Part shown: positions 1-37,011 of the stretch, piece by piece
How positions within the stretch are numbered: position 1 is the first letter of the stretch
How the letters are laid out: each line of letters begins with the position of its first letter
From: a bacterium
Lineage (GTDB): Bacteria > Campylobacterota > Campylobacteria > Campylobacterales > Arcobacteraceae
DNA: 37,011 bases
Assembly (NCBI GenBank): GCA_018816105.1
Contig: JAHIWE010000015.1
Location: 1 to 37,011 of the forward strand
Direction: 5' to 3'
Program-made: the position numbers and the translations under genes
Notes under the pieces: model-generated
The model's database searches: none
Told to the model about the DNA's origin: nothing
What the model saw: only the letters and a program-made list of their open reading frames with translations

Positions 1-233
1 AACTAGGAGTTTTCGTATTAGTTATGTTTTATGCATATATTTTAGTTATTGCGTTTAACAAAGAGCTATTAGCTGTCAAAATTGGTGCTGGTGTTACAAC
101 AATTGCATTTCCTATTGCATTAGCTATTTTAGTAATTAGTTTTATCACCACTCTTATTTATGTAAAAAGAGCAAATGGTGAATTTGAAGATTTAACTAAT
201 GAAATAAAAAAAGATGTAAAGGATTTAATCTAA
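1..233 (+). CDS. DUF485 family membrane protein, symporter small subunit (5' end outside window)
   Basis: The reading frame is open from the left edge, so the gene starts before the window; the ATG at 24 is probably internal because the residues before it (LGVFVLV) continue the first membrane helix. About 76 residues are visible: two hydrophobic helices and then a charged tail beginning YVKRANGEF, the usual ending of DUF485 proteins (YjcH-like). In many proteobacteria this small protein is encoded directly before the acetate symporter ActP and is thought to be its partner in the inner membrane; its exact role is not settled. Its stop overlaps the actP start by one base (TAATG), implying translational coupling. 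Confidence 0.85.
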
Positions 234-1903
234 TGTTAAAAATATTAGCACTACTTACAATTTTTGCATTATCACTGTTCGCAGCAGGTGATGCAACTTT
301 CGAAGCGGTAAAAAGAGATCTTAATATACCTGCGGTTGTTATGTTCTTTATTTTTATTCTAGGTACTTTAGGTATTACTTATTGGGCTGCAAAGAAAACA
401 AAATCTGCAAGTGATTTTTATACAGCAGGTGGAGGAATCACAGGTTTCCAAAATGGTTTAGCAATTGCGGGAGATTATATGTCAGCTGCTGCTTTTCTTG
501 GAGTTTCTGGTCTTATTTATATGAAGGGTTATGATGGTGTAATTTATGCGGTTTCATTTTTAGTTGGATGGCCGGTAATTTTATTCTTTATGGCAGAGAA
601 ATTAAGAAACTTAGGTAAATTTACATTTGCAGATATTGCTGCATATAGATTAGGACAAAAAGAGATTAGAACTTTAGCTGCGTTTGGTTCTATTTCAGTT
701 GTAATTTTATATCTAATTGCTCAAATGGTTGGAGCTGGAAAATTAATTCAAGTTTTATTTGGTATGGAGTATGAATATGCTGTATTCATGGTTGGTGCCT
801 TAATGATTATTTATGTTACATTTGGTGGTATGTTAGCAACTACTTGGGTACAAATAATTAAAGCTTGTTTATTACTTTCAGGTGTTTCATTTATGGCTGT
901 TATGGTTTTATACCATTTTGATTTCTCATTTGAGTCTTTAGCTGCAAAAGCTGTTGAAAATCATAAATTAGGAGAATCAATTTTAAGTCCAGGTGGATTT
1001 ATTACAGATCCAATTTCAGCAATATCTTTAGGTATGGCTTTAATGTTGGGAACTGCTGGTCTTCCTCACGTTTTAATGAGATTCTTTACAGTTGGTAATG
1101 CAAAAGAAGCTAGAAAATCTGTTGTTTATGCAACTGGATTTGTTGCATACTTCTGGGTTATTATCACAATAGTTGGATTTGGTGCAATTGCATTTTTAAA
1201 CTCTGCTGAAGGTGTTGAATATTTTGATGGTGCAAAAGCTTATATGGATGGCGGTGCACTATTTGGTGGAAGTAATATGGCTTCTGTTCACTTATCACAT
1301 ATGCTAGGGGGAAATGCATTCTTAGGATTTATTTCAGCTGTTGCATTTGCTACTATTTTAGCGGTTGTTTCAGGATTAACACTAGCAGGTGCATCTGCAA
1401 TATCTCATGATATTTATGCAAATGTTATTAATCCAAATGCAACTGATGAGCAAGTTGTAAAAATTTCTAAAATCACTGTTGTATTAGTAGGTATCATCGG
1501 TGTTACTTTAGGAATTGCATTTGAATCACAAAATATTGCATATATGGTTGGTCTTGCATTTGGTATTGCAGCATCTGCTAACTTCCCAATTTTATTCCTT
1601 TCTATTTACTGGAGTGGATTAACAACAAGAGGTGCATTTATTGGTGGATTCATGGGATTAATTACAGCTGTTACATTAGTAATTTTAGGGCCAAATGTTT
1701 GGGTACAAATATTAGGAAATGAAAAAGCAATTTTCCCTTATGCACACCCTGCAATATTCTCTGTAACTGTTGCATTTGTTTCAATTTGGTTTTTCTCAAA
1801 ACTTGATAATTCTCCTAGAGCTCAAAGAGAAAGAGTTCTATTTAGAGGTCAAAATGTTAGAGCAAATACTGGAATTGGTGCAGATGGAGCAGTATCTCAC
1901 TAA
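233..1903 (+). CDS. actP: cation/acetate symporter ActP
   Basis: This 556-residue protein belongs to the sodium:solute symporter (SSS) family and is close in length to E. coli ActP. It begins with a signal-like hydrophobic segment (residues 1-17, ending LFAAG), followed by about 13 membrane helices. Glycine-rich family segments are visible: [20 protein letters not shown] near residues 63-82 and the [10 protein letters not shown] segment near 280. Its role is uptake of acetate, and probably other small carboxylates, with a cation across the inner membrane. The DUF485 gene upstream and the acetate kinase and pta genes downstream support acetate as substrate. An inverted repeat follows the stop. 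Family assignment is strong; substrate specificity is inferred from context. Confidence 0.92.
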
Positions 1904-1909
1904 ATTATT

Positions 1910-1935
1910 TTATCAAAGGAATTTTCCTTTGATAA
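1910..1935 (+). terminator. hairpin after actP
   Basis: A perfect 12-base inverted repeat (TTATCAAAGGAA, two-base loop TT, complementary arm) begins seven bases after the actP stop. The bases after it are T-rich but not a clean T run, so it may be a weak terminator or an mRNA-stabilising hairpin separating actP from the CBS/DUF294 gene. Confidence 0.6.
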
Positions 1936-2037
1936 ATAATCTTTATACTATTTAAATACCTTAATCTATCCTTTTTTAATAATAATTTATTTATTCATTT
2001 TTAGCTACAATTTTATATATTAATATAAAGAGTAACT

Positions 2038-3879
2038 ATGAGTATGTTAGAACAAAAAACCTTTTTATCTTCGATTCACCCCTTTGAAAGCTTAACAACA
2101 AATCAACTTGATTATTTTGTAGAAAATATTGATATTGTATATTTTAAAGAGAATGAAACTGTACAAAAACAAGGGAATAATCCTGAATATCTTTTTTTTA
2201 TATTAAAAGGATTAGTTCAAGAAAAGCAAGAGAGTGAAGTTTTATCAATTTATTCAAAGAATGAAATATTTGACTCAGTTTCTTTAATTGAAAATTATTC
2301 TAAAAATTCTTTTATAACAGCTGAAGAAACAATATGTTACATCCTTCCAAGAGAAATCTTTATAAACACATTACATGAAAATCAAATATTAGAAAAATAC
2401 TTTTTCCAATCTATTTCAGAAAAATTAAATAACAATATTCACCATGAAAAAAATAAAGAGATGGCAAATATAATGGTTGCAAAAGTAAAAGATGCAACTA
2501 TTCATAAAGCTGTAATAATAGATAGTCAGAAATCGATTTTTGAAGCTGCTCAAATTATTAAAAAAGAAAAAGTTCCAACAATCTTATTAAAAGATGAAAA
2601 CAATGAATTGTATATTGTTACAGATTCTGATTTTAGACAAAAAGTAATTTTAAACAGAATGGATTTTGATGATAAAATTATAAAAATTGCAACTAAAGGT
2701 TTAGTTTATGTAAATGAAGATGATTTTTTATTTAATGCTCAACTTATTATGGCAAAACATGGACTAAAAAGAGTTGTTGTAAAAAACAATAAAGATGAAA
2801 TTACTGGTATTTTAGATCAAATTTCATTATCATCATTTTTTGCGACTAATACTTTTTCTGTTTCAAATAAAATTGTAAAAGCTGAAACAGTAGAAGAGTT
2901 AAAAATAGCTTCATTATCTTTTATTAAAATAATTAAATCTCTAAATGCAAAAGGCGTGAAAATAGAGTTTATTTCAAGATTAATAAATCAATTAAATAAA
3001 AAACTTCTTGATAAACTATATAAAATATTAGCTCCAAGAGAACTATATGAGAAATCTTGTTTAGTTGTAATGGGAAGCGAAGGTAGAGGTGAGCAAATAC
3101 TAAAAACCGACCAAGATAATGCATTAATTATAAGAGATGATTGTAATATAAGTGATGAAGAATTACAAGAGTTTACAAATAAATTTACAGAAACTTTAGT
3201 TGATTTTGGATTTCCTAGATGTGAAGGAAATATTATGGTTTCAAATCCTTATTGGTGTAGAAAAGAATCTGATTTTAAAAATTTAATTTTTAAATGGATA
3301 AATGAACCAAGTGGTGATAACTTTATGAATATAGCAATTTTCTATGATGCTGTTTGTGTCTCTGGAAATAAAGATTTAATTATTAGCTTAAAAGAATATC
3401 TATTTAAAGTTGCAGGAAATACTCAAACTTTTTATTCACATTTTGCAAAAGTTATAAGTAGTTTTGATGTTCCTCTAGGATTTTTTGATGGTTTTGTATT
3501 TAACAACAAAGATGATAAACATAAAAATGAAATTGATATTAAAAAAGGTGGTATTTTTATAATAGTTCAAGGAATTAGAAGTCTTAGTTTAGAAAACAAA
3601 CTTTTAAATACAAGTACTGCAAAAAGAATACAAAGATTAATAGATATGGAGATATTAGATGCTGAATTTGGAAAAGAATTAACAATGGCATTTAATTTTT
3701 TAACAAATTTAAAATTAAAATCAAATTTAGAAAAACTTGATAAAAAAGCGACAATTGACAACTATATTAATCCAAATGAATTAAATACTATGGAAAAAGA
3801 TTTATTAAAAGATTCATTCAAAATTGTAAGTAAATTAAAGAAAAAATTAGAATTTCACTTTAAGTTAAACTATGTTTAG
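2038..3879 (+). CDS. cyclic-nucleotide-binding, CBS-pair and DUF294 nucleotidyltransferase-like protein
   Basis: This 613-residue cytoplasmic protein has a cyclic-nucleotide-binding-like domain (about residues 10-125), two CBS repeats (about 148-275), a DUF294 nucleotidyltransferase-like domain with GSEGRGEQ at residues 346-353 and the acidic pair D358/D360 in TDQDN, and a helical C-terminal domain (about 450-613). The layout resembles GlnD-like signalling nucleotidyltransferases. CBS pairs usually bind adenine nucleotides, so an energy-sensing role is plausible. Genes of this architecture recur beside SSS-family acetate symporters together with a DnaQ-like exonuclease, the arrangement seen here. 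The target of the transferase domain is unknown. The gene overlaps the exonuclease by eight bases, so the two are co-translated. An AAAGAG ribosome binding site precedes the ATG. Confidence 0.85.
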   Translation: MSMLEQKTFLSSIHPFESLTTNQLDYFVENIDIVYFKENETVQKQGNNPEYLFFILKGLVQEKQESEVLSIYSKNEIFDSVSLIENYSKNSFITAEETICYILPREIFINTLHENQILEKYFFQSISEKLNNNIHHEKNKEMANIMVAKVKDATIHKAVIIDSQKSIFEAAQIIKKEKVPTILLKDENNELYIVTDSDFRQKVILNRMDFDDKIIKIATKGLVYVNEDDFLFNAQLIMAKHGLKRVVVKNNKDEITGILDQISLSSFFATNTFSVSNKIVKAETVEELKIASLSFIKIIKSLNAKGVKIEFISRLINQLNKKLLDKLYKILAPRELYEKSCLVVMGSEGRGEQILKTDQDNALIIRDDCNISDEELQEFTNKFTETLVDFGFPRCEGNIMVSNPYWCRKESDFKNLIFKWINEPSGDNFMNIAIFYDAVCVSGNKDLIISLKEYLFKVAGNTQTFYSHFAKVISSFDVPLGFFDGFVFNNKDDKHKNEIDIKKGGIFIIVQGIRSLSLENKLLNTSTAKRIQRLIDMEILDAEFGKELTMAFNFLTNLKLKSNLEKLDKKATIDNYINPNELNTMEKDLLKDSFKIVSKLKKKLEFHFKLNYV

Positions 3880-4492
3880 AAGTATAAATAATTATTTTAA
3901 TAAGAAAAATTTAAAAGATAATAACTATCTATTTTTATTTGATGAGCCTCATAATGAAGAATATGTTTGTTTTGATTGTGAAACAACAGGTCTTAATCCT
4001 AAAGTTGATGATATAGTTTCAATTGGTGCTGTTATAATAAAAAACAATACAATAATTTCAAGTAAAAAATTTGTAAAGTTTGTAAAACCAAAAACAAAAC
4101 TTCAAGCAGATGCAATTAAAATACATCATATTAGAGAGTGCGATTTAGTTGATGCAGAGGATATTGATAAAGTTATACTAGAATTTTTAGAATTTATTGG
4201 TAATCGAACTTTAGTTGGATATTTTTTAGAGTTTGATATCGAAATGATTAATAAATATTTAAAACCAAAATTAGGAATAAAACTTCCAAATAAAGCACTT
4301 GAAGTTTCTGCTATTTATTATGATTATAAAATAGAAAGAATTCCTCAAGCAAACATTGATTTAAGATTCAATACAATTATGAAAGAATTAAAAATTCCAA
4401 GCCTTGGAAAACATGATGCATACAACGATGCATTAATGACTTCAATGATTTTCATAAAATTAAGAAACTTACCAAAAGTAAAAATAAATTAA
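3872..4492 (+). CDS. DnaQ/PolC-like 3'-5' exonuclease domain protein
   Basis: This 206-residue protein carries the DEDDh exonuclease pattern. Exo I is FDCETTG (D35, E37), Exo II is in LEFDIEM (D122), and Exo III is HDAYNDA (H181, D186). It lacks any polymerase or epsilon-type C-terminal interaction region that I recognise, so it is probably not the replicative proofreading subunit. Its start overlaps the DUF294 gene by eight bases and acetate kinase follows 21 bases after its stop, so all three are probably transcribed together. The repeated association of such exonucleases with DUF294 proteins and acetate symporters suggests action on a nucleotide signal or RNA rather than in DNA replication; that is inference. 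Confidence 0.82.
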   Translation: MFRSINNYFNKKNLKDNNYLFLFDEPHNEEYVCFDCETTGLNPKVDDIVSIGAVIIKNNTIISSKKFVKFVKPKTKLQADAIKIHHIRECDLVDAEDIDKVILEFLEFIGNRTLVGYFLEFDIEMINKYLKPKLGIKLPNKALEVSAIYYDYKIERIPQANIDLRFNTIMKELKIPSLGKHDAYNDALMTSMIFIKLRNLPKVKIN

Positions 4493-4513
4493 ATAAAACT
4501 AAAGGAAACATAT

Positions 4514-5707
4514 ATGTTAGTATTTGTATTAAATGCAGGTTCATCTTCACTAAAATATCAACTAATAAATGCAAAAACAGCTGAATTAAAAGCTAGTGGA
4601 TTAGTAGAAAGAATCGGAATTGATGGTATTTTAAAACATGAAGTTGGAGAAAATAAAAAATTAACTTTTGAACTACCAATTCCAACACATAAAGAAGCTA
4701 TTGAATTAGTTTTGCGAATTTTAACAAATGATGAAACAAAAGTAATAAACTCAATTAAAGAAATCCAAGCAATTGGACACAGAATCGTACATGGAGGAGA
4801 ATTCTTTAAAGAATCAACTATTATTACTAATGATGTTATTGAAAAAATCGAACAATTAATTCCACTTGCACCATTACATAATCCAGCAAATATTATGGGA
4901 ATAAAAATTTGTCAAGAATTAATGCCAAAAGTTCCAAATGTGGCTGTTTTTGATACTGCATTTCACCAAACTATGCCAAAAGAAAACTTCTTATATGCTG
5001 TTCCTTATGCAGATTATACAGAACATCACTTAAGAAAATATGGTTTCCATGGAACAAGTCATTATTATGTATCAAATGAAATGGTTAAAATTTTAGATAA
5101 AAAAGATTCAAAAATTATTGTTTGTCACTTAGGAAATGGTTCATCTGTGTGTGCAGTAAGAGATGGAAAATCAATTAGTACATCTATGGGATTAACTCCA
5201 CTTGAGGGACTGATTATGGGAACAAGAGCTGGAGATATCGATGCTGGTGTTATTCCATATTTAATGGAGAAAAAAGGATTAACTTCAAATCAAATTCTAG
5301 ATTATTTAAACAAAAAATCTGGTATTTTAGGTATTTCTGGAATTAGCTCTGATTTAAGAGAAGTTATTAAAGCTTCTAAAGATGGAGATATGAGATCAAG
5401 AATTACTATTGAAATGTTATGTAATAGAATTAAAAAATATTTATGTTCATATGCTGGATTAATGGGTGGAGTTGATGCTATTTGTTTCACTGCTGGTATT
5501 GGAGAAAACTCTGATTTAATAAGAGAAAAAGTTTGCCATGGTTTAGAATTTATGGGAATCGAATTAGATCTTGATAGAAATAGAGTAAGAGAGTTAGGAA
5601 ATAGAGAAATAAGCAAAAAAGACTCAAGAACAAAAATCTATATAATTCCTACAAATGAAGAATTAGTAATTGCAAAAGACACTTATAAGCTAACAAAATC
5701 TAGCTAA
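4514..5707 (+). CDS. ackA: acetate kinase, first copy
   Basis: This 397-residue protein is full length for acetate kinase, which catalyses acetate + ATP <=> acetyl phosphate + ADP in the cytoplasm. Visible active-site elements are N7 in NAGSSSLKYQL, D147 in FDTAFHQTMP, HGTSH, HLGNGSS, GTRAGD and PTNEE near the C-terminus. It is about 60% identical by eye to the second acetate kinase at 6975. It lies 21 bases behind the exonuclease with a good AAAGGAA ribosome binding site. Linkage to the symporter side of the block, rather than directly to pta, suggests a role in activating imported acetate; that is inference. Confidence 0.93.
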   Translation: MLVFVLNAGSSSLKYQLINAKTAELKASGLVERIGIDGILKHEVGENKKLTFELPIPTHKEAIELVLRILTNDETKVINSIKEIQAIGHRIVHGGEFFKESTIITNDVIEKIEQLIPLAPLHNPANIMGIKICQELMPKVPNVAVFDTAFHQTMPKENFLYAVPYADYTEHHLRKYGFHGTSHYYVSNEMVKILDKKDSKIIVCHLGNGSSVCAVRDGKSISTSMGLTPLEGLIMGTRAGDIDAGVIPYLMEKKGLTSNQILDYLNKKSGILGISGISSDLREVIKASKDGDMRSRITIEMLCNRIKKYLCSYAGLMGGVDAICFTAGIGENSDLIREKVCHGLEFMGIELDLDRNRVRELGNREISKKDSRTKIYIIPTNEELVIAKDTYKLTKSS

Positions 5708-5723
5708 TTTGTTACAAATTAGC
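5703..5723 (+). terminator. hairpin overlapping the first ackA stop codon
   Basis: A perfect 9-base stem (GCTAATTTG, loop TTA, CAAATTAGC) includes the last sense codon base and the stop codon. It is followed by A-rich sequence, not a T run on this strand, so efficient intrinsic termination is uncertain. Confidence 0.45.
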
Positions 5724-5741
5724 AAATTATAAAAAAATTGT

Positions 5742-5943
5742 GGATGATGTACTATTTTTGTACATTATCCATCAATTAAACTACTTTAAAACTCCACATA
5801 TGTATTAGTCTATTACCTTTTATCACAGATTTGAGTATTTTTTTACTTTATGTGTATATTATGTACTATTTTTGAAATTTTGCTACTTTAATGCTATGTT
5901 TCTCTTTTATAATCTTTAGACAAACTTCAAAAAGTAGAAAGGA
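5742..5943 (+). promoter_or_regulatory. regulatory region upstream of pta-ackA2
   Basis: This gene-free stretch holds an inverted repeat (5742-5752 with 5760-5770, one G-T wobble), a 14-base direct repeat ATGTACTATTTTTG at 5747-5760 and again at 5861-5874, a consensus TATAAT at 5908-5913, and the ribosome binding site AGAAAGGA at 5936-5943, ten bases before the pta ATG. The -10 box gives pta its own promoter. The repeated 14-mer, half of which lies inside the hairpin, is a candidate regulator site; the factor is unknown. Confidence 0.55.
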
Positions 5944-5952
5944 CAACTTAAC

Positions 5953-6948
5953 ATGGGTTTAATTGAAAATATCAAAGAAAAAGCAAAGTTACAACTAAGA
6001 ACAATCGTTCTTCCTGAGCCTGAAGATGAAAGAGTTTTAAAAGCTACACAACAAGTGTTAGAAGAAAAAACTGCAAATGTAATATTGATCGGTAATGTTG
6101 AGACAATCAAAGCTGATGCTGCTAAATGTGGTGCAAATATTGAGGGAGCAAAAATAATTGATCCTAAAACATTTGATAATATTGATAAATACATTGATGA
6201 GTTAGTTGAATTAAGAAAAGCTAAAAATCTTTCAAGAGAAGAAGCTTCAATTATTATGACAACTGAACCAAGATTCTTTGGTTGTATGATGGTAAGACTT
6301 GGTGATGCTGATGGTTTAGTTGCTGGATCTAATTCACCAACTGCTGATGTATTAAAAGCTGCTATTCATGTTATTAAAACAGCTCCTGGGATTAACACTG
6401 TTTCTTCTACATTTATTATGGAAACTGCTGATGGTAATTTTGGTGATAATGGTTTAATTTTATTTGCAGATTGTGCTGTTATTCCTGAACCAAATGCTGA
6501 ACAATTAGCTGATATTGCATGTGCAACTGCTGCTACAGCTGCTAGTGTTGTAGGACTAGATCCTAGAGTTGCTATGTTATCTTTTTCAACAAAAGGAAGT
6601 GCAAAACATCCACTAGTAGATAAAGTACAATTTGCATGTGATATATTAGCCGAAAGAAATGTTGATTTTTCTTTTGATGGTGAATTACAAGCTGATGCTG
6701 CAATTGTTGAAGCTATTGGAGCAAAAAAAGCACCAGGTTCAAAAGTTGCAGGACGTGCTAATGTTTTAGTATTCCCTGACTTACAATCTGGAAATATTGG
6801 TTATAAACTTGTTCAAAGATTTGCAGGAGCTGAAGCTCATGGGCCAATCGTTCAAGGATTAAATCAGCCAGTTAATGACCTATCACGTGGTTGTTCAGTA
6901 GAAGATATAGCAAACTTAGTTGCAATTACTGCAACTCAAATCAAATAA
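5953..6948 (+). CDS. pta: phosphate acetyltransferase (short form)
   Basis: This 331-residue protein corresponds to the catalytic domain of phosphotransacetylase (acetyl-CoA + phosphate <=> acetyl phosphate + CoA). It starts directly at the catalytic fold (TIVLPEPEDERVLKAT) and lacks the N-terminal P-loop and DRTGG regions of the roughly 700-residue enterobacterial enzyme. Characteristic segments are GDADGLVAGS near residue 117, a TAATAASV helix, GELQADAA, and the C-terminal GPIVQGLNQPVNDLSRG. It has its own promoter region and strong ribosome binding site, and the second acetate kinase follows 26 bases downstream, forming the classical pta-ackA pair. Confidence 0.94.
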   Translation: MGLIENIKEKAKLQLRTIVLPEPEDERVLKATQQVLEEKTANVILIGNVETIKADAAKCGANIEGAKIIDPKTFDNIDKYIDELVELRKAKNLSREEASIIMTTEPRFFGCMMVRLGDADGLVAGSNSPTADVLKAAIHVIKTAPGINTVSSTFIMETADGNFGDNGLILFADCAVIPEPNAEQLADIACATAATAASVVGLDPRVAMLSFSTKGSAKHPLVDKVQFACDILAERNVDFSFDGELQADAAIVEAIGAKKAPGSKVAGRANVLVFPDLQSGNIGYKLVQRFAGAEAHGPIVQGLNQPVNDLSRGCSVEDIANLVAITATQIK

Positions 6949-6974
6949 TTAAACTCAATAAAAGGAAGTAATAT

Positions 6975-8177
6975 ATGTTAGTATTTATTTTAAACGCAGG
7001 AAGTTCATCATTAAAGTATCAATTAATGAACCCAGTTTCAAAAGAGGTTTTAGCTACAGGTCTTTGTGAAAGAATTGGAATTGATGGAGTTTTAAAACAC
7101 GAATTTGGTGAAGGTAAAAAATTAACTTTAGATGTTCCAATGCCAACACATAAAGAAGCAATTGAACTAGTATTAAAAACTTTAGTTGAAAGTGAAGGAA
7201 AAGTTATCAATTCTATTGATGATATTGATGCTATTGGACATAGAGCTGTTCATGGTGGAGAAGAGTTTGCATCTTCTGTTATGGTAACTGAAAAAGTTAT
7301 CGAAACAATGAAAAAATTAATTCCACTTGCACCTTTACATAACCCTGCAAATATTATGGGAATGGAAATTTGTCAAGATTTAATGCCAGGTAAACCAAAT
7401 GTAGCTGTATTTGATACTGCTTTTCACCAAACTATGCCTGATTATGCTTATATGTATGCATTACCTTATGAGCAATATTCTAAACATGGTATTAGAAAAT
7501 ATGGATTCCACGGAACTAGCCACTATTTCGTATCAAATGAAGCAAAAGGGATGTTAGATAAAAAACATAACACTAGAATCATCGTTTGTCACTTAGGAAA
7601 TGGTTCTTCTGTATCTGCTGTTTTAAATGGTAAATGTATTGATACTTCTATGGGACTTACTCCTGTTCAAGGTTTAATGATGGGAACTAGAGCTGGAGAT
7701 GTTGGAGCTGGAGCTATTTCTTATATGATGACTCAAGAAGGAATGACTATTGATCAAACTCTTGATGTTATGAATAAAAAATCTGGTATCTTAGGAATTT
7801 CTGGAAAATCATCTGATTTAAGAGAAGTTTTACAAGGTATGCAAGATGGTGATGATAGATGTAGATTAGCTGTTGAAATGGTTGCATATAACATCAAAAA
7901 ATATGTTGGAGCTTATGTTGCTGCACTTGATGGTGTTGATGCATTATGTTTCACAGGTGGAATTGGTGAAAATTCATCATTAATTAGAGAAATCGTTTGT
8001 GCTGGACTTGATGGTATGGGATTAATTATTGACCCAACTAAAAATAATAAAAGATCAGGTAAACCAAGAGATATTGCAACTAATAGCTCTGCTGCTAGAA
8101 TCTTTGTTATTCCTACAAATGAAGAGTTTGTTATTGCTAATGATACTTACAAAATTGTATCTGGACTTGAAAAATAA
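6975..8177 (+). CDS. ackA: acetate kinase, second copy
   Basis: This 400-residue full-length acetate kinase carries the same active-site set as the first copy (NAGSSSLKYQL, FDTAFHQTMP, HGTSH, GTRAGD, PTNEE). It sits 26 bases after pta behind an AAAGGAAG ribosome binding site, so it is the usual partner making ATP from acetyl phosphate. Divergence from copy one, spread evenly along the protein at about 40% of positions by eye, indicates an old paralogue or a separately acquired gene rather than a recent duplication. A strong two-way terminator follows. Confidence 0.94.
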   Translation: MLVFILNAGSSSLKYQLMNPVSKEVLATGLCERIGIDGVLKHEFGEGKKLTLDVPMPTHKEAIELVLKTLVESEGKVINSIDDIDAIGHRAVHGGEEFASSVMVTEKVIETMKKLIPLAPLHNPANIMGMEICQDLMPGKPNVAVFDTAFHQTMPDYAYMYALPYEQYSKHGIRKYGFHGTSHYFVSNEAKGMLDKKHNTRIIVCHLGNGSSVSAVLNGKCIDTSMGLTPVQGLMMGTRAGDVGAGAISYMMTQEGMTIDQTLDVMNKKSGILGISGKSSDLREVLQGMQDGDDRCRLAVEMVAYNIKKYVGAYVAALDGVDALCFTGGIGENSSLIREIVCAGLDGMGLIIDPTKNNKRSGKPRDIATNSSAARIFVIPTNEEFVIANDTYKIVSGLEK

Positions 8178-8183
8178 ATTCAT

Positions 8184-8217
8184 AAAAAAAGGTGAAGTAA
8201 AAACTTCACCTTTTTTT
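8184..8217 (+). terminator. bidirectional intrinsic terminator between ackA2 and sppA
   Basis: An 8-base GC-containing stem (GGTGAAGT, loop AAAA, ACTTCACC) is flanked by seven A on the left and seven T on the right. It therefore works as a classical intrinsic terminator in both directions, ending pta-ackA2 on + and the aroQ-sppA operon on -. Confidence 0.92.
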
Positions 8218-8244
8218 ATCTTTTAAATTTAATAAAAATCTAAA

Positions 8245-9129
8245 CTAATAAGCTTTTAATCCACTAACAAAATTTGTACTTATATTTGAAACTGTTTCAC
8301 TAACTAATCTATCCATAAATTTATCAAATTTATCTTGTTTTTTCCAAATAGGAGTATCAACTTTAGACAAAGTTACTAAAACATTTTGAGCATAAGAAAT
8401 AGTAGCTACTTCATCAACTAAACCAACCTCTTTTGCTTGTTTTGCTGTAAATATCTTTGCATCGGCAAATTGTGTATGATTTTTAATATCAAGGCTTCTA
8501 GCATTTGCAACGTCTGTTATAAACATGTTATAAGTATCATCTATTACACTTTGAAGTTGTTTTTCTTCAAAATCAGTCCATTTTCTAGTAGGGGTTCCTG
8601 ATTCTTTGAATTTTCCAGCTTTTACTGTTTGCGTAGAAACTCCAATTTTACTCATTAATTCCTCTGCATTAACCCCTTGCATAATAACACCAATTGATCC
8701 TACCATACTTCCAGGATTTGCAATAATCTTATTTGCCCAAATAGAAGCATAATAAGATCCACTTGCAATTACACCACTTGCATACACAACAACTGGTTTA
8801 ATCTCTTTCAACTCTTTTATAGCATAAGCTAACTCAACAGATGGTGCAACAGAACCTCCTGGAGAATTCACAACAAACATAATACCTTTTATATTTTTAT
8901 CAAGTTTTGCTTTTTCAATATCTTCAAGTGTTTTTGAAACATCCATTATTGGACCAGTTAACTCAATTTTTTGTAAATTTGCATAACTATTTGTATCTGT
9001 TAAACTTTCATTTGAATCAACAACTACAAAATATATAATTGTTAAAAAAACTATTGTTTTAAAATATTTAGTTATAAAATCTAAAATTGCGATAATTGGT
9101 GAAAATATCATTCTAATAAAATTAAACAA
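8245..9129 (-). CDS. sppA: signal peptide peptidase SppA, short form
   Basis: This 294-residue protein has an N-terminal membrane anchor (about residues 20-37) and a single S49 peptidase domain facing the periplasm. NSPGGSVAPS (88-97) marks the ClpP-like fold. The nucleophile is S123 in ASGSYY and the general base is K175 in AGKFKESGTP; the 52-residue separation equals that of the Bacillus SppA Ser/Lys pair. It degrades signal peptides left in the membrane. Its start overlaps the upstream amidohydrolase by eight bases. Campylobacter jejuni has the same aroQ / amidohydrolase / SppA neighbourhood. Confidence 0.9.
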   Translation of the reverse strand: MFNFIRMIFSPIIAILDFITKYFKTIVFLTIIYFVVVDSNESLTDTNSYANLQKIELTGPIMDVSKTLEDIEKAKLDKNIKGIMFVVNSPGGSVAPSVELAYAIKELKEIKPVVVYASGVIASGSYYASIWANKIIANPGSMVGSIGVIMQGVNAEELMSKIGVSTQTVKAGKFKESGTPTRKWTDFEEKQLQSVIDDTYNMFITDVANARSLDIKNHTQFADAKIFTAKQAKEVGLVDEVATISYAQNVLVTLSKVDTPIWKKQDKFDKFMDRLVSETVSNISTNFVSGLKAY

Positions 9130-10345
9130 ATTCTCCTCCTATTATTACTTTATCAACAAATTTAGTATGTAAAATTATTTGCATCGCTAAATCTTCTTTT
9201 TCTTCTATTTTATCAGGCAAAGTAAAAGCTATCATATCAGCATCTAACTCTTTTATGATTGCTCCTTTATTTAATCCTAATGCCCTACTTGCATTTATTG
9301 TGGCTGCTTTTAATAACACTTTGGAAAAATCTAAAACATTTTTATCATAATGAGCCATTAGAGCATTTCTTAACTCATCAAACATAGATAAAGAGTTATT
9401 TGAACTAAGTCCATCGGTTCCTATTGTAAAAGGAATTTTAGATAATTTTGATAAATCTAATTTTGAATTATTCAAAAGTCTATTTGATGTAACACAGTGA
9501 TTAATACTAGCACCCAATGACTCTATTTTTTCTAAATCTGCATTTGAAGCTTCCACACAATGAGTAAATGAAAGATTTTTAATATTTGAAAAAAGGTTCA
9601 AGAACTCCATTGGTTTTGTCACAGCTTTTTCTTGATTTAAAAAATTCTTAAAAAACTCTACAAATGACCCCTCGTCCCTATGTAACCACTCAAACTCTTC
9701 ACGTGATTCTAAAAAATGTGAACTAACAGGTAAATCTTCAACTCTAGCTAAATTTAGTGTTTCTCTTACTAAAAAAGGATGCACTGAATATGGTGAATGA
9801 ATTGCAATTGCAGGAATAAAAGAAGATGATTTATGCTTTTTTGCAATATTTAATCTATCTTTAAAATCAGCAAACAAGGTATCAATCATATCGCCTTTAG
9901 TCCCAATAACTTCACAAAAGAAAACCGTATTTATTGGAGTTTTTACACAAGCATCTAAATCAAATGAATAAGATGAAATTGCTCCAATAGTTGTAGTTCC
10001 TGTTTTTTTCATTCTATCAAGTTTAATTGAGATTAATTTTGTAGAGGCTTTAGATATCAAATCTTCTCTATGTTTTATAACAGAATTTAACCAAGAATAA
10101 AAATTTCCATATTTTAAAGTTGTTGTATTTCCACTAAATTCCAAGTGAACATGGGAGTTTATAAGTCCGGGCATTAAAACTGAATTCTCACCAAGCTTTT
10201 GTATTTGTATGTTTGGATATTTCTTTTCTATATTTAAAAGGCTATCTATATCTTTGATTTTATCATCAAAAACTACAGCACCATTTTCAATGATACTGCT
10301 GTTTTCATCACAAGTTACAAGCCAATTTGCACTTATTATTTTCAT
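9122..10345 (-). CDS. mqnF: metal-dependent amidohydrolase, probable aminofutalosine deaminase
   Basis: This 407-residue protein belongs to the amidohydrolase superfamily (cytosine deaminase/chlorohydrolase branch). Metal and catalytic motifs are visible: HVHLEFSG for the HxH ligands, AIHSPYSVHP, SFTHCVEAS, and GTDGLSSNNSL with the aspartate ligand. In Campylobacterota the relatives at this locus (Helicobacter HP0267 type) deaminate 6-amino-6-deoxyfutalosine in menaquinone synthesis, so this is the preferred function. A generic adenosine or guanine deaminase-like hydrolase cannot be excluded from motifs alone. The gene lies 12 bases behind aroQ and overlaps sppA by eight bases. Confidence 0.75.
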   Translation of the reverse strand: MKIISANWLVTCDENSSIIENGAVVFDDKIKDIDSLLNIEKKYPNIQIQKLGENSVLMPGLINSHVHLEFSGNTTTLKYGNFYSWLNSVIKHREDLISKASTKLISIKLDRMKKTGTTTIGAISSYSFDLDACVKTPINTVFFCEVIGTKGDMIDTLFADFKDRLNIAKKHKSSSFIPAIAIHSPYSVHPFLVRETLNLARVEDLPVSSHFLESREEFEWLHRDEGSFVEFFKNFLNQEKAVTKPMEFLNLFSNIKNLSFTHCVEASNADLEKIESLGASINHCVTSNRLLNNSKLDLSKLSKIPFTIGTDGLSSNNSLSMFDELRNALMAHYDKNVLDFSKVLLKAATINASRALGLNKGAIIKELDADMIAFTLPDKIEEKEDLAMQIILHTKFVDKVIIGGEFV

Positions 10346-10357
10346 AAATTATATGGA

Positions 10358-10828
10358 TTACTCTGCACTTTGTTGTGCTTGAGAAACTGCCTTAATTTCA
10401 GTAATAATTTGCATTAATGCAATTAATCCCATATGATAACCAAATGGTCCAAATCCTGAAATTACGCCTGTTGAAGCACCTGCTGTAATTGATTTTTGTC
10501 TAAACTCTTCTCTTTTATAAATATTAGAAATATGTACTTCAACAACAGGCATTGCAACAGCTGATAATGCATCTTTAATTGCAATTGATGTGTGTGAATA
10601 AGCAGCGGGATTAATCATAATACCATCAACTGTTCCTAAACATTCTTGAATTCTATCAACAATTTCACCCTCTAAGTTTGACTGAAAAAACTCTACTTCT
10701 ACGCCATTTTGTGCAGCTGCTGATTTTAATTGATCATGAATCTGTTCTAAACTCATTGGTCCGTAAATGTGTTGTTCTCTAATTCCTAGCATATTTAAGT
10801 TTGGCCCTTGAATTACGGCAATTTTCAT
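10358..10828 (-). CDS. aroQ: type II 3-dehydroquinate dehydratase
   Basis: This 156-residue protein is a typical type II dehydroquinase of the shikimate pathway. Family signatures are the start [13 protein letters not shown] with the reactive tyrosine in IYG just after it, NPAAYSHTS in the middle, and [15 protein letters not shown] with the catalytic histidine. It is the first gene of the minus-strand operon aroQ-amidohydrolase-sppA. It reads divergently from the M24 peptidase across a 76-base promoter gap and has a good ribosome binding site (AAGGAATAT before the ATG). Confidence 0.95.
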
Positions 10829-10860
10829 ATTATATTCCTTTTATAAATTTTAGGTAAGAT

Positions 10861-10866
10861 TATAAT
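10861..10866 (+). promoter_or_regulatory. -10 box upstream of the M24 peptidase gene
   Basis: A consensus TATAAT stands 38 bases before the ATG at 10905, in the 76-base divergent gap between aroQ and the peptidase gene. Starting roughly at 10873, the transcript would carry a leader of about 30 bases. Confidence 0.55.
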
Positions 10867-10904
10867 TAAATTTATGTTAAACAATACCAAATTAAAGGCT
10901 TTTA

Positions 10905-11930
10905 ATGAAAAACTTTATTCTACAAAATGAAAATGCTATATATTTTGAGTGCAAATTTTCTTGTGACAATGTAATATTTTTAAATTTAGGTAGTGAAAAA
11001 TACTTTATAACAGATGCTAGATATACAACTGAAGCACAAGAATATGCAAGAAAATGTCAAGTAATTGAATCTTCAAACCTAATTGAAACTACAAAAGAGA
11101 TTTTAAAAAAAAATAAAATAAAAAAAATAGTATTTGATCCAAATGACTTTTCTTACGCTACATATACAAATATTAGCGAAAATTCAAAAACTCAATTCAT
11201 AGCTAAAGCAAATTTTTCTAAAGAAAAAAGAATTATTAAAACTGATAAAGAAATAACTCTTCTAAAAAAAGCAGCAATGGCTGGACGAGAAGGATTTAAA
11301 GAATTAGCAAAATATATCAGAAAAAATGGTTTTGAACAAAGTGAGCAATTTTTATATTTTAAAGCTTTTGAAAAAATGAGTCAAACAGGAAAACTTGACA
11401 TTTCATTTGAACCAATTGTTGCTATTAATGAAAATGCTGCAAAACCCCATGCACTTCCAACTTCTAAAAAGTTAAAATTAAATGATTTATTACTTGTGGA
11501 TGCTGGAGTTAAATATAAAAGATATTGTTCAGATAGAACTTGTACTAGTGCTGTTGATTTTGAGAAATTCTCTTTTAAAAGAGAGCAAAAATTCAAAAAT
11601 GATAAACATCAAAAAATTTATGACATTGTTTTAAAAGCTCAATTAAATGCAATTGAAAAAGCAAGAGTTGGGATGAAAGCTTCTGAAATTGACAAATTAA
11701 CTAGAGATGTAATAGAAAAAGCAGGATATGGAAAATATTTTATTCATAGCACTGGTCATGGCGTTGGTCTTGATATTCACGAATTTCCAAATATTAATTC
11801 AAAATCTGATGTAATTATTGAAAATAATATGGTTTTTACAATAGAACCTGGAATTTATTTGCCAAATGAATTTGGTGTTAGAATTGAAGATACAATTGTA
11901 ATGCAAAATGGAAAAGCAGTGATTTTATAA
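10905..11930 (+). CDS. M24 family aminopeptidase (Xaa-Pro type)
   Basis: This 341-residue protein has a short creatinase-like N-terminal domain (about 1-120) and an M24 'pita-bread' catalytic domain. The five metal ligands are visible: D in LLVDAGV, D in SDRTCT, H in STGHGVGLDIHE, E in IEPGIY and E in VRIEDT. It probably removes N-terminal residues before proline. Helicobacter has the same gene between aroQ and folK, so the neighbourhood is conserved. FolK starts five bases after its stop, so the two share a transcript. Confidence 0.88.
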   Translation: MKNFILQNENAIYFECKFSCDNVIFLNLGSEKYFITDARYTTEAQEYARKCQVIESSNLIETTKEILKKNKIKKIVFDPNDFSYATYTNISENSKTQFIAKANFSKEKRIIKTDKEITLLKKAAMAGREGFKELAKYIRKNGFEQSEQFLYFKAFEKMSQTGKLDISFEPIVAINENAAKPHALPTSKKLKLNDLLLVDAGVKYKRYCSDRTCTSAVDFEKFSFKREQKFKNDKHQKIYDIVLKAQLNAIEKARVGMKASEIDKLTRDVIEKAGYGKYFIHSTGHGVGLDIHEFPNINSKSDVIIENNMVFTIEPGIYLPNEFGVRIEDTIVMQNGKAVIL

Positions 11931-11935
11931 GAAAT

Positions 11936-12433
11936 ATGAAAAAAAAATTAACACAAAATTTAACACTTTTTTATAGTACTAATTTCCCAAAAAAGTTCAA
12001 TAGAACTTCAAGTAAAAAATATTATGTAACTATTGGAATTGGGGGAAATATTGGAAATACGAAAAAAATATTTGATAAATTAATCTTATGTTTAAAAAAA
12101 GATGCAAGATTTACTTTACTTATGACTTCACCACTATTACAAAATCCTCCATTTGGATTTTTACAACAAAGTGATTTTTTAAATGGTATAATTGCTCTCA
12201 AAACAAATCTTTGTCCTAATGCTTTTTTAAAAGCAATGCAAAGATATGAAATAAAATTCGGAAGAAAGCGATCCTTTCAAGATGCGCCTAGAACCTTGGA
12301 TATAGATATAATATTTTTTGATAATAAAAAAATAAATACAGAAAAACTTATTATTCCTCACAAAAATTGGGCAAGTAGAGAATCAGTGATTATTCCTTTA
12401 AATTATATGAAAAAAAACAAATCAAATATATAA
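11936..12433 (+). CDS. folK: 6-hydroxymethyl-dihydropterin pyrophosphokinase
   Basis: This 165-residue protein transfers pyrophosphate from ATP to 6-hydroxymethyl-7,8-dihydropterin in folate synthesis. Motifs are IGGNIGN near residue 36, NPPFGFLQQSDFLNG, and the signature GRKRSFQDAPRTLDIDIIFFD with the magnesium-binding DID. The last third of the gene (12260-12402) is repeated almost exactly at 13733-13875. The two copies differ at the very end: here the protein finishes NYMKKNKSNI and is separated from the next gene. The intact gene may thus be a hybrid whose 3' end arrived with the downstream cargo. Confidence 0.9.
   Translation: MKKKLTQNLTLFYSTNFPKKFNRTSSKKYYVTIGIGGNIGNTKKIFDKLILCLKKDARFTLLMTSPLLQNPPFGFLQQSDFLNGIIALKTNLCPNAFLKAMQRYEIKFGRKRSFQDAPRTLDIDIIFFDNKKINTEKLIIPHKNWASRESVIIPLNYMKKNKSNI
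12260..12402 (+). repeat. folK 3'-end direct repeat, copy 1
   Basis: This 143-base segment inside folK aligns without gaps to 13733-13875, with nine mismatches by hand count (about 94% identity). Most of the mismatches cluster in one ten-base block. The two copies enclose the first mnmA gene. Confidence 0.95.
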
Positions 12434-12451
12434 AATTTACGAGGATATAAA

Positions 12452-13549
12452 ATGAAAAAAAAAATAGTTGTAGGTATGTCAGGTGGTGTTGACTCTTCAG
12501 TTACAGCATTACTATTAAAACAGCAAGGATACGATGTAGTTGGCCTATTTATGCGTAATTGGGAATATGGAATAAAAGGTAGTCAATGTCCTAATCGTAT
12601 TGAGTTTGAAGATGCTAAAAAAGTTGGTGAACTTATAGGAATAGATGTAATTGGTAAAGACTTTGTTGAAGAATACAGAACAAAAGTATTTGATGTATTT
12701 TTAGAAGGTTTAAAAAAAGGTCTTACTCCTAATCCAGATATACTTTGCAATCGTGAGATTAAATTCAATGTATTTCTAAATGAAGCAAAGAAAATGGGTG
12801 CAGATTTTATTGCAACTGGGCACTATGCTAAAATTGCAAAATATAAAGATCACTATGTACTTGATACTCCAAAAGATAATTCAAAAGACCAAACTTATTT
12901 TTTACATGCATTATCAAGTGAACAACTATCTCAAGCTATGTTTCCACTTGGAGACTTAACAAAAAAAGAAGTTAGAGAAATAGCAAGAGAGCACAATCTT
13001 CCAGTTAGTGATAAAAAAGATAGTACAGGAATCTGTTTTATTGGTAATCAAAGATTTGATGAATTTATTACACAACATTTAAAAGCAATTCCGGGTGATA
13101 TTATAGATGAAAATGGAAAAGTATTAGGAAAACATAAAGGTCTAATTTGTTACACCTTAGGTCAAAGAAAAGGTATTGGTCTTGGGGGTATCAAAGAAAA
13201 TGAATCAGCTGGTAACATTCATAATCCATGGTTTGTAGCCAAAAAAAATATGGATAATAATACATTAACCGTTGTACAAGATACTAACCATCCCTTACTT
13301 ATGAACCAAAATGTTGAAGCTAGTCATATGCATTGGGTATTAGATGAAGCACCTAAAGTTGGTGATAAATTAATGGCACAAATTCGTTATCGACAACAAA
13401 AACAAGCTTGTACCATAACAGAAATTAATGGTGATAAAGTTCTAGTACAATTTGACAAACCTCAAAGAGCTGTCACTTTAGGTCAAAGTCTTGTTTTATA
13501 TGATGGTGAATATTGTCTTGGTGGTGGATTTATAAGTAATTACTATTAA
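12452..13549 (+). CDS. mnmA: tRNA 2-thiouridylase MnmA, gammaproteobacterial-like extra copy
   Basis: This 365-residue protein is complete for MnmA, which thiolates U34 of tRNA-Lys, -Glu and -Gln. The PP-loop SGGVDSS (10-16), C99 in NPDILCN and C195 in STGICFIG are present, matching the catalytic cysteine pair of E. coli MnmA. Its segments (LFMRNWE, NPDILCNREIKF, DSTGICFIG, YTLGQRKG, CLGGG near the end) resemble the E. coli type much more than the mnmA at 13888. Arginine codons also differ: about five of eleven are CGN, against none in the other copy. It has a good GAGGAT ribosome binding site. Flanking folK repeats mark it as inserted. It appears intact, so may be functional. Confidence 0.9.
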   Translation: MKKKIVVGMSGGVDSSVTALLLKQQGYDVVGLFMRNWEYGIKGSQCPNRIEFEDAKKVGELIGIDVIGKDFVEEYRTKVFDVFLEGLKKGLTPNPDILCNREIKFNVFLNEAKKMGADFIATGHYAKIAKYKDHYVLDTPKDNSKDQTYFLHALSSEQLSQAMFPLGDLTKKEVREIAREHNLPVSDKKDSTGICFIGNQRFDEFITQHLKAIPGDIIDENGKVLGKHKGLICYTLGQRKGIGLGGIKENESAGNIHNPWFVAKKNMDNNTLTVVQDTNHPLLMNQNVEASHMHWVLDEAPKVGDKLMAQIRYRQQKQACTITEINGDKVLVQFDKPQRAVTLGQSLVLYDGEYCLGGGFISNYY

Positions 13550-13580
13550 TTATAAACACTATATTAATTTTAAAATATTT

Positions 13581-13605
13581 GGGTTGGTAGAAAATTACCA
13601 ATCCC
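13581..13605 (+). terminator. hairpin after the first mnmA
   Basis: The pair GGGTTGGTA and TACCAATCCC forms a stem with a one-base bulge and a short A-rich loop, 32 bases after the mnmA stop. No T run follows directly, so it is a weak terminator candidate. Confidence 0.4.
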
Positions 13606-13692
13606 ATTAACTTAGTAAAAATAAATATATACAAAATTTTATTTGCTCATACAGCACCTCCCTACTTTTAGAACAAATTCATTTTTAAATGT

Positions 13693-13698
13693 TATAAT
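13693..13698 (+). promoter_or_regulatory. possible -10 box serving the second mnmA
   Basis: A consensus TATAAT lies between the inserted mnmA and the folK remnant. If used, it restores transcription of the native mnmA, which the insertion cut off from the folK operon. No clear -35 box is seen, so this is tentative. Confidence 0.35.
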
Positions 13699-13726
13699 TT
13701 CAACTTCAATTAATCTAGCACAGATT

Positions 13727-13888
13727 AGATATGGAAGAAAGCGATCCTTTCAAGATGCGCCGAGAACCTTGGATATAGATATAATATTTTTTGATAATAA
13801 AAAAATAAATACTCAAAATTTAATTATTCCTCATAAAAATTGGGCAAGTAGAGAGTCCGTGATTATTCCTTTAAAAAGGATAAAATAA
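13727..13888 (+). pseudogene. 3'-end fragment of folK (displaced copy)
   Basis: This fragment encodes the last part of FolK from RYGRKRSFQDAPRTLDIDI onward, finishing SVIIPLKRIK, but lacks the first two thirds of the gene. A reading frame can be opened from 13643, but the residues before position 13727 do not resemble FolK. The region 13733-13875 repeats the end of intact folK. The fragment's stop overlaps the ATG of the following mnmA by one base (TAATG). Such tight coupling suggests this is the original folK/mnmA junction and that the mnmA at 12452 was placed in front of it later. Confidence 0.85.
13733..13875 (+). repeat. folK 3'-end direct repeat, copy 2
   Basis: This is the second copy of the 143-base folK repeat, with nine mismatches and no gaps relative to 12260-12402. 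The fragment's frame is preserved throughout; only two nearby residues differ (TEK versus TQN). Confidence 0.95.
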
Positions 13889-14922
13889 TGAATAAAAAAG
13901 TAATGGTAGGTATGAGTGGAGGAATTGATTCTTCAGTTACAGCTTATATGCTACAAAAAGATGGATATGAAGTTGAAGGTGTTTATTTAAAACTTCATAA
14001 TAGAACTGATGGTTATCATGAAAGAAACCTTGGATATATCGAAGATGTAGCAAAATTTTTAAATATCAAATATCACATTTTAGATTTAGCAGATAAATTT
14101 ACTGCTGAAATTTATGATTACTTTGTAGAATCATATTTAGAAGGTACTACTCCAAATCCTTGTGTTAAATGTAATAAACAAATTAAATTTGGCGCTATGC
14201 TAAAATTTGCGCAAGATCAAGGTTCAAGTTATTTAGCAACAGGACATTATGCAAAAACTGATGGTAAATTCTTTTATGAAGCTGATGATAAAACAAAAGA
14301 TCAAAGTTATTTCTTATCTCAAGTTGACAAAGTTGCACTTCCTTTTATGATGTTTCCTCTAAGTACTTATAAAAAAGAAGATATTGTAAAATTTGGAGCT
14401 GAACTAGACTCCGCATACAAAAGAATCACAGAAAAAAATGAATCTCAAGAAATTTGTTTTGTTGAAACTGTTTACACTGATGTAATAAAAAAACACTCAA
14501 ATATTGATAGGCCAGGAAAAGTTCTTGATGAAGAAGGAAATGTTGTGGGTGTTCATAAAGGTTATGCTCACTATACAATAGGGAAAAGAAGAGGATTCAC
14601 AGTTTATGGAGCTCATGATCCACATTTTGTCACAAAATTAAATCCAAAAGATAACACAATTACAGTTGGTAAAAAAGAAGCTTTAGAAGTAAATGAAGTA
14701 GTTGGAATCAATTTAAATATGTTTATTGATGATATTGATTTTGATTGTACTGTAAAGCTAAGATACAGATCAACATCAATACCATGTCATGTAAAAATTG
14801 AAAATAAAAAAGCTTATATTACATTAAAAGAAGCAGCATTTGGGGTTGCAGCTGGACAATTAGCTGTATTTTATGATGGACAAAAAGTAATTGGAAGTGC
14901 TTGGATAGAAGAAACTAAATAA
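13888..14922 (+). CDS. mnmA: tRNA 2-thiouridylase MnmA, Campylobacterota type
   Basis: This 344-residue MnmA has SGGIDSS (10-16), the cysteine C95 in NPCVKCN and C190 in SQEICFVE, TGHYAK, and the C-terminal beta-barrel with FGVAAGQLAVFYDG. It is shorter than the copy at 12452 and clearly from a different branch, probably the ancestral enzyme of this genome. All its arginine codons are AGA or AGG, as in neighbouring genes. Translation is probably coupled to the folK remnant through the TAATG overlap. Confidence 0.92.
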   Translation: MNKKVMVGMSGGIDSSVTAYMLQKDGYEVEGVYLKLHNRTDGYHERNLGYIEDVAKFLNIKYHILDLADKFTAEIYDYFVESYLEGTTPNPCVKCNKQIKFGAMLKFAQDQGSSYLATGHYAKTDGKFFYEADDKTKDQSYFLSQVDKVALPFMMFPLSTYKKEDIVKFGAELDSAYKRITEKNESQEICFVETVYTDVIKKHSNIDRPGKVLDEEGNVVGVHKGYAHYTIGKRRGFTVYGAHDPHFVTKLNPKDNTITVGKKEALEVNEVVGINLNMFIDDIDFDCTVKLRYRSTSIPCHVKIENKKAYITLKEAAFGVAAGQLAVFYDGQKVIGSAWIEETK

Positions 14923-14940
14923 ATCTAAAAAGATTTATTT
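14917..14940 (+). terminator. hairpin overlapping the second mnmA stop
   Basis: A perfect 10-base stem (AAATAAATCT, loop AAAA, AGATTTATTT) includes the stop codon and ends in T-rich sequence. It is AT-only, hence weak, but a second hairpin follows closely. Confidence 0.5.
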
Positions 14941-14948
14941 AATTTCAT

Positions 14949-14974
14949 AATTTAGGAGTTAAATCTCCTAAATT
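14949..14974. terminator. bidirectional hairpin between mnmA and the porin gene
   Basis: A 10-base stem (AATTTAGGAG, loop TTAAAT, CTCCTAAATT) lies in the 62-base convergent gap. On + it is followed by AGTTTT; on - it ends the porin transcript. Confidence 0.65.
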
Positions 14975-14984
14975 AGTTTTATAT

Positions 14985-16091
14985 TTAAAATGTATATTCT
15001 ACGCTTGCTAATACTTTGTTATAATCATCATCTGATAATTCAGCAGTAACATCACCATATAAAATCGAAGCAGCTAAAGATTCAGTAATTGGATAAGTAG
15101 CAGTTAAATTTAACTCTTTTTCTTTATCATCACTTGAACCATAAGTACTTTGTCCATATAATACACCCAATTCTAAATCAGCGATTGTATATCCTAAAGA
15201 ACCATAGATAGTTCTAGCATCTGCTTCATAAACTTGATTACCATCTTCAAAAGGAGATATATTATCACCTTCTGCTGCTAACATACTTCCAGCACCTGTA
15301 TCTTTATCAGTTTTGATATATCCAAAAGCTGCTGAAATTCCTGCTAATGATGTATTTAATTCAAGATGCCCAATAGATCCATCATCTTGTGTATCTTCAC
15401 TTGAAATAGCATAATGAGCAAGTACACCAAACATATCAGCTGTAAATGTTGTTTTTAATCCATACCAATCTGCAACATCTGGAGCAGAATATGCATAAGG
15501 ATTAAATTCTATACCTTCTAATCCTGCATATTTAACATCAATTACATATGCCCCTTTATTACCATTAAATTCATGAAAATCTTCACTTAAATCAATTCCT
15601 GATTCAGCTTTTCTTTGAGTATAACCTAAAACAACAGTTGTATCAGGAATTGCTGTAATAGCAGCAACTACAGCTTCATGATAATCACCTAACCATTCTA
15701 AATCAACTGCTTGTCTACCAGCTGTTAAAGCAAAACCTTCAATTGCATATTTAATATAAGCTTCAGTCATTAAAGAGTTATTTGAAAATGAATTATCTCT
15801 ATCACCATCTTCAACTTCACCTAGGTCTAAATTACCTTTAAACTCAGCCTTTGCATTTAAACCATAAAATGAACCTGTTTCAAATCCTACAGTTGCATTA
15901 CCATTTCCAAATCCAGAATCAGCAGTTCCACCTTTATTATCATACTTTTCACCATAAAGTGATAACCCTCCTGATACTTTACCTTCTTTAAATGCAGAAT
16001 CAATAGAATCTGCACCAAATGCCATAGTTGAACTTAAAATTAATCCACTTGCTATTAAACTTACTGTTTTACCTTTTAAAAGGTTTTTCAT
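14985..16091 (-). CDS. outer membrane porin, Opr family
   Basis: This 368-residue protein begins with a signal peptide (MKNLLKGKTVSLIASGLILS, cleaved after AFGA) and then alternates short amphipathic strands typical of a beta-barrel. It ends VEYTF, with the C-terminal phenylalanine used for outer membrane assembly. SGGLSLYGEKYDN, TEAYIKYAIEGFALTAGRQ and the sequence around LGDYHEA resemble the Opr/major porins of Arcobacter and relatives. Its role would be diffusion of small solutes across the outer membrane. It is monocistronic, with a candidate -10 box and a Fur-box-like site upstream, so expression may respond to iron. Confidence 0.85.
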   Translation of the reverse strand: MKNLLKGKTVSLIASGLILSSTMAFGADSIDSAFKEGKVSGGLSLYGEKYDNKGGTADSGFGNGNATVGFETGSFYGLNAKAEFKGNLDLGEVEDGDRDNSFSNNSLMTEAYIKYAIEGFALTAGRQAVDLEWLGDYHEAVVAAITAIPDTTVVLGYTQRKAESGIDLSEDFHEFNGNKGAYVIDVKYAGLEGIEFNPYAYSAPDVADWYGLKTTFTADMFGVLAHYAISSEDTQDDGSIGHLELNTSLAGISAAFGYIKTDKDTGAGSMLAAEGDNISPFEDGNQVYEADARTIYGSLGYTIADLELGVLYGQSTYGSSDDKEKELNLTATYPITESLAASILYGDVTAELSDDDYNKVLASVEYTF

Positions 16092-16170
16092 TTTTTTTCC
16101 TTATATATAAAATAATTTTTTGAATAATCACTTATCGCAATTATGATTACTCTTTTCGAAGAACAATCAA

Positions 16171-16176
16171 ATTATA
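16171..16176 (-). promoter_or_regulatory. -10 box for the porin gene
   Basis: Read on the minus strand this is a consensus TATAAT about 80 bases before the porin start codon, implying a leader of roughly 70 bases. A good AAGGAAAA ribosome binding site precedes the ATG. Confidence 0.55.
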
Positions 16177-16250
16177 ACACCTAACAATATTAAAATAAAC
16201 ACTATTATCGTATATAATTTATACAAATCAAATAGTAGATTTTATTTGTT

Positions 16251-16278
16251 GCTTATGATAATCATTATTATTATAAGC
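16251..16278. promoter_or_regulatory. Fur-box-like near-palindrome between porin and prs
   Basis: The 19 bases GCTTATGATAATCATTATT at 16251-16269 match the classical Fur consensus at 16 of 19 positions. The wider segment to 16278 is itself nearly palindromic (GCTTAT at one end, ATAAGC at the other). It lies about 75 bases upstream of the porin -10 box and about 55 bases before the prs promoter. Control of the porin by iron is the more usual expectation. The match is seen directly; the regulation is inferred. Confidence 0.6.
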
Positions 16279-16329
16279 ATTTTTATCTTAATTATTAATT
16301 AACTTAATATTCATTAAGTACACTTTGGA

Positions 16330-16335
16330 TAAAAT
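16330..16335 (+). promoter_or_regulatory. candidate -10 box for prs
   Basis: TAAAAT in the context TTTGGATAAAATAAG lies 30 bases before the prs ATG, giving a short leader that contains the ribosome binding site AAGGAA at 16355-16360. Confidence 0.45.
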
Positions 16336-16365
16336 AAGAACAATAATCAAACCCAAGGAATTTTT

Positions 16366-17298
16366 ATGTCAACATTTAAACTTTTTAGTGGTTCAGCTAA
16401 TCCTGAATTTGCAACAAAAGTAGCAGAATATTTAGGTATGAATGTATCTAATGCCACTCTTAATAAATTTAGTGATGGTGAAATCTCAGTTCAAATTACA
16501 GAAAGTGTAAGAGGACAAGATGTATTTATAATCCAACCAACATGTGCACCAGCTAATGATAATCTAATGGAATTATTAATAATGGTAGATGCTCTTAAAA
16601 GATCAAGTGCAAAATCTATTTCTGCTGTTATTCCATATTATGGATACGCAAGACAAGATAGAAAAGCAGCTCCAAGAGTTCCTATTACTGCGAAATTAGT
16701 TGCTGATATATTAGAAACAGCTGGTATTTCAAGAGTTGTAACAGTTGATTTACATGCAGCTCAGATTCAAGGATTTTTCAATATTCCTGCTGATAATTTA
16801 TTTGGTTCAATTTTATTTGCTAATTATATAAAATCAAAAAATTTAAAAAATCCAATTATTGCAAGTCCAGATATTGGAGGGGTTGCACGAGCTAGGTCTT
16901 ATGCTGATAAATTAGGATATGATTTAATTATTGTTGATAAAAAAAGAGAAAAAGCTAATATGTCAGAAGTTATGAATATAATTGGTGACGTAAAAGGTAA
17001 AGATGTTATATTAGTTGATGATATGATTGATACAGCTGGAACTATTGTAAAAGCTGCTGAAGTTTTAAAGAAAAAAGGCGCAAACTCTGTAATGGCTTGT
17101 TGTACACATGGAGTATTAAGTGGACCTGCTTATGAAAGAATAGAAAAAGGCGAGCTAGACGAGCTTGTAATCTCAGACACGATTCCTACACAATTAAATG
17201 CTAAAAAGATAACAATTTTAACAGCATCAACCATGATAGGTGAAGCAATCAGAAGAATTCATAATAATGAGTCTGTTAATTCAATTTTCATAGGTTAA
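16366..17298 (+). CDS. prs: ribose-phosphate pyrophosphokinase (PRPP synthetase)
   Basis: This 310-residue cytoplasmic enzyme makes PRPP from ribose 5-phosphate and ATP for purine, pyrimidine, histidine and tryptophan synthesis. It is full length for class I enzymes. Signatures are FSGSANPEFA at the start, the catalytic loop YYGYARQDRKAAPRVPI, DLHAAQIQGFF, and the PRPP-binding motif VDDMIDTAGT. The gene has its own promoter and is followed by a promoter for ompA, so it is probably transcribed alone. Confidence 0.96.
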   Translation: MSTFKLFSGSANPEFATKVAEYLGMNVSNATLNKFSDGEISVQITESVRGQDVFIIQPTCAPANDNLMELLIMVDALKRSSAKSISAVIPYYGYARQDRKAAPRVPITAKLVADILETAGISRVVTVDLHAAQIQGFFNIPADNLFGSILFANYIKSKNLKNPIIASPDIGGVARARSYADKLGYDLIIVDKKREKANMSEVMNIIGDVKGKDVILVDDMIDTAGTIVKAAEVLKKKGANSVMACCTHGVLSGPAYERIEKGELDELVISDTIPTQLNAKKITILTASTMIGEAIRRIHNNESVNSIFIG

Positions 17299-17320
17299 TG
17301 TTAAAATCAAAAAAATATGA

Positions 17321-17326
17321 TATAAT
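17321..17326 (+). promoter_or_regulatory. -10 box upstream of the first OmpA-family gene
   Basis: A consensus TATAAT lies 32 bases before the ATG at 17359, in the 60-base gap after prs. The ribosome binding site AAGGAAA follows. Confidence 0.65.
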
Positions 17327-17358
17327 TTGTCATGTTATTTACAATATAAGGAAACAAA

Positions 17359-18375
17359 ATGAAAAAAATATTATTATCAACAATAGCTTGTGCTACTATG
17401 GTTTTGGCTGCAAACAGCAATTATAAATATGAAATTACGCCAATGTTTGGAGGAGCTTTTACTGAAGGTAATCTAGATTTAGAAAGAAATTATACTAATG
17501 CTGGATTAAACATAGGATTTAATTTATTCGATTCTGCATTCGATCAAGTTGAATTAGGTTTTTTAAGAAGTACTGAAGATGTAGATTATACTAATAATAC
17601 TGATACTGGAATTACTAGAGTATTCACTAACTTAGTAAAAGATTACTCATTAACTGAAAACACTTCATTATATGCATTAGTTGGATTTGGTGCAGAAATT
17701 TTTGATGATGAAAAATTTGGAAATGAAGATGGATTATTCGGTAACTATGGTTTAGGAATTAAATATAAACTTGCTGACCAATTATCAATCAAATTAGATG
17801 CAAGACATTTAATTGAAACTGACCACGGTGATAGTAACTTATTATATAACATCGGATTTGCTATTCCATTTGGTGAAGTTGCAAAACCAGCTCCTGTAGT
17901 TGTTGAAGCTCCAGCTCCTGTTGTTGTTCCAGCTCCTGTTGCTGCACCAAAAGATTCTGATAATGATGGTGTTATCGATGCATTAGACCAATGTCCAAAT
18001 ACTATGGCAAAAGCAAAAGTTGATGCTGTTGGATGTATGACTTTAGTTAATTTAGATATTAACTTCGATACTAATTCTGCAGTAATTAAAGATGGTTATA
18101 GCCCAAGAATTGCTGAATTCGCAAGTATGTTAAGACAAAATCCAAAATTAAGTGCTACTATTGAAGCACATACAGATTCTGTTGGTTCAAATGCTTACAA
18201 TCAAAAATTATCTGAAAGAAGAGCTGCTTCTACTGTTGAAGCTTTAAAAGCACTTAAAGTAGATCCTGCAAAAATTAAAGCAGTTGGTTATGGTGAAACT
18301 AAACCTGTTGCTTCAAATGCTACTGTTGAAGGTAGAGCAGAAAACAGAAGAGTTAATGCTGTATTAAACAGATAA
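17359..18375 (+). CDS. OmpA family outer membrane protein with one TSP3-like repeat
   Basis: This 338-residue protein has a signal peptide (cleaved after VLAA, about residue 18), an N-terminal beta-barrel domain (about 20-175), a proline/valine/alanine hinge (APAPVVVPAPVAAPK), one calcium-binding TSP3-like motif (DSDNDGVIDALDQCPN), and a C-terminal OmpA peptidoglycan-binding domain with IEAHTDSVGSNAYNQKLSERR and GRAENRRV. It anchors the outer membrane to peptidoglycan. It has its own promoter and a strong terminator. A paralogue follows directly. Confidence 0.93.
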   Translation: MKKILLSTIACATMVLAANSNYKYEITPMFGGAFTEGNLDLERNYTNAGLNIGFNLFDSAFDQVELGFLRSTEDVDYTNNTDTGITRVFTNLVKDYSLTENTSLYALVGFGAEIFDDEKFGNEDGLFGNYGLGIKYKLADQLSIKLDARHLIETDHGDSNLLYNIGFAIPFGEVAKPAPVVVEAPAPVVVPAPVAAPKDSDNDGVIDALDQCPNTMAKAKVDAVGCMTLVNLDINFDTNSAVIKDGYSPRIAEFASMLRQNPKLSATIEAHTDSVGSNAYNQKLSERRAASTVEALKALKVDPAKIKAVGYGETKPVASNATVEGRAENRRVNAVLNR

Positions 18376-18399
18376 TTTTATTTATTACTGTTACAAAAA

Positions 18400-18433
18400 G
18401 GGGTTAAGATTTTTTCTTAGCCCCTTTTTTTTT
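18400..18433 (+). terminator. intrinsic terminator after the first OmpA-family gene
   Basis: A 10-base stem (GGGGTTAAGA with TCTTAGCCCC, one G-T pair) and a T loop are followed by a run of nine T. This is one of the strongest terminators in the window. Confidence 0.93.
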
Positions 18434-18473
18434 AGAAATTAATTTTTTTCAGCATAAAAACATTTTTTTTAGT

Positions 18474-18479
18474 TATAAT
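18474..18479 (+). promoter_or_regulatory. -10 box upstream of the second OmpA-family gene
   Basis: A consensus TATAAT lies 28 bases before the ATG at 18508. With the terminator just upstream it makes the two OmpA genes independent transcription units. Confidence 0.65.
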
Positions 18480-18507
18480 TTGGAATATTATTAAAAAGGA
18501 AAAAGTA

Positions 18508-19626
18508 ATGAAAAATATTTTGCTTACTTCAATTTTATGCGCTTCTTCGCTTTTTGCAGCTAGTGATCCTAGTCATACTTATAGTTATGAAGTTACGCCA
18601 TTTGTATCTGGAATATTAACAGATAGTAAAGCTGGATTAAAAGATGATAATTATTTTAATGGTGGAATTTCATTAGGAAAAAATATTGATGACTCTTTTA
18701 TAGATCAAATTGAAATTGTTTATATGAGAAGTGATAGTCTTGAATATGAAAATTCAAATGGAAATACTAATATAAATAGAGCATTTTTAAATGCTGTTAA
18801 GAAATTTGCTATTACAGATAGATTTGCTGCATATGGTTTAGCTGGACTTGGTTATCAAGATGTAACTCAAGAATTAGGGGATTTAGAAGATTCTGCAGTT
18901 TTTAATTATGGTGTTGGATTAAGATATGATATTCCTTATTATGGAATTGCTGTAAAAGGTGATATCAGACATTTAATTGCTGTAAAAAATACTCAAAATG
19001 ATTTCATGTACACATTAGGACTTGCAATGCCTCTTGGCAAAAAGAATTCAGATGTTGTTGCTGCAAAAATTCCTGTAGTTGCGCAAGCTGCTGAACCTAT
19101 AGATGGTGATGATGATAATGATGGTGTATTAAATTCAAAAGACTTATGTCCAGAAACTGCACCTGGTGCAAGAGTTGATATAAATGGTTGTGAAATAAAG
19201 AATGATGATGATAAAGATGGCGTTTTAAATAATTTTGATAAATGTCCTAATACTTCGGCAGGTATAAAAGTTAATAAAGATGGTTGTGTTGAAATTGTTA
19301 ATTTAAATATTAATTTTGACAATGACTCATCTGAAATTAAAAATCAATATAGAAAAAATTTAGAAACATTTGCAAATACATTAAAACAAAATAAGTCATT
19401 AACAGCAGTTATTGAAGCACATACTGATTCAAAAGGTAGTGATGCTTATAATCAAAACTTATCTGATAGAAGAGCTATATCTGTGCTTAATGCATTAAAA
19501 GCTTTAGATATTAAAGCATCTAGACTAAGTTCTGTTGGATATGGTGAATCTCAACCAATTGCCACAAATGATACAGAAGCTGGAAAAGCTTTAAATAGAA
19601 GAGTTACTGCATTAGTAAATCAATAA
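18508..19626 (+). CDS. OmpA family outer membrane protein with two TSP3-like repeats
   Basis: This 372-residue paralogue of the preceding protein has a signal peptide (cleaved after SLFAA), a barrel domain (about 20-180), a short linker without the proline hinge, and two tandem acidic calcium-binding repeats (DDDNDGVLNSKDLCPE and DDDKDGVLNNFDKCPN). The C-terminal OmpA domain carries IEAHTDSKGSDAYNQNLSDRR and GKALNRRV. The extra repeat replaces the hinge as the spacer between membrane and peptidoglycan domains. Function is as for the first copy. It is flanked by its own promoter and terminator. Confidence 0.92.
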   Translation: MKNILLTSILCASSLFAASDPSHTYSYEVTPFVSGILTDSKAGLKDDNYFNGGISLGKNIDDSFIDQIEIVYMRSDSLEYENSNGNTNINRAFLNAVKKFAITDRFAAYGLAGLGYQDVTQELGDLEDSAVFNYGVGLRYDIPYYGIAVKGDIRHLIAVKNTQNDFMYTLGLAMPLGKKNSDVVAAKIPVVAQAAEPIDGDDDNDGVLNSKDLCPETAPGARVDINGCEIKNDDDKDGVLNNFDKCPNTSAGIKVNKDGCVEIVNLNINFDNDSSEIKNQYRKNLETFANTLKQNKSLTAVIEAHTDSKGSDAYNQNLSDRRAISVLNALKALDIKASRLSSVGYGESQPIATNDTEAGKALNRRVTALVNQ

Positions 19627-19634
19627 AAAACCTC

Positions 19635-19661
19635 TAAGATTTAGGATTCTCCTAAATCTTA
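19635..19661 (+). terminator. hairpin after the second OmpA-family gene
   Basis: A perfect 12-base stem (TAAGATTTAGGA, loop TTC, complementary arm) starts eight bases after the stop codon. The following sequence lacks a clean T run, but the A-rich left flank could make it work for transcription on the other strand as well. Confidence 0.7.
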
Positions 19662-19726
19662 AGCTCTATAATATTACTTTTAAATCATTTAACTATAAAC
19701 TTACAAAACTTTAGATACAATCGCGA

Positions 19727-19732
19727 TATAAT
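19727..19732 (+). promoter_or_regulatory. -10 box upstream of lepA
   Basis: A consensus TATAAT lies 34 bases before the TTG start of lepA. The ribosome binding site is the TAGGAA ending at 19760. Confidence 0.6.
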
Positions 19733-19766
19733 AAATTAAACAATAAACAAAATATAGGAATAACCC

Positions 19767-21554
19767 TTGCAAAAAAATATTAGAAACTTTAGTATTATTG
19801 CCCATATTGACCATGGAAAATCAACACTTGCAGATAGAATAATCCAAGAATGTGGAGCAGTTGCTGATAGAGATTTAAGTGCTCAAATGATGGATACAAT
19901 GGATATTGAAAAAGAAAGAGGGATTACAATTAAGGCTCAAAGTGTAAGGCTTAATTATGTAAAAGATGGGCAAGATTACATCTTAAACCTAATTGACACT
20001 CCAGGACACGTTGATTTCTCTTATGAAGTAAGTCGTTCTCTTGCATCATCTGATGGTGCACTTTTAATTATTGATGCAACTCAAGGTGTTGAAGCACAAA
20101 CTATTGCAAATGTTTATATTGCTATGGAAAATGATTTAGAAATTCTTCCAGTTGTAAATAAAATCGACCTTCCAAGTGCTGATCCGGATAGAGTTTTAGA
20201 AGAAGTTGAAGAAGCTATTGGAATTGATTGTACCGAAAGTAATTTAATCAGCGCAAAAACAGGTGTTGGAGTAAAAGACTTAATAGATGCAATAGTTGAT
20301 AGAGTTCCTCCACCAGTTGGTGACACAGATGCTCCTACAAAAGCTTTAATCTATGACTCTTGGTTTGATAATTATCTTGGTGCATTAGCACTTGTTAGAG
20401 TTTATGATGGAAGTATTAAAAAAGGTCAAATGCTTAGAATGATGAATACAAAAGAAGAACATCAAGTTCTTAACTTAATGTATCCACATCCAAGAAAACC
20501 AACAAAAACAAATGTTATTGAAACGGGTGAAATTGGAATTGTAGTTTTAGGTCTTAAAACAACTAATAGTATTGCAGTTGGTGATACAATGACTGATGCA
20601 AAAAATCCAACAGCAGAAGCTATTGATGGATTTGAACCTGCTAAACCATTCGTATTTGCAGGAATTTACCCAATTGAAACAGATAAATTTGAAGATTTAA
20701 GAGATGCTTTAAATAAACTACAATTAAACGATAGTTCAATCTCTTTTGAACCTGAAAGTTCAGCAGCTCTTGGAAGTGGATTTAGAACAGGATTTTTAGG
20801 AATGCTTCATATGGAAGTAATCAAAGAAAGACTAGAACGGGAGTTTGACTTAGATTTAATAGCAACTGCACCAACGGTTATTTATGAAATTTTAAAAACT
20901 GATGGTACAAAAATTTCAATTCAAAATCCAAGTGAATTACCAGCACCAAATTATATTGATACAATTTTTGAACCTTATGTAAAAGCAACTATTTTAGTAC
21001 CTGATGAGTTCTTAGGAAATGTTATAAAACTTCTTAATGATAAAAGAGCCATACAAAATAAAATGGATTACATTGGAAAAAGAGTTTTACTTGATTATGA
21101 TATTCCTATGAATGAAATCGTAATGGATTTTTATGATAAATTAAAATCAACAACAAAAGGTTATGCATCATTTGATTATGAACCAATTGGGTTTAGACCA
21201 GGTGTTTTACAAAAATTAGATATTAAAGTTGCAGGTGAAGTAGTAGATGCCCTTTCTATTATTGTTCCTGAAAATAAAGCTCTTTCAAAAGGAAGAGAAT
21301 TTATCAAAGCCTTAAAAGAATTAATCCCAAGACAACTTTTTGAAGTTGCTATTCAAGCAAGTATTGGAAATAACGTAATTGCAAGAGAAACTGTAAAATC
21401 AACAGGTAAAAACGTAACTGCAAAATGTTATGGTGGGGATATTACAAGAAAAAGAAAATTACTAGAAAAACAAAAAGCAGGTAAGAAAAGAATGAAAGCA
21501 ATTGGAAAGGTAAATGTACCACAAGAAGCATTCATGGCCGTGTTGAAGATTTAA
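19767..21554 (+). CDS. lepA: elongation factor 4 (LepA), translational GTPase
   Basis: This 595-residue protein is full length for LepA/EF4, a ribosome-associated GTPase. G1 is AHIDHGKST (12-20), G3 is DTPGHVDF, and G4 is NKIDLPSAD. The C-terminal LepA-specific region ends [19 protein letters not shown]. The start is TTG, the only in-frame start close to the TAGGAA site that keeps the conserved N-terminus [10 protein letters not shown]. The stop codon lies inside a small hairpin (GAAGAT, TTA, ATCTTC). Long inverted repeats follow. Confidence 0.96.
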
Positions 21555-21650
21555 TCTTCAGCACATCTTCTGCGTTGTCACTTCAATTTTAAATGCTCAT
21601 GTACTTGTAGTACACTCCGCTTTAAAATCAAAGTTCCGCCTTGAATCTGC
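21545..21650. repeat. nested imperfect inverted repeat downstream of lepA
   Basis: After a small hairpin on the lepA stop (21545-21550 with 21554-21559) comes a larger nested fold. ACTTCAATTTTAAA (21580-21593) pairs with TTTAAAATCAAAGT (21621-21634), two mismatches. Inside it TGTACT (21600-21605) pairs with AGTACA (21609-21614). Outside it GCG/CGC and GCA/TGC pairs extend the symmetry to about 21561-21650. The sequence is more GC-rich than its surroundings and resembles dispersed intergenic elements downstream of genes in many bacteria. That it recurs in this genome is a guess to be tested. Confidence 0.5.
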
Positions 21651-21677
21651 ACTAAATCTTAAATCTCAACAATGCTG

Positions 21678-21894
21678 TTAAAAGTTTTCTGAAAAATTAT
21701 AGATTAATTCATAATCTAAAAATATTACTTTGCATTCAATAAAACCATCTTTTTTCCTTTTTAATAGTCTACTATGGTTTCCATCAATTATTAAACATTC
21801 ATCAATGACCTTCTAAATAATTCCAATCATTATATCAAAATCTGAACTTTACTCTTAACATGTGAGCATTTTCAAAATAGCGTAAAGAAAAATC
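21678..21894 (-). pseudogene. decayed ParB-like domain gene fragment
   Basis: On the minus strand, 44 codons ending at the stop at 21678-21680 read VIDECLIIDGNHSRLLKRKK and onward to a hydrophobic tail. 'IIDGNHSRL' resembles the conserved DGxHR motif of ParB/sulfiredoxin-like domains. The frame is broken by a TAG at 21813-21815, with FDIMIGII just before it. Further upstream, RYFENAHMLRVK lies in another frame, as if a frameshift had occurred near 21850. No start codon or upstream domain remains. I see a remnant, not a working gene; the family assignment is tentative. Confidence 0.4.
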
Positions 21895-21911
21895 TATCTA
21901 AATTCGTAAAG

Positions 21912-22044
21912 AAATTTGAACTGTTTGAAGACTGAGGTACGAAGTCAAGTTTTCAAATTTTAGAATTTTGATATATTTTTTAGCTATTTTAGAACTAGTG
22001 AACGCTTTTCTTTTGTTTCTTTTCTTTACTAAAAAGAAAAGAAA
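21912..22044. repeat. composite inverted-repeat element before comF
   Basis: Two structures lie side by side. First, AAATTTGAA (21912-21920) and TTCAAATTT (21952-21960) enclose a smaller pair GACT/AGTC. Second, a perfect 12-base polypyrimidine/polypurine hairpin (TTTCTTTTCTTT at 22016-22027, loop ACTAA, complementary arm 22033-22044). Translating the second part gives a low-complexity hydrophobic-then-lysine peptide, which would falsely extend comF. The arrangement looks like a dispersed non-coding element. With the decayed gene and the lepA-side repeat, these fill the gene-free stretch 21555-22093. Confidence 0.5.
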
Positions 22045-22093
22045 AAAGCATCACAACAAAGAAATATACATAATTTATGATATTATTATTTTT

Positions 22094-22666
22094 ATGTTAT
22101 GTATAACCTGTAAAAATCTATCATTACAAATCATCTGCAAAGATTGCCAAAAAAATCTTCTAATCCCCTCTTTCCATAAAAGAGAAATAGAAGATGGCTT
22201 TTTTAACTACTCTTTTTATACTCTTTCAGAACTTGAAGATTTAATCTCTTCAAAATACTATTTTCATGGAGATAGAGTTTTTAATATTCTTGCAAAACTA
22301 TCTTTTGCTAAATTTGCTCAAAATTTCACTTTTTCAAACCAAGTTTTTGCAATTCCTATTGATGACCACACAAGACATGACTTTTCACACACTGCAATTC
22401 TTGCAAAACATCTAAAATCACAATTCATCACTCCAAAATACAACTGCTTAAAAGCTTCAAATATAGTTAAATATGCAGGAAAAGATTTAGAATTTAGACA
22501 AAAGAATCCAAGACGTTTTAAAACTACAGATATAAGTAATCAAATGACAATTTTATGTGATGATTTAATCACAACAGGTGCTACAATTAAAGAAGCGAAA
22601 AAGGCTCTTGAGAAAAAAAATAATCAGGTTCTGTTTTCTTTAACCCTAGCTGATGCAAAACTTTAG
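22094..22666 (+). CDS. comF: ComF family protein (phosphoribosyltransferase fold)
   Basis: With the start at 22094 this is a 190-residue ComF-like protein. It opens with a zinc-finger pattern MLCITCKN...IICKDC (C3, C6, C15, C18) and contains the PRPP-binding motif CDDLITTGAT at 155-164. The frame remains open upstream to an ATG at 21968, but that extension translates a hairpin-forming low-complexity element and precedes the normal ComF start, so I reject it. ComF proteins help move single-stranded DNA during natural transformation. No strong ribosome binding site is visible. HisH follows 30 bases downstream. Confidence 0.82.
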   Translation: MLCITCKNLSLQIICKDCQKNLLIPSFHKREIEDGFFNYSFYTLSELEDLISSKYYFHGDRVFNILAKLSFAKFAQNFTFSNQVFAIPIDDHTRHDFSHTAILAKHLKSQFITPKYNCLKASNIVKYAGKDLEFRQKNPRRFKTTDISNQMTILCDDLITTGATIKEAKKALEKKNNQVLFSLTLADAKL

Positions 22667-22696
22667 TATAATCTGTTTTTTACTAAAGGGAATAAA

Positions 22697-23305
22697 GTGA
22701 TAGGAATAATTGATTACAACATGGGAAACTTAGCAAGTGTTTATAATGCTTGTAAACTAATAGATGCACAAGCAACTATAGTTAAAAATCCTGAAGATTT
22801 AAAAAATTTCAATAGAGTAATATTGCCAGGTGTTGGAGCATATAAAGATGCTATGGAACACTTAATAAAAACTGGAATGAACGAGGCTGTTTATGAGTTT
22901 GCAAAAAGTGGAAAACCAATGATTGGTATTTGCCTCGGTATGCAACTTTTATTCGAAAGTTCTCAAGAATTCGGTCATACAGATGGCTTAGGATTAATTG
23001 ATGGCGAAGTTATAAAATTTGATAAATCTAAAATGCATGAAGATTTCAAGATTCCTCACATGGGATGGAATACTATTAAAAATAAAGAACACGCTTTATT
23101 TGAAGGATTAAAAGATCCTTACTTATATTTTGTTCATTCTTATCATGCAGTTACAAGTGAAAAAAATATCATAGGTACTACAACTTATGGTTATGATTTT
23201 ACAAGTGCTGTTAATAAAGACAATATTTATGGATTTCAACCACACCCTGAAAAATCTCATGATAATGGATTAAAAATTTTAAAAAACTTTATAAATTTAA
23301 AATAA
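22697..23305 (+). CDS. hisH: imidazole glycerol phosphate synthase, glutaminase subunit
   Basis: This 202-residue class I glutamine amidotransferase supplies ammonia to HisF in histidine synthesis. Its catalytic residues are visible: C79 in GICLGMQLLFE, and H183 and E185 in HPEKS. IDYNMGNLASV at the start and the oxyanion region PGVGAYKDAM are typical. The start is GTG with AAAGGGAAT as ribosome binding site; no upstream ATG is available. HisF is not in the window, so the his genes are scattered. Confidence 0.95.
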   Translation: MIGIIDYNMGNLASVYNACKLIDAQATIVKNPEDLKNFNRVILPGVGAYKDAMEHLIKTGMNEAVYEFAKSGKPMIGICLGMQLLFESSQEFGHTDGLGLIDGEVIKFDKSKMHEDFKIPHMGWNTIKNKEHALFEGLKDPYLYFVHSYHAVTSEKNIIGTTTYGYDFTSAVNKDNIYGFQPHPEKSHDNGLKILKNFINLK

Positions 23306-23318
23306 TAAAGGATAATCT

Positions 23319-24170
23319 ATGAAGACTATTGCAATAACAGGTGCTAGTGGTTTTGTAGGAACAAGTTTAATAAAATATTTTTCTGCTCTTGAATATAAAG
23401 TTATTACAATAGCTAGAGATGTTTTAAATAATCAAGAAAAATTAAATGAGATTTTAAATTCAAGCGATATAGTTATAAATTTAGCAGGTGCTAATATTAT
23501 AAATAGATGGAGTGAATCTTATAAAAAGCTGCTTTATTCAAGTAGAATTGATACTACTTCAAAAATTGTAAATACAATTAAAAATATACAAAACAAACCA
23601 AAACTTCTTATCTCAACATCTGCTGTTGGAATTTATGATAATAAAGAAACATATAACGAAAATGGAAATTATTCAAATGATTTCTTATCAAAATTATGTC
23701 AAGATTGGGAAAATGAAGCTTCAAAAGCTAAAAGTGACTCAACTAAAGTATCTATTTTTAGATTCGGAATAGTTATGGGCAAAGATGGTGGAGCTTTACA
23801 AAAAATGATAACACCATTTAAACTAGGACTTGGTGGAGTTATTGGAAATGGTAGCCAATCTTTCTCTTTTATTCATATTGATGATTTATTAAATGCTTAC
23901 AAATTTGTAATTGAAAATGAATATGAAGAGATATTTAATCTAACAGCTCCTGAGCCAACTACAAATAAAGGTTTAACCCTTGCTTTAGGAAAAACACTAA
24001 AAAGGCCTACTATACTTCCAGTTCCTGAATTTGTATTAAACCTTATTTTTAGTGAAGGTGCAAAAGTTTTAACTGATGGACAAAGTGTAGTTCCTAAAAA
24101 GTTACTAGATTTAGGATTTAAATTTAAATTTAAAACAATAGAAAACACAATAGATAATTTGTGTAAATAA
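23319..24170 (+). CDS. TIGR01777 family NAD(P)-dependent epimerase-like protein
   Basis: This 283-residue protein is an extended short-chain dehydrogenase of the YfcH/TIGR01777 type. It shows the nucleotide-binding start [12 protein letters not shown] (5-16), [11 protein letters not shown], the segment [23 protein letters not shown], and a DUF1731-like C-terminal tail ([16 protein letters not shown]). Its substrate is unknown across the family. It sits between hisH and hisA with 13- and 23-base gaps, so is co-transcribed with histidine genes. I see no sign that it belongs to the histidine pathway. Confidence 0.88.
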
Positions 24171-24193
24171 AATTAAAAAATAAGGATTTATAT

Positions 24194-24901
24194 ATGGATA
24201 TTCTACCAGCGATTGATTTAAAAGATGGAAAAGCAGTAAGACTTAGTAAAGGGCTTATGGATAGTGCTAAAATCTACTCAGATGAGCCATGGCAAGTGGC
24301 AAAGAGATTTGAAGAGTTAGGGTCTAAATGGGTGCATATCGTTGATTTAAACGGAGCATTTGAGGGGAAACCTGCAAACCTAGAACAAATCAAAAAAATT
24401 AGAGAAAACTGTAATCTAAAAATCGAACTTGGTGGTGGGATTAGAGATGAAGAAACTATTAAAATGTATGTTGAATTAGGAGTTGATAGATTAATTCTTG
24501 GTTCAATTGCTGTTAAAAATCCACAGTTTGTAAAAGATATGGCAGCAAAGTATCCAATCGCTGTGGGAATTGATGCCATGAATGGAATGGTTGCAGTAGA
24601 AGGTTGGGCAGAGGTTTCAACAATGAAAGCTACTGATTTAGCACAAGACTTTGCAAATGCAGGAGTTCAAGCTATTATTTGTACTGATATAAGTAAAGAT
24701 GGAATGCTTTGTGGTGTAAATGTAGAGTTCACTGAATCAATTGCACTTGCATCTAATGTTGATACTATTGCCTCTGGCGGTGTAAAAGACATAAACGATA
24801 TTATTAACTGTAAAGCAAATGGAAATATTTCAGGTGTAATAGTTGGAAAAGCATTTTACGAAGGAACACTTGATTTAGAAGAAGCTTTTAAAGTACTTTA
24901 A
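24194..24901 (+). CDS. hisA: phosphoribosylformimino-5-aminoimidazole carboxamide ribotide isomerase
   Basis: This 235-residue TIM-barrel enzyme isomerises ProFAR in histidine synthesis. The first catalytic aspartate is D8 in [13 protein letters not shown], and the second lies in TDISKDG after [14 protein letters not shown]. Phosphate-binding glycines are in GGGIRD and ASGGVKD. Its stop overlaps the start of the following small membrane protein (TAATG). Confidence 0.95.
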
Positions 24902-25059
24902 TGTGCTTAATCATTTCAATTATATTTACAGCTCTTGCATATACATTTTTTGAAGATGGAAATATGCAAGGATTTTATATAAATATCTCTATCGCCCTAT
25001 TTTTTATTTTATTAATGATAAGAAATATTATCAAAACTAAAAAAGAAAGAACTAATTAA
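24901..25059 (+). CDS. small two-helix membrane protein, unknown function
   Basis: This 52-residue reading frame starts on the last base of the hisA stop (TAATG), indicating translational coupling. It encodes a hydrophobic helix ([16 protein letters not shown]), a short acidic loop (EDGNMQG), a second helix (INISIALFFILLMI) and a basic tail (RNIIKTKKERTN), as expected for a small inner-membrane protein. I do not recognise the family. Support for it being real comes from the coupling and from a degenerate copy of its 3' end at 31744-31794, on the other side of the metal island. Confidence 0.7.
   Translation: MCLIISIIFTALAYTFFEDGNMQGFYINISIALFFILLMIRNIIKTKKERTN
24975..25024 (+). repeat. left direct repeat flanking the metal island
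   Basis: This stretch in the 3' half of the small membrane protein gene aligns with 31746-31790: 45 aligned bases with three mismatches, plus a five-base gap in the right copy. Shared blocks include TTATATAAAT, GCCCTATTTTTTATT and AATGATAAGAA. Confidence 0.75.
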
Positions 25060-25068
25060 AAAATACTC

Positions 25069-25114
25069 TTGACAATATATTTTTCATATGATAATATTAT
25101 CATATGAAAAATAT
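25069..25114 (+). promoter_or_regulatory. copper operon promoter with 38-base perfect palindrome operator
   Basis: A consensus -35 TTGACA (25069-25074) is followed at 17 bases by TAATAT (25092-25097). A perfect palindrome with 19-base arms, 25077-25114, covers the spacer, the -10 box and the probable start site; its core is CATATGATAATATTATCATATG split at the centre. A repressor dimer bound here would block the promoter. ArsR/SmtB proteins use AT-rich palindromes over promoters, and an ArsR gene lies in this operon, so autoregulation is the natural reading. Confidence 0.8.
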
Positions 25115-25134
25115 GACATATAAAGAGTATAATC

Positions 25135-25338
25135 ATGAAAAAAACATTTAAAGTAAACAATATTTCTTGTTCTAGTTGTGTAAATTTAATTAAAGGTTCA
25201 TTGGAAGATGATTTTGGACATATAGATATAGATTTATCTACAACACCTAAAGAAGTAACAGTTGAGATTGAAAATAATGAAAAAGAGAATTTTTTTAAAA
25301 AAGAGATGAGCGAAATTGGTTTTGATATCATTGAGTAG
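25135..25338 (+). CDS. heavy-metal-associated (HMA) domain protein, CopZ-like chaperone
   Basis: This 67-residue protein is a single HMA domain with C12 and C15 in NISCSSCVNLI, the CxxC pair that binds Cu(I) in CopZ/Atx1 proteins. The fold pattern continues to EMSEIGFDIIE. It lacks the usual GM before the TCxxC (here NISCSSC), so metal preference is less certain. It is the first gene behind the palindromic promoter. It probably hands copper to the ATPase encoded two genes later. Confidence 0.82.
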   Translation: MKKTFKVNNISCSSCVNLIKGSLEDDFGHIDIDLSTTPKEVTVEIENNEKENFFKKEMSEIGFDIIE

Positions 25339-25344
25339 CATATT

Positions 25345-25722
25345 ATGAATAAATCAAATGAACTTATTCGTTCTTGCTGTGAGGATATTAGTCATATCTC
25401 TGATATAAAAAAGAAACTACCTACAAATTATCAATTAGATGAATTGAGCAATATTTTTAAAGCATTAGGCGATCCAATTAGAGTGAAAATTTTATTTGCA
25501 CTTTTAAAATATGAAATATGTGTTGGAGAAATGGTTAATTTGTTACAATTACCACAATCTCATGTTTCCCATCAATTGAAAAAATTAAGAAAATATAATA
25601 TTGTAGATTTTAAAAAAGATAAAAAAATGTCTTTTTATTACATTAAAAATGAATTTATAAAAACCTTATTAGAAACTACTCTAAAAGGTATAAAGGAAGA
25701 TCAATGGCAAAAGAAACAATAA
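25345..25722 (+). CDS. ArsR/SmtB family metal-responsive repressor
   Basis: This 125-residue winged-helix regulator contains the ArsR core FKALGDPIRVKILFALL (38-54) and a recognition helix QSHVSHQLKKLRKYNIV. Candidate metal ligands are C11/C12 in the N-terminal extension and C59 in EICVGEM, where CadC/ArsR-type sensors carry cysteines. The layout is therefore CadC-like rather than SmtB-like. It probably represses this operon from the palindrome at 25077 and releases when metal binds. It lies six bases after the HMA gene and overlaps the ATPase gene by 19 bases. Confidence 0.87.
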   Translation: MNKSNELIRSCCEDISHISDIKKKLPTNYQLDELSNIFKALGDPIRVKILFALLKYEICVGEMVNLLQLPQSHVSHQLKKLRKYNIVDFKKDKKMSFYYIKNEFIKTLLETTLKGIKEDQWQKKQ

Positions 25723-27884
25723 AACTAAATATTTCAGGTATGACTTGTGTAAATTGTTCTAATGGAATTGAAAAAGCTGTAAATAAGCTAGATGGTTTAG
25801 AATCATCAAAAGTAAGTTTTGCTTCAAATGAAGGTGAATTTTCTATTGATAATAAACTTTTAAATAAAGAAACTTTAATTAGTAAAATCAAAAAACTAGG
25901 TTATGGAGTTGAAGAAGATTTAAAAGCTTTAGAAAAAGCTAAACTTATAGATTATAATAAATTGAGAAATATTTTTTCTATAAGTATGACCTTAACTATA
26001 GTTATGTTTTATTTTGCATTCTTTCCAATTGAAAATAGCCAAAACAATCAATATATTATGTTTGTTCTAGCAACAATCGTGCAGTTTTATGCAGGAAGAA
26101 GATTTTATACTTTAGCTTATAAGGCTGTTAGTAATAACAATTATGATATGAATGTATTAGTTGCTTTAGGTACTAGTGCTGCATATTTTTATTCTGTTTT
26201 TGTAGTCTTTTTCCCTTCACTATTTCCTGAAAATTTACGATTTTTATATTTTGATGGTGCTGCTGTAATAATTAGTTTTATTCTTTTGGGACGTTTACTT
26301 GAAGAACGTTCAAAAGCAAAAGCTACAGATTTTTTGAAAAAACTTATGGACTTAGCTCCTTTAAATGCAACATTAATTTGTGAAGATGGTAGTTTTAAAA
26401 CTGTTCTGGCTAGTGAACTAAAAGTTGGTGATAAAGTTTTAATAAAAACAGGTGAGAAAATATCTACGGATGCAGTTATAAGTAAAGGAAGTGCTGATAT
26501 TGATACTTCTATGATTACAGGGGAATCAATGCCTGTATACAAAACTATCGGTGATGAAGTAATTGCTGGAACTTTAAATACAACTGGAGTTATAGAAGTT
26601 GTAGTATTAAAGCAATCAAATGATACTACATTATCAAAGATAATTACACTTTTAAGTACTGCACAAAGTAAAAAACTTCCAATAAGTAGATTTGCTGATA
26701 ATGTTGCAAATATTTTTGTTCCAACGGTTATTATCATTTCAATTCTTACTTTTTTCGCTTGGTATTTTATAGTAGGAAATGCTTTAAATGCTATTTTAGC
26801 ATCTATCTCTGTTTTAGTTATTTCATGTCCTTGTGCTTTAGGTCTTGCAACTCCTATTGCAATTGTAAGCTCAGTTGGAAAAGGTGCACAAGAAGGAATA
26901 TTAATAAAAAATCCTGAAATTCTTGAAATTATAAAAGATATAAAATATGCAGTATTTGATAAAACAGGAACTATTACAAAAGGAATTATTTCAGTTAAAG
27001 ATGCAATTTATGAAGAAAAATATTTAGATATTTTAGCATCACTTGAAACAAAAAGTGAACATCCCATCTCAAAAGCAGTTGTAGTTTTTGCACAAACAAA
27101 AAATATACTCATAAATAAAGAGTTTGAAAATATCAAAATAATTGCAGGCCTTGGAATTAAGGCAATATATGAAAATAAAGAAATATTGATAGGTTCTTTA
27201 TCTTTTTTAGAAAAAAATAGCATTAACTTAGATAGTAAGTATTTAGATTTTTATAATACCTCATTAAATAATGGAGCAGGTGTTATTTTAGCATCTATTG
27301 AAAAAAAGTGTGTTGCTGTTTTTGCTTTAGAAGATAGTATTAAAGATGGAGCAAAAGAGTTAATAGCAGATTTAAAAGCAAAAAATATTACTCCTATATT
27401 ATTAACAGGGGACAATCAAATTACTGCAAATAGTGTTGCAAAAGAGCTAAATATTGATAAAGTTTATGCCCAAGTTTTACCTGATGAAAAATATAAAGTG
27501 ATTATAGAACTTCAAAAAGAAGCAAAAGTTATGTTTGTTGGTGATGGAATAAACGATTCACCATCTATTAAACAAGCAGATATTGGTATTACTTTAAATT
27601 CTGGTTCTGATATTACAAAAGATGCTGGAGATATTATCTTAATAAATAATGATTTAAAAGCAGTATCAAAAAGTATAAATTTATCTATTGAATCAATGAA
27701 AGTAATAAAACAAAATTTGTTTTGGGCTTTTATTTATAATGTAGGAGGTATTCCCTTAGCAGCTGGAATCTTCTATCCTATTTTTGGAGTAATGCTAACT
27801 CCTATGTATGCAGGAATTGCAATGAGCTTTTCATCTGTAACTGTTGTATTAAATTCTTTACGTTTAAAATTTAAAAAGATTTAG
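25704..27884 (+). CDS. copA: copper-exporting P1B-type ATPase
   Basis: This 726-residue ATPase has an N-terminal HMA domain with C15 and C18 (GMTCVNCSNG), eight membrane helices, TGES in the actuator domain, the CPC metal site at 375-377, the phosphorylated D419 in DKTGT, SEHPIS in the nucleotide-binding domain and GDGINDSP in the hinge. YN in the seventh helix and M..SS in the eighth (MSFSSVTVVLNSLRL) fit the Cu(I)-type P1B-1 group. It pumps cytoplasmic Cu(I) across the inner membrane. The start overlaps the ArsR gene, so the three genes form one coupled unit ending at a strong hairpin. Confidence 0.94.
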   Translation: MAKETIKLNISGMTCVNCSNGIEKAVNKLDGLESSKVSFASNEGEFSIDNKLLNKETLISKIKKLGYGVEEDLKALEKAKLIDYNKLRNIFSISMTLTIVMFYFAFFPIENSQNNQYIMFVLATIVQFYAGRRFYTLAYKAVSNNNYDMNVLVALGTSAAYFYSVFVVFFPSLFPENLRFLYFDGAAVIISFILLGRLLEERSKAKATDFLKKLMDLAPLNATLICEDGSFKTVLASELKVGDKVLIKTGEKISTDAVISKGSADIDTSMITGESMPVYKTIGDEVIAGTLNTTGVIEVVVLKQSNDTTLSKIITLLSTAQSKKLPISRFADNVANIFVPTVIIISILTFFAWYFIVGNALNAILASISVLVISCPCALGLATPIAIVSSVGKGAQEGILIKNPEILEIIKDIKYAVFDKTGTITKGIISVKDAIYEEKYLDILASLETKSEHPISKAVVVFAQTKNILINKEFENIKIIAGLGIKAIYENKEILIGSLSFLEKNSINLDSKYLDFYNTSLNNGAGVILASIEKKCVAVFALEDSIKDGAKELIADLKAKNITPILLTGDNQITANSVAKELNIDKVYAQVLPDEKYKVIIELQKEAKVMFVGDGINDSPSIKQADIGITLNSGSDITKDAGDIILINNDLKAVSKSINLSIESMKVIKQNLFWAFIYNVGGIPLAAGIFYPIFGVMLTPMYAGIAMSFSSVTVVLNSLRLKFKKI

Positions 27885-27920
27885 TGAGAGATAATTATTT
27901 ATCTCTCACTTTTCTTTTTT
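27883..27920 (+). terminator. intrinsic terminator after copA
   Basis: A perfect 12-base stem (AGTGAGAGATAA, loop TTAT, complementary arm) begins inside the copA stop codon and is followed by TTTCTTTTTT. It closes the HMA-ArsR-CopA operon. Confidence 0.9.
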
Positions 27921-28013
27921 AATCCTCAACATGCTAAGCAAAGATTTAAAATAGGCAATTGTCTCCTCTTTTTCTTCATGAGTTAATATATTCATCATAT
28001 TTTGCACTACTAT
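27906..28013 (-). pseudogene. short C-terminal remnant, possibly of a MarR-type regulator
   Basis: On the minus strand about 35 codons read VQNMMNILTHEEKEETIAY and then a leucine-rich helix ending RIKKEK before a stop at 27906-27908. The helix pattern resembles the C-terminal dimerisation helix of MarR proteins, but two stop codons stand directly upstream and no DNA-binding domain is present. The remaining gap, 28014-28187, shows no gene; it holds the promoter of the next gene. Confidence 0.25.
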
Positions 28014-28152
28014 TGATTATTATCTCCATGGCATGAAGCACTATTTCTTAAAAGTACTTGTTTTCCAAGTTTAACTTATATATTTAGCTTTCAATAATTA
28101 TGCATAGACAAACAGAAATTCATATTTCCACGTTGCTTCCTTATTAGATTAC

Positions 28153-28158
28153 TATAAT
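28153..28158 (+). promoter_or_regulatory. -10 box upstream of the small secreted protein gene
   Basis: A consensus TATAAT lies 30 bases before the ATG at 28188. The ribosome binding site is AAAGGA at about 28176. Confidence 0.55.
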
Positions 28159-28187
28159 TCAACATATAAAAAATCAAAGGATATAAA

Positions 28188-28406
28188 ATGAAAAAATTAA
28201 CAATCATAGTTTTAGTAGCAGGTTTATTTGCTGGAAGTTTATTTGCAAGTGAAAATAATTCAATGATGGGGATGGATAAAGAAAAATGTATGGCAATGTA
28301 TAAATCAATGCACCAAGATGTAAAAAAAAATAGTTCATCAAAACTTGAACAACATCAAAATATTCTTAATCCTGATAGATCTGAATCTCAATTATATGAG
28401 GGATGA
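28188..28406 (+). CDS. small secreted Met/His/Cys-containing protein, possible metal binder
   Basis: This 72-residue protein has a clear signal peptide (MKKLTIIVLVAGLFAGSLFA, cleaved before SENN). The mature part of about 52 residues has a cluster MMGMDKEKCMAMYKSMHQD, six methionines with one cysteine and one histidine, a composition common in periplasmic copper-binding peptides. The last 20 residues are polar and uninformative, so a frameshifted C-terminus is possible. I do not recognise the family. It has its own promoter and terminator between copA and the two-component genes. Confidence 0.65.
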   Translation: MKKLTIIVLVAGLFAGSLFASENNSMMGMDKEKCMAMYKSMHQDVKKNSSSKLEQHQNILNPDRSESQLYEG

Positions 28407-28450
28407 TTCAATATTAGCTTAAATAATTTTTTTCTTGTAGTTTTTCAATA

Positions 28451-28482
28451 AACCTTCAGGTCTTTACTTGAAGGTTTTTTAT
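28451..28482. terminator. terminator between the small secreted protein and the kinase gene
   Basis: An 8-base stem (AACCTTCA with TGAAGGTT) and a 10-base loop are followed by a T run. It lies between convergent genes and can serve both, though the T run favours the plus strand. Confidence 0.8.
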
Positions 28483-28488
28483 TTATAT

Positions 28489-29676
28489 TTAAAAATACAG
28501 AGAAAAAGTAGTTCCCTCATTTAATCTAGATTCTACTGTAATTTTAATATTATAATCTTTACATATTTTATTAACAATACTTAAACCAATTCCAAAACCA
28601 CCTTGTTCTTCTGTTGCTCTATAATATCTGTTAAATATATCTTTAATTTTTTTTTCTTCTATTCCAATTCCATTATCTTTAATAATTAAAGTTTTATTTT
28701 TTAATGATATATCTATCTTTCCACTCATTTTATTGTATTTAATTGCATTAGACACTAGATTATTAAAAACTCTTACAAAATCATCTTCATTGATTTTATA
28801 TTTAAAATTATTTAAATTTGTATTGATTGTAATTTTCTTTTTTGAAGCTAGGGGCTCAAAATATTTTAATTGTTCTTTTATTGTATTATCCAAAAATAAT
28901 TCATTTATGATTTTTTCTGTTTTATTCTTTGCTAAGAATATATATGTTAAATCTTTATATATTTCTGATACTCTTCTAGCACTTAGTCTTACTCTTTCAA
29001 TTTGTCTAGGTGTCAGATCTTCAGATTCTATTGACATCAAAATTGCACTTATTGGTGTATTTAACTCATGGGTTGTATCTTTAATAAAAGTATTTATTCT
29101 TTTTCTTTCTTCTTTTATTGGTTTTAAAAATAACCTTGCAAGATAAAATCCAATTAATGAAATAATTGAATAAATTAAAACAAAAAAGAAAATAATATCA
29201 ACTCTTAATTTTTCAATTTTTTCAAAATATAAATTCTCTTCGATGGCAATATAAAAAATTCCTAAATGCCCTAATGTTGACTTGTCAATTAATACAAAAT
29301 GTTTTTCGTGTTGTATTAAATCTTTTGAAAAATCTATATTATCATCTAAATTCCCAAAAGTCTTTTCTTTCTTTTCGTTATAAAAAGAAATTTTATAATC
29401 ATTTGTTTCTAATAATTTATCATAATTTAAAGGAGTATTTGACATATGCGAGAATATTATTTGTGAAGATATTTTAGATGTGACATTTTGCATATTTGAT
29501 TTTGTTAAATCAAAATATAAAGTTCGTTCATTTTGATAGTACAAAAATGCCACCAATATCATCAGAATAAAAGATGAACCTAAATAAAGAGTTAAAAACC
29601 TAATAAAGGTTGTTTTTTCACTATTTGTTAAATCTATAACCAACTCCTCTTGTATTTGAAATAAACTCTTCTCCAA
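28489..29676 (-). CDS. two-component sensor histidine kinase
   Basis: This 395-residue inner-membrane kinase has two membrane helices (about residues 26-46 and 150-172) around a periplasmic sensor region of about 100 residues. Then follow the HisKA domain with phosphorylated H203 in THELNTPI and the ATPase domain with NLVSNAIKYN, DNGIGI and GGFGIGLSIV. The sensor region has no cysteines. The first ATG overlaps the end of the response regulator gene by 56 bases; an alternative start a few codons later (TTG near VIDLTNSEK) is possible. It pairs with the response regulator upstream. Within a metal island the likely signal is periplasmic metal; that is inference. Confidence 0.88.
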   Translation of the reverse strand: MEKSLFQIQEELVIDLTNSEKTTFIRFLTLYLGSSFILMILVAFLYYQNERTLYFDLTKSNMQNVTSKISSQIIFSHMSNTPLNYDKLLETNDYKISFYNEKKEKTFGNLDDNIDFSKDLIQHEKHFVLIDKSTLGHLGIFYIAIEENLYFEKIEKLRVDIIFFFVLIYSIISLIGFYLARLFLKPIKEERKRINTFIKDTTHELNTPISAILMSIESEDLTPRQIERVRLSARRVSEIYKDLTYIFLAKNKTEKIINELFLDNTIKEQLKYFEPLASKKKITINTNLNNFKYKINEDDFVRVFNNLVSNAIKYNKMSGKIDISLKNKTLIIKDNGIGIEEKKIKDIFNRYYRATEEQGGFGIGLSIVNKICKDYNIKITVESRLNEGTTFSLYF

Positions 29677-30277
29677 GAATTTTTCTTAGATTTTTTATAT
29701 ATGTTCTAACAGTAGATGCATTTGGTGAGTCCTCATAAGACCAAACATTTGTACTTAACTCTTCAATACTTACTGTTTTATTATTATTTATTAAATATAG
29801 TAAAATCTCACACTCTTTTTTTGCAAGATGTATTTCTTTCTTGTCTTTTTTTATAAATAGATTTAATCTATCAAGATAAATATTTGGAGAAATTTTTATT
29901 ATTTCATCAGGTAAAATATTAAATAGTCTTTTTATATTATTTATTCTTATATCTAATTCTTTAAGTTCTACTGGTTTTTTAACATAATCATCACAACCTG
30001 AATCAAAACCTTTTTCAATATCATCTACCATATTTAAAGATGTTAAAAAAATAGCAGGTGTTTTTATATCATTTTTTCTAGCATTTTTTAATAAATCAAA
30101 ACCATTAACTACAGGTACATTTACATCAAAAAGAAATAAATCAAATTTTTGAGAATAAATTAGTTCTTGTGCTTCATCTCCACTATATGCTGAAATAACT
30201 TCATAACCTTTATTTTGCAAGTGTTCTTCCATGATTTCATTTAGTAATATATCATCTTCAAGTAAGAGTATCTTCAT
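29621..30277 (-). CDS. OmpR-family response regulator (kinase-linked)
   Basis: This 218-residue regulator has a receiver domain with E7/D8/D9, phosphorylated D51 in LFDVNVP and K101 in VKKP, and a winged-helix DNA-binding domain ending RGVGYRFNK. I place the start at the ATG at 30275-30277, which has AAAGGA seven bases before it and gives the standard MKILLLEDD opening. A longer frame to 30376 would run through the palindrome at 30304-30328 and is unlikely. It is divergent from the SHOCT gene and overlaps its kinase. Confidence 0.9.
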   Translation of the reverse strand: MKILLLEDDILLNEIMEEHLQNKGYEVISAYSGDEAQELIYSQKFDLFLFDVNVPVVNGFDLLKNARKNDIKTPAIFLTSLNMVDDIEKGFDSGCDDYVKKPVELKELDIRINNIKRLFNILPDEIIKISPNIYLDRLNLFIKKDKKEIHLAKKECEILLYLINNNKTVSIEELSTNVWSYEDSPNASTVRTYIKNLRKILGEEFISNTRGVGYRFNK

Positions 30278-30303
30278 TAAAATCCTTTGAAGAATTTTAG
30301 CAT

Positions 30304-30328
30304 AAAGAAGATTTATTAAATCTTCTTT
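30304..30328. promoter_or_regulatory. 25-base palindrome in the divergent promoter region
   Basis: AAAGAAGATTTA and its exact complement TAAATCTTCTTT are separated by one base, midway between the divergent regulator (-) and SHOCT (+) genes. Position and symmetry suit an operator for one of the two response regulators or another dimeric regulator. No T run that would make it a terminator follows. Confidence 0.5.
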
Positions 30329-30396
30329 CTTTGAGATTAGACTCTCCTCACATACTCCACATTCTTCTGATAACATTAAGAAAAAAAGGATTTAAA

Positions 30397-30603
30397 ATGT
30401 TTGATTTTATGAATATGAATATGACACTATTTCATGGTTTTTCAATGTTTATTTTTTGGGCAATATTTTTTTATTTAATATTATCAATAGATAAAAAAGA
30501 AAAATCATCAGTAATAGATATTTTAAAAAAAAGATTAGCAAAAGGTGAAATATCTCAAGAACAATTTGAATCAATAAAAACTACATTAAAAGAAGGAAAT
30601 TAA
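30397..30603 (+). CDS. small membrane protein with SHOCT domain
   Basis: This 68-residue protein begins MFDFMNMNMTLFHG, then one membrane helix (FSMFIFWAIFFYLILSI), then a SHOCT motif (IDILKKRLAKGEISQEQFESIK), a short helical module found at the ends of many membrane-associated proteins. The start at 30397 follows AAAAAGGATTTAAA, a strong ribosome binding site; an upstream frame from 30331 crosses the regulatory palindrome. The methionine-rich N-terminus may bind metal. It lies two bases before the DUF411 gene. Confidence 0.8.
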   Translation: MFDFMNMNMTLFHGFSMFIFWAIFFYLILSIDKKEKSSVIDILKKRLAKGEISQEQFESIKTTLKEGN

Positions 30604-30605
30604 AT

Positions 30606-31034
30606 ATGAAGAAAATAATTTTATTTTTAGCACTAATAACAAGTTCAGTTTTTGCAATGGAAGGTAAAACTATGACAGTTTACAAATCACCTTCTTGTGG
30701 TTGTTGTACTAAGTGGATTGATATTATGAAAAGTAAAGGTTTTGAAGTAAAAACTATTGAAACCAATGAAGTTAATACTATAAAACAAAAGGCTGGTTTA
30801 CAAGCTGGACAAACATCATGTCATACAGCATTTGTTGATGGCTATGTAGTTGAAGGGCATGTTGATTATAGTGCAGTTAAAAAAATGCTTGATGAAAAGC
30901 CTAATATTATAGGAATTACTGTTCCTGGAATGCCTATTGGAAGTCCTGGGATGGAGCAAGGAAATACTAAACAAGCTTATAATGTATTATCTGTAAATAA
31001 AGATGGTTCTACAGATGTATATGAAGCTCACTAA
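30606..31034 (+). CDS. DUF411 family periplasmic metal-associated protein
   Basis: This 142-residue protein has a signal peptide (MKKIILFLALITSSVFA) and a DUF411 domain. YKSPSCGCCTKW supplies C31, C33 and C34, and SCHTAFVDGYVVEGHV supplies C72 and H73. The final GMPIGSPGME segment is typical. DUF411 proteins recur in copper and silver resistance clusters (CopG-like) and are thought to bind or reduce copper in the periplasm through the cysteine cluster. It is co-transcribed with the SHOCT gene, and the second response regulator follows 30 bases after its stop. Confidence 0.87.
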   Translation: MKKIILFLALITSSVFAMEGKTMTVYKSPSCGCCTKWIDIMKSKGFEVKTIETNEVNTIKQKAGLQAGQTSCHTAFVDGYVVEGHVDYSAVKKMLDEKPNIIGITVPGMPIGSPGMEQGNTKQAYNVLSVNKDGSTDVYEAH

Positions 31035-31064
31035 AAAATAAATATTTGATTGGATATTAATAAA

Positions 31065-31727
31065 ATGAAAATACTTTTACTTGAAGATGATGTGATTTTA
31101 AATGAAATAATTGAAGAGCGTTTATTAACTTTAAAGTATGAGGTAACAAGTGTTTTTGATGGTGATATTGCCGAAGAACTAATATATGAAGAAAATTTTG
31201 ACCTTCTTTTATTTGATGTAAATGTTCCAAATATTACTGGATTTGAGTTGTTAAATAATATTCGTCAAAATAATATTAATATTCCAACAATATTTATAAC
31301 ATCTAGAAATACTTCTGAAGATGTAAAAATAGGATTTAATTCAGGGTGTGATGATTATATTAAAAAACCATTTGATTTAAGTGAATTACAACTTAGAATT
31401 GAAAATATAAAAAAATTACGACAAATTGAAAGTGATGGACAAGTAAAAATTGATAAAGATACTTCATATAATTATGAAAGAAAAATCATTTTTAGAAATA
31501 ATAAAGAGTTTAATTTATCAAAAATAGAATCAAAGATTTTAGAGTATTTCATAAAGAATAAAAATAAAACACTTTCAATAGACCAAATATCAGTAAATAA
31601 TTGGCTTTATGATGAAGTTCCAGAAGCTACAACAATCCGAACTTATATTAAAAATCTAAGGAAAAAACTTAATGATAAAACAATAACAACTCTAAAAGGA
31701 ATTGGGTATAGATTTAATATTAGATAA
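31065..31727 (+). CDS. OmpR-family response regulator, orphan paralogue
   Basis: This 220-residue protein is about 50% identical by eye to the regulator at 29621 and has the same receiver (E7/D8/D9, D51 in LFDVNVP, K101 in IKKP) and winged-helix output ending KGIGYRFNIR. I chose the ATG at 31065 (MKILLLEDDV), matching its paralogue; the frame extends five codons to a TTG at 31050 without better support. No histidine kinase is adjacent, so it may share the kinase at 28489. Confidence 0.88.
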   Translation: MKILLLEDDVILNEIIEERLLTLKYEVTSVFDGDIAEELIYEENFDLLLFDVNVPNITGFELLNNIRQNNINIPTIFITSRNTSEDVKIGFNSGCDDYIKKPFDLSELQLRIENIKKLRQIESDGQVKIDKDTSYNYERKIIFRNNKEFNLSKIESKILEYFIKNKNKTLSIDQISVNNWLYDEVPEATTIRTYIKNLRKKLNDKTITTLKGIGYRFNIR

Positions 31728-31743
31728 TATTAATTAACTTATT

Positions 31744-31794
31744 TCTTATATAAATACATCTATAGCCCTATTTTTTATTAATGATAAGAATTAA
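31744..31794 (+). pseudogene. degenerate displaced 3' end of the small membrane protein gene
   Basis: In one frame this reads SYINTSIALFFI, matching YINISIALFFI of the protein at 24901. A five-base deletion then shifts the frame to a stop at 31792-31794. The DNA from 31746 to 31790 aligns with 24975-25024 at 42 of 45 bases plus the gap. The two copies bracket the metal island exactly at its ends, and MutS lies 23 bases further on the opposite strand. Confidence 0.7.
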
Positions 31795-31817
31795 GGAAGA
31801 CAGAAATTTGTAAGAAC

Positions 31818-34772
31818 TTACTTTTCAACCATAGTATAATGTAATTCTAAACCTTTAGACGTTGAAATAAATCCATTTATATTAATTGTCCCATCATGTA
31901 CCATTTTATGATGTTCTTTACAAAGTGGTACGAGATTGTATTTATGGTTTGCATTTACATGACCTATAAAGCCATCTTTATTTGCCCTTGCTTGTTCTTT
32001 TATATGATGAACATCATCACAAGCTTTACCACAAATTACGCATGTTGATGCAAATACGCTGTTATTGTATTTTGAAGTTTTTCGCTGAGTTAATCGTTCA
32101 ATTGAAGAGTAATCATCTGTTAATTTTTTTCTAATTTCATTTGCTATAGATAAAAACTCTTTATCCATATGAAGTGATTTCGCATACTCTAATCCATACA
32201 TAGAAGAGCCACTTCCAAAGGCAAGTTTTCTATCAAATATAAGTTTATCTTCTTCATCTTTGTACATTACAGATAAATGAAGTGCTATTATATTTTTTAG
32301 TTTAGCAATCTCTTCAATTTCAGGGAGTTGGTGAAGATGAGTTGCAAAAACAAATATAGCTTCAAGTTTTGAAAGCTTTAAAATAGAACTTGCAACTATA
32401 CTTAAACCACTCATAGTTTCTGTACTATGTGAGATTTCATCTCCTAAAATAAGTGAGTTTTTGCTAGCTCTATTAAATATATTTTTAAGTTCAAGCATTT
32501 CAACAGCAAAAGATGATAATCCTTTTGCAATATTATCAGCTCCTGAAATTCTAGTATAAACAGCATCAAAAATAGAAAATCTCATAGATTTACATGGTAC
32601 ATAAAATCCTGCTTGTGCCATAATAACTGCAATTCCAATAGCTTTCATAAGTGATGATTTTCCAGATGAATTAATACCGTAAAGTAAAACTCCATGCATT
32701 TTGTTATTATTCATATTTATAGGATTTGAATTTTTAATAATCACATTATCTTTATACTCTTTAGAAGCTAGTGATAATTCACCTAAGATAATATCATTTG
32801 TTACGTAAATCCCTTGCTCTTCATTTGCTTCGATTATTGGGTGTCGCAAATCAATTAATTCTAAAAAGTTTTCATTATCTTTTGACTTTACTATTTTTGG
32901 GCATGAATAATTGTATTTCTTTGCTGTTTTTATATTTGAAACTGTTAAATCAACTTCTGCAATAAACTGAACTAATTCTTCAAGTAAAATGGCAAATTTT
33001 TTCTCAAATTCTGCTATTTTTTCTTTAAATACTAGTTTATTTAATTCTATAATTTTTCTTAAATTATGAACATATTTATCTGAGATATCTTCAGTTAATT
33101 TACAAAAAATCTTCACAGAGTTTGTTTGAATTTTAATTGTAAAATCTTTAAATAAATATAACTCATCATCTACAATCAAGTGGGAATTCATAATCTCTTG
33201 CTTGATTAAATTAAATCTATTTTTTGTTAAAGTAAGAAAAAATCCTTCCTTATCAAGTCTATTTATTCCAACATAATTTACATCATCAGATTTAACATAA
33301 GATAAAATATGATTTCGTAAAAGTTCAAGTTTTGAATATAAAATATCATTTTGAACATTTAATTCATCAATTTGAGTATTTATTCCCTCACTTATCATAT
33401 TTACTTCAACATCTTTTAGCATATATTTACCACTTACACTTAAATCAAATGTAGAATCAATTGATTGAATAAATAAGCTTAAATCAGCACTAGAACAAGG
33501 TGGAGTAATGAACTTATAGTTTTCCATAAAAGTTACAACTTCTTTTATACTAAGTAATGAATCATACAGATAATTCAGCTCAAAAGGATGAAGTCTATTT
33601 AGTTTTATTCTTCTTGTTAATCTTTCTATATCATAAATATTTGATAACTCATTTTCAATGGGAGCGTGATAATCATACAACTCTTTTGAAAGAGCAAGTC
33701 TTCTTAAAATCTCTTTGCTATCTTTTACTGGATGAGAAAGTCTCTCTTTTAAAAGTCTTTTACCCATTGCTGTTGATGTATTATTTATCAGTTTAATCAA
33801 ACTTGGATTATGTGTCGTTTCTAGTACATTTAATTGCTCTAAAGCATTGTTTCCAAGATAAATATATCTGCTAACATCAAGTTTCTGAGGTGTTGAGAGT
33901 TTTTGAACAATATTTGAATCATGACCTATTACAAAATCAATTAAAACAGCAAGTGATTCCGTACTAAGAGGAACTCTTTCCATATCAAGATGTTCAATAG
34001 AAGTTAAAAGAGATTCTATATTAAATACATTTTTAAATAGCTCATTTTGATAAGATATTTTTGGTCTGAAATGTCCTATATGAAAAGTTTTTAAAGTAAG
34101 TTCTAAATAATCAATAACTTCTTTTTGATTTATACTTTTATCTGCAAAACTAACAATTATTTCATTTGTTTTATGCATATTCATATAATTAAATACTTCA
34201 TCAAGAGCGAAAAATTTATCTTCACTTGTTCCATGAACTTCATTGTAATAACATTTTCCAGTTGTTACATCAATAGCACTATAACCAACTAAATAAATAC
34301 CTCTTATTTGGTCAATCAATAATGAAGTGATATTATTTTCATCTTGGTCAAGTACAAAATCAAAGTTAGTTCCAGGACTTACAACTGTGTCTAAATATCT
34401 TGTAACATTAGGTGGGATTCCCTTTTGTTTTATTAAAACTACTGTGTATTTTTGCTCTGAAATTATTCTTGCTAAATGTTTTTCAAGTGAGATTGCAGGA
34501 ACTCCTGCCATTATTGGGTTTTCTTTTGAATTTTCTAGTATAGATTTATTTTTTCTTGTTAATTGAATATTTAAAAGCTCTGCTATTTCTTTGGCTTTTC
34601 CTATTTTTTCTTCTTCATTATTTACTTCATAAACTTCAAAAAAAGTCCCTATTTCCATAAGAACAACTGTATTTTTTCCATACTTTTTTTCAAATAATTT
34701 TTGAAGTTTAAAATAAGTAATTGTTAATAAATCTTTTCTATTGGCTAAAAGTTCTGTTACTTCTTCTCTCAC
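31818..34772 (-). CDS. MutS7-type mismatch repair protein with C-terminal HNH nuclease
   Basis: This 984-residue protein has a MutS mismatch-recognition domain with the Phe-x-Glu motif (F44-F45-E46 in GTFFEVYE), connector and lever/core domains, and a MutS ATPase with Walker A GINSSGKSS (699-707), Walker B LILGDE (D778, E779) and the segment FATHLHQL. The last 75 residues form an HNH nuclease: C911/C914, H922/H923 in VHHIKEQ, and C951, H954 and H955 in CKEHHKMVH. The order MutS-I to ATPase plus HNH defines the MutS7 subfamily known from some Campylobacterota, giant viruses and octocoral mitochondria. The added nuclease could replace MutL/MutH functions. The start overlaps the haem-protein gene by four bases. 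Confidence 0.9.
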   Translation of the reverse strand: MREEVTELLANRKDLLTITYFKLQKLFEKKYGKNTVVLMEIGTFFEVYEVNNEEEKIGKAKEIAELLNIQLTRKNKSILENSKENPIMAGVPAISLEKHLARIISEQKYTVVLIKQKGIPPNVTRYLDTVVSPGTNFDFVLDQDENNITSLLIDQIRGIYLVGYSAIDVTTGKCYYNEVHGTSEDKFFALDEVFNYMNMHKTNEIIVSFADKSINQKEVIDYLELTLKTFHIGHFRPKISYQNELFKNVFNIESLLTSIEHLDMERVPLSTESLAVLIDFVIGHDSNIVQKLSTPQKLDVSRYIYLGNNALEQLNVLETTHNPSLIKLINNTSTAMGKRLLKERLSHPVKDSKEILRRLALSKELYDYHAPIENELSNIYDIERLTRRIKLNRLHPFELNYLYDSLLSIKEVVTFMENYKFITPPCSSADLSLFIQSIDSTFDLSVSGKYMLKDVEVNMISEGINTQIDELNVQNDILYSKLELLRNHILSYVKSDDVNYVGINRLDKEGFFLTLTKNRFNLIKQEIMNSHLIVDDELYLFKDFTIKIQTNSVKIFCKLTEDISDKYVHNLRKIIELNKLVFKEKIAEFEKKFAILLEELVQFIAEVDLTVSNIKTAKKYNYSCPKIVKSKDNENFLELIDLRHPIIEANEEQGIYVTNDIILGELSLASKEYKDNVIIKNSNPINMNNNKMHGVLLYGINSSGKSSLMKAIGIAVIMAQAGFYVPCKSMRFSIFDAVYTRISGADNIAKGLSSFAVEMLELKNIFNRASKNSLILGDEISHSTETMSGLSIVASSILKLSKLEAIFVFATHLHQLPEIEEIAKLKNIIALHLSVMYKDEEDKLIFDRKLAFGSGSSMYGLEYAKSLHMDKEFLSIANEIRKKLTDDYSSIERLTQRKTSKYNNSVFASTCVICGKACDDVHHIKEQARANKDGFIGHVNANHKYNLVPLCKEHHKMVHDGTININGFISTSKGLELHYTMVEK

Positions 34773-35191
34773 TTAGCTCTAACTCCTGTCCAGTTTCTAA
34801 TAAAGGTTCTTTGTTCTTTTGTTAAATTTGCATCTTCATGTGCAAATATATAACTAGGTAATGGCATAGATGCATATGCTGTTCTATAAATATCTTTTAA
34901 TTTTTTATCTTTTTCTTCTTGTGTATAATTTTCCCAAGTTGAGAAATTTAAAGCTTTTCTACCTTGTGTAACATGATTTGCTACAACCCAAGAAAATGGT
35001 GAAATATTTGAATACCAAGGCCATTTTGTTTCATTTGAATGACAATCATAACAAGCTGAGTGAAAAATCTGCATAACTTCTAAATCTGCTTTAATCTCTA
35101 AATCTCTTTGAACTGCAATATTTTCTTTATTTGGTCGAATAAATTGCATAACAATAAATACTATTAAAAAAATCAGTAATGCTCTTTTCAT
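34769..35191 (-). CDS. haem-binding domain protein (c-type haem motif)
   Basis: This 140-residue protein has an N-terminal membrane anchor or signal (ALLIFLIVFIVMQFI) and a haem-binding domain with CYDCHS (C47, C50, H51) followed by NETKWPWYSNISPFSW, the hallmark of the Haem_bd family. It probably faces the periplasm with one covalently bound haem c. The function of the family is unknown. It overlaps the thioredoxin stop by one base upstream and mutS by four bases downstream, so it is translationally coupled to both. Confidence 0.87.
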   Translation of the reverse strand: MKRALLIFLIVFIVMQFIRPNKENIAVQRDLEIKADLEVMQIFHSACYDCHSNETKWPWYSNISPFSWVVANHVTQGRKALNFSTWENYTQEEKDKKLKDIYRTAYASMPLPSYIFAHEDANLTKEQRTFIRNWTGVRAK

Positions 35192-35523
35192 TATTCCTCA
35201 CACATTAAGTTATATGGTCTTTTTAATTCTTCAATAAATAAAGCTACGCTCATATTTCGTCCTACTCGCTTAAACTCTTTACTATCAAAAAATATCAAAG
35301 TTGTTGGAATAGAAAATACAGTAAAGTGGCTTGTTATCTCTTTATCTAAGTCTGTTTTCACTTCAAAAAGTTTAAATTTAGGAAATCTCTTTGAAACTTC
35401 TTCTTCAATCTTTGGTTTTAAAACTTTACAAACAGAACAGTTTTCTCCTGAAAAATAAACCAATATAGGCTCACCTGTATCAATATTATTTTGTAACTGC
35501 TGTAGATTGTGAACTATTGTCAT
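35191..35523 (-). CDS. thioredoxin-fold protein
   Basis: This protein has 110 residues from the ATG at 35521-35523, which has GAGGAT just before it. It contains the redox motif FSGENCSVCK (C29, C32) and the cis-proline segment FSIPTTLIFF. There is no signal peptide, so it is probably cytoplasmic. CSVC differs from the CGPC of classical thioredoxin, suggesting a specialised partner. The frame can be extended nine codons to 35550, but the inner start has the better ribosome binding site. It overlaps the DUF1538 gene by 38 bases and the haem-protein gene by one. Confidence 0.85.
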   Translation of the reverse strand: MTIVHNLQQLQNNIDTGEPILVYFSGENCSVCKVLKPKIEEEVSKRFPKFKLFEVKTDLDKEITSHFTVFSIPTTLIFFDSKEFKRVGRNMSVALFIEELKRPYNLMCEE

Positions 35524-37011
35524 GACCATCCTCAATTTCATCACCAACACATTTCATTGGATCATCTTTATTTATATTAACTTGATATGCTTTTTCTCTA
35601 AAAATATCCTCTTTTGTTAAAGATATTCCTTTCATATGAGATAAAGGAAAAGCAAAAGCAACACCTTTTCCAGTCGTTGTAATATGAAGAGAGTGAATAA
35701 TAGATTTTATTACAGCATTAACTAAGTGTTGCGGTAATAAAAATAACAATAACACATCATTTGCTTCAAATGAAGTTCTATAAAAATTCCCCATCTCTTC
35801 AAGACCTATACCATCAGCTCTTAATACAGTAACACCTGTTGCTCCTGCTTTATGTGCAGCAGCAATTGCATCTAATCTTTTATCTTCAGGAACAATTATT
35901 ACAACTGCTGAAAACTGTAAAGATAAAGAGTGTCTAACTTTTGAACCATCAATATTAACTGTTGATAAATCCATATTATCAGCATCAATTAATGTATCTT
36001 TTAATAATTCTTCTTTTTCAATTTGAGTATTTGATTTAACTTCAAACTTCTCAATCAAAATTCCATAAAGCATAACTGTAATCATTGGAAATAGTGAAGC
36101 AAACGCAATAAGGCCAAACCCGTCAATTAAAGGATCTCTTCCTTCAATATTTGTAGCAAGTCCAATACCTAAAGCTGCAACTAAAGGTACAGTAACAGTT
36201 GAAGTCGTTACTCCTCCACTATCATAAGCAATAGGAACAATATATTTAGGAGCTATAAAAGTCAAAATTATTACAACTAAATATCCAACAATAATATAAT
36301 AGTGAATATGTCCACCATCAACTATTCTAAAAGCTCCTAAAGCTATACCAATAGCAACTCCGAGTGCAACAAAAAGTCTTAGTGCAAAGTCATTTATTTT
36401 TCCATCACTAATCTCTTTTGCTTTTTTTGCAATTGCCATAAGTGCTGGTTCTGCCATTGTTGTTGAAAATCCTATTGCAAAAGCAAAAGCATAAATCATT
36501 AAAACAGATTCAGATTTAGTTAGTTGATAAGCCATTGTCTCACCAAGAGAGAATAGACCCATTTCAAGACCTAAAATAAAAGCATATAAACCAACTATTA
36601 CTAAAATAAAACCTAAAAATACAGTTTTAATATTTTGAATATGTTTTTTTAATACAGCATATTGAAAAAATAGAATAATAATTAAAATTGGTAAAACATC
36701 TTTTACAACATTTGTTAAGCCCTCGATTACACTGATTAGTGTAATTTGAGTTGGATTTGAAACAACAGCTTTGACTACAATATCCGAAACCTCTTTTATT
36801 TCTACAAAGTTATAAACAAATACTCCATAAATTTGTACAAAAATCATAGGAGTTAATGAAGCAAAAGCAATAAGACCAAATCCATCAATAACAGGATTTC
36901 TTCCTTTTATATTTGAAGCTAGTCCAATTCCAAGAGCAGCAACCAATGGAACAGTAACTGTAGAAGTAGTAACTCCTCCTAAGTCATATGCAAGTCCAAT
37001 TATCTCTTTTG
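35486..37011 (-). CDS. DUF1538 membrane protein with C-terminal PII-like domain (5' end outside window)
   Basis: The frame is open to the right edge, so the start is missing; about 507 residues are visible. It is a multi-helix inner-membrane protein with two homologous blocks. GGVTTSTVTVPLVAALGIGL followed by GRNPVIDGFGLIAFASL occurs near 36823-36992, and an almost identical segment near 36064-36233, the DUF1538 duplication. A PII-like ferredoxin fold (FSAVVIIVPEDKRLDAIAAAH and on) occupies roughly the last 150 residues. This suggests a transporter regulated by its own nucleotide-sensing domain. The substrate is unknown. It heads the string leading to thioredoxin, haem protein and mutS. Confidence 0.88.
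   Translation of the reverse strand, partial: KEIIGLAYDLGGVTTSTVTVPLVAALGIGLASNIKGRNPVIDGFGLIAFASLTPMIFVQIYGVFVYNFVEIKEVSDIVVKAVVSNPTQITLISVIEGLTNVVKDVLPILIIILFFQYAVLKKHIQNIKTVFLGFILVIVGLYAFILGLEMGLFSLGETMAYQLTKSESVLMIYAFAFAIGFSTTMAEPALMAIAKKAKEISDGKINDFALRLFVALGVAIGIALGAFRIVDGGHIHYYIIVGYLVVIILTFIAPKYIVPIAYDSGGVTTSTVTVPLVAALGIGLATNIEGRDPLIDGFGLIAFASLFPMITVMLYGILIEKFEVKSNTQIEKEELLKDTLIDADNMDLSTVNIDGSKVRHSLSLQFSAVVIIVPEDKRLDAIAAAHKAGATGVTVLRADGIGLEEMGNFYRTSFEANDVLLLFLLPQHLVNAVIKSIIHSLHITTTGKGVAFAFPLSHMKGISLTKEDIFREKAYQVNINKDDPMKCVGDEIEDGHDNSSQSTAVTK

Follow-up and report, generated by a model that had tools for sequence, protein, structure and literature searches.

A composite island of putative copper genes and a fragmentary ypmT-like repeat in the variable hisA-mutS interval of the Arcobacteraceae

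Introduction

Hotspots of horizontal transfer are often devoid of mobile elements, and in transformable bacteria they are over-represented and carry fewer of these elements. This is taken from a hotspot survey (PMC5635113) that uses a statistical threshold and considers the recombination rate of the flanking genes. The mutS-rpoS region of Escherichia coli is reported to be a variable mosaic beside mutS (PMC4209514), integration with one homologous and one illegitimate end is known (PMC3240628), and Aliarcobacter butzleri is naturally transformable (PMC8308473).

The interval between hisA and mutS described here lies in a window of 37,011 nucleotides, the window being the whole stretch of DNA analysed. 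It resembles the surveyed hotspots in that two core genes flank changing accessory content and no recombinase is seen in its island. It is likened to them by its flanks and content, and this content was compared across species and genera, whereas theirs concerns strains of one species. The likeness to the E. coli region is that of a mosaic beside mutS; the neighbour there is not hisA, however, the bacterial family is another, and no common origin is claimed. We see in it a further instance of a familiar type of site, with no novel mechanism. No description of the hisA-mutS site was found among the matches listed for the Aliarcobacter/Arcobacter literature, its absence from print being unproven, and a word search of the main text of a family comparison paper (PMC10336517) found neither "hotspot" nor "mutS" in that part of it.

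Results and Discussion

The hisA-mutS interval across the family

The conserved flanks and the small gene next to hisA are as follows.

24194..24901, plus strand: hisA, left conserved flank; a match at E <= 0.001 in each of the 31 genus genomes
24901..25059, plus strand: ypmT, small YpmT-like membrane protein, intact left copy; Pfam PF17431, 28.8 bits, passing the cut-off of 25; 60 protein clusters
31818..34772, minus strand: mutS, right conserved flank; 31 of 31 genus genomes, and 94 of 104 family genomes at E <= 1e-80

hisA and mutS are convergent. The gap between them can be as short as 65 bp or as long as about 20 kb, and the cargoes, which differ among genomes, are unrelated. It measures 1.48-17.96 kb in 26 of the 31 genus genomes; of the 66 genomes compared from other genera, 42 have a gap of 65-19,870 bp. 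The latter comparison omits five of 71 hisA matches (G036-G039 and G069), for which there was no mutS match; partial mutS matches of G046, G073 and G095, on contigs other than that of hisA, were not entered in it. The exceptions to the pairing have the two genes on different contigs or rearranged (G016, G027, G028 and G102). The gaps of about 48 and 67 kb in G027 and G028, and the far-apart genes of G016, were rejected as insertions because the intervening genes look, by eye, like housekeeping genes. The far side of mutS is constant in all 30 loci examined.

A 618-aa cyclase-like gene adjoins hisA or mutS in 26 of 30 genus genomes examined (G024, with hisA and mutS on different contigs, is excluded from the count), and an empty gap was for this reason rejected as the usual state of the genus. 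ypmT adjoins hisA in 23 of 30 loci. G053 and G060 have the order hisA-cyclase-ypmT-mutS, with ypmT 20-29 bp from mutS. The original prediction supposed an ancestral order of hisA, the small gene and convergent mutS, and such an order does exist in G059 (gap 195 bp) and G080 (gap 151 bp), two genomes of two other genera. Neither an empty site nor ypmT beside mutS occurs in any genome examined within the window's genus. In G001, a member of this genus, ypmT and mutS are separated by a gene for a 440-aa transporter; neither the window's genome nor any of the 29 other genus genomes contains a match to it at E <= 1e-60. G001 is nearest to the window by mutS (97%) and by ypmT (87%). Its hisA is 97% identical, but those of G004, G020 and G029 are 98% identical; with recQ of G029 as query, the window's genome (G000) shows 95% identity and G001 86%.

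Two putative copper modules

The copper gene set between ypmT and mutS is an insertion into this family-wide variable locus, as had been proposed, with edges at the ypmT stop (about 25060) and at 31742. Every gene named in that proposal (HMA, ArsR, CopA, Met-rich protein, kinase, regulators, SHOCT and DUF411) is present, although the HMA protein falls just under the Pfam cut-off. Module A comprises the following.

25069..25106, plus strand: TTGACA-17-TAATAT, resembling a promoter and overlapped by a perfect palindrome of 22 bases (25085-25106), a candidate ArsR operator
25135..25338, plus strand: HMA-type metal-binding protein; PF00403, 23.8 bits against a cut-off of 24.8
25345..25722, plus strand: ArsR/SmtB-type regulator; PF01022, and NF033788 with 72.7 bits against a cut-off of 55
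25704..27884, plus strand: CopA-type copper ATPase; TIGR01511 (copper-translocating P-type ATPase), 565 bits, passing the cut-off of 397
27883..27910, plus strand: terminator-like hairpin closing the module (3 found, 1.3 expected)

The nearest solved relatives of CopA are copper ATPases. Promoter-like sites in the region number 49, against 54.8 in shuffles, and the scan is therefore no better than chance; a sequence resembling the promoter and palindrome stretch is present in G029 and G010.

Module B comprises the following.

28188..28406, plus strand: small Met-rich, secreted-looking protein
28489..29676, minus strand: histidine kinase; PF02518, PF00512
29621..30277, minus strand: OmpR-type response regulator; PF00072, PF00486
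30397..30603, plus strand: SHOCT-domain small protein; PF09851
30606..31034, plus strand: DUF411 protein; PF04214, 85.5 bits
31065..31727, plus strand: second OmpR-type response regulator; PF00072, PF00486

The Met-rich protein has no match in Pfam or NCBIfam, and the window as a whole has none in Rfam. Against the heavy-metal two-component models of CopRS/CusRS type (TIGR01386 and TIGR01387), the kinase reaches 96 bits (cut-off 292.6) and the regulators 104 and 99 bits (cut-off 279), and all three remain below every listed heavy-metal NCBIfam cut-off. From their families, CopA would export copper, the HMA protein would carry it and ArsR would control the operon, while the kinase and regulator part may control the DUF411 and Met-rich proteins.

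By sequence comparison, the island is a composite of two copper modules with separate relatives at other loci. Module A (HMA-ArsR-CopA) resembles a unit beside recQ in G010, G020 and G029 at 79-80% DNA identity. The gene order and promoter region are the same; the unit there stands behind recQ, however, and recQ of the window's genome is not accompanied by it. Module B, the kinase and DUF411 part, resembles copper islands located elsewhere in G006, G011 and G023 at 82-83% DNA identity. These islands likewise have the Met-rich protein, kinase, regulator, SHOCT protein, DUF411 protein and regulator, but they occupy another chromosomal place, have HMA and CopA genes with no ArsR gene between them, and contain further genes, including one for a 608-aa protein. 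The CopA protein of the window is 86% identical to the type in the G006, G011 and G023 islands versus 81% to the recQ-side type. In a search of contigs, the best 80 of at least 591 CopA matches all had 66% identity or less, with no near kin among them.

In three relatives, homology to module A starts at 25050-25068, where ypmT stops. All three relatives that hold module B as a block show homology to it up to 31742, four bases short of the broken ypmT copy.

A broken second copy of ypmT

Part of ypmT recurs at the right edge of the island.

24975..25024, plus strand: segment of ypmT repeated at the right edge, from sequence comparison
31746..31790, plus strand: decayed ypmT scrap with a broken reading frame; 27 bases separate it from the mutS stop

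The repeat described in the original prediction is real, with 42 of 45 bases matching and a five-base gap. Its ungapped core (24975-25008 and 31746-31779) is 91% identical over 34 bases; the gapped form reaches 31790, and the aligner's version extends about three bases more. The local alignment score is 63. When the interval 25060-31817 (6,758 bases) was shuffled 200 times with its dinucleotides preserved, the mean score was 31.7, with an sd of 3.7 and a maximum of 45. Chance is ruled out, since none of the 200 shuffles reaches 63; the highest score elsewhere in the window is 40.

As had been claimed, the reading frame of the right copy is broken, through loss of five bases. The claim that it is the 3' end of the gene did not hold. 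The scrap covers bases 75-124 of the 159-base ypmT and is therefore an internal piece, with the last 35 bases absent; the 27 bases that follow it, up to the mutS stop, score 13 against the ypmT tail, which is chance-like (shuffle mean 14.1). Both ends are abrupt, and similarity is confined to the piece. Among 28 ypmT genes at the locus, the window's own gives the best match (63), followed by G001 (53) and G019 (52). We regard the scrap as a decayed internal piece of ypmT.

A second trace of ypmT occurs in the window only (1 of 28 ypmT-bearing loci, at most three traces being listed per region). None of the other 27, with or without cargo, has one, whether as a second copy in relatives lacking the island or as the same bracket around different cargo, and a search with the right edge found the scrap at no other place.

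These results bear on the idea that the right copy is a displaced target end, left when the island integrated site-specifically into ypmT and restored the gene's end. Integration into gene ends is common, a direct repeat does stand at both edges, and the empty order is extant in other genera. Against this, Pfam scans of the nine island proteins revealed no recombinase, no tRNA was found in the window, the two copies have diverged by three substitutions and the five-base gap, and each module of the island has relatives of its own. As the repeat is internal to ypmT and the bracket does not recur, this explanation was rejected as the likely cause and is given very little probability. The original interpretation is thus partly supported.

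A misjoin is also highly improbable. The window is one whole contig of a draft of 183 contigs, in which unrelated pieces could have been joined, but the content of the locus varies in single-contig genomes too, and a repeat of 45 bases whose copies have diverged is unlikely to provoke a misjoin.

The scrap might instead be older than the island, descending from an ancestral second ypmT beside mutS, with the intervening cargo exchanged later and the scrap untouched. The position of ypmT close to mutS in G053 and G060 agrees with this, but the ypmT genes of these two genomes score lowest of the 28 against the scrap (21 and 19), the nearest being the window's own, and two ypmT genes were seen at none of the loci read. 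This history seems quite unlikely.

How the island may have arrived

The interval is variable beside a constant right side, its cargoes differ, and the island has two modules with defined edges and a ypmT scrap. The explanation we favour, to which we give about an even chance, is acquisition at conserved flanks with no integrase, leaving a remnant of ypmT beside mutS. The hisA-mutS stretch is a bay for cargo that differs from one part of the family to another, and the modules would have entered by DNA uptake and recombination. The left joint may have formed by homologous pairing in hisA-ypmT and the right one illegitimately, within a resident ypmT adjoining mutS, an order that G059 and G080 have today. 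Part of this resident gene would have remained at mutS and then decayed. Homology-facilitated illegitimate recombination (PMC3240628) would yield one homologous and one illegitimate edge, and for this island it is a proposal. The non-random repeat, the module edges at the ypmT stop and at 31742, the closeness of the scrap to ypmT of its own lineage, the variable gap and cargo with a constant far side of mutS, and the order in G059 and G080 speak for the remnant, as do the natural transformability of Aliarcobacter butzleri and the surplus of hotspots in transformable bacteria. On the other side stand the limitation of ypmT-mutS free of other cargo to other genera, the failure of the kinase and regulators to pass any heavy-metal NCBIfam cut-off, and the position of G001, nearest by mutS and ypmT yet not by hisA or recQ. 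Moreover, since the scrap lacks the last 35 bases and the tail is chance-like, the remnant explanation must assume a further deletion.

That deletion is not needed if the scrap was copied locally. About 50 bases would have been taken from the nearby ypmT during repair or template switching at the right joint, or a partial tandem duplication of the gene would have preceded the insertion, and the scrap would then mark a repair event rather than a resident remnant. The best match to ypmT of the same genome and the abrupt ends of the confined similarity are in keeping with such copying. With three substitutions and five bases lost over a length of 45, however, the scrap is not recent, the copying is not directly evidenced, and the scrap lies exactly at the island edge by mutS, where a resident ypmT is expected. 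We consider a local copy possible but doubtful.

Beyond the remnant explanation favoured above, the family's hisA-mutS gap could exchange cargo without integrases, with breaks falling preferentially in ypmT. Cargo would then enter to the left or the right of this gene through recombination with incoming DNA, and ypmT scraps would be footprints. The placement of ypmT beside hisA, beside mutS behind the cyclase (G053, G060) or beside both (G059, G080) fits such shuffling, a general scheme that we hold to be unlikely.

The locus is well bounded, and across genera it may be empty or hold one gene or many; the turnover of cargo without visible integrases can be traced in it, and in the window it unites copper modules from different loci in one place.

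A stretch of ypmT recurs before mutS

The copper cargo lies between hisA, which is directly followed by the small gene ypmT, and mutS. The features concerned are as follows.

24194-24901, forward strand, hisA
24901-25059, forward strand, ypmT, encoding a 52-residue YpmT-like small membrane protein
24975-25024, left counterpart of the repeat, inside ypmT
25050-25068 to 27883-27910, module A (HMA protein, ArsR and CopA, with promoter)
28096/28116-31742, module B (Met-rich protein, kinase, regulator, SHOCT, DUF411, second regulator)
31746-31790, right copy of the repeat
31818-34772, reverse strand, mutS

Aligned with a single five-base gap, the two copies agree at 42 of 45 positions. They score 63, whereas the best of 200 dinucleotide-shuffled versions of the 6,758-base interval reached 45 (mean 31.7, sd 3.7). 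The original observation of a recurrence before mutS, with the copper set between the copies, is thus borne out, as is the broken frame of the right copy, which results from the five-base loss. Its description of that copy as the 3' end of the gene needs correction: the sequence is an internal part of ypmT, comprising bases 75-124 of the 159-base gene, and the last 35 bases are absent. Similarity to the gene tail in the 27 bases between the right copy and the mutS stop is chance-like (13 vs 14.1 in shuffles).

The 201-base region surrounding ypmT has strong matches (E ≤ 5.4e-35, or about 1e-34) in six of the 31 genus genomes: the window's own (G000), G001, G019, G020, G021 and G029. Among these 31, a second place (E 6.3e-9) is found in the window's genome only; the other matches, spread over 20 of the 31, are all short, with weak E values (2.9e-6 or worse). 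A profile search of 74 regions from 72 genomes gave a second ypmT trace only in the window (E 0.0073; best chance trace elsewhere, E 0.55). As a signature, then, the bracket does not recur, and the suggestion that it might enclose other cargo elsewhere found no support.

Against the 28 ypmT genes read at the locus, the right copy scores best with the window's own (63), followed by G001 (53) and G019 (52); it thus derives from the window's lineage. Judged by mutS (97%) and ypmT (87%), the closest genome is G001, but by hisA G004, G020 and G029 are closer (98%), and recQ identity to the G029 query is 95% for the window's genome vs 86% for G001. Because hisA and recQ disagree with mutS and ypmT, G001 was not relied on as a sister genome.

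Composition of the copper cargo

By sequence comparison, the window's cargo is composite. Module A is 79-80% identical to units adjoining recQ in G029, G020 and G010; recQ of the window's genome has no adjoining HMA-ArsR-CopA unit. Module B matches, at 82-83% identity, segments of copper islands in G023, G011 and G006, which are sited at places other than the hisA-mutS gap. Module A is itself mixed, because its CopA protein shares 86% identity with that of the latter islands but 81% with the recQ type. The right-hand homology stops four bases before the right copy.

No recombinase was found among the nine island proteins scanned. CopA exceeds the copper ATPase cut-off (565 vs 397 bits), and the proteins of solved structure that it matches best are copper pumps. 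The kinase and two regulators score well under heavy-metal cut-offs, so a role in copper sensing is suggested by their company only. Upstream of the HMA, ArsR and CopA genes is a promoter-like site whose -10 region is covered by a perfect 22-base palindrome (25085-25106), partly retained in G029 and G010. An 81-base inverted repeat (30198-30278 and 31064-31144, 73% complementary) arises because the two response regulator genes are paralogs on opposite strands.

The hisA-mutS locus across genomes

The convergent neighbours hisA and mutS share one contig in 29 of the 31 genomes of the window's genus, which we take to be Aliarcobacter from the protein-cluster names of its relatives. The gap is 1.48-17.96 kb in 26 of them. 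In G016, G027 and G028 the genes are far apart, and these were set aside as rearrangements because housekeeping-like genes, read by eye, lie between. In other genera the two genes share a contig in 43 of 66 genomes compared; 42 of these have them 65-19,870 bp apart, and the exception is G102, where the distance is 1.5 Mb. At all 30 loci examined, the arrangement on the far side of mutS is the same. The left side is less constant, since the gene preceding hisA is the same at only 17 of 30. The smallest gaps are 65 bp (G086), 68 bp (G087), 151 bp (G080) and 195 bp (G059), the last two holding ypmT only. The proposed ancestral order hisA-ypmT-mutS thus exists in G059 and G080, which belong to two genera other than the window's. 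mutS is split or stop-bearing in G022 (L048), G023 (L059) and G026 (L060), with one stop in G033; mismatch-repair loss or draft errors are possible causes.

The ypmT product matches Pfam PF17431 (YpmT-like; 28.8 bits, cut-off 25) and 60 protein clusters, some of them labelled Malaciobacter, Arcobacter or Poseidonibacter. A profile search gives matches in 48 of 104 family genomes, although the weak match in G027, within a larger frame, is probably not real. Among 30 fetched ypmT loci, hisA directly precedes the gene in 23 and a cyclase-like gene in two (G053, G085); five have no query gene within 1.5 kb. Elsewhere ypmT lies 33-40 kb off (G031, G032, G033, G058) or on another contig (G065).

Cargo varies among relatives. 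A 618-aa protein, with a GGDEF domain in the one representative scored, adjoins hisA or mutS in 26 of 30 genus genomes examined. Seven genus genomes carry a quinohemoprotein amine dehydrogenase-like cluster (representative alpha and gamma subunits scored); in G020 (L107) and G029 (L113) two such sets stand side by side in the gap. Other gaps hold a set whose one scanned protein is an antiporter/quinone-oxidoreductase subunit (G006), an AcrB-type pump (G003, scanned, and G030) and a 440-aa MFS transporter (G001), relatives of which occur at 20 of 42 other-genus loci. In G054 (L318), of another genus, the transporter shares 89% identity with the G001 protein and stands in the same order, hisA-ypmT-MFS-mutS; this likeness hints at a segment exchanged between genera. 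G035 (L353-L354) has 19.9 kb of cargo behind the cyclase gene, including, by eye, restriction-modification-like genes.

Origin of the insertion

Most likely, the copper modules entered when DNA from related bacteria recombined with the flanks. On the left, the joint would lie within hisA-ypmT; on the right, an illegitimate joint inside a resident ypmT adjoining mutS would have left the right copy behind. Integration events that are homologous at one end and illegitimate at the other are known (PMC3240628), and Aliarcobacter butzleri is naturally transformable (PMC8308473). Many hotspots lack recognizable mobile elements, and those with fewer mobile elements are over-represented in transformable bacteria (PMC5635113). 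The main weaknesses of this model are that the absent 3' end of the right copy requires one further deletion and that ypmT adjoining mutS is seen in no genome of the window's genus. The chief rival explanation is that the right copy, whose best match is the ypmT at the other end of the cargo, is a local templated copy. The original interpretation holds for an insertion at a variable locus and for the predicted order in other genera; its target-end mechanism is not supported. The copper set is a genuine insertion at a genuine variable locus.
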